NCBI GenBank assembly: GCA_030145625.1
Contig: JAQYVF010000011.1
Location: forward strand, 1-64,000
Source: Desulfocapsa sp.
Lineage (GTDB): Bacteria > Desulfobacterota > Desulfobulbia > Desulfobulbales > Desulfocapsaceae
Reading direction: 5' to 3'
DNA length: 64,000 bases
Numbering within the stretch: the first letter of the stretch is position 1; each line of letters begins with the position of its first letter. Made by a program: the position numbers and the translations under genes. Positions 1 through 64,000 of the stretch are shown here, one piece after another. Below the pieces are notes generated by a model. The model was not told where the DNA came from. It did no database searches and saw nothing but the letters and a program-made list of their open reading frames with translations.

Positions 1-1557
1 CTTCAGGCCGACCTGATCTTCATCAGCAAAAAAGATGACAAAATCGTGGCAACTACAAATCAGGAGATGTCAAAAGAACTATTAAATTCTGGTCACTTGC
101 AAGAGAGTTTCAATAATGTGGGAAATACAGAACTGGAAAGACGAATCAATGGCAAGCCTTATGCCCTGCTATACCTGCCGATAGAGGATAGCCACCAGGA
201 TGTCTTTGGTTCCATGGTCCTGTTAAAAGATATTTCCAAAGAAGTTGCAGTACTGAAGCACAACCTGACACTGGCAGTTCTGATTTTGATTGGCGCGATT
301 GCCGTTGGAATACTCGTGGCAATAGTGATTGCAATCAAACTTGTGGCAAATCCATTGAATGATTTCACCGGACTTTTCAGCAAACTTGCACTTGGTGACT
401 TTACGATCAACTACAATACTAAGAAAGTGAACTGTTCAGCGGTCATGAAGTGCGGTAAAGAAACATGCCCATGTTATGGAAAGGACGCAGTATTATGCTG
501 GTTTGACGTAGGGAGTTGGGCACCGGAATTCGGCAAAGAGGTGCACTGTCCGAAGATTTTAAATAAAGTATATAAATCCTGTGAAGAGTGTAAAGTATAT
601 CGATGTGTATGTGATAACGAAATCAGCACACTTGGCGCCTGGTTTAATAAATTTAAAATCAATTTTAGCGAGATACTTCTTAACCTTAGAGGAGTAACAA
701 GCAACCTCGGAGATTCGTCCGAGACATTATCACAGGTCTCGGAAAATATGAGTTCATCCGCCGAAGCGACTTCGACGAAATCAAACACGGTAACTGTTGC
801 TTCTCAAGAAATGAATGCCAAAATACATTCTGTTGCCGAGGCAATGGAAGAGACTTCAACAAATGTAGCCATGGTTGCCAGTGCAACGGAAGAGATGACT
901 GCCACCATAAACGAAATTGCCCAAAGTTCTGAAATGGCTCGAGACGTCTCCGCTCAAGCAGTCTCTCAGTCAAAAAACACATCAAAAACAATGGGAGAAC
1001 TCAGTCATGCGGCACAGGACATAAGCAATGTCACTGAGACTATTTCTGAAATATCCGAACAGATCAACTTGCTCGCCTTAAATGCCACCATAGAATCTGC
1101 CCGTGCCGGTGAGGCGGGAAAAGGCTTTGCCGTCGTCGCAAATGAGATCAAGGAACTCGCCAGACAAACAGCAGACGCTACGAAAAACATTAGAGGAAAA
1201 ATAGAGGGCATACAGGTATCAACCACTTCTTCCGTCACAGAAACAGAAGAGGTCATCAAGGTAATCAATAACATAAACGAGATCGTAAGTACCATCGCCG
1301 CGGCCGTCGAAGAACAATCAGTATCCACACAAGAAATCGCAAGAAGCATCACCGGAGTTTCACAAGGGATAAGTGAAGTAACTGTGAATCTAACGGAAGC
1401 TACCTCTGCAACGGAAGAGATCACAGGAGATATTGCAGACGTTAATCAAGCATCCGGTGATATGACGAACAGCAGTTCGCAAGTTAATAGAAACGCACAG
1501 GACTTATCTAAACTGGCTAGCGAGCTTGAAGAGATGACCGACCGGTTTAAAATGTAA
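1..1557 (+). CDS. Methyl-accepting chemotaxis protein, 5' truncated by window edge
   Basis: A membrane chemoreceptor that would pass a periplasmic signal to CheA/CheW. The frame is open back to base 1 with no start codon, so the N-terminus lies outside the window. The visible part has the end of a periplasmic sensor domain, a transmembrane helix (about residues 72-95 counted from base 46), a HAMP-like segment, then a Cys-rich insert of about 60 residues holding ten cysteines with a CW motif. The cytoplasmic coiled coil follows, with the signalling tip around [20 protein letters not shown]. The Cys insert resembles the CW-type cysteine clusters seen in anaerobe receptors and may bind metal or sense redox; that role is inferred. 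No pentapeptide CheR tether is visible at the C-terminus. Ligand unknown. Confidence 0.93.
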
Positions 1558-1588
1558 ACATGCTTGCACATGATTCGATACAAAAGTC

Positions 1589-1632
1589 CCCGGAGAATCG
1601 TTGGCTGAAAGAGGGCCATACAATTCTCCGGG
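1589..1632. terminator. Bidirectional hairpin between convergent genes
   Basis: Inverted repeat CCCGGAGAAT ... ATTCTCCGGG with a 24-base loop, lying between the stop of the chemoreceptor (plus) and the stop of the outer-membrane protein (minus). There is no strong T-run on either side, so factor-independent termination is plausible but not certain. Confidence 0.5.
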
Positions 1633-1653
1633 ATAAAACAGACAGATATTGAT

Positions 1654-3201
1654 CTAAAACAGGTAATGGATGCCTATATGAAAATAATCACGATCAGTGC
1701 CACCGGCATCTTCTATCATGTCTCCAGCAAAAAAATGGGACACGTAACTAGTGAGAAGGAGGTTAGGAGTTATCAGGTAGCGTGCAGAGAGCTGTACCTG
1801 TTGACCAAGCCAGTATGAGTCGCTTGCTTCTGCTTGGGCGGTGATACCATTGAGGCTGCCGTAATAGGCATCGTTCGTCTCTGCCCGCCATTGAAATCCA
1901 TATCCAAGTGTGACAACAGCCCCATCGCCAAAGCTGTAACCAAGATTGGGTTGCATAAAAATCAAATTGTACGGTTGTATATCACGAGCATAGCCAAAGA
2001 ACGGTGTGGCAAAAACATGATCATAAAAGGTATTCAGTTCGTCGTCATCTGGATCGCTATCACCTGAGAAGTAAGCAGTTTTAAAACCCAAGATCGGAGT
2101 GTTCCCCCCTTGAAAAAAGGCATACCTCACTTCTCCGAATCCTGCAAAGGCATTGATGGAACTGCCTCCAGGTTGGTCTTCGTACTCACCAAACTGATAT
2201 GCCAGGTAATAATCAAGGCTCCACTGTCCGACGTTATCCAGCGGCTGGTGAAGCTGTCGTTCAACGTTCATTGGCAGATTCATCCTCAATAAGAGGGTAT
2301 GCCGCTCTTCATCATTTCGTCCACCGCCCCCCTGTTCAAACTGCCGATCTCTGAGATCCCAGCCGAAATAAGAGAAGTTGAAATTGAGCATAGACTCATC
2401 GAAACGAAATCCGCTTGAAAAGCCCCAAAAATATTCTCCGGTACCTGACATATCAAAATCCCCATCCGCAAAATCTACATATTCGGCGGCAAAAGCATCA
2501 AACTTAACAAACTCATCATCTATCCACCCCACTCGCAAACCATCATAATGCTGTCGGACATTATTCCCTTCACCTACATTGATAAATAAATTTGCCACTT
2601 CAATCAATTGCCGACCAAGCCGGATGACAACACGCTCATCCTCGTCAACGGGAAAACGATAGCCAATGAACAATTCCCAAATATCAATATCCGTTTCATC
2701 GGCCGTCTTTTCACCGCCTTCCCTACTGTCAACAGTTCCGTAACCAAGTTGACCGAAGATTCGCCACCGATTGCTCAGATGCCAGTCACTGTGTAACGCC
2801 AAGCGAAGCTGTAAAGCATCCTGATAGCCTATGTTGGATATTCCCATATCCTTTTCATCATAGAATTCATAGGCCAAGCGTAACTCACCGCCAACACTGA
2901 GGTAGCTCTCTTTACTTTTGCTTAGAGGTATGCTTTTTATTAGAGCCCAGAAATAATCATACGGTGAGTTTTCAGGGTGCAGCAACGGCGACGCATCGCC
3001 AAACGTCGACCAATCCTCACTCCAACGAGCTCTTGGTATTGGCTTCGGAATGCTCGACGTTGAATTACCCTCTTCTTTTACAATAGATTCAGGAGTCGTT
3101 TCTGCCATAGAATTATTAAATTCTCCATCTCCAACAACTGAAAACAAACAACTAAAGAGAATTACGGTAACCTTATGAAATTTATCAGAACCAGAATGCA
3201 T
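1654..3201 (-). CDS. Alginate-export-family outer-membrane beta-barrel protein
   Basis: A 515-residue exported protein with an N-terminal hydrophobic signal (about residues 9-24). It is rich in alternating aromatic and polar strands and ends in a C-terminal aromatic residue (...HIGIHYLF), as outer-membrane barrels do. Segments such as LRLAYEFYD and VIRLGRQLI, followed by YDGLRVGW, match the alginate_exp porin family, which in anaerobes often sits beside multihaem cytochromes. The substrate is unknown; alginate should not be assumed. It starts 1 base after the cytochrome stop codon and has no clear ribosome site of its own, so translational coupling is likely. The three-gene block rdhA-like, cytochrome, porin reads as one operon. 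Confidence 0.8.
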   Translation of the reverse strand: MHSGSDKFHKVTVILFSCLFSVVGDGEFNNSMAETTPESIVKEEGNSTSSIPKPIPRARWSEDWSTFGDASPLLHPENSPYDYFWALIKSIPLSKSKESYLSVGGELRLAYEFYDEKDMGISNIGYQDALQLRLALHSDWHLSNRWRIFGQLGYGTVDSREGGEKTADETDIDIWELFIGYRFPVDEDERVVIRLGRQLIEVANLFINVGEGNNVRQHYDGLRVGWIDDEFVKFDAFAAEYVDFADGDFDMSGTGEYFWGFSSGFRFDESMLNFNFSYFGWDLRDRQFEQGGGGRNDEERHTLLLRMNLPMNVERQLHQPLDNVGQWSLDYYLAYQFGEYEDQPGGSSINAFAGFGEVRYAFFQGGNTPILGFKTAYFSGDSDPDDDELNTFYDHVFATPFFGYARDIQPYNLIFMQPNLGYSFGDGAVVTLGYGFQWRAETNDAYYGSLNGITAQAEASDSYWLGQQVQLSARYLITPNLLLTSYVSHFFAGDMIEDAGGTDRDYFHIGIHYLF

Positions 3202-3202
3202 A

Positions 3203-3691
3203 CTATTTTATTACCCAGTCTTGAGGACGTTTTGTGTGGCAGAAACGACACGCCTCCGGGGCCTTAACAACATGTACAGTAGCGTTATTTTTTTTATGAC
3301 AGCCAATGCATTTCATGTGAAGGACATTGGCCCGATACATGATAAGGTCATCTGCGCTTGCAGCGTTTTCTGCTATAGCACCACGAATCAGCCCCTCACT
3401 ATCATGACAGTCTATACAGCTAAAGGACTCATCCTCGGTATAGGTGACGATTGGTTCGTGGTCGCCATCATGATGACAATCACCGCAACCGGCGGCATAC
3501 TCTTTTATGTGTTTTTGGTGGAGAAACGTTATTGGTCCTGTATAGGTTGACGGAAAGATCTTTTCAGAACCGCCACCGTCTGCAACACCTTCAAACTCGA
3601 TAACCTCAGGATAGTTTTCCTGAGCAGCCGCTATCCCTGGGAAAAGTAGAAAGAAAGAGGCGAAGCATAGTAATAAGGTTCGTGCATACAT
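3203..3691 (-). CDS. Periplasmic tetrahaem cytochrome c3-type protein
   Basis: A 162-residue protein with a cleavable signal peptide (hydrophobic residues 5-23, cleavage near AAAQ) and four CXXCH haem sites: CGDCH, CIDCH, CIGCH and CRFCH. Extra His residues in HQKH and CHHDGDHEP suit bis-His ligation as in class III / c7-like cytochromes. It would carry electrons in the periplasm. The start follows an AGGAGA ribosome site. It begins 10 bases after the stop of the broken rdhA-like gene, so it may have delivered electrons to that Tat-exported enzyme; the partnership is inferred from position only. All four haem sites are intact although the upstream gene is broken. Confidence 0.92.
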   Translation of the reverse strand: MYARTLLLCFASFFLLFPGIAAAQENYPEVIEFEGVADGGGSEKIFPSTYTGPITFLHQKHIKEYAAGCGDCHHDGDHEPIVTYTEDESFSCIDCHDSEGLIRGAIAENAASADDLIMYRANVLHMKCIGCHKKNNATVHVVKAPEACRFCHTKRPQDWVIK

Positions 3692-3701
3692 GAGTCTTCT
3701 C

Positions 3702-5074
3702 CTAATATTCTATTTTACGTCTGCCATAGGCTTGTGTTTTAAGATCCCAGAAGGTCTCAGGATCCGGCTTCTTCCCTTCAAATCCATCCCCTAACGTAGC
3801 CAATGTGTAGGGACAAACATTCATACAGTTGGAACAGGGCGCCCCTGATTGAGACCACCAGCGCGAGCACTTTTTGCCGTTTATATACCATTTGAGAGCC
3901 CCGGGATTACCACAGGGATTGGCTTCAGGAGGCGGTAAAAAGGAACGCTCTTTGTCGGGGCAGATGGCTCCGGAAGGACATTCAATCGCACAGATCCCAC
4001 ATTCCGTACAATATTCTGTAACTCCAAAGCTGATGGGCTTGTCCGGCTCAAGGGGTAAATTGGTGAGTACCTTGTCGATTCGTACATGAGGACCCCATTC
4101 AGGGGTGATAAGATAGCCAAGGCGACCAAGTTCTCCGAGTCCGGCGTCATGGCCAATGGTACACTCATGGCTGTGCTGTTCATACAGGGGATAGCCACAT
4201 AACCAAGGGAACGAATGGCCTGAGCAAGAGCTACAGCAGTCAGCCCTCCTTGGGCGTAGCCCTGATTTGTACTGGCAACAGAAGGAATCGACGACGGGGC
4301 AATTTGGGTAAGGGCACGAGGCTGGACATTTATGAATACAATGGCGTACTGGACACTGTCCGGGATAATAAATTCCGATTCCGTTTCCCTGGGTTGATCC
4401 ACCTTTTTAAAGACGATGTGTTTTATCTCTGCAGGACCAGGATCCAAACCATTGAGACAGACAGAATTAAACATCCACCTCCTGTCAATTTTTGTTATCC
4501 CTACCTTATCAGCCCCGGCATAGGAGGCAATGACCTTAATCTTTTTGGTTATGTCTGTGACATTATCCAATGACACAGGTGAGGAAGTAAGTTTTTCCGG
4601 CAAATCCTGGGGTAGCCAGCTCAAATACCCCCTATTCTCACGATTTTCTCCGTAAGGCCCAATGTTTTCGTTTCAGGTTGTCATTGCAACATTAAGAGCA
4701 TAGTACATACGTGCTTCTTCCTGATTTTTTACTGGCCAACCGTGACCAATCTCACCTTCCTTAATATTGCCAATCATATTTACAGCCATGGCTTTTGCAG
4801 AAGATCCCTTTAACTCTTCAGACACAATCTTAAAGGCCATATTTTCACTGCCAAAACGTTTGAGATCAGGTTTGCATTGGTAGATTTCAGCTGCTGTTTT
4901 GTTTACTCCATGAACCTTAAATTTTGGAAAAGGAACAGTGCGCATAGATGGAGGCTTTGCCTGGACGTGTCCAGCGGTCAACATTCCTCCTAAAGATGCA
5001 ATAGATGCTCCGGCCACAACTTTGATAAATCGACGCCGTGACAAATCCGTTTTTATGCTGTGTTTCAACTTCAT
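3702..5074 (-). pseudogene. rdhA: rdhA-like reductive dehalogenase, broken by an in-frame TGA and a one-base deletion
   Basis: Read through, this encodes about 457 residues. It has a twin-arginine leader (SRRRFIK), a corrinoid-dependent reductase core ending near LGELGRLGYLITPEWGP, then two ferredoxin-type cluster sites: CTECGICAIECP, and CSRWW followed by CSNCMNVCP. This order is that of RdhA enzymes. Two lesions are visible. An in-frame TGA lies near 4673-4675, where VAMTT*NENIGPYGEN is followed in the same frame by the rest of the protein. A missing base near 4147-4152 switches frame inside PLA(x)DAGLGELGR. The stop is TAG at 3702-3704. ATG at 5074 has AGGAGG 10 bases upstream; GTG at 5080 is the alternative. 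No rdhB anchor gene is adjacent. TGA as selenocysteine is unlikely given the second lesion, but a sequencing error cannot be excluded for either. Confidence 0.8.
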
Positions 5075-5138
5075 GAGCACATGACCTCCTTAAAATATTA
5101 TACAACCAACCTTCAAAGATCTCACTGAGCAGGCAACA

Positions 5139-5156
5139 AAATGAAACGTTTCATTT
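5139..5156. promoter_or_regulatory. Perfect 18-bp palindrome upstream of rdhA-like gene
   Basis: AAATGAAACGTTTCATTT is a perfect inverted repeat about 65 bases upstream of the rdhA-like start. The core TGAAACGTTTCA resembles LacI/GalR-family operators. No regulator of that family is encoded in the window, so the binding protein is unknown. Confidence 0.45.
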
Positions 5157-5646
5157 ACGAACAATTCGATGACTAACCTTCACACAAGCTACTCGAAAAA
5201 ATTAAAATGAGTGACGATTATCCCCATGAGGAGCCGTCAACCATACTATGGTTGGACTCAGGAATGGTAAAAAGCAAGGAACTAATTCTTAAGAAATCAA
5301 CGTATTATATAATAATACAGAAAAAAGAAGGGAAGTCAAAATTGAAGATGACAATAGTGACAGAGATGATGTCAATCACTTGGCAGACAAATAGGAACTT
5401 GATGCATATACCAGAACGTTCCGGCTACCCTTCCCATTTGAAATCGGACTGTGATTTCAGACCATTCCAGATATATTTTCAAAAAGTACAGCGACGCGTG
5501 TAGATAATTTACCATGTTAAAAAAGAGGTCACGCAATGGAGCCAGCCAATAGAAGGGCCCCTTTAAAACTCTGCAATATGCTCAATCTTTATAGCATCAC
5601 CATGCACTTCTATCTTCCATATAGTGAGTGAGGTGATAAGGAATTA
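5157..5646. other. Intergenic region between divergent rdhA-like gene and arsR
   Basis: About 490 bases that should hold the promoters of both divergent units. One short open frame exists on the plus strand (5207-5503), but it has no family resemblance and no ribosome site. I see no RNA gene or repeat here. Confidence 0.4.
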
Positions 5647-6117
5647 ATGGACCACGTCAAGAAGCTGTGTGGCAATACTCAACAACCAAAAACCAAGCTT
5701 TTTGGCTTGCCAATATCCGTCCATGCGGATATACCAAATCATATGGAACATACAACACAACTTTTCAAAGCACTGGGAGATATCACCCGACTTCGTATCA
5801 TGGCCCTGCTCTTTTCCGGTGAACTTTGTGTCTGTGATATTACAGAGACTTTGAATCTGCCACAATCCACAGTCTCACGGCATCTTTCATATCTACGCAA
5901 CGCAGGTTTGGTCCAGAGCCAACGCAAACAAAACTGGATGCACTACCGTATGCCCTCTAAACCTGATCAGCTGCTACGTGGTGCAATTGAATTACTTCAA
6001 CAGCAGTTGCCCATACTGGCAACCATCCAGGAAGATCAGGTAAACCTAAAAATATATCTTAAGGAAAAAGGTAAAAAGGGCTGTCAAAAAAGCTCACGAA
6101 AAAAGAGCACTACTTAA
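5647..6117 (+). CDS. arsR: ArsR-family winged-helix transcriptional repressor
   Basis: A 156-residue metalloregulator that would repress the ars genes until arsenite binds. It has a leader of about 35 residues, then the ArsR winged helix: FKALGDITRLRIMALL, the ELCVCDI metal-site motif (two Cys on the alpha-3 helix, as in classic As(III) sensors) and the recognition helix LPQSTVSRHLSYLRNAGLV. The C-terminal tail is Lys/Ser rich. ATG at 5647 is favoured by GAGGTGATAAGG just upstream; an internal ATG at 5743 is a possible shorter start. Its TAA stop is part of the TTAA target duplication of a mobile element, so the element lies between arsR and acr3. Confidence 0.92.
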   Translation: MDHVKKLCGNTQQPKTKLFGLPISVHADIPNHMEHTTQLFKALGDITRLRIMALLFSGELCVCDITETLNLPQSTVSRHLSYLRNAGLVQSQRKQNWMHYRMPSKPDQLLRGAIELLQQQLPILATIQEDQVNLKIYLKEKGKKGCQKSSRKKSTT

Positions 6118-6258
6118 AGGTGCCTTGAAAAATTAGAATTTTCGTTCAAAATTGAGGCATGAGAGAAATTTTACCGCAAGTATCTATTTGATATTCCGAG
6201 GATACAATTTTTCTCATAACGAAGAGTTTAGGCGAAAAGGCAATTTTGCAAGGTGGCC
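6118..6258 (+). mobile_element. MITE-like element, copy 1 (short form)
   Basis: 141-bp copy bounded by TTAA on both sides (6114-6117 and 6259-6262). The left end AGGTGCCTTGAAAAATTAG pairs imperfectly with the right end, which reads GGCCACCTTGCAAAATTGCC on the opposite strand. It lacks the roughly 50-bp central segment of the long copies. The left duplication includes the arsR stop codon. Confidence 0.85.
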
Positions 6259-6369
6259 TTAACACAATTCCATGACTAGAGGTCAACAACACCTTAAAGC
6301 TTTATCTCCTTCAGGCAGTAAGAATCGCCCTGAAGAAAACCGTGCAATGACAAAGAAGGGGAATGATTT

Positions 6370-7554
6370 ATGAACGATAAAATCTGTCCGACCTCTGAAC
6401 GTAAAATGTCCAGTATTTTTGAACGTTATCTAACTCTTTGGGTCGGCTTATGTATTATTAGTGGAATTCTTCTTGGCAAGGTTGCACCTGATCTGGCTAA
6501 AACCCTTGATGGCATAGCGATCACTGTAAACGGCGCACCTGTGGTGTCCATACCCATCGCCATCTGCCTGTTTTTCATGATGTATCCAATAATGGTCAAA
6601 ATCGATTTCGGCAGTGTAATCAAGGCGGGTAAAAGCGGTAAGCCGGTATTTCTGACCCTTGTTCTCAACTGGTGTATCAAGCCCTTCACCATGTATGCCA
6701 TTGCCATGTTTTTTCTTGGTTTCCTGTTAAAGGGCTTTATCGGAGTTGAAGCCATTGATCTAGTCAAGATGCCTTTCGGCCTTGATCTTCCCCTGGGAGC
6801 TACCCATGGCGCAGGCACGGTTATAATGCAAGACGGTGTCAAAATGTTGCAAATCCCCTTATGGCGCAGCTATTTAGCCGGATGCATATTATTGGGTATA
6901 GCACCGTGTACAGCTATGGTTTTGGTGTGGGGTTATCTGGCTCGCGGCAATGACGGTCTGACTCTGGTTATGGTAGCCATTAACTCTTTAACCATGCTTG
7001 TACTCTACGGCCTTTTAGGTGGTTTCCTCCTCGGTGTTGGCAAACTTCCCATTCCCTGGCAGGCCTTATTGCTTTCGGTTGCTATTTATGTGGCTCTTCC
7101 GCTCTTTGCCGGATATTTCTCCAGAAAATGGATCATTGGTGCCAAAGGAGAAATCTGGTTCAAAGAAAAATTTTTGCATGTCCTTACCCCGGTAACAATC
7201 AGTGCCCTCCTTCTCACTCTAGTGCTTCTTTTTAGCTTTAAAGGAGAAGTAATTCTGGCCAATCCATTGACCATTCTCTGGATATCCATACCGTTATTCA
7301 TCCAAACCGTATTTATATTTTCCCTGGGATATGTCGCAGCCAAACTTATGAAGCTGAACTATGAAGATGCCGCACCCGCTGCTTTGATTGGTGCCTCTAA
7401 CCATTTCGAGGTGGCCATTGCCACTGCGGTAATGCTTTTCGGTCTATCATCAGGTGCCGCCCTGGCCACAGTAGTTGGCGTCTTGATTGAGGTTCCGGTA
7501 ATGCTGATGCTGGTTGGGGTATGTAAACGTACCCGTAAATGGTTCAACGAGTAA
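6370..7554 (+). CDS. acr3: ACR3-family arsenite efflux permease
   Basis: A 394-residue inner-membrane carrier of the ACR3/BASS superfamily that expels As(III), driven by the proton motive force. About ten hydrophobic helices are visible. The family's key residues are present: the Cys in [12 protein letters not shown] and the Glu in [13 protein letters not shown] near the C-terminus. Length fits the family (about 350-400). A GAAGGGGAATG ribosome region precedes the ATG. It lies after arsR with a mobile element and about 110 bases between them, and 16 bases before arsC, so acr3-arsC are co-transcribed. Transcription from arsR would have to cross the element. Confidence 0.95.
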
Positions 7555-7570
7555 CGGTAGAGGATATTTT

Positions 7571-7996
7571 ATGAAAACAACAATTCTCTTCCTTTGCACG
7601 GGAAACTCCTGCCGCAGCCAGATGGCTGAAGGCTGGGCACGTCACCTGAAGAGGGACGTTCTTGACGTCTGTTCTGCAGGCATTGAAAAACATGGTTTAA
7701 ACCCATTGGCCATAAAGGTGATGGCAGAAGCAGGGGTGGACATTTCCCGGCACAGATCAAAAATGATCGAGGAACTCCTAGTGCAAGATTTTGATTATGT
7801 CATCACAGTATGCGACCATGCCCATGAGTCATGTCCCCTCTTTCCCGGCAAAGCCAGAACTATCCACAATGCCTTTGACGATCCCCCCCGACTGGCAGCC
7901 AAGGACTCCTGTGAAGAGGAAGCCCTGATTCACTACAGACGGGTGCGCGATGAAATCAGGGATTTTGTCAAGCAGCTCCCGAAGGCCCTTTCATAA
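7571..7996 (+). CDS. arsC: Arsenate reductase, thioredoxin-coupled low-MW phosphatase type
   Basis: A 141-residue cytoplasmic enzyme reducing arsenate to arsenite, which Acr3 then exports. The P-loop is CTGNSCRSQMAEGWARHL (CX5R), and two further cysteines in CDHAHESC form the relay disulfide, as in the S. aureus-type, thioredoxin-dependent ArsC. The frame is open upstream to 7514, inside acr3, but ATG 7571 opens directly with KTTILFLCTGNSCRS, the normal N-terminus. It closes the arsR-acr3-arsC unit and is followed by a hairpin and then a second mobile-element copy in the opposite orientation. Confidence 0.95.
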   Translation: MKTTILFLCTGNSCRSQMAEGWARHLKRDVLDVCSAGIEKHGLNPLAIKVMAEAGVDISRHRSKMIEELLVQDFDYVITVCDHAHESCPLFPGKARTIHNAFDDPPRLAAKDSCEEEALIHYRRVRDEIRDFVKQLPKALS

Positions 7997-8002
7997 TCCA
8001 AA

Positions 8003-8024
8003 CGGCCAAGAGAACACTTGGCCG
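8003..8024 (+). terminator. Hairpin after arsC
   Basis: Perfect 8-bp stem CGGCCAAG / CTTGGCCG with a 6-base loop, 7 bases after the arsC stop. The following bases (AGATTAATT) are only weakly T-rich, so the terminator call is moderate. Confidence 0.5.
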
Positions 8025-8036
8025 AGATTAATTCAG

Positions 8037-8225
8037 GGCCACCTTGCAAAATTGCCTTTTCGCCCTAACTCTTCGTTATGAGAAAAATTTTATCCTCGGA
8101 ATATCAAACATATGCCCCCCAAGGGCACTTGTACCCGTAGTTTGGGTGATTCTTGCAGCGCACCTGCGGTAAAACTTATCTCATGCCTCGATATTGAACG
8201 AAAATTCTAATTTTTCAAGGTACCC
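8037..8225 (-). mobile_element. MITE-like element, copy 2 (long form)
   Basis: 189-bp long-form copy in the orientation opposite to copy 1, flanked by TCAG on both sides (8033-8036 and 8226-8229). With copy 1 it brackets acr3-arsC as inverted repeats. Confidence 0.85.
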
Positions 8226-8229
8226 TCAG

Positions 8230-8449
8230 GCCGAACGTTTATAGCATCCGGGGAAATGCGGCACCGATGGATCTTGATCGTCATCATAAGCCACGAATTC
8301 ACCTGGAGCAAAACAGCAGGACCACTCTTTGTAAGACAGCCCAGCTATCTGTTGAGACCCGTAGTTTTTCTTCCCTCTTGCGGCAGATTTGCCTCTTATT
8401 GTCCGACAGGCTCCTAGAGGATACTAAAGGTTCCCATTCGTATTACCTT
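8230..8449. other. Non-coding stretch after mobile element
   Basis: About 220 bases with a 66-codon open frame on the plus strand that has no recognisable family and overlaps the stop of the secreted-protein gene. Nothing else is visible. Confidence 0.3.
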
Positions 8450-9025
8450 CTACATAATTACGCCTAGGGTGAGAGTCCAGGAAGCCGAGCCAGTGGATGT
8501 CGAGACGCCAACCGTCGTACCCGTTGTTGAATCTTGTAAATCGAATCGCAAGGTATCATCCCAGGCATCGGATACCGATTCCTGTGCGACTTGCTTCCAG
8601 ATAACCCCCGTCCATACCCAGTAGGTCATGGTCTCCTCTACGGTGGCCTGGTGATTGACTATACACTCGGTTTGCGTACAAGTACCCACCGGCATAAAGT
8701 TTATAGAACCGTTTCGTCGTATCCGTATTTGACCATTATCCTCGATAGCGTCATAGTGTAATGTTGCCATACCGCACGCCAGCACAGTATGAGTTTTTAA
8801 TTCGCATTCAGCACTCGCACTTTCATCGAAATGCGGTATCACATCATTTTTCAGGCGTAGGGTTATGGAGCCAACACCAAGTTTTTTTGGTGTCGTAAAG
8901 GCTGGCATGAAACTGGGCCAGTGGAAATCCTTACCAAACGTCTCTGTTGCTGTTCCACCACTCCACAAGAGGGTAACCAGGACAATGAATGCCAACCAGG
9001 GGCCTTGAGATCGGTCCATTTTCAT
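8450..9025 (-). CDS. Secreted protein of unknown family, under a c-di-GMP riboswitch
   Basis: A 191-residue protein that I do not recognise. It has an N-terminal signal peptide (hydrophobic residues 9-22 after MKMDRSQ) and then a beta-rich, Thr/Ser-rich sequence with four cysteines (in AECEL, ACGM, GTC and TEC) that could form two disulfides. The C-terminus SWTLTLGVIM is strand-like. ATG 9025 sits 6 bases behind AAAGGTG; a GTG at 9034 is in frame but overlaps that ribosome site. The gene stands alone, about 170 bases downstream of a GEMM-I riboswitch. GEMM-controlled genes are often surface or matrix proteins, so a surface-attachment role is an inference. Confidence 0.7.
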   Translation of the reverse strand: MKMDRSQGPWLAFIVLVTLLWSGGTATETFGKDFHWPSFMPAFTTPKKLGVGSITLRLKNDVIPHFDESASAECELKTHTVLACGMATLHYDAIEDNGQIRIRRNGSINFMPVGTCTQTECIVNHQATVEETMTYWVWTGVIWKQVAQESVSDAWDDTLRFDLQDSTTGTTVGVSTSTGSASWTLTLGVIM

Positions 9026-9194
9026 AAAATACACCTTTTCTATTTAAGGTTCATTCAGCCTATCCAATCCACTCCCTTAATATGGTAAGAAGGGCTTTTT
9101 TCTGCACATCTACGATTTCCAGATGGGATGCCAATATTTTTTCCAAATATTTCGAAGAGACAGAAGGTTGCCCTATATCTTCCTCACACTGGAC

Positions 9195-9232
9195 AAAAAA
9201 AAGGCCGGACTGCATTGAATTTGCAACCCGGC
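9195..9232 (-). terminator. Intrinsic terminator forming the riboswitch expression platform
   Basis: On the minus strand GCCGGGTTGCA pairs with TGCAGTCCGGC (11 bp including two G-T pairs, 7-base loop) and is followed by eight T. The 5' arm of this stem is also the 3' part of the aptamer, so the two folds exclude each other. Confidence 0.85.
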
Positions 9233-9290
9233 TGACTGTTATAGCCCCGTAGCTTTCCGTCCTTTGATCGCTCAAAGTTTGGCATTTTAT
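9220..9290 (-). promoter_or_regulatory. Cyclic-di-GMP-I (GEMM-I) riboswitch aptamer
   Basis: The minus strand reads ATGCCAAA, then the hairpin CTTTGA-GCGA-TCAAAG (9262-9277, GNRA tetraloop), then GACGGAAAGCTACGGGGCT, a short loop, and AGCCGGGTTGC. This is the GEMM-I order: P1b with a GNRA loop, the GACGNAAAGC linker carrying the intercalating adenine, and the second hairpin with the GGGTT receptor strand. Because the terminator re-uses AGCCGGGTTGC, ligand binding should block termination and switch the gene on; that direction is inferred. Confidence 0.85.
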
Positions 9291-9527
9291 TTAAAAAAAA
9301 TGAATTACAACTCACCTAACCATATATGGATTAATTTTCAAATAAATATAGTACCCATTTTGAAATTAATCCTAAAGACAGCCATGACATAAAAAATACT
9401 GGCAATGTCAAGTGATGGTAGTGAAACAGAAACAAGAAGTTCTTCTTGAGTATGCCAAAAACAGACTATACAATCAGACCTGACTTTTTTTATATAAGCA
9501 TGTCAGCTCACAATTCACACAACTACA

Positions 9528-9667
9528 GGCCACCTTGCAAAATTGCCTTCCTCCCAAACTCTTCGTTATAAGATAAATTTTATCCTCAGAATATCAAGTA
9601 TATACCTTCGGTGAAATTTTCATAATGCCTCGATTTTGAACGAAAATTTTAATTTTTCAAGGTACCC
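9528..9667 (-). mobile_element. MITE-like element, copy 3 (short form)
   Basis: 140-bp short-form copy, flanked by TACA on both sides (9524-9527 and 9668-9671), lying between the riboswitch leader and the 3' end of fetB. It lacks the central segment, as copy 1 does, but the bases at the junction differ. Confidence 0.85.
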
Positions 9668-9697
9668 TACAATTTAATAACTCACTTTGTTTTCCAG

Positions 9698-10501
9698 TCA
9701 TTCTTGGACATCAGTCAGATTATCGAGGACCAGTCGTTGCCGGTCATCAAAAAGCTGACGACTGATCAGCCAGATGGCTGTCAGGACGCCAAAACCAGTA
9801 CCGGCGGCGATAAGAAACATGATCAGAATTTGGTACTTTACTGCATCAAGCGGTGATGAACCGCCAAGGATTTGGCCGGTCATCATCCCCGGCAGGCTGA
9901 CGACTCCGGCTGCGGCCATGGAGTTGATAATGGGGATCATCCCGGTACGCATACAATCCCGTCGGATATCACCACTTGCCTCCTGCCAGTTCTGTCCCAA
10001 AAGTAAACGCTGTTCCACCATGGCACGATGGTTATATATTTCCGTAGTCAGACGATCTGAGGCCAGGGCCACTCCGTTCATAGTATTTCCCAGGAGCATG
10101 CCAAGGAGGGGAATGGCATACTGAGGGGTATACCAGGGATCTACACCCACCATAATTGTCAGCGCCAGGAAAGTAACCGTGAAAGAAGAAATGAGCATGG
10201 AACCGGTACTGATAAGATATCCCCTGGCCCCGGACAATTTACGCTTCTGCCGAGCCCACACCTCGTAGCCGGCAACAAGCAGCATTATTGTTGCCATAGT
10301 GAGCACCAGCCAGAGACTGGAACTGGCAAAGAGGACTTTTAAAACCAAACCGATGAGTAACAACTGGACGGTCATCCGCACACCGGAAATGAGCATCCTC
10401 TTTTCCAGGCCAAGCCCGATGCGAAGACTGGTAGCAGCCAGCAAGATGAGCAGAAACGCGGCAAGCCCGAGATCAAAAGCGCTCAGAGAGATCACATGCA
10501 T
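9698..10501 (-). CDS. fetB: FetB/YbbM-family ABC transporter permease
   Basis: A 267-residue inner-membrane protein of the UPF0014 family, the permease partner of FetA. In E. coli FetAB promotes iron export and protects against peroxide-iron stress. About seven hydrophobic helices are visible. Family signatures present include LLGNTMNGVALASDR in the middle and the SLPGMMTGQILGGSSPLDA loop. The ATG overlaps the last bases of fetA by 10 bases, so the two are translationally coupled. Transport direction and metal in this organism are inferred from the family. Confidence 0.9.
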   Translation of the reverse strand: MHVISLSAFDLGLAAFLLILLAATSLRIGLGLEKRMLISGVRMTVQLLLIGLVLKVLFASSSLWLVLTMATIMLLVAGYEVWARQKRKLSGARGYLISTGSMLISSFTVTFLALTIMVGVDPWYTPQYAIPLLGMLLGNTMNGVALASDRLTTEIYNHRAMVEQRLLLGQNWQEASGDIRRDCMRTGMIPIINSMAAAGVVSLPGMMTGQILGGSSPLDAVKYQILIMFLIAAGTGFGVLTAIWLISRQLFDDRQRLVLDNLTDVQE

Positions 10502-11160
10502 TCGGTCGTCTCCTCCACCAGCGCCTGCGCTTCAACCCGATAGATCCTATTTGCCATCCGGAAAAGCTGCTCTCGATCATGACTGACCCAGAGACAGATG
10601 GTCTGCTTCATCTGACAAATATCTGTTACAATCTCCTCCACCACCTGCACCATCGCCTGATCCAGAGACGAGGTCGGTTCATCTAGGAGGAGTACTTGGG
10701 GAGCAGTAATCAAAGTACGAACAAGAGACAAACGCTGTCGCTCACCAGTAGAAAGTCGGCTCACCCGCCATCCACCAACATCTGGCGAGAAACCCATTTT
10801 CTTGAGCAATTCAATGGATTGCCCCTGCCCCACTCCACCATGAAAATGAGGAGCAACAGTATCATACCACCAATAAGATTCAGCTGGAACCATGGCCACT
10901 CTCTTTCTCCAAAGAGGGGGGGCAATGGCGGAACAGGCTATCCCATTGAGCAGACAATCACCCCCGTGTGCAATCACATCGGCAACTGCCCGCAGCAACT
11001 GGGTCTTCCCCACCCCTGACCGGCCTATGAGCCCAACGCATTCGCCTGGAAGGATATCCAGAGTATAGGGACCGTTTCCTAGAAAAGAGAGCGCACAGAC
11101 ATGCAACCCCTTGCTGTTTCCCTGATCAGGGTAGGGTAATGGTAAAGGTGCTTCCTTCAT
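10492..11160 (-). CDS. fetA: FetA/YbbL-family ABC transporter ATPase
   Basis: A 222-residue nucleotide-binding subunit. Walker A is GLIGRSGVGKTQLL, the signature is RLSTGERQRLSLVRTL, Walker B is QVLLLDEPTSSLD, and the switch His is in WVSHD. It pairs with the downstream permease gene, which it overlaps. Its start lies 35 bases inside the 3' end of the sensor kinase gene, an unusually deep overlap that implies tight coupling of kinase and transporter expression. Confidence 0.9.
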   Translation of the reverse strand: MKEAPLPLPYPDQGNSKGLHVCALSFLGNGPYTLDILPGECVGLIGRSGVGKTQLLRAVADVIAHGGDCLLNGIACSAIAPPLWRKRVAMVPAESYWWYDTVAPHFHGGVGQGQSIELLKKMGFSPDVGGWRVSRLSTGERQRLSLVRTLITAPQVLLLDEPTSSLDQAMVQVVEEIVTDICQMKQTICLWVSHDREQLFRMANRIYRVEAQALVEETTECM

Positions 11161-12586
11161 TTTCCCTGCTGCTTATTGATATCGTTCCACGATGCTGTTC
11201 TATAATGTTTTTTGTAATGGCAAGTCCCAGCCCGGTCCCCCGATTTTTATCGGTGAAAAAAGGTTTAAATATCTCAGCCGCCTTGTCTTCATTCATTCCT
11301 TTTCCGCTATCCTGGATAGAAATAAAAACCGAGCCGTCAGAATCCACTATTCCGGTACTCAGCCGCAACACGCCGCCCTCCGGCATGGCCTGGATAGCAT
11401 TTACCAGAATATTAAGCAAGGCCCGGTAAAAGAGGTCAGGGTCAATGGTGATTTCCCCAATATTCGAATTGAAATCCGTCTCCAGTGCAATCCCCTGTTC
11501 CTGCAACTTGGCTTCGATGAACTGCAGAGCCTTGCTGATATTTTCGTTAATATCCACTGGAGAAAGCTTGACCTTCTGAGGCCTGGCAAAGTCGAGAAAC
11601 TCCATGACTATATTATTCAGACGAGTGGTTTCAGCGACAATAATCTCGGCCAGATTTTCATTGCCCGGGGCCACTTTCTTAATCCTTTTATAGAGAATTT
11701 CAGCAGTGGAGCGAACAATTCCCAGAGGGCTCTTAATCTCGTGCGAAACCGTGGCTACCATGGTTCCGAGATGGGCCAGTCGCTGAGCATGGTTCAGCTT
11801 TTCCTCAAGACTCAATCGCTCATGCACCCTTCGCTCCATGATCTTATCCGCACGACTGACAATGGTACGCAGAACCAGAAAGAGAATAGCCATGACCAGA
11901 GAAGAGACCAGGATGATCCGCCCCTGCAACTGCATGATAGCTGAGTATTCACGGGAAAGATCCTGCGTGATTGCAATAACTCCCATAATCAAATCAGTGG
12001 AACGCTTATCACCTCGCACCTGCCGAAAAGGAATAAAAGTCTTGAGCATACAGTGAGCAGGCGCAGTACCGGGCAAAAGACTCAGGACCGAGCCACTGGA
12101 AACAATCTGAGAGTTTGGAGTCCCTGCCAATGCCTTCAAATACTCCAGACCTCCCATATCTTTTTTACCTACCTGCTCCTCATCGGTGGAATAAGAAATG
12201 ATATTGATGGTGGAATCGTAAATGGTCACCGTTTGCATCTTCATGCCTTCCGTGGCATTGCGAACAACACGGTCCAGGCTCTGAAATTGATCCGGGTTGG
12301 AAAGAGCAATTTTACCATAGCTCACAACAGTGGGCAGGACAAAACTCCTGAACACCTGTTGGTTCAGATTCTCGGCAAGAAGAAGGGAGTAGGCCTCACT
12401 CTGTTCCAGCATAACCGTACGGGCATTGTTGGAAATAATCCAGGAAAGGACAAGGGTAAAGATCATGATCACAGCAAGACTGGTAAAAGAAAAATATTTT
12501 ACCAGCTGAAAGGGCATGAGCCCCGCCCGCAGCTGTTCCAGCTGCTCCGGATCATTGATTGCCGGAAGTCTTTTTTTTTCAGTCAC
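11126..12586 (-). CDS. Membrane sensor histidine kinase, NtrB/ZraS-like
   Basis: A 486-residue two-component kinase: cytoplasmic N-tail, transmembrane helix around residues 30-50, a periplasmic sensor domain of about 170 residues, a second helix around 220-240, then a coiled linker. The dimerisation domain has the H-box ATVSHEIKSPLG, and the ATPase domain has NILVNAIQAMPEGG, DSGKGMNE and GTGLGLAI. I chose GTG 12586 because a GGAG motif sits 7-8 bases upstream; an in-frame TTG at 12628 would extend 14 codons into the radical SAM gene. No response regulator is adjacent; the NtrC-type gene at 59576 is a possible partner. It lies between a radical SAM gene and fetAB and overlaps both. Confidence 0.88.
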   Translation of the reverse strand: MTEKKRLPAINDPEQLEQLRAGLMPFQLVKYFSFTSLAVIMIFTLVLSWIISNNARTVMLEQSEAYSLLLAENLNQQVFRSFVLPTVVSYGKIALSNPDQFQSLDRVVRNATEGMKMQTVTIYDSTINIISYSTDEEQVGKKDMGGLEYLKALAGTPNSQIVSSGSVLSLLPGTAPAHCMLKTFIPFRQVRGDKRSTDLIMGVIAITQDLSREYSAIMQLQGRIILVSSLVMAILFLVLRTIVSRADKIMERRVHERLSLEEKLNHAQRLAHLGTMVATVSHEIKSPLGIVRSTAEILYKRIKKVAPGNENLAEIIVAETTRLNNIVMEFLDFARPQKVKLSPVDINENISKALQFIEAKLQEQGIALETDFNSNIGEITIDPDLFYRALLNILVNAIQAMPEGGVLRLSTGIVDSDGSVFISIQDSGKGMNEDKAAEIFKPFFTDKNRGTGLGLAITKNIIEQHRGTISISSRENEGSTFTITLP

Positions 12587-14354
12587 CGCATACTCCACAT
12601 CGCCTGCAGATAGAGGTATCGCAGGCAATGGTAGTTCCGGCCTGAAACCCCTTTTGGTATTCCTGCCAGAGATAATCCTGTTTGATAGAGTGGTCTACAA
12701 TATTCCATGGAAAATAATCGTCTTTCCCGTACTGATAAATAGCAAAGGTTTCAGGGCGCAGGCCATTCTTGCGCATGGCCTGTTTCCAGGGAACTCCGGT
12801 TTTAGCCATGGTCGCAAGAACAGTGGCCAGACGCCGGTCACCCCTGGCCAGAACCGCCTGAAACAGAACATTTTCCGGCTTGTCATGGTTCATCCGCACA
12901 TTGGCCTCAGAACGTACTCCTTTGCGCAAAAAATCGATCTTTGCCTTGAGAGACTTAATGGCAATTGCTGCATTCCCTTCCTCACCAACAGCGAGTTCTT
13001 CTCCGGCAAAGGGATGAAATTGAAACGGCGTCCAGGGTTTTGGGGCAAAACAGTTGACAGACAGGGTGATCTCACACAGTCTTCCCCTGGCCCTCCCCCT
13101 GGGTAACATCCTTTCCCGGATCTTTTTCACCAGTTCCAGCATCTCTTGAAGGTCGGCCATGGTCTCTGTGGGCAGCCCTATCATAAGATAGAGTTTCAAT
13201 TTATACAATCCTGCATCCACCAGACGCTCTGCAGCCAGAAGCAAGTCCTCCTCAGTCAGGTTCTTGTTAATCACGCGTCGAAGTCGCTCCGAAGCTCCAT
13301 CCGGGGCAATGGCCACACTCTTCAAACCACTTTTCCCAAGAAGTTTCAGCAGAGGCCCGGAAATCCTATCAGCACGCAGGGAAGAAAAGGAAAGGGAGCA
13401 GCCACTCTCAAGGAGATAAGAAGAAAGAGACTCCAGTTCTTCTCTTTTAGCCATCTCCATGCCAAGAAGCCCCACACGCTTGACAGCAGACGAACGTTCT
13501 TCAAGCCCTTTGATCACCGCATCGGCATCCCAGAGACGCGGCGGTCTATAAATAAATCCGGCAGCACAAAACCTGCAACCCCTGGAGCAGCCCCTGCCCA
13601 GTTCTGTAAGATAGAGGCTGGAAAATTCTGCAGCCGGACTGAGCAGCTGCGAATGGGCCGCCTTACTCAGAGCCATCGCTGTCGCTTTTTTAATCCGTGC
13701 AGGAAGGCCTTTTGCAGGCAGTGAATCGATCTGGCGCCCCTCCTTATCACTGACAGGGCTATGCAAAGAAGGTGCATAGGCGCCGACAAGTTTTTCACTG
13801 AGGAGAAAAAGTAGATCAGAACGAGGGGTTTTTTCAAGATGCTCAGCCAGAAAAGGGAGCAGTTGAGGAAGAAGAGGCTCTGCCTCGCCCAGCAGAAACA
13901 GATCCGTAAAAGGAGCCAGAGGCTCAGGATTCATAAAGGTGGCAACTCCCCCTCCAATCACCAGAGGACCAGCGGCTCCGATAGGCCCATCACTTCTCTC
14001 TTCGGCAAAAAGAGGCACTCCCCCAACCAGCAGCAATCTGGCCAGATTCAGATAGTCGTGCTCAAAACTGATGGAGTAAAAGATAAAAGGAAAATCAGCA
14101 AGGGGTCTGCCGGATTCAAAGGAGCGAAGAGGGGCATTAGTGCCAAGAGGGAGGAAAAAACGTTCACAGACCAGTTCATCATGGTCATTAAGCAGAGAGT
14201 ACACAAGTTGAAAGCCAAGACTGGAAACCCCTACCTCGTAACTATTAGGATAGAGCAGGGCGACAGGCAGACGACCAGTCCATTTTTTGAGATAGGTACC
14301 GCTTTCCAGATCAAGGAGATTAGAATTATCCGGCCCTTTTTTTTTCTTTCTGAT
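12579..14354 (-). CDS. B12-binding-type radical SAM protein, start codon uncertain
   Basis: A radical SAM enzyme with the cluster motif CSRGCRFC (CX3CX2C) in ELGRGCSRGCRFCAAGF. The N-terminal half reads as a cobalamin-binding-like Rossmann region, and a C-terminal Cys cluster CDTSICRRCGVCGD is visible. It resembles the uncharacterised YgiQ/TIGR03960-type group; the substrate is unknown. The first standard start is GTG at 14204, but the conserved frame continues about 50 codons upstream through LPVALLYPNSYEVGVSSLGF to TGA at 14364-14366 with no ATG, GTG or TTG. A GGAGAG site precedes an ATC codon at 14352-14354. Either a start codon has mutated, or an indel in the A9 tract just after it hides the true start. 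Confidence 0.75.
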   Translation of the reverse strand: MRKKKKGPDNSNLLDLESGTYLKKWTGRLPVALLYPNSYEVGVSSLGFQLVYSLLNDHDELVCERFFLPLGTNAPLRSFESGRPLADFPFIFYSISFEHDYLNLARLLLVGGVPLFAEERSDGPIGAAGPLVIGGGVATFMNPEPLAPFTDLFLLGEAEPLLPQLLPFLAEHLEKTPRSDLLFLLSEKLVGAYAPSLHSPVSDKEGRQIDSLPAKGLPARIKKATAMALSKAAHSQLLSPAAEFSSLYLTELGRGCSRGCRFCAAGFIYRPPRLWDADAVIKGLEERSSAVKRVGLLGMEMAKREELESLSSYLLESGCSLSFSSLRADRISGPLLKLLGKSGLKSVAIAPDGASERLRRVINKNLTEEDLLLAAERLVDAGLYKLKLYLMIGLPTETMADLQEMLELVKKIRERMLPRGRARGRLCEITLSVNCFAPKPWTPFQFHPFAGEELAVGEEGNAAIAIKSLKAKIDFLRKGVRSEANVRMNHDKPENVLFQAVLARGDRRLATVLATMAKTGVPWKQAMRKNGLRPETFAIYQYGKDDYFPWNIVDHSIKQDYLWQEYQKGFQAGTTIACDTSICRRCGVCGD

Positions 14355-14440
14355 AAAACGCTCTCCGTATCACACTTGAGCAGTTAGGAGCGCAAGCGAT
14401 CACAGGTATCCAACATGCGGAGTCTTCGCCTACCTCTGTA

Positions 14441-14628
14441 GGCCACCTTGCAAAATTGCCTTTTCGCCCAAACTCTTCGTTATGAGAAAAGTTTTATCCT
14501 CGGAATATCAAATATATGCATCCCAAGGGCACTTGTATCCGTAATTAGGATGATTCTTGCAGGGAACCTGCGGCAAAATTTTTCACTTGCCTCGATTTTG
14601 AACGAAAATTCTTTTTTTCAAGGTACCC
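14441..14628 (-). mobile_element. MITE-like element, copy 4 (long form)
   Basis: 188-bp long-form copy flanked by TGTA (14437-14440 and 14629-14632), between the 3' end of ftsZ and the 5' end of the radical SAM gene. It may provide termination for the dcw transcript; the 80 bases between it and ftsZ show no other hairpin with a T-run. Confidence 0.85.
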
Positions 14629-14710
14629 TGTAGTTGTTTCTACCCGCTACCACCTATTATGCGGTTGGGAGCAACCACGCGAAAATAGGCTGCCGATGAC
14701 GACTTACGAA

Positions 14711-15946
14711 TCAGTTAGCCTTCTTTCTCAGATAAGTCGGGGTTTCCATATACTCCTCATTCCAAGCCTGACTATCCTGCTTACTTTTGGATTTGTCGCC
14801 TGAGGAGATTCCGTGATTTTCAAAACCGTTAAAATTGGAAGATGAAAATATGGATTTTCTGGCCTGTGGATTGGTCGGAGCCGGAGATGTATGCGCAGGA
14901 CGCTCTCCCTGTTCTTCGGCGGCAGAAGTTTTGTTCTTATTCGGCGATGCCATATCCACTTGAACAAGCTTTTCTTTCGAGGGAACCACTTCTCCCACAC
15001 CTGTGGCAATAACGGTGACATGAAGTTCATCACCTAAGGCATCGTTATAGAGAGCACCGATAACCACCTTGGCCTCATCATCAACCTTGGCATGGATAAG
15101 GGCTGAAACTTCCATAAACTCAGCCATGGTAAATGTCTCTTCCGAGGCTGAAATATTGATGAGCAGGCCGCGCGCTCCGTCAATCCCGACATCTTCCAGA
15201 AGCTGGTTGTCGATGGCCCGCTTGGCCGCCTCTGTAGCCCGGCTTTCGCCTGCAGCAACACCGGAACCCATGATTGCCGGCCCTACCTCACGCATCACTG
15301 TACGCAGATCGGCAAAATCGGCGTTGATCATTCCCGGTACATTAATCAGATCCGTAATCCCTTTCACGGCCTGCAGGAGAACTTTATCCGCCATGCTCAG
15401 CATGTCGGAAAGTTTAGAATTCTTCTGCATTAAGGAGAGAAGGCGATCATTGGGGACAGTGATAATGGTATCTGCATATTTGCGCAGCTGGTCCCAGCCT
15501 TCCTCTGCATTTCGCATACGGAATTTCCCTTCAAAATGAAAGGGCTTGGTCACCACGGCCACGGTAAGCGCACCTAACTCTTTACTGATCTTGGCCACCA
15601 CCGGGGCTGCTCCGGTACCGGTACCACCGCCGAGACCGGCGGCGACAAATACCATATCGCTGCCTTTGAGGCTCTCTTTGATTTCATCAATGGACTCCTG
15701 GGCAGCCAGCTCCCCGGTCTCCGGATCTGCTCCGGCACCAAGGCCTTTGGTAATATTGGGACCGATCTGCAAGCAAATGTCGGCTCGAGACTGATTCAAA
15801 GCCTGTTTGTCCGTATTGGCGGCTATAAACGCAACCCCCTGCAGGCGGTCATCGACCATGGTATTGATGGCATTGCCCCCTCCACCACCAACACCTATAA
15901 CCTTAACGACCGCTACTCCCTCTGTTTCCGCCATTCTAAACGGCAT
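14711..15946 (-). CDS. ftsZ: Cell division GTPase FtsZ
   Basis: The tubulin homologue that builds the Z ring: 411 residues. Nucleotide-binding signatures are GVGGGGGNAI near the start, GGGTGTGAAPVVA and the T7-loop region NADFADLRTVM. A disordered linker rich in Lys, Ser and Pro spans about residues 325-395, and the C-terminal peptide is METPTYLRKKAN, the site that binds FtsA. ATG 15946 has AGGGGTGAG directly upstream; a GTG 9 codons earlier is in frame but less likely. Last gene of the dcw cluster, 183 bases after ftsA. Confidence 0.98.
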   Translation of the reverse strand: MPFRMAETEGVAVVKVIGVGGGGGNAINTMVDDRLQGVAFIAANTDKQALNQSRADICLQIGPNITKGLGAGADPETGELAAQESIDEIKESLKGSDMVFVAAGLGGGTGTGAAPVVAKISKELGALTVAVVTKPFHFEGKFRMRNAEEGWDQLRKYADTIITVPNDRLLSLMQKNSKLSDMLSMADKVLLQAVKGITDLINVPGMINADFADLRTVMREVGPAIMGSGVAAGESRATEAAKRAIDNQLLEDVGIDGARGLLINISASEETFTMAEFMEVSALIHAKVDDEAKVVIGALYNDALGDELHVTVIATGVGEVVPSKEKLVQVDMASPNKNKTSAAEEQGERPAHTSPAPTNPQARKSIFSSSNFNGFENHGISSGDKSKSKQDSQAWNEEYMETPTYLRKKAN

Positions 15947-16129
15947 ACTCTCACCCCTGTTCAAGAAATCCACACGTTAATTGGCGTAGCATATCCATAA
16001 AATATCAGCAGATAAATTATAGCATCTGCCACTGTTCACTTAAACATTTTTCTTATGTAACTAAAAAAAATATCCCTCTTTGTTCACTATCCGCTTTAAG
16101 CCTGAGTAGAACTAAAAACAACAAGCTGT

Positions 16130-17386
16130 TTACATAATTTTACGCAGCCAATCCTTCATTCTGCCAACCATGGAACTATCACTATAACGATTGTCCACCT
16201 GGTGCTGCCGTCCATACATCACCAGGCCAACACCTGTGGTACAGCGTGGCGTATGTACTTGCTCCACTTTGCCACCGATCTGAGCCGGATAGCCGATTCG
16301 CACCGGCAGATCAAAAATCTGTTCTGCAAGATCAACCAGATTGGCCAGCAAACCGGTGCCACCGGTGATAACGATGCCGCCGTTAATCTTGTTTTTCAAA
16401 CCGCAATTGATGAGATCCTGATTCACCATCTCCAGAATCTCCACCATCCTCGCCTGAATAATATCAACCAGGACCTTCTGGGTAACCTTTCGCGGGTCCC
16501 GATCACCGACAGTGGGCACATCAACCACGTGATTTGGTTTGATCAGTGAAGAAATGGCACTACCATATTCCTCCTTCAATCGTTCAGCATCCTGAAGTGG
16601 CGTACGCAGCCCTACGGAAAGATCATTTGTCAGGTTATGTCCGCCTAAACCGATTTCACAGGTATGGCGGATGGTCCCATCACAGAACACTGCCAGATCC
16701 GTGGTTCCACCACCGATATCAAGGAGGGCAACTCCTAATTCCATTTCATCAGGACTGAGGCTTGCATGGGCCGAGGCTATAGATTCAAGGACCATGTCAG
16801 CCACTTCAAGACCTGCCTTGTTACAGCATGTGTAGAGGTTATGCACAGCACCCATATCTGCAGTGACGATATGAACATTTGTAACCAGTCGTACCCCGGT
16901 CATTCCCAAGGGGTTTTGGATACCGGTATGGTCGTCAACCATATATTCCTGAGGAAGAACATGAATGATCTGCTGATTTTCAGAAATCTTCACGGTCCTG
17001 GCAGCACTAACGACATCGGCAACATCATTTTCCTTTATTTCCCGGCCATTAATAGCCAGGATTCCAGGACTATTAAAGCCCTTGATATGATTTCCGGCAA
17101 TGCCGACATACACAGTACTCAGATCGCAGCCGGCAGACTCCTCTGCCTGCCCCACCGCCTGTTTAATAGATTTGACGGTGGACTCGATATTTACCACCAC
17201 TCCCTTTTTCAAACCCATGGAAGGAGCAGTTCCAAGTCCGATAATATCCACCGCATCCTCAAAAACCTCACCAACCACACAGCAGATTTTAGTGGTTCCG
17301 ATATCGAGCCCGACCACGAGATCCCCTGATTCTCTGTGCTCCTCCTGCTCTACCTCGCCTACCTGTCTGACTTCAATTTCATCCAT
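16130..17386 (-). CDS. ftsA: Cell division protein FtsA
   Basis: An actin-like ATPase tethering FtsZ to the membrane, 418 residues. Phosphate-1 is VVGLDIGTTKICCVVGE, phosphate-2 is LLDIGGGTTDLAVF, and the adenosine motif is GGIVITGGTGLL. The C-terminal amphipathic helix VGRMKDWLRKIM is the membrane-targeting sequence. ATG 17386 lies 9 bases behind AGGG; an in-frame TTG at 17395 is less likely. It lies between ftsQ and ftsZ in the usual order. Confidence 0.97.
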   Translation of the reverse strand: MDEIEVRQVGEVEQEEHRESGDLVVGLDIGTTKICCVVGEVFEDAVDIIGLGTAPSMGLKKGVVVNIESTVKSIKQAVGQAEESAGCDLSTVYVGIAGNHIKGFNSPGILAINGREIKENDVADVVSAARTVKISENQQIIHVLPQEYMVDDHTGIQNPLGMTGVRLVTNVHIVTADMGAVHNLYTCCNKAGLEVADMVLESIASAHASLSPDEMELGVALLDIGGGTTDLAVFCDGTIRHTCEIGLGGHNLTNDLSVGLRTPLQDAERLKEEYGSAISSLIKPNHVVDVPTVGDRDPRKVTQKVLVDIIQARMVEILEMVNQDLINCGLKNKINGGIVITGGTGLLANLVDLAEQIFDLPVRIGYPAQIGGKVEQVHTPRCTTGVGLVMYGRQHQVDNRYSDSSMVGRMKDWLRKIM

Positions 17387-17554
17387 ACTTTTCAACCCTG
17401 TAACTTAACCATTTCATTCACCATGCCTGCAGCAATCTCCTCGTTTAACTAATCTTCAGCACCCCGGATTCATTAAAAAAGGCTGGTAACCCCACACCCA
17501 ACTCCTTGAGCCAACCTGATCAAACAAAGAGGGCCACTGATAAATCATTTCTTT

Positions 17555-18544
17555 TCAACCTGTATTGCTTTGGGCGACCAACACCTTATTTTCCTGATAA
17601 TCCATACGGATATACGCCACTTTCTCAATCAGCGCCCCGCCTTTTTTCTTTTGATACAATACTTCCAACACCTTACACAGCTGGTAATATTTTCGTTTTA
17701 TATCTCCTTTGCCAAAATAGATGGGAAAGGGATGTTTCACCAGGTAGAGGATCATCTCTCCTTCAGCGGTTAGATGAACCTCCGAAACATTCTGGGCTGG
17801 CAGATTTGGATTGTTAATCTGTGCAAACCGCAAAAACAAGATTGCCTTGTCAAGCAGTTGTTCTTTCTCTTCTTTCCCCTCTACTGTATCAAGCCCGGTA
17901 ATAACCGGAAAGTCAAGTGCCATCCCCTGCACAGCAGGTGCAAAAATTTTTCCTGATTTATCAAGGTAATAAAAACTTTGTTCTTTTCCCTGAACGACCA
18001 GGGCCTCAGGACGATACTCATTGACGGAAACAACCAGTCCGGCTGGCCAGATTCGTCTGATTTTCGCCAAAGAGACCCAAGGATGCTCTTGTAACCGTTG
18101 CTGAATTGCTTCCGGATCCAGGGTCAGCATATTCATCTGATAATTAATCCCTGCAAACTTTCTCAACACAGCTGGAGTAGTAACCCGGCAACCGGAGATC
18201 TCAATTTTTCGAATCTGAAAATAGCGGTAATTTCCAAGAAAGCCCTGTAAGGGGCCAACCAGAACAAAATATCCCCCCATAAACGTGACAGTCAATACCA
18301 GAGAAAAAAGCAACAAACGCTTCCATCCTCCTCGCTCTCCTCCCTGAACAGGAGTGACTGTTTCATGCTTTTTTCGTTGCTCAAAACAACTCTTCAACTT
18401 CTCACGAAAAGTCTTTTTTCCCGCCTTTGCTCCAAGATGACTTGCCCTATAGCAGGGTTGCTGTTTCATTTTTTCAGCAAAAGCGGTCACTGATCCTTTT
18501 CTTTTACCCCCCAGCAATAATCCAATTTTTTCCAACAGCTTCAT
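17555..18544 (-). CDS. ftsQ: Cell division protein FtsQ
   Basis: A 329-residue bitopic inner-membrane protein of the FtsQBL subcomplex. It has a long basic cytoplasmic tail (about 90 residues, longer than in E. coli), one transmembrane helix around residues 94-112, a POTRA domain starting near IRKIEISGCRVTTPAVL, then the beta domain. The C-terminus contains many Lys residues. It starts 9 bases after the murB stop; no ddl gene lies between them. Confidence 0.93.
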   Translation of the reverse strand: MKLLEKIGLLLGGKRKGSVTAFAEKMKQQPCYRASHLGAKAGKKTFREKLKSCFEQRKKHETVTPVQGGERGGWKRLLLFSLVLTVTFMGGYFVLVGPLQGFLGNYRYFQIRKIEISGCRVTTPAVLRKFAGINYQMNMLTLDPEAIQQRLQEHPWVSLAKIRRIWPAGLVVSVNEYRPEALVVQGKEQSFYYLDKSGKIFAPAVQGMALDFPVITGLDTVEGKEEKEQLLDKAILFLRFAQINNPNLPAQNVSEVHLTAEGEMILYLVKHPFPIYFGKGDIKRKYYQLCKVLEVLYQKKKGGALIEKVAYIRMDYQENKVLVAQSNTG

Positions 18545-18553
18545 AATTACTTC

Positions 18554-19480
18554 TTATAGAAGGTGCACCTCAGTTTCCAGTGTAATACCAGTATCTTTCG
18601 CCACCTTTTCTCGGACCAGTTCCATCAAGCTCAGGACATCTTTTGCCGTGGCCTGTCCACTATTCACCAGAAAATTGGCATGGACCGGAGAGACCATAGC
18701 CCCTCCACAACTTTTACCCTTGAGGCCTGAGGCCTCAATGAGTCGTCCTGCCGAATCACCCGGCGGATTCTTAAAAAAAGAACCCGCATTCTTCAGCCCC
18801 TTTGGCTGTTTCTGCAGACGCTGCTGCAGATAGCTTCGACAGCTGGCAGCTATTTCCTCTTTCATCCCTTGTCGCAAATCAAGATCTGCCGAAATCACCA
18901 ACCGTTTTGCCCCATCGTTCTCTAGATTTTCCCACAATCTGTAACTAAAGTCTAATTCTTCGCGCCCCAGGATTTTTTCACCTGTGAATAGGCTGACAGT
19001 AGCAAGTGAAGCAATCACATCTGCCATCTCTCCCCCCCAGGCCCCTGCATTCATAACCACTGCCCCTCCCAGACTTCCGGGGATGCCGCTGACAAATTCC
19101 AGACCGGAAAGGCCTTGATCCAGACACCAGGCCAGGAGGCGGGCAAGACTGCAACCGGCACCAACACGAACAACGACCCGTCCAAATTCTGCTTCTTCCA
19201 GAAGTGCTATCTGGGAGAGCCCCTTACCAAGGATGAGAATAACGCCAGTAAAACCGCTGTCTGCAACAAGAAGATTGGTCCCTCTTCCGATGAGACGCCA
19301 CTCCAGATTGTTTTCGACAAAACATTTCAGCAGCCCCTCAAGCTCTGCAACACTCTCTACTGTAATCAGAGCAGATGCCGCCCCACCGATACCAAAAGAG
19401 GTATACGGAGCAAGAGAACAATCCCACTGAACCTGATTGACGGCAAGAGTGCTGAGCCTTTTTTTAAGCTGCTTTTCCAT
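18554..19480 (-). CDS. murB: UDP-N-acetylenolpyruvoylglucosamine reductase
   Basis: The FAD- and NADPH-dependent second step to UDP-MurNAc, in the cytoplasm; 308 residues. FAD-domain motifs are YTSFGIGG, LIGRGTNLLVAD and GSLGGAVVMNAGAWGGE. The catalytic Ser lies in NAGSFFKNPPGDSAG and the C-terminal Glu in LETEVHLL. The HANFLVN segment is conserved. Length and the missing tyrosine loop suit the type II group. It begins 5 bases after the murC stop. Confidence 0.97.
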   Translation of the reverse strand: MEKQLKKRLSTLAVNQVQWDCSLAPYTSFGIGGAASALITVESVAELEGLLKCFVENNLEWRLIGRGTNLLVADSGFTGVILILGKGLSQIALLEEAEFGRVVVRVGAGCSLARLLAWCLDQGLSGLEFVSGIPGSLGGAVVMNAGAWGGEMADVIASLATVSLFTGEKILGREELDFSYRLWENLENDGAKRLVISADLDLRQGMKEEIAASCRSYLQQRLQKQPKGLKNAGSFFKNPPGDSAGRLIEASGLKGKSCGGAMVSPVHANFLVNSGQATAKDVLSLMELVREKVAKDTGITLETEVHLL

Positions 19481-19485
19481 CTCTT

Positions 19486-20871
19486 TTATCTCTTTTTTTC
19501 CTCCAGCATCCTCACCAATTCCTCTCCAGCCAGAACGATATTGCCGGCGCCTAGAGTCAACACCAGATCCTCCTCTTCCAGTTCCGGCAGCAACTCTTCT
19601 GCCAAATCTTCTATTCGTGGAACAAATTTGGTCTGCCGCTGTCCATGTTTTCTCACCTCTTCAAGCAAAATCTTGCCGGAAATATCAGCCAGGGGCTGTT
19701 CACTGGCAGCATAGATCTCCGTCATGATCAACAGATCAGCTTGATGAAAAGAGGTCTGAAACTCCTTGAGCAGGGCCAGGGTCCTGCTATAGCGATGCGG
19801 TTGAAAGAGTACCACCAGTCGCTTCTCCGGCCAGGCCTCCTTAATCGCGGCCAAAGTTGCCCTGATTTCTGTGGGATGGTGCCCATAATCATCCAGGACA
19901 GTAACCCCTCGGCCCCCGCCCTTAAATTGCATGCGTCGCTGTACCCCTTGAAAGGTTGCCAACGCCTCACCGATAATCTCAAACGGGATATCCAACTCCA
20001 GACCAACACAGATCACGGCCAATGAATTGTAGACGTTATGTCTTCCTGGAAGCGCCAGATCAATCTCCCCCAGAACCTCTCCCCTGTACCGTACCGTAAA
20101 CCGGGTTCTGCCCCCACCGGCTTCGATCTGTTCAGCGGACAGATCCGCCTGGGAGTTGAAACCATAGGTAATCTTTCGTTTCCTGATCTCCGGCAGAATG
20201 TCAGCAACATTGGCATCGTCCAGGCAGAGAATAACGGCCCCATAAAAGGGAATCCTGTCAATGAATTCAAGGAAGGTCGCCTTGATATGGTCAATATCAT
20301 CATAATGATCCATATGTTCCAAATCAATATTGGTGACCACTTCCAGGACCGGAGAAAGCTTAAGAAATGAGCCATCACTTTCATCTGCCTCGGCCACCAG
20401 AAACTCCCCCTGACCAAGCTTGGCGTTACCACCCAGACTGTCTACCTTGCCGCCCACAACAATGGTGGGATCCAGCCCGGCATGGGCCATCATCCAACCA
20501 ACCATGGAAGTTGTTGAAGTCTTGCCGTGACTTCCGGCTATGGCAATACCAAATTTTTTCAGACGCATGAGTTCAGCCAGCATCTCTGCCCGCTGAATTA
20601 CCGGTATCCCTGCCGCAAGGGCTGCCACCACCTCTGGGTTCTCAGAAGATATCGCCGAGGAAGTCACGACCACATCCGCATCCTGCACCCAACTTCCATC
20701 ATGTCCCTTGTACACACTTCCACCCAGCGCCTGCAGGTTCCGGGTTATAGCGGAGTCATACAGATCAGAACCGGAAACCTGGTAGCCCAGATTAAGCAGG
20801 AGTTCTGCTATACCACTCATTCCAATGCCGCCTATTCCGACGAAGTGAATCTTTTGGGATTTATTATACAT
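19486..20871 (-). CDS. murC: UDP-N-acetylmuramate--L-alanine ligase
   Basis: An ATP-dependent cytoplasmic ligase adding L-Ala to UDP-MurNAc; 461 residues from ATG 20871. The N-terminal Rossmann motif is HFVGIGGIGMSGIAE, the P-loop AGSHGKTSTTSM, the central-domain motif DESDGSFL, and the C-terminal domain contains DDYGHHPTEI and FQPHRYSR. The frame is open 21 codons further up, but ATG 20871 opens directly on the conserved fold and sits 2 bases after the murG stop. Confidence 0.98.
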   Translation of the reverse strand: MYNKSQKIHFVGIGGIGMSGIAELLLNLGYQVSGSDLYDSAITRNLQALGGSVYKGHDGSWVQDADVVVTSSAISSENPEVVAALAAGIPVIQRAEMLAELMRLKKFGIAIAGSHGKTSTTSMVGWMMAHAGLDPTIVVGGKVDSLGGNAKLGQGEFLVAEADESDGSFLKLSPVLEVVTNIDLEHMDHYDDIDHIKATFLEFIDRIPFYGAVILCLDDANVADILPEIRKRKITYGFNSQADLSAEQIEAGGGRTRFTVRYRGEVLGEIDLALPGRHNVYNSLAVICVGLELDIPFEIIGEALATFQGVQRRMQFKGGGRGVTVLDDYGHHPTEIRATLAAIKEAWPEKRLVVLFQPHRYSRTLALLKEFQTSFHQADLLIMTEIYAASEQPLADISGKILLEEVRKHGQRQTKFVPRIEDLAEELLPELEEEDLVLTLGAGNIVLAGEELVRMLEEKKR

Positions 20872-20873
20872 AG

Positions 20874-22004
20874 CTACTCTTTTCCAGAAGCGGATCTGAC
20901 TCTTAAGGAGCTGTGCCCCAGCAGATCCATGCACACATCAACAATATGTTCCGTCGCCTCGGGAAAGGCCCGACTGCGCATGGCAGTCCCCATTGCTTCA
21001 AGTCCTTGCTGATCTCCAAGCAGACGCACAAGGTTCTCGCCCAAGAGATCAGCTGTCAGCTCTTTTTCCACTAACATTTCGGCCCCGCCACCCTGCACAT
21101 AAAACTCTGCATTTTTTTCCTGATGCCCGTCCGCTGCATACGGATAAGGAATAAGGAGCGCAGGTTTTCCAAGAACGGCAATCTCGGCAAGGGTGGTGGC
21201 CCCGGCACGTGATATCAGGAGATCTGCCTTCTCATACACTTCTGCCATATCACGAAAAAAAGGAGAAACAGTGGCCTCTATTTTATTTTTACGGTAACTG
21301 GCCTCGACCATCTCAGTGTCATCCGGCCCAGTCTGATGAATCACCCTGACTCCCTGTAAACCCGGTAGACCAAGGCCAAAGGACTCAATTACCAATTCAT
21401 TCACCCGGTGGGCTCCAAGGCTTCCCCCCAGAACCAGCAAGGTGAGCGGCCCCTCTTTCTTTTTCTTCTCTTTCCCGGCCAATGTCAGGATGGCATCACG
21501 AACAGGATTACCGGTGAGTACAGCTTTCTCAGGGGAAAACCATTTTTCACTCCCCGGCAAAGAAAGACAAATCTTAGCCACCAGTGAACCCAGTTTCCTG
21601 TTGGCCAATCCAGGAATGGCATTCTGTTCATGGATAAGTGTCGGTTTGCCAAGAAGTTTTGCCACCGCCACCACAGGACCGGTGACGTAACCGCCGACCC
21701 CAACCACCAGGTGGGGCCTAAAACGCAGGATGTGATACATTGCCTCCAAACAGGATAGGGGCAGGACAGCCAGCCCCTGGAGAAGAGATATATAACTCTT
21801 CCCTTTCAACCCCTTACAATGAATGGAAGAGGTGGCATATCCATATTCTGCAAGACTGTTTCGATCCATTTTTCTTTTGGTTCCCACAAAGAGAACTTCA
21901 CTTCCCGGCAGACGCCGGCAAAGGGCCTCAGCCGTGGCTATGGCCGGAAAGAGATGGCCACCGGTTCCACCACCAGTGAGCATGAGTCGTACAGGAGTAT
22001 CCAT
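20874..22004 (-). CDS. murG: Lipid II synthase MurG
   Basis: A GT28-family peripheral membrane glycosyltransferase adding GlcNAc to lipid I; 376 residues. Signature sites are GGTGGHLFPA at the N-terminus, HEQNAIPGLANR, LVLGGSLGAHRVNE, and the donor site SRAGATTLAEIAVLGKP. ATG overlaps the murD stop as ATGA. In most bacteria ftsW lies between murD and murG; here the direct overlap leaves no room for it. Confidence 0.98.
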   Translation of the reverse strand: MDTPVRLMLTGGGTGGHLFPAIATAEALCRRLPGSEVLFVGTKRKMDRNSLAEYGYATSSIHCKGLKGKSYISLLQGLAVLPLSCLEAMYHILRFRPHLVVGVGGYVTGPVVAVAKLLGKPTLIHEQNAIPGLANRKLGSLVAKICLSLPGSEKWFSPEKAVLTGNPVRDAILTLAGKEKKKKEGPLTLLVLGGSLGAHRVNELVIESFGLGLPGLQGVRVIHQTGPDDTEMVEASYRKNKIEATVSPFFRDMAEVYEKADLLISRAGATTLAEIAVLGKPALLIPYPYAADGHQEKNAEFYVQGGGAEMLVEKELTADLLGENLVRLLGDQQGLEAMGTAMRSRAFPEATEHIVDVCMDLLGHSSLRVRSASGKE

Positions 22005-23389
22005 CAGACTACTGTCTCCCTTATCTGCTCTTTGAAGTTCAGTACTGCATCACAGAAAACTTCACCCCGATGGCCATAACTATCAAACATATCAAAACTC
22101 GCACACGCAGGAGAGAGGAGAACGACATCACCTGGTTCTGCAACTTCTACGGCAACAGCCACGGCATCTTCCATGGAAGCCGCCCGATTGGCACGAATCA
22201 CACCTTTTAAGGCCTCATCTATGGACTCTGCCGCCTCACCTATGAGTATAAGTTCCTTTACTTTTTTCCCAACCAACTCTGTGAGCACGCTGTAATCTTC
22301 CCCTTTATCCCTTCCTCCGGCAATGAGAATAACATTTCCCGAGAAAGAGGCCAAAGCACTGAGCACGGCTCCGGTATTGGTGGCCTTTGAATCGTCATAA
22401 TAATCGACCCCTTTCCTCCTGGTAACGAGCTGTAGACGATGGGCTGCCGGTGTAAAATGATTGAGGGTTTTCTGTATTTCTTCCGCTTTACAGCCGAGTA
22501 GTGAGGCAGCAAGAACCGCGACTCCGCTATTTAGCAGACCAGTATGAGAAGCAAGCTGAGTTCCGGCAAGAGAGTAGAAATCTTTTCTGCCCTCCAGAGT
22601 GATTGTCAGTTCATTTCCCTCACCTTTGGCCTCGCACTCTTCTTTAGTACCAAAAGAATAAACTTTCTGCTCAGTGAGCAGGGGCATAATCTGTCTGCAC
22701 ATGGGATCATCGCTGCCAAGGATTGCCTTGTCCTGTTCTCCCTGGTGGGCAAAGAGTTTCATCTTCGCTGCAGCATAGGCAACCATAGAACCATGGCGAT
22801 TGAGATGATCAGGGGTAATGTTGAGCAACACCCCTATATCCGGGCGAAAATCCCCGGCCGATTCCAGCTGAAAACTGGAAAGTTCAAGGACCAGAACATC
22901 AACCCGTTCTCCCTGACAAAGATAATCAAGGAGAGGAGTTCCGATATTTCCCCCCACAAAAACCTTTTTCCCGGATGATTTCAGCAGCTCTCCTATCAGG
23001 GCAGTGACCGTGGTTTTGCCATTGGTTCCGGTTACCGCCACTACCTGTTCAACGAGCTGCGGTGCGGCCAGGGCCAGTTCACCAAGAAGCGGGATATTCT
23101 GTTCTTTCATCTCCATGAGCAGAGGCAGATCCTTGGGGACACCGGGGCTAAGGACAATAAAGTCACCCTGAAGAAAGAATTCCCTGCTGTGACCACCACC
23201 TTCAAATGCAACATTATTTTCCTGTAAATATTCCTGGTCAGCCAGGGGAAGTTCTGCAAACTCACGGCTATCTGAGACAAAAACCTGCACACCGGAAGCC
23301 AGCAGATAACGAACCGCTGCACGACCGGAAACACCAAGTCCCATGACCACTGCCCTCTGTCCGGGCCTTATCCTGTTTATAGAATCCAT
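22004..23389 (-). CDS. murD: UDP-N-acetylmuramoylalanine--D-glutamate ligase
   Basis: A cytoplasmic ligase adding D-Glu; 461 residues. It has an N-terminal nucleotide-fold domain (VVMGLGVSGRAAVRYL), the ATP site AVTGTNGKTTVTALIGELL, the central domain with NITPDHLNRHGSMVAYAAAK, and the C-terminal domain with VDYYDDSKATNTGAVLSAL and SPACASFDMFDSYGHRGE. The ATG overlaps the mraY stop (ATGA), and its own stop overlaps the murG start, so the three are translationally coupled. Confidence 0.98.
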   Translation of the reverse strand: MDSINRIRPGQRAVVMGLGVSGRAAVRYLLASGVQVFVSDSREFAELPLADQEYLQENNVAFEGGGHSREFFLQGDFIVLSPGVPKDLPLLMEMKEQNIPLLGELALAAPQLVEQVVAVTGTNGKTTVTALIGELLKSSGKKVFVGGNIGTPLLDYLCQGERVDVLVLELSSFQLESAGDFRPDIGVLLNITPDHLNRHGSMVAYAAAKMKLFAHQGEQDKAILGSDDPMCRQIMPLLTEQKVYSFGTKEECEAKGEGNELTITLEGRKDFYSLAGTQLASHTGLLNSGVAVLAASLLGCKAEEIQKTLNHFTPAAHRLQLVTRRKGVDYYDDSKATNTGAVLSALASFSGNVILIAGGRDKGEDYSVLTELVGKKVKELILIGEAAESIDEALKGVIRANRAASMEDAVAVAVEVAEPGDVVLLSPACASFDMFDSYGHRGEVFCDAVLNFKEQIRETVV

Positions 23390-24468
23390 CAGCGCAGTTT
23401 CAAGGTTGCTATGGCAAAGAGGCCGAGAATAACAGAGACTATCCAGAAACGGATCACGACCTTGGGCTCATGCCATCCTTTTTTCTCAAAATGATGATGA
23501 AAAGGAGCCATGAGAAAGATGCGCTTGCCATGACTGAGTTTAAAATATCCCACCTGGATGATAACAGAGAGGGCCTCCATAACAAAGATCCCCCCGACTA
23601 TGGCCAGCAGGATTTCCTGCTTAATGATGATAGCAACTCCGCCCAAGGCTCCACCCAGGGCCAGTGACCCCACATCCCCCATAAAGATCTGGGCCGGATA
23701 GGCGTTAAACCAGAGGAACCCGAGACAGGCCCCAACCATGGCCCCACAGAAAACAGCAAGTTCTCCTGCCCCCTGGACATAAGGAAGCTGAAGATAATCT
23801 GCAAGTACTGCATGCCCGGCAAGATAGGAGAAGATAAGATAGACCGCAGCGGAAATAACAGTGGGTCCTGCAGCCAGACCATCGAGACCATCAGTCAGGT
23901 TCACTGCATTGGATGCGCCAACGATGACCAGGATGGCAAAGGCCACATAAAACCAGGAAAGATCAGGATGAATATTTTTCAGGAAAGGAACACTGAGCTG
24001 TCCGTCATAGCCGGGATGGAGAAGAACAAAGAGTCCCACCATCGAAGCTCCGAAAACCTGCATCAGAAGCTTTCCCTTGGCACTCAGGCCGTCACTGGAC
24101 TTCTTTTTGATCTTTCGGTAATCATCGATACTGCCGATAAGCCCAAAAAATATTGTCACAAAAAGCAGCAGCCAGACCAGAGGGTTATCCAGTCTGGCCC
24201 AAAGCAGGGTGGATGAAGTGATTGCAAAGAGGATCAGAACACCACCCATGGTGGGTACTCCCTGTTTAGCAAGATGGGTCTCAGGACCATCCTCACGAAC
24301 GACCTGTCCTACCTGATACTGCTTCAACTTTCGAATAAACCAGGGCCCGAGAAGCAGCATAATGAGAAAGGCAGTCATCGCACCACCGATGGAACGAACA
24401 GTAATATAACGAAAAACATTAAACCCACTGATGCTGGTATGCAGGGGATATAAAAGGTGATAAATCAT
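23389..24468 (-). CDS. mraY: Phospho-MurNAc-pentapeptide translocase MraY
   Basis: An integral membrane enzyme moving phospho-MurNAc-pentapeptide to undecaprenyl phosphate (lipid I); 359 residues and about ten helices. Family motifs are GTPTMGG-like [11 protein letters not shown], the [19 protein letters not shown] loop, [16 protein letters not shown] and [14 protein letters not shown], with the HHHFEKKGW box near the C-terminus. It starts 7 bases after the murEF stop. Confidence 0.98.
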
Positions 24469-24475
24469 AACTTAC

Positions 24476-27400
24476 TCAAATGCTAAGTTGTTCAACAAGG
24501 GTTTCCAGCCGCATACCACGCGACCCTTTAATCAGGATATAGGTCCCGGAATGTACACTTCCCAGAACAACCAGTTCCTGTATCCACAAGAGACAATCTT
24601 TCTTATCCGAAAAAACTCTTATGCGGGCAGGTTCCATACCCTGCTCCCGGGCCCCAACCGCAGCCGCTGGAGCAAACTCCCCCACCAGGCCAAGATAGTC
24701 GACCCCGGTCAGGGCAGCATGGGCTCCGATCTCTCTATGCAAAGATTCACTCATCTCTCCCAGTTCCAGCATATCGCCAAGGATAGCGACACGTTCTCCC
24801 GACCCAAGTTGGCAGAGTGTACTGATGCCGGCTCTCATGGAAGCGGGGTTGGCATTATAGGTGTCATTTATGAGTCGACTTCCAGCCGGACCATCCAGGA
24901 TCTGCATACGACGATCCGTGGGAGCAAAGGCAGAGAGTCCTTTGGCAATCACCGAAATTCCAACTCCTGCCGCATATGCAATGGCTGCTGCGGCAAGAGC
25001 ATTGGCTATGTTATGGACTCCAGGTACTTGCAGAACAACCCGAGCCTCTTCCTCCAAGACATGAAGAGTGAAGTGGACCTCTTCGCCATTACCTGTTTCC
25101 TGCGTAGAGGACCGGATTTGCAGAGGAAAAGTATATTGCTGCGGGTTCATCCCGTAGAAAATTTTTTTCTGTTCACAATCCCGAGCAGCAGCCAACACCC
25201 TTGGATCATCACTATTTACTACCAGGACACAGTTCTTACCGCAACCTTGAAAAAGCTCACTTTTTGCCCTGGCTACCCCTTCAATATCTCCCAGACCCTG
25301 GAGATGTGCTCCGTGGACATTGACAATACAGGCGATATCGGGATCTGCTATCTCTGTAAGTCTTGCAATCTCACCAGGGGCGTTCATTCCCATTTCTAAA
25401 ATTACCGCCCGATGTCTCGGGATAATTGGGAGCAGAGAAAGAGGCAGCCCAATCAGATTATTAAAATTCCCTTCTGTCTTCAGTACCCTTCCCCGGGCAA
25501 CATCTGCATCATCAGGAAACTGTTCGGCAAAAATAGCAGCACACATCTCCTTGACCGTAGTCTTGCCACTGCTTCCGGTAATTGCAGCCACCATTGGATG
25601 GCTGGTCTCCTTCATACAATACCGCCTGTACGCAGCAAGATCCCCCAGTGCTTGTTCCGTATCTTTTACAATAACCGCAGGAACCGAAAGGGGTAATTCC
25701 GGTTCCCGGTCAAGGATAAGACAGCCTGCACCTGCAGCCATGACTTGCTCCACAAAAGCATGCCCGTCAAATCGTTCTCCTCTCAAGGCCACAAAGATAT
25801 CGCCCTTGCCAATCTTTCGCGAATCAGTGGACAGGGAGCCAAGTTCCCTCTCTCCTTTCAAATCCGTTACCAGAGAGCCTCCAGTGGCCTGAATCAGATC
25901 TTTAATTCTCCAGCGACTCAAGGCCTCTGCAGACTGAAGCGAATCATCAAAGAATTTTTTCCCTTCTGCTGTCAACTGGTAGCATTCATGCCCCTTGCCG
26001 GCAATGAGAACGATATCCCCCTTTCCTGCTGCTGCAATCGTCGCATTAATGGCCTCACCACGATCAGAAATAAGAACAAAGCCCTGTTCTCTTTCCCTCC
26101 TCTCCTGCAGCCATGCAACTTCCTGCTCAGCAAGACCTGTTTCCTGCATTCCCACAACGATTGCAGAAAGAATGGAAGAGGAGTCTTCACTGCGCGGATT
26201 GTCATCGGTGACAACGGCAACATCACTGTATCTGCCGGCAATTTCACCCATCAGTGGCCGCTTCCCCGTATCCCTGTCTCCGCCACAGCCAAAGACACAA
26301 TACAGGGTTCGATGGGGAAGAACTTTCACTGTTCTCAGAACCTGCTTCAGGGCATCCGGCGTATGGGCATAATCAATAAAAACCGACGGCAGAAAAGACT
26401 CGCTGTGTGTACAGAGCTTCATTCGCTGCAGACGTCCGGGAGCACCGACGGCATCGCTGAGAGCAGTACAGATCGACAAAGGATCCATGCCAAGAGCCAG
26501 GGCTGCACCAAAAGCGGTCTGAAGATTCGCCACATTAAAATCTCCAACCAATGGGGAAGTGAGACTCAATTCTCCTTTCGGTGTTTGCAGACGAACCCTG
26601 GTTCCACTCAGTTCTCCTTTAACCTCAAGAGGATAAATATCTCCACTTACTGATCCACAACAACAAACAGAAAAATGGAGTTGTTCGCATATATCCCGAA
26701 GCCTGTCACTCCAGAAATATTCCTCCATTCCTGAATCAGTCATGGTGATAACCGCTCCACCACCCTTTTGCAGATGTCTGGTAAAAAGTAGGGATTTGGC
26801 AGCAAAATAAGCCTCCATGCCCTGATGGTAATCCAGATGGTCACGTGAGAGGTTGGTAAAGGCCGCCACATCAAAAGAAATTGTTCCGATACGCCGCTGT
26901 TGCAGGCCATGGGAGGAGACCTCCATGATCACTGTATCCACTCCACTCTCTGCCATACGGCGCAATGTTTGCTGAAGCAAGAGAGGTTCAGGGGTGGTAA
27001 AAGATGAAGATAACGTAACCATCCTACCCTGCTGGGTAAGATAACGATAATTAATGGTCCCCAATATACCCGGATGCTTTCCAGCCTGATGCAGAACCGA
27101 CTCCAGGAGATAACTGACGGTGGTTTTACCATTGGTTCCTGTAATACCAACCATGGTCATTTGCCGGGCAGGATAAGCGAAGAGGATTTCCGCAATCTCA
27201 GCATAGACCGTTCTCGTGTCCTCAACTTCAATGACACAGATGCCCTCTTCACCATAAAGCCCCTTGTCCAACCGTCCCTTTTCCACAAGAAGGGCGGAAC
27301 ATTTTTCATTCACTGCCTGGTCAACAAAGCTATGTCCATCACACTGGCTACCGACAAGGGCAATGAAAAAAGATCCTGCTCTCGCCTTGCGGGAATCTGA

Positions 27401-27604
27401 TGTGATCTGGTTAATAATACAAGTTGAAGGAGTGCCGGCGAGTAGATGATAACCGTCGAGGGAAGCGAGAAGAGATGCGAGAGTGATTCCTTTAGGAGAT
27501 GACACAGCAGTCCCGGGGCTCGTACAGACCCAGTCTCCGATAACACATTGTTCTTTAGCCTTGAAAGGTTCCGACATTTCTGATTCCTTTACTCTTACAT
27601 CCAT
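24476..27604 (-). CDS. murEF: MurE-MurF fusion ligase
   Basis: A single 1042-residue frame joins two consecutive peptidoglycan ligases. Residues about 40-555 are MurE (adds meso-DAP): GITGTNGKTTVSYLLES P-loop, DDNPRSED (the DNPR motif for meso-DAP specificity) and GKGHECYQ. From about residue 565 to the end is MurF (adds D-Ala-D-Ala): STDSRKIGKGDIFVALRGE, AITGSSGKTTVKEMCAAIF, NDTYNANPASM and ILGDMLELGEMS. No stop or start separates them, and both ATP sites look intact. Elsewhere the two are normally separate adjacent genes. It sits between ftsI and mraY, as murE and murF do. The fusion could channel the tripeptide product. Confidence 0.95.
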   Translation of the reverse strand: MDVRVKESEMSEPFKAKEQCVIGDWVCTSPGTAVSSPKGITLASLLASLDGYHLLAGTPSTCIINQITSDSRKARAGSFFIALVGSQCDGHSFVDQAVNEKCSALLVEKGRLDKGLYGEEGICVIEVEDTRTVYAEIAEILFAYPARQMTMVGITGTNGKTTVSYLLESVLHQAGKHPGILGTINYRYLTQQGRMVTLSSSFTTPEPLLLQQTLRRMAESGVDTVIMEVSSHGLQQRRIGTISFDVAAFTNLSRDHLDYHQGMEAYFAAKSLLFTRHLQKGGGAVITMTDSGMEEYFWSDRLRDICEQLHFSVCCCGSVSGDIYPLEVKGELSGTRVRLQTPKGELSLTSPLVGDFNVANLQTAFGAALALGMDPLSICTALSDAVGAPGRLQRMKLCTHSESFLPSVFIDYAHTPDALKQVLRTVKVLPHRTLYCVFGCGGDRDTGKRPLMGEIAGRYSDVAVVTDDNPRSEDSSSILSAIVVGMQETGLAEQEVAWLQERREREQGFVLISDRGEAINATIAAAGKGDIVLIAGKGHECYQLTAEGKKFFDDSLQSAEALSRWRIKDLIQATGGSLVTDLKGERELGSLSTDSRKIGKGDIFVALRGERFDGHAFVEQVMAAGAGCLILDREPELPLSVPAVIVKDTEQALGDLAAYRRYCMKETSHPMVAAITGSSGKTTVKEMCAAIFAEQFPDDADVARGRVLKTEGNFNNLIGLPLSLLPIIPRHRAVILEMGMNAPGEIARLTEIADPDIACIVNVHGAHLQGLGDIEGVARAKSELFQGCGKNCVLVVNSDDPRVLAAARDCEQKKIFYGMNPQQYTFPLQIRSSTQETGNGEEVHFTLHVLEEEARVVLQVPGVHNIANALAAAAIAYAAGVGISVIAKGLSAFAPTDRRMQILDGPAGSRLINDTYNANPASMRAGISTLCQLGSGERVAILGDMLELGEMSESLHREIGAHAALTGVDYLGLVGEFAPAAAVGAREQGMEPARIRVFSDKKDCLLWIQELVVLGSVHSGTYILIKGSRGMRLETLVEQLSI

Positions 27605-27637
27605 CAGGGATGCATCAAAAAGCGTTTTCCCTTCTTA

Positions 27638-29551
27638 TTACTCTTGCTTACTGTCTTTTGACAGGTTCGGGATCTGCACAGTCTCTTTGGGGGTGGCGTC
27701 CTTTTTCAAGATGAGCACACATTGCGCTCCAGCTTTCAACACCTTTCCGGCCTCCGGGCTCTGCGAAACAATACGTCCCGATCCCTCAACATGCACCTTC
27801 ACCTCGATTCCCTGTAAAACCCGCAATGCCTTTCTCAAGCTGAGTCCGGTTAACTTCGGCATAATTCGAGTCTGTTCCTTCAGCATTCCGGCAAGATTTT
27901 TCACTTCCTTCCCTTCGGCTGTCACCTCACTCTGAAAATTCTCATTTTTCTTTTCTGCTACCTCTACCATGCCGGCAAGAGTGGAACTGACCTGCTGCAG
28001 CGCCACCATTGAAGGAAGAATGGTATCAATGCGTTTACAGAGAAAATCCTGATTTGAGTCATCGACCAGCGTTGGTCCCAGCTCTCTTTGCCGAGATACC
28101 AGGAGCAGAATCATTTCCGGTTTTTCTGCCGGAATAGCAATCAAAGACATCCGGTCACGCACATACTCGAACCCAGTCGACACTGCTATCCTGGAGACTG
28201 ATTCTCCAGAAAGTGCTACTGAATCAAGAATGCCAGGTTTTCCCTTGGCTCGAAGTAAGGTCCTCAACTCACGGGAGACCAGGGATGGCAACACATTTCT
28301 CCCTCGCACTTGTCCTTGAAAGGCATTAAAAAAATATTCTTTCTGGCTTGGTCTCTCCAGCACTCGATCTAAAAAATGCGGCTGGATTTTTTTTCCGCCG
28401 TTTAAGAGATGAGTAAATCCAAGAAGCACCTTCAAGGGTGGAGCAGTTTTTGGAACCGTACCCAGGTCTGCACCGGGGCTGCAATCAATAAACTCCGGGA
28501 TAGAGCTGACCTGTTTCTTTCCTCCGGAGAGATCAACATTTAACTCTGTGGTCAGCTGCAAACGATCCCAGAGCTTAAGCTGCCTGGAAAAATCTATCGT
28601 TTCTGCAACCAGACTCCAGGGAAAGACCTGAGTTCCCTGCTCCCACCCACCCTGGAGAAGAGATGCATCTCGAAAAAATTGCCTTATCTCTTCCGGGACA
28701 ACCATGGGGCTAAAGAGAATATTCTCCAGCACCTCATTTTCATACTGCCAGATGGTGTTTGGATTATAGGAGGGATAATTAGCCCCGGCAATAATTTCCC
28801 CTTCAACCGTATCCAAAAAGAGAGACCCAATCTGAACACTACCCAGCCCCCCCCCCAGATCAGCCACATATTTATCAAGGATGGCCTGAATTTTCATATC
28901 AACGGTCAAAACCAAGTCATGACTGTAACCGCTGGTCTGTTCCTCTCCTTTGAGATCGATTGCCGGTATATCTTTCTGCCGAACATGATCATGGCTGAGC
29001 AGATGATCATAATAATGCTCTATTCCAGCAAGACCAAGATCATTTTCCGCATATCCGATCAGATGTGCTCCGAGTGCCTGTTCCGGATATTTTCTCGCAA
29101 ACTCCCGTTGCAGGTATATCCCCGGTAAATTCAGTCTGTGAATCTCCTCTTCTTCTCCCTGACCGATGTCACGGCGAAGCCAGACAAGGTGTGAATCTCT
29201 GCCCAGACGTTGATTGAGTTCCTTTTCAGGTATCCCCAGCAACAGGGAGAGCTTGCCAGCAGTCTCCTGCAGGTTTTCTACTTCGCGTGGCCTGGCATAG
29301 AGCGAAACCCGTTCAAGAGTCTGAGCAAGATCTTTAAAGTTTCTGTCGTAAATTGTTCCTCGAACGCTCTCTGCGGGTGACTCATTTACCGGAAAGGTCT
29401 CCTGCCAAACCTCGGACAGGGTGAGCAATTGCTGTCGAAAGACAAACGCAATCCCCGCCACCACAGCCAACACCAACAAAACGACCAGTAATATCCGTAG
29501 CAGCCGTCTTCTATTATTTTCCGTCCTGAGGCGGGATCTCCTGACCATCAT
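27638..29551 (-). CDS. ftsI: FtsI/PBP3-like protein with PASTA domain, catalytic motifs missing
   Basis: Position, one N-terminal helix (about residues 18-38), a PBP-dimer domain (RGTIYDRNFKDLA; GYAENDLGLAGIEHYY) and a transpeptidase-like fold identify the septal class B PBP slot; a C-terminal PASTA domain begins near MPKLTGLSLRKAL. The three active-site motifs are absent. After NYPSYNPNTIWQY, where EPGSTFK (SXXK) should follow, the sequence diverges; no SXN is found; and KTGT is replaced by SGES in VALSGESVSRIA. The TPLQ-equivalent region (APPLKVLLGFTHLLNGGKK) is still recognisable, so this is not a misread frame. It probably cannot crosslink peptidoglycan and may be a structural divisome part. 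ATG 29551 or 29548 is the likely start; TTG 29578 is in frame. Confidence 0.85.
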   Translation of the reverse strand: MMVRRSRLRTENNRRRLLRILLVVLLVLAVVAGIAFVFRQQLLTLSEVWQETFPVNESPAESVRGTIYDRNFKDLAQTLERVSLYARPREVENLQETAGKLSLLLGIPEKELNQRLGRDSHLVWLRRDIGQGEEEEIHRLNLPGIYLQREFARKYPEQALGAHLIGYAENDLGLAGIEHYYDHLLSHDHVRQKDIPAIDLKGEEQTSGYSHDLVLTVDMKIQAILDKYVADLGGGLGSVQIGSLFLDTVEGEIIAGANYPSYNPNTIWQYENEVLENILFSPMVVPEEIRQFFRDASLLQGGWEQGTQVFPWSLVAETIDFSRQLKLWDRLQLTTELNVDLSGGKKQVSSIPEFIDCSPGADLGTVPKTAPPLKVLLGFTHLLNGGKKIQPHFLDRVLERPSQKEYFFNAFQGQVRGRNVLPSLVSRELRTLLRAKGKPGILDSVALSGESVSRIAVSTGFEYVRDRMSLIAIPAEKPEMILLLVSRQRELGPTLVDDSNQDFLCKRIDTILPSMVALQQVSSTLAGMVEVAEKKNENFQSEVTAEGKEVKNLAGMLKEQTRIMPKLTGLSLRKALRVLQGIEVKVHVEGSGRIVSQSPEAGKVLKAGAQCVLILKKDATPKETVQIPNLSKDSKQE

Positions 29552-29632
29552 TTTCCCATAAGTGAAGGTCCTCCCCAATCGCCTCTTTTCCAGCCATCAT
29601 AAGTACCCTTTTGAAGCAGTCCGACTGATACG

Positions 29633-29998
29633 TTAAAACTTTCTATATTGACCGGATTTCGGCAGGTAAAGAGCCAGATCATGCCCTGCCATCTTACTTA
29701 CCTCGGCCGAAGAAAATGACTTCGCATTTTCGGCCCGAAGCAGGATATTGGCAGTGACCAGTTCATGGTGAAGGGCTGTCGTTTTTTCAATCTCCCCATT
29801 TACCCGCTGAAGAGCACCCGTAAGCCAAAATGAGCAGACAAAAAGCAGAACAGATGAAAAGAGCAGAACCTTTGTCACCGCATACCAGAGCTGTTTTCCA
29901 CCCGGCATACTGAAAGCTGTCTGCCGACGTGCATATGGACGATTGCGCAGGGTGTTCCCTCGGGGGATCATGGTGTTGGCTGAAGGATTGATAATCAT
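29633..29998 (-). CDS. ftsL: Cell division protein FtsL-like
   Basis: A 121-residue bitopic protein in the FtsL slot between rsmH and ftsI. It has a basic N-terminal tail, one transmembrane helix (about residues 40-62) and then a short heptad-type coiled coil (RVNGEIEKTTALHHELVTANILLRAENAK), which would pair with FtsB and bind FtsQ. Sequence conservation in this family is weak, so the call rests on size, topology and place. ATG 29998 has AGAGGTGA upstream; a further in-frame start lies at 30019. Confidence 0.75.
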   Translation of the reverse strand: MIINPSANTMIPRGNTLRNRPYARRQTAFSMPGGKQLWYAVTKVLLFSSVLLFVCSFWLTGALQRVNGEIEKTTALHHELVTANILLRAENAKSFSSAEVSKMAGHDLALYLPKSGQYRKF

Positions 29999-30106
29999 GG
30001 CGTCACCTCTTTGTCTCATATTTTACTATCTGTTACGTGCATGTTGAAAATCGCATAACACCCTGAAACATAACCGTTTCACACTACTCCTGGTGTTGGC
30101 GACCCG

Positions 30107-31009
30107 TTACTCTATTTTTTCAACAACCCTTAAACGGGCACTCCGTGATCTTGGGTTATCTTCCCGTTCTTCCAAAGAAGGGCTAATCGGTTTCTTTGTC
30201 AGCACCTTAAAGGCCTGATTGTCGCGAAATTTTCTTTTCACCATCCTGTCTTCCAGAGAGTGAAACGATATGACGCAAAACCTGGCTCCCGGAGCCAGAA
30301 ATGATGCAGCATCAGTCAGGATTTTTGCCAGGTTCTCCAATTCCGTATTTACAGCAATACGCAAGGCCTGAAAGACCAGTGTTGCCACATGAATCCTTTT
30401 CGGGTGAAACCGCCTTGGCACTGCCTTCGCCACCAGTGCAGACAACTGTTTCGACGTAACGAGAGGTTCCCGAACCCGCTCCTGAACAACAAACGATGCG
30501 ATTCTTCGTGCCTGCTTCTCTTCTCCATAATAGTAAAAGATATCTGCCAGTTCACTCTCAGAGCAGTGAGCCAGGATAGAAGCTGCAGTAACCTTTCCCC
30601 TTGTATCCATCCTCATATCCAAGGGTTCGTCCCGCCGGAAACTAAAACCCCGCTCGCCAATATCAAGCTGCAGTGATGACAGGCCGATGTCGATGAGAAT
30701 GCCGTCGACTTGAGAAACTCCAACCTCAAGCAAACCTTCACCAATCTCGGAAAAGTTTCTTCTGACTATGGTCAGTCGCTCTCCAAATGGCTTAAGTCTC
30801 TCCCTGCTCTTTTCTATTGCCGCATCATCCCATTCAAAAGCTATAACCCTGCCTTCCGGTGCACTTTTTCGCAGGATGGCCTCGGTGTGCCCTCCCAGCC
30901 CCAGAGTTCCATCCACATAGATACCGCCGCTGCGAGGTACGAGGAATTCCAGAGTTTCATTCAGCAATACAGAGCGATGGATCTTTGCGGCCTCGCCCTG
31001 TTCACTCAT
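30107..31009 (-). CDS. rsmH: 16S rRNA (cytosine(1402)-N4)-methyltransferase
   Basis: A SAM-dependent methylase (formerly MraW) acting on 16S C1402; 300 residues. Opening HRSVLLNETLEFL, SAM site DGTLGLGGHTEAIL, DGILIDIGLSSLQLD, FSFRRDEPLDMRMD and the C-terminal FCVISFHSLEDRMVKRKFR are all diagnostic. The ATG overlaps the mraZ stop as ATGA, so it is coupled to mraZ as usual. Confidence 0.97.
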   Translation of the reverse strand: MSEQGEAAKIHRSVLLNETLEFLVPRSGGIYVDGTLGLGGHTEAILRKSAPEGRVIAFEWDDAAIEKSRERLKPFGERLTIVRRNFSEIGEGLLEVGVSQVDGILIDIGLSSLQLDIGERGFSFRRDEPLDMRMDTRGKVTAASILAHCSESELADIFYYYGEEKQARRIASFVVQERVREPLVTSKQLSALVAKAVPRRFHPKRIHVATLVFQALRIAVNTELENLAKILTDAASFLAPGARFCVISFHSLEDRMVKRKFRDNQAFKVLTKKPISPSLEEREDNPRSRSARLRVVEKIE

Positions 31010-31479
31010 CAAATAATTCCCAGCTTAGACAGTCCCTCGTCAAAACTGTCAAAATTCTCACGAGTTGCCTGGACTTCGGCTAACCAGGCCTCTTTATCCC
31101 AAATCTCCACCCAGTCCCGCATACCGGTAAGGATGATATCTTTACCGATACGGGTTTCGGAACGCAGTGGAGCAGATAAGAGGATGCGACCCTGTTTGTC
31201 CAGATTGCATTCCGTCACTCCGGAAAGAACCAGACGGATAAAACTGGCCAGACGCGGCTGTTCCTTGCCCTGATCCAGAAGCTTATCTTCAATGATCTCC
31301 CACTCGGAAACGGGGTAAGCGCGCAGATGTTTGCCCCAGGTCGTGACCATCAGGGTCTCGGAGCCATACTGAGTCAGGACCTCACGAAAACGACTGGGAA
31401 AATTCAGCCGCCCTTTAGAATCCAGACTATGCTCGGACTTACTGCGAAATCTGCTTTTTATGCCCTTCTCTTCGCCCAT
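31009..31479 (-). CDS. mraZ: Transcriptional regulator MraZ
   Basis: A DNA-binding protein that controls the dcw cluster; 156 residues with two AbrB-like halves, each with its DXXGR motif (SLDSKGRLNFPSRF and NLDKQGRILLSAPL). First gene of the cluster. Direct repeats matching MraZ boxes lie immediately upstream and overlap the predicted transcription start, so autorepression is expected. The ribosome site is probably the GGTGG run 3-8 bases before the ATG. Confidence 0.97.
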   Translation of the reverse strand: MGEEKGIKSRFRSKSEHSLDSKGRLNFPSRFREVLTQYGSETLMVTTWGKHLRAYPVSEWEIIEDKLLDQGKEQPRLASFIRLVLSGVTECNLDKQGRILLSAPLRSETRIGKDIILTGMRDWVEIWDKEAWLAEVQATRENFDSFDEGLSKLGII

Positions 31480-31480
31480 C

Positions 31481-31529
31481 CACCACCACCGTCTTCCACT
31501 TTACACCACTTTACACCACTATTATCACT
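31481..31529 (-). promoter_or_regulatory. MraZ-box array
   Basis: On the minus strand AGTGG-type boxes recur every 10 bases: AAAGTGATAAT, then AGTGGTGTAA twice, then AGTGGAAGAC, running into GGTGGTGG next to the ATG. MraZ binds short repeats at this 10-bp spacing, so one face of the helix would be occupied across the transcription start. Confidence 0.8.
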
Positions 31530-31557
31530 TTTATAGCAGGAAGACATCTCTTGTCAA
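31530..31557 (-). promoter_or_regulatory. Sigma-70 promoter of the dcw cluster
   Basis: On the minus strand TTGACA (31552-31557), 16-base spacer, TATAAA (31530-31535). The start of transcription would fall inside the MraZ-box array. Confidence 0.8.
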
Positions 31558-32051
31558 GGAATTTCCCCTACGATTATAGAAGGTTAAAGAAAAAGAGAAA
31601 CGGGGAGCACAACACATCATACAGGGGTGCCGAAACAAGAAAGCCACAACAGGATGTATTTAGAGCATCATCGACACCAGAAACAAAAAATGATCGCCGG
31701 CACAACGAACATACCGAACATACCGAACATACTGATAATACAGGATGGTTTTAAAATACAAAAAAAATTCATTTTTAAAAAAGCAAATACTGGTGGGGGA
31801 AAGTGGGTGAGGGACTCAAAAGATGGAAGGTGAGAAGTGGAAACCGGAAGAGAAAAAGCAGCATTACCCATGCACGGGTGGAATCAATTTTAAGCCATAA
31901 ACGGAGGATAGCCACGCAATAGAAGGCTCACTACAGGCCAGTACATATTCCATTCGCGGATAAATCCGCTCCCACAACACTCCATCCGAGTATAGAGAAG
32001 AACACTCCAGCCGGGCAGGAGCAGGAAACAATCAGCTTTCCAAAGATCTCA
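31558..32051. other. Intergenic region between mraZ promoter and panB
   Basis: About 490 bases. It contains three copies of a 9-base direct repeat (AACATACCG-type, 31706-31735) and one half of a REP palindrome (CGCGGATAAATCCGC near 31955). A plus-strand open frame here looks spurious because its repeats give the low-complexity tail EHTEHTEHT. Confidence 0.5.
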
Positions 32052-32891
32052 TCAGGAAAGGCCCAGGAGCTCTCGCAGGTTGGACTGGCTGGAAAAGCTA
32101 TGTTCTTTATCAGGAAATTCACCATTGCGAACCTCGCGGCTATAATCAGCCACGGCCTCTTTAATGATTGGAGCCAGTTTACAGTAGGATTTGACAAACC
32201 CTGGGATGAACTTTTCAAACATTCCCAGCAGATCATGGGTGACCAGAACCTGCCCATCACAGTGAACACCGGCCCCGATGCCAATGGTGGGAATAGCAAT
32301 TTCTTCAGAGATAATCCGTCCCAACTCATCAGGGATACATTCCATAACGATGGCGAACACACCGGCCTTCTCCAGTGCCTGGGCCTCTACTACCATCTTT
32401 TTGGCAGACTCAACATCTCGGCCCTGCACTTTATAGCCCCCAAGCTGGGTGGCAGTCTGTGGCGTCAAACCGATATGGCCCATAACTGAGACTCCTGCCT
32501 GCACCAGTGCTGTAACCACATCACAGACCTCCAGCCCACCCTCGAGCTTAACTGCATCGCAGCCCGCCTCTTTGAGAAAACGACCGCCATTTATAATGGC
32601 ATCACGAATACCGGTCTGATAGGAGCCAAAAGGCATATCACCCACAACAAATGCACCAGGAGCACCACGGCGTACTGCCGAGGCGTGATGAATCATCTCA
32701 TCCATGGTCACAGGAACAGTGGAATCATAGCCGAGGACCACCATGCCCAGCGAATCGCCCACCAGGAGTACATCCACATCAGCAGAGGCAAGCAAAGCGG
32801 ACATGGCCGCATCATAAGCTGTGAGCATGGTGATCTTCTCACCCGCTTTTTTCATGGTCAGGATATCGAGTACTGTTTTCCGTTTTTGCAT
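32052..32891 (-). CDS. panB: 3-methyl-2-oxobutanoate hydroxymethyltransferase
   Basis: First committed step of pantothenate (CoA) synthesis: transfers hydroxymethyl from 5,10-methylene-THF to ketoisovalerate. 279 residues of TIM-barrel type. Signatures: MLTAYDAAMSALLASADVD, LVGDSLGMVVLGYDSTVPV, GCDAVKLEGG, MGHIGLTPQ and GIGAGVHCDGQVLV. panC and panD are not in the window. It appears to be monocistronic, 117 bases before ruvB on the same strand's upstream side. Confidence 0.97.
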   Translation of the reverse strand: MQKRKTVLDILTMKKAGEKITMLTAYDAAMSALLASADVDVLLVGDSLGMVVLGYDSTVPVTMDEMIHHASAVRRGAPGAFVVGDMPFGSYQTGIRDAIINGGRFLKEAGCDAVKLEGGLEVCDVVTALVQAGVSVMGHIGLTPQTATQLGGYKVQGRDVESAKKMVVEAQALEKAGVFAIVMECIPDELGRIISEEIAIPTIGIGAGVHCDGQVLVTHDLLGMFEKFIPGFVKSYCKLAPIIKEAVADYSREVRNGEFPDKEHSFSSQSNLRELLGLS

Positions 32892-33008
32892 GGTTCAGTC
32901 TCCTCAATCAAAATAACAATTCAGCAAAGGTAGCTCCGTACTGCCTCCCCCATCGTGTCGCAAAAGTTCACCGCTGCCATAACGTTGCACCGGCAGACAA
33001 ATTCACTC

Positions 33009-34064
33009 CTACTCATCAAACAGGGTGGGTTGTCGCTTTCCTCCCCGGGGCAGAGAGCGACCGAAATGTTTATAGGCATTCATGGTAGCCATACGACCGC
33101 GAGGAGTTCTGGTCAGAAATCCGGACTGGATAAGAAAGGGTTCGTACACATCTTCCAGGGTGTTTTTTTCTTCACAGACCACTGTAGCCAATGTCTCCAG
33201 GCCAATGGGGCCGCCTTGAAACTTATCGATGATGGCCAGCATGATTCGCCGATCCATGTCATCAAGGCCAAAGCGGTCAACATTGAGCAGATTAAGCGCA
33301 TCATCCGCCACCTCGGAGGTGACGGATTGATGTTTACCAACCTCAGCAAAATCCCGCACACGACGAAGCAGACGATTGGCTATACGCGGAGTTCCACGAG
33401 ACCTGCGTCCCAACTCCAGAGCACCTCCCTCGTCCACACTCATCCCAAGAATGGCGGCTGATCGCTGTACAATTCGCACCAGCTCCTCTGGCTCATAGAG
33501 CTCCAGACGCAGGATAATTCCGAAACGATCACGCAATGGAGGGGTCAGCAATCCGGTACGGGTGGTAGCACCCACCAGGGTAAAATGAGGTAAATCCATC
33601 TTCACCGATCTAGCTCCCGGTCCCTGGCCAATGATAAGATCGAGTTGAAAATCTTCCATTGCCGGATAAAGAATTTCTTCCACAGCATGGTTAAGGCGAT
33701 GAATTTCATCGATAAAGAGGACATCTCCTTCCTGGAGACTGGTGAGAATTGCAGCCAGATCGCCCTGACGCTCTATCACCGGACCGGACGTGACCTTAAT
33801 TCCGGTCTGCATCTCATTGGCAATGATATAGGAGAGCGTAGTCTTGCCCAGGCCCGGATAGCCATGAAAGAGGACATGATCCAGGGACTCTCCCCGTGCC
33901 TTGGCCGCACGGATAAAGACATCAAGGCTCTTGCACAAATGTTCCTGGCCCACATATTCATCAAGAGACCTGGGACGCAGAATATTTCCCGATTCCCTGT
34001 CCTGGCCTATGGGATCGGGAGCAACCAAACGATCGTCTGCGTGAATTTCTTCTTCAAAATTCAT
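33009..34064 (-). CDS. ruvB: Holliday junction branch migration ATPase RuvB
   Basis: An AAA+ motor that drives branch migration with RuvA; 351 residues. Motifs: [14 protein letters not shown], Walker [14 protein letters not shown], Walker [12 protein letters not shown], sensor 1 [12 protein letters not shown], arginine finger PLRDRFG, and a C-terminal winged helix with [13 protein letters not shown]. The ATG overlaps the ruvA stop (ATGA). Confidence 0.98.
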
Positions 34065-34681
34065 ATCAATGCACGAAGCCCCTCTTTGATAAGCTCTTCA
34101 AGGGACATTTCATCAAAAACCTCCCCTCCTGCCTGCTTTTTCACGCTGGTCAAGGCTTGGCGAACCATCTGATCGGGATAGCCAAGATTAACCAGAGCTG
34201 AAAGGGCATCAGCAGCCGTGGAACCTGCACTCATCACCTTTTTAGAAGTCATAGAGACAGGAGAACCTGCCGCCTGAAAGCCACCGACCTTGTCCTTCAG
34301 TTCCACACAAATCCGCTCTGCCGTCTTCTTCCCCACCCCCTGGATGGTGGTCAACCCCTTGATATCTTCTGTCATAATAGCCTGACAGAGATCACCGAGC
34401 TGCATGCCGGAGAGAATGGCCAATGACAACTTAGGACCAATACCGGAGACCGCTTTCAGGGTGAGAAACATCTCTTTTTCGCTCTGTTCCTGAAAGCCGA
34501 AAAGGACGATGGCATCCTCTCGCACATTGGTATGGATATGAAGAAACAGTTCTTCCCCCTTTTCCGGCAGTCGGGAAAGACCATCATGGGAAAGAAAAAC
34601 CTCATAGCCCACTCCACCCACATCAATAACAACTCTATCTGAGCCGATATACTGTACTGTGCCGGTCAGTGAGGCAATCAT
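34061..34681 (-). CDS. ruvA: Holliday junction DNA-binding protein RuvA
   Basis: Tetrameric junction-binding subunit, 206 residues. N-terminal OB fold ([28 protein letters not shown]), two helix-hairpin-helix motifs ([13 protein letters not shown] and [12 protein letters not shown]), acidic linker, and a C-terminal RuvB-binding domain ending [13 protein letters not shown]. Order ruvC-ruvA-ruvB is preserved, with a 163-base gap from ruvC. Confidence 0.97.
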
Positions 34682-34844
34682 AAAAGAGAGGGATGCGGTT
34701 TGAGATGTGCGGTTTGGGGTTTGCGGTATACGATTTTCGGTACCATTGACATTCGATTTATTTCCAGTCTGTTATTAATCTGTATTGTGGTTAGGATCCT
34801 TCGAGTATACATACCATACCTGTAACACGAACAGACCTACCGGA

Positions 34845-35318
34845 TTAAAGAACCACATGATTGGCATGACAAATGGCCACGGCCAGGGCATCAGCGGCAT
34901 CACTACTGGGCGTTGCAGAGAGCCCGAGGAGGACACGAACCATGTGCTGCACCTGCCCCTTTTCCGCCTGACCATACCCAACCACGGCCCGTTTCACCTT
35001 CTTGGCACTGTAATCATGGACTCCCAGCCCGTTCTGCATGGCCGCCACCACTGCTGCGCCCCTGGCCTGCCCCAGCTTGAGAGCAGAGTTGGCGTTGGTG
35101 GCCATGAACACCTCTTCCACGGCCGCCACTTCCGGATCATACAGCTGAATCACCTCATTGATCCCCTCAAAGATCTCGTTGAGCCGATTAGCCAGGGGAA
35201 AGCGCGGAGTGGTTTTTATTACTCCGCAGGAGACAAAACCGACCTTTCCGCGTCCGGCATCAACAATCCCATAACCAGTGATCCGGGAACCCGGATCAAT
35301 CCCTAAGATACGTTGCAT
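34845..35318 (-). CDS. ruvC: Holliday junction resolvase RuvC
   Basis: RNase H-fold endonuclease that cuts four-way junctions; 157 residues. The acidic active site is visible: Asp in LGIDPGSRITGYG, Glu in AAVEEVFMATN, and the Asp pair in SSDAADALAVAICH. It follows yebC, the arrangement seen in many bacteria. Confidence 0.97.
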   Translation of the reverse strand: MQRILGIDPGSRITGYGIVDAGRGKVGFVSCGVIKTTPRFPLANRLNEIFEGINEVIQLYDPEVAAVEEVFMATNANSALKLGQARGAAVVAAMQNGLGVHDYSAKKVKRAVVGYGQAEKGQVQHMVRVLLGLSATPSSDAADALAVAICHANHVVL

Positions 35319-35351
35319 ACCGGCAAGCTGTGCAAAACGAAATCCATTGTA

Positions 35352-36101
35352 TCAGGACAACTTCTCCATCAAGTCATCATCAAGGTCAAAGTTGGCATGC
35401 ACATTCTGAACATCATCATGATCTTCAAGATTCCCCAGAAGCTTGAGCAAGGCCTTGGCCGGTTTCTCCTCGGTAACCTCAACGATATTCTGGGGAATCA
35501 TTGTGACAGAGGCCTCAACAAAGACAACACCGGCCTTTTCCAGAGACTCACGCACCTCATCAAAGTCCTCTGGAGCGGTAACCACCTGAAACTGACCGTC
35601 TTCCTCTACAACGTCATCGGCTCCGGCCTCCAGGGCAAGCTCCATCAATTCATCCTCACCGGTAGTCGCTTTATCCACCAGGATCAGACCCTTCTTATCA
35701 AACATCCAGGCCACACAACCAGACTCACCCAGATTGCCATTGCTTTTGGCAAAATAGTGACGGACATCGGCCACGGTCCTGTTGCGATTATCTGTCATAC
35801 ACTCCACCAAAACCGCCACACCACCAGGTCCATATCCCTCGTAGAGGATCTCATCATAAACTTCACCCTCCAACTCCCCCGTTCCTTTTTTTATGGCCCG
35901 GATAATATTGTCCTTGGGCATATTCTCTGATCGAGCAGTGGCAATGGCACTGCGAAGCCGGGGATTGCCGTCCGGATCACCGCCGCCCATCCTGGCTGCC
36001 ACGGTAACTTCCTTGATCAAACGAGTAAAAATTTTCCCTCGCTTGGCATCCGCTGCTCCTTTTTTATGCTTGATGTTTGCCCACTTAGAATGTCCTGACA
36101 T
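35352..36101 (-). CDS. yebC: YebC/PmpR-family protein (TACO1-like)
   Basis: 249 residues opening with [21 protein letters not shown], the family hallmark. YebC proteins have been described as DNA-binding regulators and, more recently, as ribosome-associated factors for proline-rich stalls; which applies here is not shown by sequence. The frame is open another 29 codons upstream into rlmE, but ATG 36101 gives the conserved start and has AGGAACAGGTT upstream. Confidence 0.96.
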
Positions 36102-36141
36102 AACCTGTTCCTTTAATTCTTTATAAAAGACGTGCCGGGAG

Positions 36142-36747
36142 CTACGCCTGTTTTCCCTTAAACCCCATCCCCAAGACAAAAACCTCACGGCTCTCCACCC
36201 GGGAACTCTTGGGCTTAACCACTTTTACCAGTTCAAACTGCTCTTTTACTTCCTGAACAAACTCAGGAAAGTCCTCACCCTGAAAGGCCTTACAATAATA
36301 ATTCCCCTTGGGATGCAAAAGAATAGAGGCCAGTTCCAAGGTTCGCCTCACCAATTGCATGGACTGCTGATGATCAGTCCAGCGATTCCCGGTAGTCCCA
36401 GGGGCGAGATCTGAGATCAACACCTTAAACGCTGGTCGAATGCGACGCACAGTCGTAATCAGTTCCGGCTGCATAATATCCTGGCACAACCAGATGATTT
36501 CAGAACCTCCGGCCCTGGCTGCCTTATCGGCAGCCTTCAGATCCACTCCCACCACGATTCCTTTTTCCCCCACCACTTCAGAGGCATAAAGAGACCAACT
36601 CCCCGGGAAACAGCCAAGATCAAGGACGCTGTCGCCGCGCCGAATAAACTTATACTTATTCAAGGCCTCTTCCAGCTTGTAAACGGACCGTGCCGGATAC
36701 TTATCCTTCTTGGCCTTCTTATAATAATAATCTTTTACTGTACGCAC
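36142..36747 (-). CDS. rlmE: 23S rRNA (uridine-2'-O)-methyltransferase RlmE
   Basis: FtsJ/RrmJ-family enzyme that methylates U2552 of 23S rRNA; 201 residues. SAM site [15 protein letters not shown] and the catalytic K-D-K-E set: Lys in [10 protein letters not shown], Asp in [12 protein letters not shown], Lys in [10 protein letters not shown] and Glu in SREVFVLG. It uses GTG at 36747. It lies upstream of yebC on the same strand, 40 bases away. Confidence 0.93.
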
Positions 36748-36994
36748 AAGTTATCCAATCTGTAATAAATTTGTTTGGTTTCGCAAGCTGTTACACCCTT
36801 GGGGCACCACCCAACTTACCTTTCCGATACCCTTAACACCAGTTATTGAGAAGTACTACCCCCCGGTCCTCACCAAAATCCAGCCCACGACAACGAACTC
36901 CCACAACATCAACACTTTTAGTCCATTTACTACTCTTTGACAAGGATGATGGACTCCTGAGAAATCCAATTCCTGGATACTCAGAAAAACTGGG

Positions 36995-38512
36995 CTATGC
37001 TGCAGGCCCCTGACTAGTCAACAAATAGTTTCGAACCCAGGTCAGAGCCTCGGCTCTATTCTTGACCTTTCCTTCCACCTGGGCTTCCTGTAACTGATCT
37101 AAAATTTGAGAAAAATATGGCCCGGGCTGCTGGGAGAACTCCTCAATCAGATCTTTACCGGTAACAAAACGAGGGCCGGACAGGGTAGGAGCAATATCCT
37201 TGTTATAAATCTCCAGAACTTCACAGAGCAGATGATCTAACTCTTCTTCCATGGCCTCCGGCTTCATCTCTCCTTTCCCAGCCAGGCTGTCTGCCATGGC
37301 TAGAAAGAACAGGCCGACCAGATCATCTCCGGCCCGTTTAGAGAGCTTAAGACAGGCCTTTTTACTCAATCCCTGTTTGCGTCTTACATTACAGAGATGA
37401 AAAGGATGCATGTGCATTCCCACAAGGGCAGCTACCCGATCCCGCCTTTCGTTGGACCAGCGCAGTTCACGCCCCAGATGCTGCACAAGTTCCCGACCCA
37501 CTTCGTCATGATTGTAAAAGGTGATACGCCCCCCTTTATCCTCTCGTATTTCAAGGGTAGGTGGTTTGCCCAGATCATGGAGAAGGGCCGACCATTTCAA
37601 GACCTCCCGAATACCTGGTCGTGCCAGGTACTCCTGAAGCATTTCTTTACACTCCGGATAAAATAACTCCGGCGCTGCCAGAATCTTTTCCATATTGCCA
37701 AGAGCAGCCAGGCTATGATGAAAAACATCGAGATGATGTGACTCCGGCTGTTCCAGCCCAACACCTTGCTGCAATTTCGGAATCACCAGGAAGAGCAGAC
37801 CCGATTCAGCCATGGCAGCAATCACCTCATGGGCGCGATCAGAGCCCATAATTAGATCCATCTCATAACTGATCCGCTCCACTGACACCCTGCTCAGGAG
37901 AGGTGCATGTTTATGAATAGATGCCAGGGTCTCATCTTCCAGAACAAAACCGAACCGCGCCCAGAGCCGATAACCACGCAGCATGCGCAGAGGGTCGCTG
38001 ACAAAGGCACGGGGGCAGGCCCGCAAAATCCCCTGCTCGAGATCCCGCCTTCCATTGAGAGGATCAAGGGGAAAAAAGGGAAGTGTCTCATCAACAAAGG
38101 ATGAAAAAGCAAGCCCCATTGCATTGATGGTGAAATCCCGCAGACAGAGGTCTTCCTCAATGGCGCCTGCCCCTTCGCGAAAGCTGGAAAAATCAATGGT
38201 CAGCCCCTTCCACACCACTCGCCCTGCATCTTCTTCAGCAGTCCCCAAAGGGACAAAAGTTCCTCCCTCAAGAACACGGATCAGGGTACGGCAGCAGGGT
38301 ACCGCATCGCAGTCCACGGTAAAATCCAGGTCATTAGGGGCTATCTCCAGCAGCCAGTCGCGTACTGTGCCGCCCACAATGTACATCTCACGCCCCAGCT
38401 CCTCGGACACCCGGACAAGAGCGGCAAACAGCTGTGCAGGATAATCATCCCGGTGCGAACGGAGCACACCCATATCCCAACCTCCATCACCTTCTACCCT
38501 TTCCTTTTCCAT
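36995..38512 (-). CDS. CCA-adding / poly(A) polymerase-family nucleotidyltransferase with HD domain
   Basis: A 505-residue class II tRNA nucleotidyltransferase-superfamily enzyme. Head domain: VGGTVRDWLLEIAPNDLDF with the catalytic carboxylates, then CLRDFTINAMGLAF and DPLRMLRGYRLWARFGF. Middle: an HD domain with LLHDLGKPPT and YNHDEVGRELV. The C-terminus has a tail of about 100 residues. CCA addition, A addition and poly(A) synthesis cannot be told apart from motifs alone. ATG 38512 begins a Gly/Glu-rich leader of about 20 residues; a later start is possible. Confidence 0.88.
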   Translation of the reverse strand: MEKERVEGDGGWDMGVLRSHRDDYPAQLFAALVRVSEELGREMYIVGGTVRDWLLEIAPNDLDFTVDCDAVPCCRTLIRVLEGGTFVPLGTAEEDAGRVVWKGLTIDFSSFREGAGAIEEDLCLRDFTINAMGLAFSSFVDETLPFFPLDPLNGRRDLEQGILRACPRAFVSDPLRMLRGYRLWARFGFVLEDETLASIHKHAPLLSRVSVERISYEMDLIMGSDRAHEVIAAMAESGLLFLVIPKLQQGVGLEQPESHHLDVFHHSLAALGNMEKILAAPELFYPECKEMLQEYLARPGIREVLKWSALLHDLGKPPTLEIREDKGGRITFYNHDEVGRELVQHLGRELRWSNERRDRVAALVGMHMHPFHLCNVRRKQGLSKKACLKLSKRAGDDLVGLFFLAMADSLAGKGEMKPEAMEEELDHLLCEVLEIYNKDIAPTLSGPRFVTGKDLIEEFSQQPGPYFSQILDQLQEAQVEGKVKNRAEALTWVRNYLLTSQGPAA

Positions 38513-38762
38513 AGTCCTGTACTATATTTATTCTTTCACTACCTGACCTGCACATTCTTAAAATCTTGTAACTGTTCAGAAGCACTTCATCTTCGTCCAG
38601 TTAGGTCTTCTCGAATAACACTAGTATGCTTCGAAGTCCTAACTGAACGAATATAAAGCACTGCTAAACAGTTACAGAGCGGTTGTTCGCCAGTTATTAG
38701 GCATTAGCTGAATAGTTACAAAATCTTAACATTTAAAACTTAAAACTTAAAACTGAATTTTC
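38513..38762. other. Divergent promoter region with large palindrome
   Basis: 250 bases between two divergent genes, nearly half occupied by a 108-bp imperfect palindrome (described separately). The last 30 bases carry ACTTAAA direct repeats; no ribosome site is visible before the ATG at 38763. Confidence 0.4.
38568..38675. repeat. 108-bp imperfect palindrome, MITE-like
   Basis: The left arm starts GTAACTGTTCAGAAG and contains CGTCCAGTTAGG; the right arm, read on the other strand, starts GTAACTGTTTAGCAG and contains CGTTCAGTTAGG. The arms match along about 45 bases with a few mismatches. A third GTAACTATTCAG-type end occurs on the minus strand at 38709-38720. It would fold into a long hairpin. 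Confidence 0.7.
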
Positions 38763-39260
38763 ATGGACACTCCTACTCAGCGCATACTCAAAGTCGGCAA
38801 GGTCACCATCGGTCTCATCGGCCTCGACATTGCCCTGAACACAGCCCTTGCCGAAGAGCTCTCCCCAAAAGACGCAGTTGAATACCTCTACCAGGCCATT
38901 CAGGGGAAAAACTACATTCCCAACGGTAAGGCCGACGACTACAAAAAGGCACTGGAACGAGAATACAGAGTACTGCTCGGCCTGGAACAGGATGTAGACC
39001 AGGATCTGGTCATCCGCATCTTTGGAACCGGCTGCATCAGCTGCAACGGGCTGCAGGATGCAGTGATAGATGCCATGATGCGGGCCGGAGTGGCGGCAGA
39101 CATCAACATGATCCATGACCGTGACGAGATCGGCAGGCACGGAATCATGGCCACGCCGGCGCTGATGATCAACGGCCAGGTCAAGTGTGCCGGCATCCAC
39201 CCCACACCGGTGCAACTGGAAGCATGGCTCCTTCAAGCAGCCGGAGAAAAGCAACCATGA
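38763..39260 (+). CDS. Thioredoxin-fold protein with CXXC
   Basis: A 165-residue protein. The N-terminal 75 residues contain a helical segment LSPKDAVEYLYQAIQGKNY; the C-terminal 80 residues are a small thioredoxin-like domain with GTGCISCNGLQ (active CXXC), the cis-Pro segment GIMATPALMINGQVKCAG and a helix. This resembles the redox-active-disulfide / thioredoxin_3 group; the substrate is unknown. No signal peptide is convincing, so it is probably cytoplasmic. Its TGA overlaps the ATG of the MscS gene, indicating an operon. Confidence 0.75.
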   Translation: MDTPTQRILKVGKVTIGLIGLDIALNTALAEELSPKDAVEYLYQAIQGKNYIPNGKADDYKKALEREYRVLLGLEQDVDQDLVIRIFGTGCISCNGLQDAVIDAMMRAGVAADINMIHDRDEIGRHGIMATPALMINGQVKCAGIHPTPVQLEAWLLQAAGEKQP

Positions 39261-40537
39261 GCCATTCGCTGCAGCAACAATTTCTTGACCTGGGGTTTTC
39301 CGCCGATACTGCCAGTCTACTGAGCACGGGAGTCATTCTGGCCGGTATCCTCCTGGTGGCTCTGGTGGCCACTCTGTTAGTCAAACAGATTCTCTTACGA
39401 ATCCTCTCCGCCTGGATTCATCGCAACCGATATCAATGGGACGATGCCCTGGTCAAAAACAAGGTCTTCAGCAAACTCACCTGGTTTGTACCAGTATTGA
39501 TATTTTCCCTCTCCATCGACAGCTTCCTGCCAATGGATACGACTACAGCCATCCTTTCCAAGCGTATTATCCTCTGTCTCTTTGTCCTGGTCTCGGTGCT
39601 GAGTTTTAACAGTCTTCTCTCGGCAATCAATGACATCTTTCGTCACCTGCGCAAGAGAAGCGGTGCCACCATTCAGAGCTATGTGGACGCAGCCAAGATC
39701 ATCTCCTGGGTAATCGCTGCCATCTTCATTGCCTCCATCTTCACCGGCAAATCACCATGGGGCATCCTTTCCATCCTCGGTGGCCTTACAGCCGTGACCA
39801 TGCTGGTCTTCAAAGACACCATCCTCGGTTTTGTGGCCTCTATCCAGCTCTCCGCCACCAACATGGTTCGGGTAGGCGACTGGATCGAGATGCCGCAGTA
39901 TGGGGCAGACGGAGATGTAATCCAGATGTCTATCAATACGGTGCGCGTCCAAAACTGGGACAAGACCGTCACCACCATCCCCACCTACGCCCTGGTCTCA
40001 TCCTCCTTCAAAAACTGGCGTGGAATGTCGGATTCCGGCGGGCGTCGCATCAAACGCTGCCTGCTCATCGATACCGGATCCATCCGTTTCTGCGATGCCG
40101 AGATGCTGGAAAGATTCAACCGCTTCGACCTGCTCCATGACTACCTCCAAGACAAAAAGAAAGAGATCGAGGCCTATAACCGCAGCCATCAGGTGAGCAA
40201 TAATACCACCGTAAACGGTCGCAGGCAGACCAACATCGGGGTGTTCCGTGCATACGTCAAGGCCTACCTGGCACAGCATCCCAATATTCACCGCGACATG
40301 ACCTTCCTTGTCCGCCAGCTGCCCCCTAAAGAACACGGCCTCCCCCTGGAGATCTATGTCTTCAGCAATGATCAGGTCTGGGCCAACTACGAGGCCATCC
40401 AGGCAGACATCTTTGATCACCTACTGGCAGCTGCCCCGGAATTTGACCTCCACATCTTCCAAAACCCCAGCAGCCGAGACATTCGACTCCTGGCGGCTGG
40501 CCTGACTGGCCAGAATCAGCAAAATCCACATGACTGA
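39257..40537 (+). CDS. MscS-family mechanosensitive channel (YbdG-like)
   Basis: A 426-residue inner-membrane channel. Four to five helices lie in the first 190 residues; the pore-lining region and MscS beta domain are near GGLTAVTMLVFKDTILGF and RVGDWIEMPQYGADGDV, and a cytoplasmic domain follows. The long C-terminal part with RRQTNIGVFRAYVKAYL matches the YbdG/MscM-like subgroup, which opens under mild osmotic downshock. ATG 39257 overlaps the preceding stop (ATGA); the open frame further upstream is inside the thioredoxin-like gene. Confidence 0.92.
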   Translation: MSHSLQQQFLDLGFSADTASLLSTGVILAGILLVALVATLLVKQILLRILSAWIHRNRYQWDDALVKNKVFSKLTWFVPVLIFSLSIDSFLPMDTTTAILSKRIILCLFVLVSVLSFNSLLSAINDIFRHLRKRSGATIQSYVDAAKIISWVIAAIFIASIFTGKSPWGILSILGGLTAVTMLVFKDTILGFVASIQLSATNMVRVGDWIEMPQYGADGDVIQMSINTVRVQNWDKTVTTIPTYALVSSSFKNWRGMSDSGGRRIKRCLLIDTGSIRFCDAEMLERFNRFDLLHDYLQDKKKEIEAYNRSHQVSNNTTVNGRRQTNIGVFRAYVKAYLAQHPNIHRDMTFLVRQLPPKEHGLPLEIYVFSNDQVWANYEAIQADIFDHLLAAAPEFDLHIFQNPSSRDIRLLAAGLTGQNQQNPHD

Positions 40538-41477
40538 GAAGCCCCCCCTTCTCATCCTGGCCCCCATCCGCGGGATCACGGACTGCCACTTCCGCAGCCT
40601 CTTCCAGCACCATTTCCCTGGATTTGACTCGGCCCTGGCCCCCTTTATCAACCCTCAGCGCCACTCGAATTTCCAGCCAAAACACCTTAAAGATCTCCTG
40701 CCTGAGGAAAACCAGGAACTACCGGTTGTCCCGCAACTCCTGCACACAGACCCTGATGATTTTCTCCACCTGTCCGGTCGTCTTCGCGAACTTGGCTACA
40801 CACAAGTCAACTGGAACCTTGGTTGCCCCGCACATATGGTAACAAAAAAGAAACGAGGATCAGGATTACTGCCCCACCCTGATGAAATCTTTGCCTTCCT
40901 CGACCAAGTCATGCCCAGACTTCCCGTAAAACTCTCCATCAAGACACGCCTGGGCCTGGAAAACAAAGAAGAACTACTCCACCTTCTCCCCCGTCTCGAC
41001 AACTACCCCCTGGAGGAGATTATTATCCATGGACGACTGGGCAAACAGATGTATCGGGGAGAGACAGACAGAGAAACATTTGGCCTCTGCCTGGAGCAGA
41101 GTCACCACCCCATTGTCTACAACGGAGACATTAACTCAGTCCAGATATTCCGGGAATTGCAAACACAATTCCCAGGTATCAACAAGTGGATGCTTGGAAG
41201 AGGTGCCCTGGCCGACCCCTTCCTTCCCGGTGAGATCAAGGGACTTAACACACCAAACAGAGTAGAACAACTGCAACACTTTCATGACGAACTCTACCAC
41301 TGTTACCAGGAACTGCTAGACGGTCCGGCCCACCTCCTTGGCCGAATGAAGCAACTCTGGATCTACCTCAGCGCCTCCTTCCCTCCTCAACACAAGACCT
41401 GGAAGAAGATTAAAAAATGTCATACTGAGGCTCAATACCAAAAGGTAACAGAGACCCTTTTTGCTGCAATAGACTGA
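40530..41477 (+). CDS. dus: tRNA dihydrouridine synthase
   Basis: A flavoenzyme that reduces uridine in tRNA D-loops; 315 residues, TIM barrel. Motifs: APIRGITDCHFRSLF at the N-terminus, NWNLGCPAHMVTKKKRGSGLL with the catalytic Cys, VKLSIKTRLGLE, and the phosphate site IVYNGDINS with MLGRGALADPF. Overall closest in feel to the DusC-like group, but subfamily assignment needs alignment. It overlaps the MscS gene by 8 bases. Its TGA stop is part of the TGAA target duplication of a mobile element. Confidence 0.93.
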   Translation: MTEKPPLLILAPIRGITDCHFRSLFQHHFPGFDSALAPFINPQRHSNFQPKHLKDLLPEENQELPVVPQLLHTDPDDFLHLSGRLRELGYTQVNWNLGCPAHMVTKKKRGSGLLPHPDEIFAFLDQVMPRLPVKLSIKTRLGLENKEELLHLLPRLDNYPLEEIIIHGRLGKQMYRGETDRETFGLCLEQSHHPIVYNGDINSVQIFRELQTQFPGINKWMLGRGALADPFLPGEIKGLNTPNRVEQLQHFHDELYHCYQELLDGPAHLLGRMKQLWIYLSASFPPQHKTWKKIKKCHTEAQYQKVTETLFAAID

Positions 41478-41478
41478 A

Positions 41479-41668
41479 GGATACCTTCAAAAATTAGAAT
41501 TTTCGTTCAAAATCGAGACATGAGGGGAATTTTACCACAGGTACCCTGCAAGAATCACCCTAGCTACGGGTACAAGTGCCCTTGTGGCGCATCTATTTGA
41601 TATTCCAAAGACAAAGTTTTCTTCACCAAAGAAGAGTTTTGGCGTAATAGTAACTTTGCAAGGTGGCC
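41479..41668 (+). mobile_element. MITE-like element, copy 5 (long form)
   Basis: 190-bp long-form copy flanked by TGAA (41475-41478 and 41669-41672). The left duplication contains the dus stop codon TGA. Confidence 0.87.
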
Positions 41669-41672
41669 TGAA

Positions 41673-42162
41673 AAACGATGCGCCTCAACATAGCGTGATC
41701 CAGCCAATAGATAGAAACAGGGTCAGCCACAAACAACGCCCACACACGCCAAACAGACCGATGGCACACCAACAAGCCCTATTTGCACACAGGAACACTT
41801 TCACAACGTCCAAGACTCCTTCCATGCCCCACCCTCCGAAAAAGCTCTCGCCCTACAGACACTGGTGAAACCAAACAATCAAAAAACACAAATGACAACA
41901 CTGACAAAATAATTAATATTATTCTATGCACAATTTGCCCAATAAATCCCACTTGTTCCCTGGAATCATAGATTCTGTCCGACAAACAGGGACTTGCCAC
42001 AATGTGTGTTTTTTAGTAAAAGGATCTTTTTTCAATTAAAATTAAAGCCTGCGGAAAATTTTATCCGTAGATATCCTTCAGAAAATGTTCTTCAAATGGA
42101 TATTTTCAATATTTGGGGGATAAAACAGTTACATCACGTAGAGATAACAGAAGAAAAAGCAA
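41673..42162. other. Intergenic region upstream of HD-GYP gene
   Basis: 490 bases with no supported gene, RNA or repeat. It is AT-rich near 41890-42110, where the promoter of the HD-GYP gene should lie; no unambiguous promoter is visible. Confidence 0.35.
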
Positions 42163-43557
42163 ATGACTGACCCTAACAGCTTTCGTTCTATTCTCATTCA
42201 GATTTTCCAACATCGACCGTTGAGCACCTTCCTGCTTATCAGTCTCTGTGTCCCGGTTTTCATTTTCCTGCGCAGCTACTTTCTGGTTTTACCCCAATTC
42301 AGTGACAAACTTCTGGTTTACAGTGAAGAAGAATCTCAAAGGACTGCCAATCATATCAGTAACCACTTCATAACCATTGATCAGGGCCAAATCGTGGTCA
42401 ACAAGACCCTACAAGACAATATCCATGCTGTTATGATTGAGTTTGGCTTTGAAAAGATCAAACTCTTTTCAAAACAGGGGCACATCCTTTTCTCTACCAA
42501 TGAAAAAGATATCGGCAAAATCAACAGCCATGACTACTTTCACCAGGTAGTAGCCAGAGGGGAAATTTTTTCTAAGATTGTGAATAAAAACCACAAGACC
42601 CTGGAAGGAAGAATAGTTGCCAAAGATGTGGCAGAAATCTATATTCCAATCAAGTATGGAAATGAATTCATCGGGGCCTTCGAACTCTACTTTGACCTGA
42701 CCCAGCGCAAAGAAGAACTCGACGCCATGTTCAAAAAAGAGGCCCATGCCGACATCGTCATTTCCCTCATCATGATCAGCATCATCTTGATCATGGTCTT
42801 TCAAACAAGTCGAGCTATTCTCAAGGAAAAGGTTGCCAAAACCCAGCTCAAAAGCATTAACCAGAACCTTGAGGAAATCGTTGCAAACAAAACCCGCGAG
42901 CTACAGGTCACTCAAAAAACAGCCATTGAATCTCTTGCCGTCCTCGCCGAATACCATGATATGGATACCGGTGGACACTTGACCAGGATCCGTCTGTATA
43001 CAGAACTCATTGCCACCACCCTCCTGGAAGATTCCCCCTACTCCAGCTATCTGCACAGCCAAGGAAAAGAAAAATATGTACAGGAACTGGTCATGGCTTC
43101 GACCCTCCACGATATTGGCAAGACAGCAATCTCCAAGGAAATTCTGTGCATGAAGAACGTGCTGAGCAGCGACACATTTGAGGAACTCAAAAAACACACC
43201 ATCATTGCCTGGGATGCCCTCAACCAGGGAAACGAAATATTTGTCAACCGGTTCGGCAAAGATTCCTACCTCTCTCTTGCCGGCAATATCGCCCTCTATC
43301 ATCATGAGAAGTGGGACGGTTCCGGATACCCCACGAAGCTGAAAGGAGAAGAGATTCCCCTTTCAGCCCGCATTGTTGCCCTGGCCGACGTCTATGATGC
43401 CCTGCGAAGCAAACGGACATACAAGGATCGCTGGTCGCACACAGATGCCACAGAATTCATCTGCAACGAATCAGGTAAACACTTTGACCCGGTTATCATC
43501 GAAGCATTTCTCTGTAATCAGGAAAAATTTCGAAAAATCTCCGAAGGAGCTAAGTAA
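42163..43557 (+). CDS. Membrane HD-GYP phosphodiesterase with periplasmic sensor
   Basis: A 464-residue protein: transmembrane helix at about residues 19-40, a periplasmic Cache-like sensor domain (about 45-200, with a GKINSHDYFHQVV segment typical of single Cache domains), a second helix (about 203-223), a coiled linker, then an HD-GYP domain (about 250-460). The catalytic set is complete: HDMDTGGHLTRI, ASTLHDIGK, HHEKWDGSGYP and LADVYDAL. It should degrade cyclic-di-GMP in response to a periplasmic ligand, which ties it functionally to the GEMM riboswitch and PilZ protein in the window. Confidence 0.93.
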   Translation: MTDPNSFRSILIQIFQHRPLSTFLLISLCVPVFIFLRSYFLVLPQFSDKLLVYSEEESQRTANHISNHFITIDQGQIVVNKTLQDNIHAVMIEFGFEKIKLFSKQGHILFSTNEKDIGKINSHDYFHQVVARGEIFSKIVNKNHKTLEGRIVAKDVAEIYIPIKYGNEFIGAFELYFDLTQRKEELDAMFKKEAHADIVISLIMISIILIMVFQTSRAILKEKVAKTQLKSINQNLEEIVANKTRELQVTQKTAIESLAVLAEYHDMDTGGHLTRIRLYTELIATTLLEDSPYSSYLHSQGKEKYVQELVMASTLHDIGKTAISKEILCMKNVLSSDTFEELKKHTIIAWDALNQGNEIFVNRFGKDSYLSLAGNIALYHHEKWDGSGYPTKLKGEEIPLSARIVALADVYDALRSKRTYKDRWSHTDATEFICNESGKHFDPVIIEAFLCNQEKFRKISEGAK

Positions 43558-43592
43558 CACCAGCCCACGCCGCACCAACCGTTGCCAAGCCC

Positions 43593-44594
43593 CTAAAAAC
43601 CCACAGGGTCGATAACCCCGTTCTGACATCCGGCATCTGCCTGTTCAGCATTCTGCAAGAGGGAAGACAATGCCGTATCATTTTCCACTTCACCTTTGAG
43701 ATTAATCCACATTTCACTGATCATGCCGTTTGTACAATGAACTTTCAACTTGGTGCTGGCCCCATCACCGAAGGCCTCATCAAACTTGGCATTAATCTCA
43801 CCGACCTCCACACTCTCCCCGATATTTTCCACAAAGAAATCACGTAATACCGACGTGTTAACCTGGTCGGCAAGCTTGATGGATTCCAGAAAATACTCTT
43901 CCGGGGTGGTACTGTAACAGGTACCATGTTTGATCCATTCATGGCGGTGGAGATAAGAGGCGACACCCGGCATGGTCTCAATCAGATCCCCAAAAGTTTC
44001 CTCGGTGATGGCCAAAGCCGGGAGCTGATCCCACATTTTACGGCCATCCAGCCTCTTATTATTATTGGACACACTGCAGTAGATATTATTTCGCGGCTGG
44101 GGCCAGAGTCCGTGCAGGGTGAAATGGCTGGCATCATAGCGATCAACAGTCTGAGTCTGACATTCTGTTTTCTGCTGATGGGTCTGGCAAAAAGCAGGTT
44201 GCCAACTCAGGGCCAGGAGATAGGCAGGGCCCTCTACAGGAATCGGCGGGCCATCAGGGTCATCCGGCGGGACCGGAGTCACCACCACGCCCTGTTCCCG
44301 ACAGTCGGTGAGCACTATACCGCAGGCAAGCTCCACCCATCGCTCAGAAGGCGTGGCATTCTTGACCCTTATCCGATAATGGCTGGCCTCCGCCTTGTTC
44401 TTGGCCAGTAGCTCATAGGCGGTATCGGGTGTGAGACGAATGTCACCCGGATTGGAGTAGTTCCTGAACGAGTGCATGGCCTCACAGGTATCTCTGGCAA
44501 TAAAATAGCCATCGAGTCGAATCTCGGCCATTCCCATGCCGGGAAGCAAAAAAATCACTCCCCAGAAAATCGTAACAATTAGCGTTTTTTTCAT
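43593..44594 (-). CDS. Secreted ribonuclease T2-family protein
   Basis: A 333-residue exported endoribonuclease. The signal peptide covers residues 1-23 (cleavage near GMA-E). An N-terminal domain of about 100 residues with paired cysteines precedes the RNase T2 fold. Both catalytic segments are present: CAS I FTLHGLWPQPR and CAS II HEWIKHGTCY, with the His-Glu-His set. Family members cut single-stranded RNA in the periplasm or outside the cell. It starts behind AGGAGGAGAAAG, 10 bases after the stop of an EEP-family gene, so the two form an operon. Confidence 0.93.
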   Translation of the reverse strand: MKKTLIVTIFWGVIFLLPGMGMAEIRLDGYFIARDTCEAMHSFRNYSNPGDIRLTPDTAYELLAKNKAEASHYRIRVKNATPSERWVELACGIVLTDCREQGVVVTPVPPDDPDGPPIPVEGPAYLLALSWQPAFCQTHQQKTECQTQTVDRYDASHFTLHGLWPQPRNNIYCSVSNNNKRLDGRKMWDQLPALAITEETFGDLIETMPGVASYLHRHEWIKHGTCYSTTPEEYFLESIKLADQVNTSVLRDFFVENIGESVEVGEINAKFDEAFGDGASTKLKVHCTNGMISEMWINLKGEVENDTALSSLLQNAEQADAGCQNGVIDPVGF

Positions 44595-44604
44595 CTTTCT
44601 CCTC

Positions 44605-45597
44605 CTATATGTCTAAAGTAATGGCCACCGAACAATGATCGCTGGCCTTAGGTCTGTCATAGCCAACCCTGGGATACCTGTTCAGTTCAGACAAACCCGG
44701 GACCCGATATGGTTGACCACTGCGGATGACTGTGGGGACAGCAGAGGGATTTCGTGCTGCCAGTTCGGGAGAGGCCAGGATATAATCGATCTGATGTTTG
44801 GAGTTACCGCCGGGGTAATAATGGGTCCAACGTTCTTCTTCAGGGAGACGTTCCAGGAGGTTGCAGGAAAAATCATCAGCAAACAACGGCCCCAGCCCAT
44901 GACCGGACTCACTAACATAATCGTTAAGATCCCCTACAATCAGCCAGTCGCCTGTGGCCGGGTCAGGAAATGAATTGGTGATAATTCGACGCACCGCTTG
45001 GGCCTCCACTTCCCGTACACAGCGAGTACGCTCCCTTCCGCCGGACATGGATTTAAAATGACAGACAAAGATGGATAAGGGTTTCCCCCCCACCTTAACG
45101 GTTACCTCCAGACAGTCACGGCGAAAGATCCCCTCTCCTTCGCTCAATCCGTATTGACAGAGCTCGTCATTGTAGAGATCAAAATCGCCAAAGGTAACTT
45201 CTGCATGGGAGGTGACCTTGATCCGCAGCTTAGACATCACCCCCACATCAATACCGCGCCTGTCGTTGCCTTCCAGGCAGCGACGCCAGCCATAATGGGC
45301 ACAGCCCGTTCGGTTGAGATAAAATTGATGGAAATCATCAAGGATCGCCTTGTTCTCAATCTCTTGCAGACAGATGATATCCGCCTCGGTATCACGGATG
45401 GCCTGAGCTGTCTGCTGCCTGGAATCATCGGTCAGAGCAATGGCCAGAGATTTGCGAAGAGGCATGTATTCCGGGGTGTCTTCTCCTACACCGAGCAGAC
45501 GCAGTGCCCGCTCCGAAGAAAGTTGGCCGTAACTGTGAAAGTTAAAACGCTGAAGAAGATTTTCGACATTAAAGGTTGCCACTCGTATGGTACTCAT
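44605..45597 (-). CDS. Endonuclease/exonuclease/phosphatase (EEP) family enzyme
   Basis: A 330-residue enzyme of the DNase I-like fold. Motifs: TFNVENLL (Asn), IICLQEIENKA (metal-binding Glu), RGIDVGVM, LSIFVCHFKSM, DWLIVGDLNDY (Asp/Asn) and the C-terminal KASDHCSVAITL (Asp-His). No signal peptide, so probably cytoplasmic unless exported in another way. ATG 45597 lies 6 bases behind AGGAGG. Operon with the RNase T2 gene hints at extracellular nucleic acid use, but the missing signal peptide weakens that idea. Confidence 0.87.
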   Translation of the reverse strand: MSTIRVATFNVENLLQRFNFHSYGQLSSERALRLLGVGEDTPEYMPLRKSLAIALTDDSRQQTAQAIRDTEADIICLQEIENKAILDDFHQFYLNRTGCAHYGWRRCLEGNDRRGIDVGVMSKLRIKVTSHAEVTFGDFDLYNDELCQYGLSEGEGIFRRDCLEVTVKVGGKPLSIFVCHFKSMSGGRERTRCVREVEAQAVRRIITNSFPDPATGDWLIVGDLNDYVSESGHGLGPLFADDFSCNLLERLPEEERWTHYYPGGNSKHQIDYILASPELAARNPSAVPTVIRSGQPYRVPGLSELNRYPRVGYDRPKASDHCSVAITLDI

Positions 45598-45600
45598 CAA

Positions 45601-46239
45601 CTTCCTCCTTAGTGATAGTATGAACTGCGTTTATTTTACCGTGATTTCACATGAACAGATTTGTTCCGCTTGACCTGCAGACAATTTCCTGCAACCTTAT
45701 TTTCGCTGTAGTGAGCAACAACATCCAACAGAGAATCTCTTACATTTTCTGACCGATGCCCCATTATCGCGCAACAACACGTAAAAAACATTGGAAGGGA
45801 AACTCTCCACTTTTATCGATTCTCAACGACCGGACAGAAACATATAAAAAAACGGGCACCAGACTTCCCGGCAACTACAGGGCCTATACGGAAAATATTC
45901 AAGAATGGCCAGACCAGAGAACAAACCTGTCAGGCTGATGATAAGATGACAACGCGCTATTAGACTACTGCGTGCTCAGGGAGGGGAATGGAAGATAACT
46001 ACTGCAAGCAACAGGGTCTCAATCAGGCCATCTCAACACCTTTTGCAACAACTCACCGTACTTCTTGATGAATAATAGAACTATTATATCACAGCCCGGA
46101 TCACTTTTCGATTTATTTTTGAGGGCCGCAACGCTCGAAAACAGGGAAACGGAAATATCTCCAAAAAGATGCACGCACAGAGCCACACCATTTACAGGTG
46201 ATGGAAATTTTCGTCAGGAACGATCAATGGGGGAGTTTT
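45601..46239. other. Intergenic region, no supported gene
   Basis: About 640 bases between the EEP gene start and the stop of the nucleotidyltransferase. Two short plus-strand frames (45756-45938 and 46065-46325) lack family resemblance and ribosome sites. No RNA gene or repeat was recognised. Confidence 0.35.
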
Positions 46240-47127
46240 TCACCTGGGAACCAGCAGAACATCAGTATATTCCGTCTCCTCTGTCAGAGGTGCATCATCC
46301 CAGACAACACAGCGACGAAGGGTAACATTTTTCTCCAGTTGAGTGCGACCAACACAGGCCCAGTCACGTAGCTCAAGATTTTCTCCCTGCAAGGCTTCAT
46401 CATGCAAAAGAAACTGGGTCTCAGGAGGCTTGGAAAACTCTGACCAGAGAGGAATTTCTTTTTGTAAAAGTCTGCCGTGCAGTGCCAGATAATCGGTCAC
46501 GGTCCCCATATCTGTCCATGAACACCCATCCACCCGCCGGGCCTGGATCCTACCACCCTCCTCAAGAATCTCGCGATAACGCTCTATAATAGAGTACTCC
46601 TGATCCTGTGGAATCTTTTCCAGGATTTCGGGTTCCAGAACATGGAGACCGGTGAAAGCCAGCAGGTCTGCAGAACCCTGACCATCAAAGCCAATGACCT
46701 GCCCCCCTTGAACAGTAACCTTATTAAAACGCGGATAATCGTGCATGGCCATGGTCACTGCTGCCCGAGCCGGATCATGAGCCCGATAGAGCTCCTGAAA
46801 GTCAACCATGTGATAAATATCGCCATTGGTTACCAGCAGAGGTTGGTCCCTCATCCTGGGCAAGGCCATGCGCAGGCCACCACCCGTTCCAAGCACGATC
46901 TCTTCTTCCTGGATTACCACTCCGTCTATGGCAGCAAGTGCTGAAACAATCTGCTCCCGGAGGTAATGACAATTTACAATAATGTGGTCAAACCCTGCAG
47001 CCTGTAATCGCCGAACGGTAAGGAGGAGAAGGGGCTCATTCAAGAGAGGAAAAAGAGGCTTAGGACAGACCGCAGTATAAGGGAGTAAACGAGTGCCGAA
47101 ACCGGCAGCAAGGATCATGGCCTGCAT
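46240..47127 (-). CDS. Sugar-1-phosphate nucleotidyltransferase (MurU/GCD1-like)
   Basis: A 295-residue enzyme that couples a sugar-1-phosphate to a nucleotide. N-terminal GT-A fold with AMILAAGFGTRLLP, CPKPLFPLLNEP (Lys for the nucleotide), LVTNGDIYHMVD and TGLHVLEPEIL. The last 50 residues look like a short hexapeptide-type extension (ACVGRTQLEKNVTLRRCVVW). The length and lead motif fit MurNAc-1-P uridylyltransferase MurU or mannose-1-P guanylyltransferase; the motifs do not decide. It is 36 bases after the lpxI stop, at the end of the lipid A gene group. Confidence 0.8.
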   Translation of the reverse strand: MQAMILAAGFGTRLLPYTAVCPKPLFPLLNEPLLLLTVRRLQAAGFDHIIVNCHYLREQIVSALAAIDGVVIQEEEIVLGTGGGLRMALPRMRDQPLLVTNGDIYHMVDFQELYRAHDPARAAVTMAMHDYPRFNKVTVQGGQVIGFDGQGSADLLAFTGLHVLEPEILEKIPQDQEYSIIERYREILEEGGRIQARRVDGCSWTDMGTVTDYLALHGRLLQKEIPLWSEFSKPPETQFLLHDEALQGENLELRDWACVGRTQLEKNVTLRRCVVWDDAPLTEETEYTDVLLVPR

Positions 47128-47163
47128 GGGAGTGTGTCCGCAAAAGGTAGAAAAACAAAAAAA

Positions 47164-48006
47164 TCAATAATCAAGACTGCCGTCGGGAAGTTCTTTGACT
47201 CCAACCACTACGATACCAGCTTCATTAGCTGCCTTTACCGTGGCTTCCCGGTCAAAGATGAGTGACTGCCCCGCCTCAACAGCCAGGACCGCCCCTTTCA
47301 CACCTGCCAGGGTCTCGATAGTCTTGATCCCAGTGGCTGGAAGATCAAATCGGAAATCCTGATTAGGTTTCCTCACCTTTACCACCACTGCTTTTTCCCG
47401 GGCCAGAGCACCGCCCCGGGCTATGGTTACATCGGTCCCCTCAATGGCTTCCACGGCTACCACCGAGCGGTTTCGAACCACCACGCACTGTCCGATATCC
47501 ATTGCTCCGATGGCCCTGGCATTTTTCCAGCCAAACTCAATATCCAGTCGCTGGTTTTTATCCGGCTTTTTCTCAGTCAGAACGCCATGGGGAAAAAGAA
47601 GATATTGCAGATAGAGGGTAGACTCCAAGACCTTGATCCCTTCTTTTTCCAAGGCACCTGCCACGGCTCGAAGGATCGCATCGTCCTGCTTGGTATCGAT
47701 TTTATTCCAGAGGGACATCCCTTTAAAGTCGGGTAGAATATCGCGAAAGATCCTGGTCTTGGTGATGGCTCCGACGAAAACGGTCTCTCCTGCGCCCTGC
47801 TGATGAAAAAATTTGATCATCTTTCCCAACTGCCCCAGTTTCACCCAGAGCACTTCATCAGCTGCGTCAGCTACCTCCTGGGAAGTCTCATTGCGATGGG
47901 CAATCAAAACGATTTTCCGGCCTGCCTTCTGAGCAGCTTCGATAAAAAGAAGGGGGAACTGTCCACTTCCGGCTATGACTCCTATCTTCGTTGAATCAAC
48001 CTTCAT
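47164..48006 (-). CDS. lpxI: UDP-2,3-diacylglucosamine pyrophosphatase LpxI
   Basis: Hydrolyses UDP-2,3-diacylglucosamine to lipid X in the lipid A pathway; the LpxI type replaces LpxH in many Desulfobacterota and alphaproteobacteria. 280 residues. N-terminal GVIAGSGQFPLLFIEAA, VFVGAITKTRIF, DDAILRAVAGALEKEGI, and the C-terminal domain with TGIKTIETLAGVKGAVLAVEAG. ATG 48006 is chosen; a TTG at 48015 is in frame and overlaps the lpxA stop. lpxB, expected next, is absent. Confidence 0.95.
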   Translation of the reverse strand: MKVDSTKIGVIAGSGQFPLLFIEAAQKAGRKIVLIAHRNETSQEVADAADEVLWVKLGQLGKMIKFFHQQGAGETVFVGAITKTRIFRDILPDFKGMSLWNKIDTKQDDAILRAVAGALEKEGIKVLESTLYLQYLLFPHGVLTEKKPDKNQRLDIEFGWKNARAIGAMDIGQCVVVRNRSVVAVEAIEGTDVTIARGGALAREKAVVVKVRKPNQDFRFDLPATGIKTIETLAGVKGAVLAVEAGQSLIFDREATVKAANEAGIVVVGVKELPDGSLDY

Positions 48007-48011
48007 GAAGC

Positions 48012-48809
48012 TCAATCTTTTTTGATCCGTTTGACGATACCGCGTTTTGAAGTTCTGAAAAAGGTCACCAACTCATCCACAAACTCACAATCAGTAATTT
48101 CCTCTTCAACCTTCATGATCGCATCCTTGTGAAGAAGATCGGGAGAGCGATACAGGATACGAAAAGCCGCATCGATTTTGGAAATGGTCTCACGCGTAAA
48201 TCCGTTTCGCCGCATACCCACCTTATTCAAACCGGATATCCGCATTTTGCCTCTCATTCCAGTCACCATGGCAAAGGGTGGCACATCCAACCCCACCCCG
48301 GAGCCTCCGCCGATAAAGGCAAACATACCGATCCTGCAAAATTGATGCACCCCAACCAAGCCCCCGACTGTAGCCCGGTCACCTACCTGCACATGACCTC
48401 CAAGGGTGGCAGCATTAACCAGGATGACATAATCTCCGACATCACAGTCATGTCCCACATGAGAATAAGCCATCATCATGTTATTATTGCCCACAATGGT
48501 CTTTCCTGTACCATGGGGGGTCCCCCTGTGGATGGAAACATATTCACGAATCAGATTCCCGTTACCGATAATCAGTTCTGTGGGCTCGCCTTTATAGCCA
48601 ATGTCCTGAGGAGCTCCACCAATGGTGGCAAAGGAGCAAATCTCATTATTTTCACCAATGATAGTAGGACCGGAGAGGACAACATGAGCGGCAATGCTTG
48701 TACCGGCGCCAATCTTCACACCTTCCTCAATCACACAAAAAGGACCCACTTTCACAGTGGGGTGAAGCTCGGCTTTATCAGAAATTACAGCTGTAGGATG
48801 TATAGTCAT
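48012..48809 (-). CDS. lpxA: Acyl-ACP--UDP-GlcNAc O-acyltransferase
   Basis: First enzyme of lipid A synthesis; 265 residues, left-handed beta helix of hexapeptide repeats followed by a C-terminal helical domain. IHPTAVISDKAELHPTVKVG opens the helix, and the catalytic His lies in MAYSHVGHDCDVGD. GNGNLIREYVSIHRGT is the conserved acyl/sugar site. The gene is 119 bases downstream of fabZ. Confidence 0.97.
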   Translation of the reverse strand: MTIHPTAVISDKAELHPTVKVGPFCVIEEGVKIGAGTSIAAHVVLSGPTIIGENNEICSFATIGGAPQDIGYKGEPTELIIGNGNLIREYVSIHRGTPHGTGKTIVGNNNMMMAYSHVGHDCDVGDYVILVNAATLGGHVQVGDRATVGGLVGVHQFCRIGMFAFIGGGSGVGLDVPPFAMVTGMRGKMRISGLNKVGMRRNGFTRETISKIDAAFRILYRSPDLLHKDAIMKVEEEITDCEFVDELVTFFRTSKRGIVKRIKKD

Positions 48810-48928
48810 TCTTGTTCTGGATAGATAAGGGAAGATACTTGCACACTCCTCGACAATTCGCCAAGGAGCATTTCACACAAGTCGCATTCCTTACCGGGTA
48901 TCGCCTCTCTGTGCAATCTTTATTTTTT

Positions 48929-49381
48929 TCAGCCAAATGATGCCAGCAACTCTGCTTCGGCAACCAAATTGTCGTCAACGTAGGCAGCAGCAGCCATTTT
49001 CCATATCCCACGTTTCTTTTTCAGGAGCTGCAGTTTATAGATCAATTGATCACCAGGCCCCACTGGATTACGAAAACGGGCCTTATCAATTCCGGCAAAA
49101 TAGAGGAGCTTCACCCCTATCTTTTCCGGTTCGGAACAGTAAGCCAGGACCCCTCCTGCCTGGGCCATGCCCTCCAACATTAACACCCCGGGCATTACCG
49201 GTTTATCCGGGAAATGGCCCTGAAAAAAGGGTTCATTGATGGTTACATTCTTCAAGACCACCACCTCCTCTTCCGGGACTAGGGAAATGACCCTGTCTAT
49301 CAGGATAAAAGGATATCTGTGCGGTAGCAGACGTAAAATCTCCACAATATCTATATTTTCAGGATTGATTGCATCACTCAT
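48929..49381 (-). CDS. fabZ: 3-hydroxyacyl-ACP dehydratase FabZ
   Basis: Hot-dog-fold enzyme of fatty acid elongation; 150 residues. [14 protein letters not shown], then [20 protein letters not shown] with the catalytic His and Glu. It sits between lpxD and lpxA as usual, balancing fatty acid and lipid A synthesis. The ATG overlaps the lpxD stop. Confidence 0.97.
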
Positions 49382-50442
49382 TCTTTTTCTCCGGGAACTA
49401 TTTGTCTTTCTTGACTGGTCAGTTCAGCCACTGTTTTCTTCACTTTTCTAAGATCACGACCCATCTCCGCCAACTTACCGAACTGGGTCGCAGCTCGAAC
49501 AAACTGCTTCATGGGGATTGCAGGAGAACCACCGATCCTGGCACCGTCTTTCTGGTTATTATGAACACCACTCTGGGCAGCAACCATGACCCCGTTGCCA
49601 AGTACAATATGACCGGCAAGACCAACCTGTCCACCCAAAACCACATTCCGTCCCAGGGTTGTAGAGCCAGAGATTCCCACATGGGCAACGATCAGGCAAT
49701 TTTCACCGACTACCACGTTATGTGCCACCTGGACCAGATTGTCAATTTTGCTTCCTGACTTTATCCAGGTCACCCCATAGGCAGCTCTATCCACACAGGA
49801 ATTGGCACCAATCTCAACGTCATCATCAATCCTGACAATTCCCACCTGGGGACGCTTGACATGAAAGCCACGACTGTCTGTGGCATAGCCATAGCCATCA
49901 CTGCCGATTACTGTTCCCGAATGGATAATCACCCGCTTTCCGATGATACAACCATCAGCAACCGTTACATTGGCTTTCAGGGTGGTGTCATCACCGATCT
50001 CCACATCGTCACCTACCACAACTCCCGATTCGATGGTCACCCGTTCACCCAGCTTCACTCGCTCACCTACAGTTGCCAGGGGAGCAATAGTAATTGCTTG
50101 CGGAATAGTGGTATCCTTCCCCACCCAGGCCCGCTCATGAACTCCTTTTGCAAGAAAAGGTTTTTCCAGCAGCAGCGTATGAATACGGGCAGAGGCCAGA
50201 TAGGGATCTTTTACCCGGATCAAAGGGACAGGCGCCTCTTCCACAGCCATGGGCACGATAACCGCACTCCCTTGAAAATCAGAGAGGATATCCACCAACC
50301 CGGCCTTGACCAGAAAACTGATATCACCACTTTCGGCTGTGTCCAGGGGGGAAAAACCGCTGATCATCACCTCACTATCTCCAACGATCTCTCCCTCGAC
50401 AAGAACGGCCAACTCCGCCAGACTCAGACTTTTACCACTCAC
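49378..50442 (-). CDS. lpxD: UDP-3-O-acylglucosamine N-acyltransferase
   Basis: Third lipid A step; 354 residues. An N-terminal uridine-binding domain (about 1-100, with [19 protein letters not shown]), then a hexapeptide beta helix with [20 protein letters not shown] (catalytic His), and a C-terminal coiled helix. GTG start at 50442, with AAGGTGAT upstream. bamA and ompH/skp, which usually precede lpxD, are not here; repeats and namZ lie upstream instead. Confidence 0.97.
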
Positions 50443-50530
50443 ATTATCACCTTTTCAACTCCTGAATTGCAGCAATCTTTTCCCACATCAGACGCAATGA
50501 CCACATCCTATCCCACTTTCTCCTCTCAAT

Positions 50531-50790
50531 GTAGGAGCGACTTCAATCGCGAACCAACTCCCGTACGGCACAAATAAACACACGATGCGCGCCAAGTACG
50601 ATTCGCGGATAAATCCGCTCCTACAGGAGAAGTCACGGCTTTTCAAACACACTTCCTCTGCGGCGGCAGGTAGGAGCGACTTCAGTCGCGCCCCCCCCCA
50701 TACGGCACAAATAAACACACGGTGCGTGCCAAGTACGTTTCGCGGATAAATCCGCTTCTACAGGAGAAGTCACAGCTTCTCCAACGTACT
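50531..50790. repeat. Tandem REP/BIME-type repeats
   Basis: Two units of about 139 bp in tandem (starting 50531 and 50670). Each has GTAGGAGCGACTTCA followed by the matching TCGCG arm, an 80-bp spacer with ACGGCACAAATAAACACAC, and CGCGGATAAATCCGC leading into CTCCTAC or TTCTAC. Hairpins GCGA..TCGC and GCGGAT..ATCCGC form inside each unit, and the outer GTAGGAGCG / CGCTCCTAC pair encloses it. A plain extragenic palindrome family; half-units occur near 31955 and 63071. Confidence 0.8.
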
Positions 50791-50810
50791 TCTTCCTCCA
50801 TTCGCCACTC

Positions 50811-51977
50811 TCATTCATAGAGCAGATACTTTTTCCGCTGTTCTAAAAAACGTTTCAATCCCGGTTGCCACTTCCTCTCCAAATCGAGAACAGAATCCCC
50901 CTTCTCCAGTGCCCGGCGCAGGGTGGAATCCCCAAGGATAAGATCCATGGGGAGGCGTTCGAACTCATATTCATAGGGAGGTTCCTTATAGGCAAACTCC
51001 TCCGGCCAGCACTGCATAACCGCCTGGAGCAGGGCGAGACTGGTTCTATAAGGCAGAAAAGAATCGGGATCGGTGACATGGAGCTGGAATCCAACACAGA
51101 CTTGTTCCGCCCATTTGCCTGAAGTCGGTTGAAAGACCAGGGGTCTGAACCAACATCCCGGTAAATCGACTGCTGCCAGCCGCTTCAAAATGGGACCATG
51201 CTCCCAGAACGGAGCTCCCACCAGTTCAAAAGGAAGAGTGGTCCCCCTCCCCTCGGAACAGTTGCTTCCCTCCCAGAGCACCTGACCCGGATAGACCAGG
51301 GCTGTCTCAGGAGTAGGCATATTGGGAGAAGGAGAAACCCAGGGGAATCCAGTGTCCCGAAAGAGCATGGACCGTTTCCAACCCTGCATGGGAATCACCT
51401 GCAGATCAGCTCCAATCGCAAACTCTTTGTTGATGAAAAGAGCCAGCTCTCCAAATGTCATACCATGGCGCATGGGAATGGGATAGAGCCCCACAAAAGA
51501 GGTACAATCTGCCTCCAGGACATTCCCCTCAACAGCCGCTCCACCCACGGGATTCGGTCTGTCAAGGACAACTACCTGCTTGCCATACTCTGCAGCGGCC
51601 TCCAGACAGTAAGCCATGGTATAGAGAAAGGTGTAAACCCGCGTCCCCACATCCACGATATCAATAAGCAAAACATCAAGATGATCGAACATGGCTGCAT
51701 CCGGTCTCCTGGTCTCCCCATAAAGGCTGAAGACAGGCAAACCGCTCACCGGATCTTTCTGGTGAGCCGATTCAATCATATTATCCTGTTTCTCAGAAAA
51801 AAAGCCGTGCTGAGGAGAAAACAGACAGGTCAACCCGTCTCCATAGAGATCAAGCAGAACATCTCTGCTATGACGCAGGTTGCGGTCCGTGGATGCCTGA
51901 TTACAGAGCAGCCCCAACCGTTTATCTTTCAGCAAGAGGCCTGAATCGGCCAGTTTTTCCAATCCAACACGAATCAT
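50811..51977 (-). CDS. namZ: NamZ/DUF1343 exo-beta-N-acetylmuramidase family protein
   Basis: A 388-residue protein of the DUF1343 family, whose characterised member NamZ removes terminal MurNAc from cell-wall fragments. Conserved blocks: LGLLCNQAS, CLFSPQHGFFSEKQDN, PVFSLYG, LLIDIVDVGTRVYTFLYTM, VVLDRPNPVGG, and GTTLPFELVGAPF. No signal peptide, so it should act in the cytoplasm on imported muropeptides or disaccharides. It is directly downstream of glmS (66 bases) and close to a MurU-like gene, which suits amino-sugar recycling. Confidence 0.88.
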   Translation of the reverse strand: MIRVGLEKLADSGLLLKDKRLGLLCNQASTDRNLRHSRDVLLDLYGDGLTCLFSPQHGFFSEKQDNMIESAHQKDPVSGLPVFSLYGETRRPDAAMFDHLDVLLIDIVDVGTRVYTFLYTMAYCLEAAAEYGKQVVVLDRPNPVGGAAVEGNVLEADCTSFVGLYPIPMRHGMTFGELALFINKEFAIGADLQVIPMQGWKRSMLFRDTGFPWVSPSPNMPTPETALVYPGQVLWEGSNCSEGRGTTLPFELVGAPFWEHGPILKRLAAVDLPGCWFRPLVFQPTSGKWAEQVCVGFQLHVTDPDSFLPYRTSLALLQAVMQCWPEEFAYKEPPYEYEFERLPMDLILGDSTLRRALEKGDSVLDLERKWQPGLKRFLEQRKKYLLYE

Positions 51978-52043
51978 CTCACGTTCCCTGTTCTTCTCTT
52001 TCTCAACCGCATACCGCAGATCGCAAACCTCAGACCGCTTTCC

Positions 52044-53885
52044 TTATTCTACTGTTACACTCTTCGCCAAATTCCGCGGCTGATCCACGTCGCACCCGCG
52101 TCGGGAAGCAATCTCATAAGCAAGAAGCTGGGCCGGGATGGTATAGAGGATAGGGTTGAGTTCTTCATGTACAGCCGGAAGATAGATGACATCGTCGGTG
52201 ATGGTCTTCAAATGACCGTCACCTCTGGTACCGATCAGGATAAGACGTCCCTGCCTGGCCTTAATCTCCTCCACATTGGATATGGATTTCTGGTAAACTG
52301 CATCCCTGGGAGTCAACGCCAGAATGGGCATTTCCTTATCGATTAAGGCAATGGGACCATGCTTCAGCTCACCCGAGGCATACCCTTCTGCATGGATATA
52401 AGAGATTTCTTTCAGTTTTAGTGCCCCTTCCAGGGCAATGGGGAAATTGAGCCCCCTGCCCACAAAGAGAAAGTCACGGCTGTCATAATAATTTTCGATC
52501 AGCTCCCGAATTTCAGCCTGCAACACTGGTAATTCCTCTTCAATAACCCCGGCAAGCGCGATCAGCTCCCTGCCCAGTTGCAAACGTTTTTCAGGCGGCA
52601 TGGTGCCCCGCTTTTCTGCCAGGAAAAGGGTAAAGAGAAACAGCGCGGCCAGTTGCGAGGTAAAGGCCTTGGTCGAGGCCACCCCGATTTCCGGTCCGGC
52701 ATGGGTATAGATCGTACCATGGGCCTCGCGGGTCATGGTGGAACCCACCACATTACAGATGGTGACAATCCTGGAACCAAGCTCCTTGGCCAAGCGGATT
52801 CCAGCCAGGGTATCGGCGGTTTCACCGGACTGGGAGATAGCAACGGTGAGAACACGATCATTAATGAGCAGTTTTCGGTAGCGAAACTCCGAGGCGATAT
52901 CCACCTCCACCGGGATTCCTGCCCACCGTTCTATCCAGTACTTGGTCACCAGGGCGGCATGCCAGGAGGTGCCGCAGGCCACAAGAAAGATACGCTCGAT
53001 ACCGGCCAGATCCTGATCGCTGAGATTCATCTCCGGCAGATCGACACTCCCGGTCTCGGGATTGATGCGACCACTCACTGTGTCGATAATGGCCTGAGGC
53101 TGCTCAAAAATCTCTTTCAGCATAAAGTGCTTGTAGCCACCCTTCTCGGCCATGGCCGAATTCCAGGCAATGGTCTTGACCTCTTTCTCCACCTCTTTTC
53201 CGCTCTTCAGGGAATAGATGCTCTGGCTATCGGCCCGCAGGACAGCCAATTCCTGATCGTCGAGAAAAATGACCTTGTCGGTATAGGGAAGCAGAGGTGG
53301 AACATCAGAGGCCATGAAGGTCCCCTCCTCATCATGGACACCCAAGACCAGAGGACTGTGGTTACGGGCAGCAATCAGGGTATCGGGCATTCCGGTCCAA
53401 AGGACACCCAGGGCATACGACCCCTCTACCCTGGCCAGGGCTTTTGTTACGGCCTCGCGAAGATCACCGTCAAGATACTCTTCAATGAGATGGGCCAGGA
53501 CCTCGGTATCGGTTTCAGAGGCAAAGCGATGACCTTTTTCCTGGAGCTCACCCCGAAGAGAATGATAATTTTCAATGATGCCGTTATGGACAACAACCAG
53601 CTCACCACTGCAGTCACTGTGAGGATGTGCATTTTCAGTGGTAGGGGCACCATGGGTTGCCCAGCGGGTATGCCCAAGACCGATATGAGAAGGGGCACCA
53701 ATGGCATCTCCCAGGATATTTTCAAGATTTTGGAGCTTTCCTTCACTGCGATGTTTTTCCAGCACTCCATCTTGGAGATAGACAATACCTGCAGAGTCAT
53801 AGCCCCTGTACTCAAGGCGCTTCAATCCCTCCAGCACAACGGGAACAACCCGTCTACTCCCCACATATCCTACAATCCCGCACAT
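52044..53885 (-). CDS. glmS: Glutamine--fructose-6-phosphate aminotransferase
   Basis: Makes glucosamine-6-phosphate, the entry to UDP-GlcNAc, peptidoglycan and lipid A; 613 residues. The N-terminal glutaminase domain starts MCGIVGYVG with the catalytic Cys2 and has GHTRWATHG; two SIS isomerase domains follow (CGTSWHAALVTKYWIE; SQSGETADTLAGI), ending in NLAKSVTVE. The 228-base leader contains no GlmS ribozyme that I can recognise. Likely co-transcribed with namZ. Confidence 0.98.
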   Translation of the reverse strand: MCGIVGYVGSRRVVPVVLEGLKRLEYRGYDSAGIVYLQDGVLEKHRSEGKLQNLENILGDAIGAPSHIGLGHTRWATHGAPTTENAHPHSDCSGELVVVHNGIIENYHSLRGELQEKGHRFASETDTEVLAHLIEEYLDGDLREAVTKALARVEGSYALGVLWTGMPDTLIAARNHSPLVLGVHDEEGTFMASDVPPLLPYTDKVIFLDDQELAVLRADSQSIYSLKSGKEVEKEVKTIAWNSAMAEKGGYKHFMLKEIFEQPQAIIDTVSGRINPETGSVDLPEMNLSDQDLAGIERIFLVACGTSWHAALVTKYWIERWAGIPVEVDIASEFRYRKLLINDRVLTVAISQSGETADTLAGIRLAKELGSRIVTICNVVGSTMTREAHGTIYTHAGPEIGVASTKAFTSQLAALFLFTLFLAEKRGTMPPEKRLQLGRELIALAGVIEEELPVLQAEIRELIENYYDSRDFLFVGRGLNFPIALEGALKLKEISYIHAEGYASGELKHGPIALIDKEMPILALTPRDAVYQKSISNVEEIKARQGRLILIGTRGDGHLKTITDDVIYLPAVHEELNPILYTIPAQLLAYEIASRRGCDVDQPRNLAKSVTVE

Positions 53886-54113
53886 ATATACCTCACACCT
53901 TTTTCTGAATTGGATTTTTTTCTTTCTCGACCAGAGAAACTAGTCGTCAATTATTCAAAATAACATGGTATTTTTTGTTTTTGCGAGTTTTTTCTTTGTT
54001 CCTTGCGGAAAAACAAGTAGATTTACCCGGAAATCAAGGCTATCACATTACAGAATCTTTTTCGGATTTACCGAAAAACGTTTTTTTACTAACACCAAAT
54101 CTATTGATCAATC

Positions 54114-54665
54114 ATGAGCGACAGACAACGATTAAAAGAAATTCTCCTTGAGAAATCCTACAGGAAAGGCACATTCACCCTCACCTCGGGTAAGACCTCA
54201 GACTTCTATATCGATGGAAAACAGACCACCCTCTCAGCTGAAGGGGGATACCTTTGCGGGAAACTGATCCTGGATATCATCAATGCTGCCGATGAACCCA
54301 TCGAAGCCGTTGGTGGCATGACCCTGGGAGCCGACCCCCTGGTATCAGCAGTTTCCGTAGTCAGCCACCTGGAAAACTGCCCCATACCGGCATTCATTGT
54401 CCGCAAAGAGGCCAAAGGCCATGGAACCGGCAATTACATTGAAGGGTTAAGCAACATGGCTCCCGGTTGCCGGGTTGCTCTTCTTGAAGATGTGGTTACC
54501 ACTGGAGGCACCCTGCTTCAGGTTATTGAACGTGTGGAAGCCCAGGGCTTCAAGGTGGGACTTGTCATTACCGTTGTCGAACGCCAGGAGGGAGGCGTCG
54601 ATGTTCTGGCCAAGGCCGGATATAAACTGGAATCTCTGTTTACCCGCGAACAGCTGCTCAGCTAA
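54114..54665 (+). CDS. pyrE: Orotate phosphoribosyltransferase
   Basis: Pyrimidine synthesis: orotate + PRPP to OMP; 183 residues. FTLTSGKTSDFYIDGKQTTL, then the PRPP-binding motif VALLEDVVTTGGTLLQ, and the flexible-loop region RKEAKGHGTGNYIEG. Shorter than E. coli PyrE (213), similar to the bacterial short type. Its TAA stop lies inside the TAAT target duplication of a mobile element. Confidence 0.96.
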   Translation: MSDRQRLKEILLEKSYRKGTFTLTSGKTSDFYIDGKQTTLSAEGGYLCGKLILDIINAADEPIEAVGGMTLGADPLVSAVSVVSHLENCPIPAFIVRKEAKGHGTGNYIEGLSNMAPGCRVALLEDVVTTGGTLLQVIERVEAQGFKVGLVITVVERQEGGVDVLAKAGYKLESLFTREQLLS

Positions 54666-54666
54666 T

Positions 54667-54855
54667 GGGTACCTTGAAAAATTAGAATTTTCGTTCAAAA
54701 TCGAGACGTGAGAAAAATTTTACCACAGGTGCCCTGCAAGAATCACCCTAACTACGGGTACAAGTGCCCTTGGGGTGCATATAATTGATATTCCGAGGAT
54801 AAAATTTTACCCACAACGAAGAGTTTGGGCGGAAAGGCGATTTTGCAAGGTGGCC
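54667..54855 (+). mobile_element. MITE-like element, copy 6 (long form)
   Basis: 189-bp long-form copy flanked by TAAT (54663-54666 and 54856-54859). The left duplication starts with the pyrE stop codon TAA. Confidence 0.88.
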
Positions 54856-55015
54856 TAATGTAAGCCCACCCCAGATAAGCGAGTACAAGCAAACTCCACT
54901 TGTTCGTTTTGAACTATCCCTTTGATGGGTAACGTTCAAAACGGATAAGCCTAAAACCCCGACAAAGTCCTACAATACAGTAGATCAACTCAATTACCAT
55001 CACCCCGCCACCATT

Positions 55016-55186
55016 ATGAACTGTCCGAAATGCAAAGAAAAACTTGAGGTTCTCCGCCAATGTCGACGCATCCGTTTACGCTGTACCGGCTGCTCTCATG
55101 AATACCAGATCCATGAGGTTGCAAGTGACCTGGACCGAGAAACCGAGGCAATTTTAGAACGATACACAGCTATCATTTACGATTAA
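55016..55186 (+). CDS. Small dual-CXXC zinc-ribbon protein
   Basis: A 56-residue protein opening MNCPKCKEKLEVLRQCRRI with a second pair in LRCTGCSHEY, then an acidic helix SDLDRETEAILERYTAIIYD. The two CXXC pairs form a rubredoxin/zinc-ribbon knuckle. It resembles the small dual-CXXC (seleno)protein group of Desulfobacterota, in which a Cys is sometimes Sec; here all four are Cys. Function unknown. No clear ribosome site is seen within 12 bases, yet codon use and the conserved-looking tail support it as real. Confidence 0.65.
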   Translation: MNCPKCKEKLEVLRQCRRIRLRCTGCSHEYQIHEVASDLDRETEAILERYTAIIYD

Positions 55187-55520
55187 TTCTCAAAATGAGT
55201 AAAAAACATTTCACCTCTTCACATTAAATACTGTATACTCCTGTTAAGAGGGAAAACTGCCCAGTTACATTGATTTTTTTAAGAGCCAGACAGACTTAGT
55301 TAATGTCAAATGGGTAATTCTACACATAGTAATTTTTAAAAAGATTACTACTATACATAGTGGAGTAGAGTAATTAGTACGAGATTCAATCAATACAAGT
55401 TAGTTATGTCTCTCACCAAACAGCCATACTGGGAGAGACACTAACTAAAAAGAAGACTCTGGGGCAGAAGGCAATTGGTAGTCCTTTATCATAAAAGCCT
55501 CCAGAGAGAGGTGAACGCGA
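55187..55520 (+). promoter_or_regulatory. Structured leader upstream of the PilZ gene
   Basis: 334 bases without a gene. A possible promoter TTCACC - 18 bases - TATACT lies near 55215-55245. Within the transcript are three inverted repeats: AGTAAT/ATTACT (about 55329-55350), a larger one GTTAGTTATGTCTCTC with GAGAGACACTAAC (55399-55447), and CTCTGG/CCAGAG (about 55457-55506) that ends at the ribosome site AGAGAGGTG. The last could mask translation. No known riboswitch class was recognised. Confidence 0.4.
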
Positions 55521-56018
55521 ATGTTAACCACGCAGCAATATGGTATGGATGTTCAAAAGGCATTTGTAAAGAACAATGACATAGCCTCAATCCGATGCCC
55601 GAAATGTGACCTCGTCAAAGACATCGCTGTTGGCAAGTTTCGTGACACCAGACATACCCTCAAAACCAAATGCAGTTGCGGCAATATTTTCGTCATAGCC
55701 CTTGATTTTCGCAAACACTACCGAAAACCCACAAACCTAGACGGAATGTACACCCTCACCGGCCCTCCAACCAACGGTGGCGGTAGAATGCAGGTCATTA
55801 ATATCTCGCGTAGCGGTGTTGGATTTTCCATATCCGGTTACCATAATATCAATGTCGGCCAAAGGGCTTCCCTCAGGTTCACCCTGGACAACAAGAAGAA
55901 AACTGAACTCTGCAAAGAGGTCATTGTCAGATCCATCCGAGGTAACCATATCGGATGCGAATTCCTGGATAAAAATGAGATTGGCAAAGATCTCGGCTTT
56001 TACCTTCAGCCCTGCTGA
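55521..56018 (+). CDS. PilZ-domain protein with N-terminal zinc-ribbon-like Cys pairs
   Basis: A 165-residue cytoplasmic protein. Residues about 23-60 hold IRCPKCDLVKDI and TKCSCGNIF, a zinc-ribbon-like pair. The PilZ domain follows, with RKHYR (RXXXR) at the domain start and NISRSGVGF ((D/N)XSXXG), the two cyclic-di-GMP ligand motifs, then GCEFLD. It should bind c-di-GMP and pass the signal to a partner by contact. Its 3' end overlaps the convergent hflX by 13 bases. Confidence 0.85.
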   Translation: MLTTQQYGMDVQKAFVKNNDIASIRCPKCDLVKDIAVGKFRDTRHTLKTKCSCGNIFVIALDFRKHYRKPTNLDGMYTLTGPPTNGGGRMQVINISRSGVGFSISGYHNINVGQRASLRFTLDNKKKTELCKEVIVRSIRGNHIGCEFLDKNEIGKDLGFYLQPC

Positions 56019-57700
56019 TACTCCTGCTGTAAAATCTTCCCCATCATCATCTGCGCTTTTTCCAAAAACGGTGTCAACGTCTCCCGATCAAGCGCACTGA
56101 TCACAATTCCTTCCCGTTTCGCCTCAGCCAGCAGCATCTCACCATCCACCACCTTGTCTACCTTGTTAAAAAGTTTCAGACAGGGCACTGAACTCAAATC
56201 AAGTTCACGCAGTAAATCCTCCACCACCTGCACCTGCTCACGGAAACAGGGATTAGAAAGATCTATGACATGAACCAGAAGATCCGCCTCCTCCAGCTCT
56301 TCCAGGGTGGCAGAAAATGCCTGTAAGAGATCAGCTGGAAGGTGGCGGATAAAACCGACAGTGTCGGTGACCAGCACTTCCATATCCCGTGGAAAACGAA
56401 GGCGGCGACTGGTTGGATCAAGGGTGGCAAAGAGTTTGTCTTCAGCCACAATATCACTTTTGGTAAGTGTGTTAAGCAAGGTGGATTTTCCGGCATTGGT
56501 ATAGCCAACCAGAGAAAGAACAGGCAGCTCTTTTTTTCTGCGCCGCGATCTACGCCGGTACCGCTCACGGCTCACATTTTTCAACTCCCGACCCAGTCTC
56601 GCAAGGCGGTCATTAATACGACGCCTGTCAATCTCAAGTTTTGTCTCTCCAGGACCTCTGGCCCCAATGCCGCCGGTCAGACGCGAAAGAGCATCGTCTC
56701 GAGAAGAGAGTCTGGGCAGCATGTATTTCAACTGGGCCATCTCCACCTGCAGTTTTCCTTCCCGACTCAGAGCACGATGGGCAAATATATCGAGGATAAG
56801 CTGAGTGCGATCTATGACCCGCATCTCTGTATAATCGGTAATGGAACGAATCTGAGAAGGATTGAGCTCCTGATCAAAAATCAAGAGATTGGCATTCAGC
56901 TGCAGGGCCTGGATCATAATATCGGCAAGCTTCCCCTTCCCCAGGATAAAGCGGGGATTCACCTTGCGCCGCCGCTGCAGTACCGTTTCAAGGACCACAA
57001 CCTCATCGGAGCGAGCCAGTTCCACCAGTTCTGCCATAGACTCCTTGGCAGGAATCAGTGACTGGGTGGAAACACTGACCAGGATGGCCCGGTCTTCTCC
57101 ACTCTCCACCGCTGAAACATTGTCTTTGCGGGTGAACTCCCCTTCCAGAGCATGGATGAACTCTTCAAAAGAATCCTGCTGGTTTGCAGGATGGACAGGA
57201 GGAAGGTATGCCCAGCTTTTCCCATCGCGGGAATCTGGAAGCAGATGAACAGAATGGAGCTGTTCCGGAAGCCCTTCAGCAGTTACTTTTAAAACCGACA
57301 AAAGATCGAGGCGGAGGAAGAGAAGGTCCATCAGATCCTCGTCACTGATCTCCTCTCCGGCCAGGTGGGTATGAACTAGGCGCAGCCCTTTAAGGCGCCC
57401 GCGACTGCGAATGTGAGAAAGCGTGGGGATCATGATCCCCTTAAAATCTCCAACAATTACCGCTTCTACCTTTCCGGAGCGTTGGAGGAGGAGACCTATC
57501 TGCCGATTCAGCTCAAAGGAGAGTTGGCAGAGGGAACGAGCCATCTCGGGTCCGATCACCTGATCCCTGCTTCCTCGCTTCCCAGCCAGACGCTCCAGCA
57601 ACTTCAGCTGATTTTTTTTTAATCCACCCGTATTACCGCTGACAAGTGCTATGAGAGCACCTCCTGTACAATGTCTTCCAGAAAATGACACGCATGCCAT
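56006..57700 (-). CDS. hflX: Ribosome-associated GTPase HflX
   Basis: A GTPase that splits or rescues stalled ribosomes; 564 residues, longer than E. coli HflX (426) because of an N-terminal extension of about 200 residues (also seen in other long HflX proteins). HflX domain: LDLLSV leader, RKVNPRFILGKGKL, LNPSQIRSITDYTEMRVIDR and RLTGGIGARGPGETKLEIDRR. G domain: GYTNAGKSTLL (G1), DPTSRRL (G2), DTVGFIRHLP (G3) and NKVD (G4). It runs toward pilZ with overlapping 3' ends. Confidence 0.94.
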   Translation of the reverse strand: MACVSFSGRHCTGGALIALVSGNTGGLKKNQLKLLERLAGKRGSRDQVIGPEMARSLCQLSFELNRQIGLLLQRSGKVEAVIVGDFKGIMIPTLSHIRSRGRLKGLRLVHTHLAGEEISDEDLMDLLFLRLDLLSVLKVTAEGLPEQLHSVHLLPDSRDGKSWAYLPPVHPANQQDSFEEFIHALEGEFTRKDNVSAVESGEDRAILVSVSTQSLIPAKESMAELVELARSDEVVVLETVLQRRRKVNPRFILGKGKLADIMIQALQLNANLLIFDQELNPSQIRSITDYTEMRVIDRTQLILDIFAHRALSREGKLQVEMAQLKYMLPRLSSRDDALSRLTGGIGARGPGETKLEIDRRRINDRLARLGRELKNVSRERYRRRSRRRKKELPVLSLVGYTNAGKSTLLNTLTKSDIVAEDKLFATLDPTSRRLRFPRDMEVLVTDTVGFIRHLPADLLQAFSATLEELEEADLLVHVIDLSNPCFREQVQVVEDLLRELDLSSVPCLKLFNKVDKVVDGEMLLAEAKREGIVISALDRETLTPFLEKAQMMMGKILQQEYQQG

Positions 57701-57723
57701 ATTTATAAATATTCACAACTTAA

Positions 57724-57912
57724 GAGTACCTTGAAAAATTAGAATATTCGTTCAAAATCGAGGCATGGAAAAAACTTACCACAGGTGCCCTGCAAGAATC
57801 ACCCTAACTACGGGTACAAGTGCCCTTTTGGTGCATCTATCCGATATTCAATGGATAAAGTTTTCCTCACAACGAAGAATTTGGGCGAAAAGGCAATTCT
57901 GCAAAGGTGGCC
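57724..57912 (+). mobile_element. MITE-like element, copy 7 (long form)
   Basis: 189-bp long-form copy flanked by TTAA (57720-57723 and 57913-57916). The right duplication overlaps the TAA stop of the minus-strand aminotransferase. Confidence 0.87.
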
Positions 57913-59217
57913 TTAACTTGCCAGATACTGCGTCATAGATTCGGCCATGGTGGTGAAAACCTTGCGAAACACCTTTTCATCGCGTTCAAGCAAAGTCACC
58001 CTGAAGCCCTGGAGATCTGTGGCGAAAGAGGTCAAAGGAACCACGCAGATGCCGGTAGCACCGAGGAGATAGTAGACAAAGCGTTTGTCCACCGATGTCC
58101 CAGGAGCACTCACCAGCGATTCAACGAGTTTTTTCACCTCAACATTGTCAATGGGCAGAGTCTGATTGGAAGTAAGAGCTCCATCTTCAAAACAGACACT
58201 CATGTAAAAAGCCCCATTGGGGCGATTAACCAATACCCCTTTCACATCTTTGAGACAATCATGAGCAATATTGGAAAACTTCTCATACCGTGCAATTCGC
58301 TCTTCCAAGTACCCCTGGTATTTTGGATGCTGCACCACCTTGGGATAAACTGTCTGCGGCAGAGTAGTTGAACAAACCTCGACCATCTTGGAATTGAGGA
58401 TGGATTGAATATACTTGGCAAACATGGGGTCTTTATCCCCGTTATACACCTCAATCCATCCACAACGAGAACCGGGCCAGGGCATCTCTTTGGAAATACC
58501 GCGCATGGCAATGGCCGGCACATCGCCAATCACATCCGAAAGCGGTGATGTGGAGGTGCCGTTGTAGACAATATTGTGATAGACTTCATCGCAAATAATA
58601 AACAGATCATAACGCTTGGCAAGCTCAACAATAGCTTCCAAGATATAGGTGGGATAAACCGCTCCTGTTGGATTATCTGGGTTGATAATAAGGATACCGG
58701 CCACGGCAGGGTTATACTTAATGGACTTTTCCAAATCGTCCAGGTCCGGATACCAATGATGATTAGGGTCGAGGATGTATGTTAAGGGCTTGTCACCGGC
58801 ATGGGCTGCCTCAGCAGAAGAATGCGTGGTATAACTTGGAGTCGGCACCAGGACTCGGGCAGTCCGGCGCAGAAATCCGAAGATCTTGGAAATGGCATCT
58901 CCCAAGCCGTTAAAAAAGATAATGTCCTCGGGATCAATCTGTACCCCACCCCGCTTATTGGTCTCGGCTGTAATAAATTCACGGGTGGCCAGTACTCCCT
59001 TAGTGGGACAGTAACCATAGGTGGAATCCTGCATGACCGCATCTGAGACGATCTCTTTCATCCACAGAGGGATTTCCTCTCCCTTGGCAATGGGATCACC
59101 AATGTTTTCCCAGTTGGTGCTCAGCCCAAGTTTTTGTAATTTTAACCCGACATTGACGATATTACGAATCTCGTATGTCAATTCACCAGCACCAATATGG
59201 ACGATATCTGTCCTCAT
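57913..59217 (-). CDS. PLP-dependent aminotransferase, class I/II
   Basis: A 434-residue fold-type I aminotransferase. STYGYCPTKGVLATREF in the N-terminal part, LIINPDNPTGAVYP, FIICDEVYHNIVY with the PLP Asp and Tyr, and MRGISKEMPWPGSRCGWIEV with the Schiff-base Lys. Resembles AspC/alanine-type enzymes of anaerobes; the substrate cannot be fixed from motifs. Single-gene unit. A mobile element abuts its stop codon. Confidence 0.92.
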   Translation of the reverse strand: MRTDIVHIGAGELTYEIRNIVNVGLKLQKLGLSTNWENIGDPIAKGEEIPLWMKEIVSDAVMQDSTYGYCPTKGVLATREFITAETNKRGGVQIDPEDIIFFNGLGDAISKIFGFLRRTARVLVPTPSYTTHSSAEAAHAGDKPLTYILDPNHHWYPDLDDLEKSIKYNPAVAGILIINPDNPTGAVYPTYILEAIVELAKRYDLFIICDEVYHNIVYNGTSTSPLSDVIGDVPAIAMRGISKEMPWPGSRCGWIEVYNGDKDPMFAKYIQSILNSKMVEVCSTTLPQTVYPKVVQHPKYQGYLEERIARYEKFSNIAHDCLKDVKGVLVNRPNGAFYMSVCFEDGALTSNQTLPIDNVEVKKLVESLVSAPGTSVDKRFVYYLLGATGICVVPLTSFATDLQGFRVTLLERDEKVFRKVFTTMAESMTQYLAS

Positions 59218-59575
59218 TGAATCGCTCCCTCTACTAAAAAAGACGTTATTAAGTTAAGTTACAACTCCTGCCCAATAGAGCAGCAAGATGTTTAAAATCC
59301 TCTTTCGTGATAAAGACCGTAGACTCTTTCAACCTTCACCCTTCAATCCTCAAACTCCAGTCAATTACCACAGCCACCTGGCATAGTCAACCGATGCCAA
59401 CGACTGTCATCACATTGTCATAATTGGCTAACTCGCAAAAGAATGGAATAGGAATGACTAAGAAAAAAAGTTTATGTGCGAGACATACAAAGTTGAGAAA
59501 ATGCAACGTATCTAACGTACGTCGCAATAAATGATAATGCAACAACGAAGCAGAGAAAGCGTTTTTTCAGCGCCA
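59218..59575. other. Intergenic region upstream of aminotransferase
   Basis: 358 bases with no supported gene. An 8-base palindrome ACGTACGT-type motif occurs at about 59513-59523 (AACGTATCTAACGTACGTCG). The aminotransferase promoter should be here. No RNA or repeat recognised. Confidence 0.3.
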
Positions 59576-60934
59576 TCAATCATCTTCATATTTATGCAGT
59601 TTATTTTGCAAAGTTTTACGGGTGATACCCAGTCTCCTGGCAGCCTCGCTTTTGTTCCCTTTGGTTTCTTCCAGGGTCTTGAGAATCTGTTTTTTCTCAA
59701 CTTCCTCGAGAGAAATCGGCCGCACAGACTCTTCCATATCCTTCTGCCCCTGTTTTTGAATGGGAAGAGGCAGATTTTTTTCGGTGAGATGCTCTCCCCG
59801 CATGAGAATCACTCCCCGTTCTATGGCATTTTCCAGTTCCCGGACGTTCCCTGGCCAGCGATAGGAGGCAAGAAGTTTCATACATTTTTCCGTTACTCCT
59901 GTGACCACTCGCCTGTTTTTTTCGGAGAATTTACGAACAAAATGATTCACCAGAAGTGAGATATCCTCACCACGATCACGAAGAGGAGGCACGGCCACGG
60001 TCACAACATTCAATCGATAATACAGATCTTCACGAAAATTACCATCCCGAACCTCTTCTTCCAGGTCACGATTAGTGGCAGCAATAATTCTGGTATCAGT
60101 GCGAATGGTCTCTTCTCCACCCACGCGCTGCAATTCATGTTCCTGAAGGACTCGCAGCATCTTGACCTGCATGGCCTGACTGGTTTCCCCTATCTCATCC
60201 AGAAACAGAGTGCCGCCGGATGCCTGTACAAACTTCCCTTCCCGCTGCTTATCGGCCCCGGTAAAGGCCCCTTTTTCATGACCAAACAACTCAGACTCGA
60301 GAAGCCCTTCAGCCAGAGCCGCGCAATTGACCCGGATGAAAGGCCCGCCACTACGTTCGCTGTCTTTATGGAGTTCGGCAGCCACCAACTCCTTGCCGGT
60401 ACCGGACTCACCGGTGATGAGAACAGTTGCCTCGGTGGGAGCCACATAAGAAATCATCTCCAACAATTCCTGAATGGGAGGAGAATCCCCGATGATAGCA
60501 GAAGATGTGGAAACAGGCCTGACTTGTTTTCTTTCTCGCTTTTTCTCTTCCACCTGTTTCCGATCCACAGCCCGTTCCAGGGTCAGTCGCAAACGATCGA
60601 AATCCAGTGGTTTCGTCAAGTAATCATAGGCCCCATGCTTGATGGCCTCCACTGCCGCGTCCACAGAAGAGTAAGCAGTCATGATAATAACAGGCAGGGC
60701 AGGATGAGCAGCATGAATCCGGTTAAAGGCCTCCATCCCGTCCATCCTGGCCATACGCACGTCCATCAACACCGCATCATAGACAAACTTCTCAACAGCC
60801 TCCACAGCAGTACGGCCATCATCGGCCTCTACGCACTTCCAGCCCCACTCCTTAAACATGGAACAGAGCATATAGCGATGCACCTGCTCATCATCCACTA
60901 CCAGGATAGTTACCTGCCTATCTTCTCTCCTCAC
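59576..60934 (-). CDS. Sigma-54-dependent response regulator, NtrC family
   Basis: A 452-residue activator: receiver domain (residues 8-122, phospho-Asp in [13 protein letters not shown], switch Thr in VIIMTAYSS, Lys in DYLTKPLDF), AAA+ domain (Walker [11 protein letters not shown], sigma-54 contact GAFTGADK, Walker B LFLDEIGE) and a Fis-type helix-turn-helix at the end ([17 protein letters not shown]). GTG at 60934 has AGGAG 7 bases before it. No kinase is adjacent; the membrane kinase at 11126-12586 is one candidate partner. It starts 10 bases after a flavoprotein relic. Confidence 0.95.
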
Positions 60935-60944
60935 CGAACAACTC

Positions 60945-61094
60945 CTATCCCAACTTTTCCAAAGCCCATGCCATATTCTGTCCCAGGACCTTCATGGTAT
61001 TCATTCCCTCTTCATCGTTGGCGACTTCTTCCTTTTCCCGGCCGATAGTATTTCCATTTTTTCTGGCACTTCCGCAAAAGGCAACTCCTTTCAT
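60945..61094 (-). pseudogene. Deletion relic of a flavodoxin-family/iron-sulfur flavoprotein gene
   Basis: A 49-codon in-frame relic with an intact GGAGAGGAGAT ribosome site. It begins MKGVAFCGSARKNGNT, the FMN-phosphate loop of NADPH-dependent FMN reductase/iron-sulfur flavoproteins, and ends DEEGMNTMKVLGQNMAWAL, which looks like the C-terminal helix of the same family. The middle, normally over 120 residues and including the rest of the flavin site, is missing, so it cannot be a working flavoprotein. Homology of the two ends is judged by eye. Confidence 0.6.
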
Positions 61095-61440
61095 ATCTCT
61101 CCTCTCCACTTCCAGAGCATTTAATATTGGTTTGCAGAATAAACTGATAAAAAATCTAATTCCGGGATGTCTCAGTTAAGAAAACCTAAGCGGATACTCC
61201 TGTATATCTTTTTCTCATCCCTTTTATACTGCATCTCACCGATTTTTACCGGTAAAATTTCTCTCACCATCTATCCCGGCTGGTGATTTCTTTATTTCCT
61301 GTCGCTTTGCCCAATGGACATACTGCAATTGATCTTAATGGCATATTCATTCGCAACCAATACCATTATTGTGTCAATCCAGACAGCCACGTGAGACAGC
61401 AATACTCAGTTATCGGGAAAATTCGGACAAATGGGTACCA
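61095..61440. other. Non-coding stretch
   Basis: About 345 bases upstream of the flavoprotein relic, AT-rich, with no supported gene, RNA or repeat. Confidence 0.3.
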
Positions 61441-61800
61441 TCATTTTTTTAAAAAAACTATATAAGGACAGTGAACTATGATATTGCCAGCTTGGTTGCG
61501 TCTCTTAATTTTTAAGCTGCCTGTGCGGCAGTGCCCCCCACCAGACCAATAATCGTCAGTGGCAATAACTGTTTCATTCTTCACTCCTTTCACAAACCAC
61601 AACTTTTTAAAACATAGATAAAAATACCGAAAAAATGCCCAGAAAATTAGCAAAGAAGCAACGACTATAAACATACCCCAAAAACAGCTACCGAACTGGT
61701 TGCCGCTGTATTTTTGATCTCCGTAGTGAGGGCACACTTCCGCCCATACAGATAGTTCCTTACCGCAAATTTCAAAGGTTTCAAGTTTGCTTTGTTTCAT
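61441..61800 (-). CDS. Hypothetical membrane protein with degenerate zinc ribbon
   Basis: Possible 119-residue protein, not recognised beyond its layout. The start FEICGKELSVWAEVCPHYGDQ looks like the common CPXCGKEVS...A..CPHCG zinc ribbon, but with the first Cys replaced and the last Cys changed to Tyr, so metal binding is doubtful. One strong transmembrane helix follows (about residues 40-62). After about residue 76 the sequence looks non-coding and overlaps a 21-codon frame on the same strand. No ribosome site is seen at ATG 61800. Likely decaying or falsely extended. Confidence 0.35.
   Translation of the reverse strand: MKQSKLETFEICGKELSVWAEVCPHYGDQKYSGNQFGSCFWGMFIVVASLLIFWAFFRYFYLCFKKLWFVKGVKNETVIATDDYWSGGGHCRTGSLKIKRRNQAGNIIVHCPYIVFLKK
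61512..61577 (-). CDS. 21-residue signal-peptide-only reading frame
   Basis: MKQLLPLTIIGLVGGTAAQA plus one Ala, then TAA. It has a GGAG ribosome site 8 bases upstream and is a complete Sec-type signal peptide with an AQA-A cleavage site directly followed by the stop. It may be the start of a lost exported protein or a leader peptide. It overlaps the 3' part of the frame at 61441-61800. Confidence 0.35.
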   Translation of the reverse strand: MKQLLPLTIIGLVGGTAAQAA

Positions 61801-62130
61801 GTTAAGTGATCAGTAATTTTTTTTAATTTTCAACTTGACCTCCCTTCCACCCTAACACAACTAGGTGTTTATAGAGTGAGCACCGTCCCACTTTTCTTTA
61901 AAAACATATATCAGGAATCAATCCTGTTTCATATGGGTATAATTACCCATTTTTACATTATTTTTTGCACTTCCCCCTGACAATCCACCTTAAAAATGAT
62001 AAAATACCTATACGTTTTTTTAGTTCCTTTTAAGATATGGAAACTCTGCTCTATTTCCTTGACAATCAGGACAAAAAACATAAAATACGGAAAACGATTA
62101 TCATTACCAACCTATCAAAAGGAGGCTTCT
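61801..62130 (+). promoter_or_regulatory. Leader of the superoxide reductase gene with palindrome
   Basis: 330 bases. At 61933-61950 ATGGGTA-TAAT-TACCCAT is a perfect 7-bp inverted repeat, a candidate operator or hairpin, followed by a short T-run (TTTTTAC). The ribosome site AAAGGAGG lies 5 bases before ATG 62131. An in-frame extension upstream to 61996 is non-coding in appearance. Confidence 0.4.
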
Positions 62131-62538
62131 ATGGCAGACAGAAGAGATTTTATCAAAGGCAGTTTGGTTGCGGCTTCGGCCCTGGCAGTGGGATCTGTGA
62201 AAATTGCAAGTGCTCAGGTTGCACCCTATACCAATATTGTCTATACAGCCGACAACCTTGGAAAGTGGGAAAAGAAGGTAGGGAGTCATCTGCCATCCAT
62301 TACCGTTGAAGGAAACAAGGTGACGCTTTTCACCAAACATGGGATGGCAGAAAAGCATTTTATCGTCCGCCATACCCTTGTTCTTGCGGACGGTACAGTT
62401 GTTGGTGCCAAGACATTTACCGGTACCAGTGCTGAAGCCAGATCAAGCTATGAGCTGCCGACCGGGTATAAAGGACTCATTTACGGAACCAGCTTCTGCA
62501 ACCTCCATGATTTCTGGGTAAACGAACATACGGTTTAG
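62131..62538 (+). CDS. Tat-exported superoxide reductase (neelaredoxin/desulfoferrodoxin family)
   Basis: A 135-residue protein that should reduce superoxide to peroxide in the periplasm. Leader ADRRDFIKGSLVAASALAVG is a twin-arginine signal. The mature part carries the non-haem iron site (four His, one Cys): WEKKVGSHLPSI, KHGMAEKHFIVRH and the closing CNLHDFW. No N-terminal rubredoxin-like centre, so it is of the 1Fe type. The 1Fe SORs are usually cytoplasmic; export is less common. Monocistronic, with a hairpin after the stop. Confidence 0.9.
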   Translation: MADRRDFIKGSLVAASALAVGSVKIASAQVAPYTNIVYTADNLGKWEKKVGSHLPSITVEGNKVTLFTKHGMAEKHFIVRHTLVLADGTVVGAKTFTGTSAEARSSYELPTGYKGLIYGTSFCNLHDFWVNEHTV

Positions 62539-62563
62539 ATTGCAATCATCGCCCTCCCACATC

Positions 62564-62609
62564 CTCAAACTCCTTCCAATAACTTATCACTCCATGGAAG
62601 GGGTTTGAG
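62564..62609 (+). terminator. Hairpin terminator after superoxide reductase gene
   Basis: CTCAAACTCCTTCCA pairs with TGGAAGGGGTTTGAG (15 bp, one mismatch, 16-base loop), 25 bases after the stop. The following ATCTTTCTACTT is only moderately T-rich. Confidence 0.65.
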
Positions 62610-63366
62610 ATCTTTCTACTTCCTTTCCGACAAGTATATTTACACACCGTAGTACTTTTGATTGATAAAGTGTTTCCTATTCAGGAATCACTATCGGCCT
62701 CCGCCCTCCCCTCTCGCCCCCACTCATATCCTACTGATTTAACGTCTAAATCCAACGACAAAGCCAAATCGTTAATCAGCTGCACACGATGCATTATTTG
62801 TTTTGTCTCCTGTGCATAGCGGAAACTAAATTGACGCCTCTGCCATCCTCCCTCTTTCCAAGGGAGATTTCCAGACAGTAAAGCAAACAGAAGTAACCTA
62901 ACGAAATCTCATGATTTAAACCGTTTTTTCCACAACAGAAGTGCCGCACCACTCCTTTTTGAAACTGTTGGCAGTTAAATTGCATATTTTTGTATTTTTT
63001 CTGTGGGAGCGTGTTTATCTGTCAATTGAGGTGGCAGTGTATTTTGCTAGTTGAGCAGTGTCGGTGGATGTTCGCGGATGAATCTGCACCTACCTCCTAC
63101 CTCCTACCTGTATCAGGTAGCACTTATTGTTGAGTCGTTGCAAATAAACCGGTTTTGTATAATTCAAAAAACGGATATTACCGATGTTGCTGAAGCAACA
63201 GCCCGTAAAAGTAAATTCGCCGACTTCAAGCCAGTGATTATTTCCCAAATCCTCCTCACTACCACTCTTCATTAAAAATATGATACAATCAGGAAACATT
63301 CCCGCTCTTTTCGATAAAATTGATCTTCATAGCGAAGAGCAATTATCCGAGCCAGGAGGAGAGCCA
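62610..63366. other. Intergenic region with a REP half-unit
   Basis: About 750 bases. Contains a degenerate REP arm (TTCGCGGATGAATCTGC, near 63070) and a short tandem CCTACCT repeat (63089-63110). Short open frames on both strands have no family resemblance or ribosome site. The promoter of the GAF-GspE gene should lie near 63250-63350. Confidence 0.4.
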
Positions 63367-64000
63367 ATGACTCAGTGTCCCCAACAGCTTGATAGCCTCT
63401 CAACAGAACTCCGCTTCGAACAGGATCTTCTTACCCTGGTCAACGCCATCCACACAGCACCCGACAACAATACAATTATGCTTGGCCTGCGGGAACAGAT
63501 ATTGGATGTCTATCATGTTGAAATGGCTACCATCTTTCTTGTGGATATCCGTAAGAAGTACCTGGCTTCCTGGCTTCTGCTTCCCGGAGATTTCTTAAAA
63601 AGGATAGAGCTCCCCATCAATAGAGAATCCGTTTGTGGCTATGTCGCCAAGACCAGAGAGACCATTAACATTCATGATGTCTACGACACCGATGAACTGA
63701 AAAATATTGACCCTGCCCTTACCTTTTCTGCTTCCTGGGACCAGAAGACAAACGCAAGAACGAAACAACTCCTTGCCGCCCCTATTACCTTCAAGAACTC
63801 TCTCATGGGTGTCATCGAACTGATGAACAGGGTGGATGGCACCCCCTTTACCGAAAATGACCAGGAACATATCCATAAGCTTTCAGAAACCCTGGCTATT
63901 GCCTTCTACAACCACTCCAGGCAAAGAAAAAAAATCCCACTCAAATACGAATCCCTTATTCAGCACAAGCTCATCTCCAGGAAAGAACTGGACAGAGCCC
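63367..64000 (+). CDS. GAF-domain GspE/PilB-type ATPase, N-terminal part only
   Basis: Open to the window end. 211 residues visible: a GAF domain (about residues 15-180, with LGLREQILDVYHVEMATIF, VCGYVAKTRETINIHDVYD and APITFKNSLMGVIELMN), then YESLIQHKLISRKELDRA, which matches the N-terminal segment of type II secretion/type IV pilus ATPases. Such GAF-GspE fusions occur in Desulfobacterota; the ATPase domain itself is beyond the window. ATG 63367 is preferred since AGGAGG lies 7 bases upstream; ATG 63280 is in frame. Confidence 0.75.
   Translation, partial: MTQCPQQLDSLSTELRFEQDLLTLVNAIHTAPDNNTIMLGLREQILDVYHVEMATIFLVDIRKKYLASWLLLPGDFLKRIELPINRESVCGYVAKTRETINIHDVYDTDELKNIDPALTFSASWDQKTNARTKQLLAAPITFKNSLMGVIELMNRVDGTPFTENDQEHIHKLSETLAIAFYNHSRQRKKIPLKYESLIQHKLISRKELDRA

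Follow-up and report, generated by a model that had tools for sequence, protein, structure and literature searches.

A conserved FtsI-like protein without catalytic motifs and an empty ftsW place in the dcw cluster of Desulfobulbales

The window (the whole stretch of 64,000 nucleotides analysed) carries a dcw cluster on the minus strand, in the order mraZ, rsmH, an FtsL-like gene, pseudo-FtsI, a MurE-MurF fusion, mraY, murD, murG, murC, murB, ftsQ, ftsA and ftsZ. Pseudo-FtsI, as we call the gene in the ftsI slot, extends from 27,638 to 29,551 (minus strand; ATG at 29,551, stop codon ending at 27,638) and encodes 637 aa without SXXK, SXN or KTG. Read on the plus strand, the same interval contains many stops; the open frame runs on the minus strand. 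This orientation, the missing ftsW and the extent across the order were absent from the sequence-only reading of this gene that preceded our analysis. On one side lies the FtsL-like gene (29,633 to 30,019, minus strand), assigned from its position and a weak match (NCBIfam ftsL, E 0.078), and the next gene downstream is the MurE-MurF fusion (24,476 to 27,604, minus strand; 1042 codons). The gene listing suggests the same single MurE-MurF frame in many relatives. Both in the window and in relatives, the gene thus has the ftsI position between rsmH/ftsL and murE, and the gene order around it is kept.

Further along the cluster, murD (22,004 to 23,389, minus strand) is directly followed by murG (20,874 to 22,004, minus strand); the two overlap by one base at the murG start, and the usual place of ftsW is therefore empty. 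No SEDS gene was found between murD and murG in any of the 88 relative loci that hold both (33 from the genome set and 55 named), where the largest gap is 511 bp, at a locus whose murD is split in two. The cluster also encodes ftsQ (17,555 to 18,544, minus strand; POTRA_1 and FtsQ_DivIB_C), ftsA (16,130 to 17,395, minus strand; NCBIfam ftsA, 5.5e-130) and ftsZ (14,711 to 15,973, minus strand; NCBIfam ftsZ, 2.8e-118). There is no ddl between murB and ftsQ (18,544 to 18,554, minus strand), where some dcw clusters carry one.

Pseudo-FtsI starts with an N-terminal helix (residues 14-52 in the AlphaFold2 model), followed by the pedestal or PBP dimerisation module (28,937 to 29,371, minus strand; residues 61-205; PBP_dimer, PF03717, 1.3e-12), which retains the RGTIYDR and GLAGIE boxes, so that helix and pedestal with its RGxIYDR box are those of an FtsI. 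The transpeptidase-like lobe (27,989 to 28,936, minus strand; residues 206-521), recognised by the AlphaFold2 model and VIA, is devoid of catalytic residues by sequence, and a single PASTA domain (27,701 to 27,871, minus strand; residues 561-617; PF03793, 4.6e-9) is the most conserved region. The sequence-only reading had described an ftsI-slot gene retaining a membrane anchor, a dimerisation domain, a transpeptidase-like lobe and a PASTA domain, and Pfam together with the predicted model bears this out. The Transpeptidase match is sub-threshold (E 0.15, 11.7 bits, cut-off 22.1), and in NCBIfam the highest-ranking models are those of class B PBPs, each far below its cut-off and matched mainly in the N-terminal part.

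The AlphaFold2 model (mean pLDDT 83, pTM 0.72), built on an alignment of 67 sequences (66 of the 76 named sequences plus the window), predicts a transpeptidase fold. Its best Foldseek matches are PBP2x, SpoVD, Staphylococcus aureus PBP1 and Pseudomonas aeruginosa PBP3. VIA-align placed the best rows at Z 32-35 over model residues of about 61-521, among them SpoVD (Z 35.2), PBP3 7ony (Z 32.6, rmsd 3.7, 401 aligned) and the FtsI of the FtsWIQBL complex, 8bh1_B (Z 32.1, rmsd 4.5, 403 aligned). The comparison of a predicted structure with PBP3, suggested in the earlier reading, thus gave a matching fold (Z about 32), and our statement on the active site comes from the sequence alignment and not from residue pairs.

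For the catalytic motifs, we aligned the sequences onto a profile built from 11 intact FtsI sequences of the phylum, which were chosen by the EPGS pattern, so that their own motifs are no independent control. One of them comes from G090 and the others from ten outgroup genomes with two SEDS, which were chosen before motif inspection and have one such FtsI each; 10 of the 11 were seen in a dcw cluster with ftsW (L133 is outside that count). G138, a genome chosen on other grounds, retains all FtsI motifs. At the aligned columns of the window protein, the Ser and Lys of SXXK are replaced by Glu and Gln (E288-I-R-Q291; 28,679 to 28,690, minus strand), the Ser and Asn of SXN by Thr and Glu, and KTGT by E450-S-V-S453 (28,193 to 28,204, minus strand; residue numbers here are hand-counted from the translation). 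The profile alignment confirms that all three motifs are missing (E/Q, T/E and ESV in their place), as had been read from the sequence, and the SGES noted then in place of KTG does sit at the aligned KTG position. Between the SXXK and KTG columns there are 162 residues in the window and 191-202 in the 11 references, and by eye no S-x-N or S-x-D occurs in residues 288-450 of the translation. At the level of aligned sequence, the putative active site of pseudo-FtsI is confirmed to be without catalytic residues.

The same state was found in the relatives. The alignment has 147 rows, 70 from genomes of the order and 77 from named records, which overlap in organisms and give no species count; it includes the window copy (L036) and the longer piece of a broken gene (L105), and a frame of 308 codons (L242) was excluded. 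Motifs were read in 70 of 77 order genomes: G017 has no FtsI-like gene in the stretch fetched, and G027, G046, G047, G051, G056 and G060 are outside the set read. No row has both Ser and Lys at the aligned SXXK columns (gaps in 37 rows at the Ser column and in 27 at the Lys column), four have both Ser and Asn at the SXN columns, where the alignment is weak, and one (L079) has KSG at the KTG columns. Loose motif patterns matched in some rows, often in or near the PASTA domain, none with Ser and Lys at the aligned columns. We also used a profile-free check anchored on the upstream PxFDPN box, feasible in 130 of the 147 rows, and some S-x-x-K occurred within the next 45 residues in three of them. 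When 69 rows from the order (without the window copy and the broken gene) were aligned by MAFFT with 27 class B PBPs of outgroups, the same motif replacement was visible by eye; the 27, of 30 outgroup loci, were those with both motifs found by pattern (L119, L121 and L125 were dropped). The orthologue alignment that the earlier reading had called for therefore returned orthologues that are motif-less as well (70 of 77 order genomes and 77 of 78 named loci), one shifted S-x-x-K apart.

Among the named strains lacking Ser and Lys in these columns are Desulfoprunum benzoelyticum DSM 28570, Desulforhopalus singaporensis DSM 12130, Desulfopila aestuarii DSM 18488, Desulfobulbus elongatus DSM 2908, Desulfobulbus rhabdoformis DSM 8777, Desulfogranum marinum DSM 2058 and Desulfogranum japonicum DSM 18378. 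From the names of matching records we infer that the order is Desulfobulbales: the nearest named matches come from MAGs with a name at phylum level, followed by Desulfocapsa, a genus assigned by NCBI to Desulfobulbales. NCBI ranks place 65 of the 78 named loci in Desulfobulbales and 2 in Desulfobacterales, and give no order for 11. Cable bacteria are members of Desulfobulbaceae, a family of Desulfobulbales.

Against three relatives at about 80% identity, dN/dS is 0.14-0.17 for the whole gene and 0.11-0.15 for the transpeptidase-like lobe; constraint is looser in the first 60 residues (0.20-0.59) and in the linker (up to 0.65, one pair not computable). Pseudo-FtsI is under purifying selection and, because dN/dS is about 0.15, is not a decaying pseudogene. 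The claim that the long frame is selected as a non-enzymatic protein is supported by these ratios together with the motif-less orthologues. Across the 67 sequences, PASTA has a mean pairwise identity of 0.48, the pedestal one of 0.41 and the lobe one of 0.28. Selection on the lobe could also speak for a cryptic or relocated active site with some transpeptidase or other chemistry left, as could L084 (genome G069), 1 of the 130 anchored rows, with an S-x-x-K three residues off the expected SXXK spot, by chance or as a remnant; the row of a congener (L075, genome G059) is not among the three anchored rows with S-x-x-K. We regard such a site as very unlikely, given that no single residue is present in half of the rows at any motif column and that, of the 20 residues invariant in alignment A1 (10 in the pedestal, 7 in PASTA), just 3 are in the lobe.

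The genome to which the window belongs (4.98 Mb in 229 contigs, with a listed completeness of 100%) has four Transpeptidase (PF00905) matches, MrdA and three class A PBPs, so that no intact FtsI was found elsewhere in it; the search for another class B PBP proposed in the sequence-only reading returned MrdA and no other by Pfam. The class A PBPs have matches to Transgly and Transpeptidase; their lengths are 618, 770 (with UB2H) and at least 1089 codons. In the longest (L004, 1 to 3267, minus strand) the Transpeptidase match spans only profile positions 9-128, and many of the order's genomes have GT51 frames of about 1100-1170 codons. One SEDS match was detected, beside MrdA and outside the FtsW clade; a divergent or moved FtsW was considered, but position, tree and profile score all identify this only SEDS as RodA, and no cognate FtsW of pseudo-FtsI was found in the genome. 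The rodA and mrdA genes lie with mreB, mreC and mreD (the mre genes named from translations). We further detected one SPOR protein and one DivIC/FtsB-family protein, the latter by a weakly specific match that two archaeal control genomes also give. Septal transpeptidation has to be carried out by MrdA, a class A PBP or another enzyme class.

We surveyed SEDS in 159 genomes of the order with a completeness of 90% or more and found exactly one match in 151, none in three (G017, G175 and G243) and two or three in five (G004, G226, G057, G257 and G291). Of these five, two were looked at: G004, with an estimated contamination of 8%, has two RodA-like genes (L316 and L318), and in G057, a single-contig genome, the RodA-like gene is in two overlapping frames (L317). 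G298 has only a weak match (1.5e-24). In the SEDS tree, the order is represented by 14 rows, which group together (100/99) among RodA and MrdA-linked SEDS, and 12 FtsW rows (11 dcw-encoded and that of Escherichia coli) split off at 100/100. In this tree, the SEDS from the order and from single-SEDS outgroups fall outside the FtsW clade, apart from G090 and G138, whose single SEDS is an FtsW in the dcw cluster. The RodA profile outscored the FtsW profile in all 42 SEDS frames compared (31 loci of the order, four frames of G004 and G057 and seven single-SEDS outgroups).

Pseudo-FtsI was matched in 76 of 77 order genomes, in some merely over a short stretch of PASTA or pedestal. A single strong class B match is present in 76 of the 77, beside RodA in the loci seen; among the matches listed, G004 alone has a second, weaker one. 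Each of the 77 genomes has at least two GT51 matches; the best-scoring short type (E 2.0e-63 or better) is present in 72 among the matches listed, and the two genomes of genus g16 are without it. An error in assembly or annotation, or a pseudogene next to an intact copy, could be suspected from the draft state of the window's genome with its 229 contigs and from the broken gene of G024 (in two frames), and is nonetheless of negligible probability: the same state is found in 70 order genomes (some single-contig) and 77 named loci, one strong class B match, beside RodA where seen, is present in 76 of 77 genomes with a second, weaker one listed only for G004, and selection is purifying. Orthologues with intact motifs, which the earlier reading had named as a sign of assembly error, did not turn up, as none of the 147 rows keeps SXXK at the aligned columns. 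The gene of G024 (L105), itself in a single-contig genome, may be split by sequencing error or by real loss.

Among 141 genomes of the phylum outside the order, SEDS matches number two in 108, one in 28, three in 3 and none in 2; having just one SEDS is no peculiarity of the order. In other families with only the SEDS beside MrdA, the ftsI-slot frame is also decayed (one to three genomes for each family). In f28 a Transpeptidase match of 5.1e-29 is retained, yet Glu and Gly stand for Ser and Lys. The open frames have 538 (f66), 560 (f72), 569 (f76), 457 (f75) and 440 (f40) codons, and in f35 and f65 they are down to 248-329 codons with a PASTA-like end. Nine such loci with murD and murG (the f40 locus aside) have no SEDS frame between them, and all 11 FtsW-bearing control loci have one there. 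In two genomes of f35 the ftsW slot holds membrane-protein frames of 267 codons (L206, 4110 to 4910, minus strand) and 270 codons (L207, 4588 to 5397, minus strand), which we refrain from naming FtsW remnants, as they match neither FTSW_RODA nor the FtsW and RodA profiles. In the tree of MraY, MurD, MurG and MurC, 13 rows of the order form one clade (100/100). On this tree the FtsW losses need three changes, of which the starred branches force only one. In these other families the decay is parallel and goes even deeper.

Together with PASTA being the most conserved part, the shrunken frames of f35 and f65 favour a reading in which the protein has no synthase partner and is a septal wall sensor or anchor through its membrane helix and PASTA domain. 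We consider it improbable for the order, where pedestal (identity 0.41) and lobe (dN/dS 0.11-0.15) are conserved too.

The FtsW-FtsI pair is treated as a near-universal septal wall synthase. In these sulfur bacteria the division wall is probably built some other way. Like FtsI/PBP3, pseudo-FtsI has the dcw place, the membrane helix, the pedestal and a predicted transpeptidase fold, with PASTA as in the intact FtsI of the phylum, but unlike FtsI/PBP3 it is without SXXK, SXN and KTG, and no FtsW was found. We propose that FtsI lost its transpeptidase chemistry and was retained as a divisome scaffold or regulator. The membrane helix and pedestal would dock on FtsQ-FtsL-FtsB, the PASTA domain may contact septal peptidoglycan or a partner, and the protein would position or switch on the real septal enzyme, most likely a class A PBP and otherwise RodA-MrdA. 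A non-catalytic role in the divisome, taken generally, is likely, and we counted in its favour that FtsQ, one DivIC/FtsB-family protein and a weak FtsL remain.

The more specific reading, in which a fixed pseudo-FtsI is kept as a divisome part with a class A PBP as septal synthase partner, we hold to be an even call. A class A PBP could replace both FtsW and FtsI because it is bifunctional, and three are present in the window's genome, so that a partner of the type known for Clostridioides difficile PBP3 is available in the same cell. Counted against it are that no class A type was seen in every genome and that RodA-MrdA is as widespread. In C. difficile, according to the parts of the reports consulted (PMC12539705, PMC10693644), class A PBP1 acts as the septal synthase and class B PBP3 aids it without needing its own active site, a role seen in cells deficient in PBP1 transpeptidase. 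In the same sources, PBP3 of C. difficile still has SXXK (mutated in the study) and is non-essential, whereas in pseudo-FtsI it is the dcw gene itself that carries the fixed loss. E. coli FtsBLQ is described, in the portion of the paper seen, as regulating class A PBP1b (PMC6325244). S. aureus PBP1 resembles pseudo-FtsI as an FtsI-type PBP with PASTA; in the sections consulted (PMC9426605), its PASTA domains bind peptidoglycan and are essential, and septum progression is reduced but continues with an inactive transpeptidase. Unlike here, the same sections report a PBP1 whose transpeptidase activity is essential too in MSSA, with FtsW present and two PASTA domains.

RodA-MrdA might instead make both side wall and septum, with pseudo-FtsI bringing the pair to the Z-ring and linking it to FtsQLB. 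It is the only SEDS-class B pair found, and the single-SEDS outgroups G096, G101 and G136 have just two PF00905 matches, MrdA and one other. The location of rodA and mrdA with mreB, mreC and mreD in the window's genome is the usual elongation setting, and in C. difficile, which has a similar gap, the RodA-class B pair acts in elongation according to the part of the report consulted (PMC10693644); we see septal RodA-MrdA as a tentative, rather doubtful alternative. Returning to a protein that acts through another synthase, we judge the chances balanced that the order divides with FtsZ, FtsA and FtsQ and without an FtsW-FtsI synthase, pseudo-FtsI passing the divisome signal to another wall synthase and the decay going further in other families.

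Part of this has been noted previously. Absence of ftsW, zipA and ftsN was reported for four genomes of Desulfobulbaceae, a family of the same order, in a paper on cable bacteria, and FtsI decay is unmentioned in the text examined (PMC7873302). We did not find a report of FtsI decay or of an order-wide link to FtsW loss in the literature searched, which left most subscription papers and all preprints outside; these two points are apparently new, and the FtsW absence in four Desulfobulbaceae genomes was already known.

The order would represent a natural lineage with the shell of FtsI and without its chemistry or FtsW, one that separates the scaffold role from the enzyme role without mutants. 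It would give the C. difficile divisome a counterpart among diderms. We predict that division in these bacteria should proceed in the presence of FtsI-specific beta-lactams and might be blocked by moenomycin.
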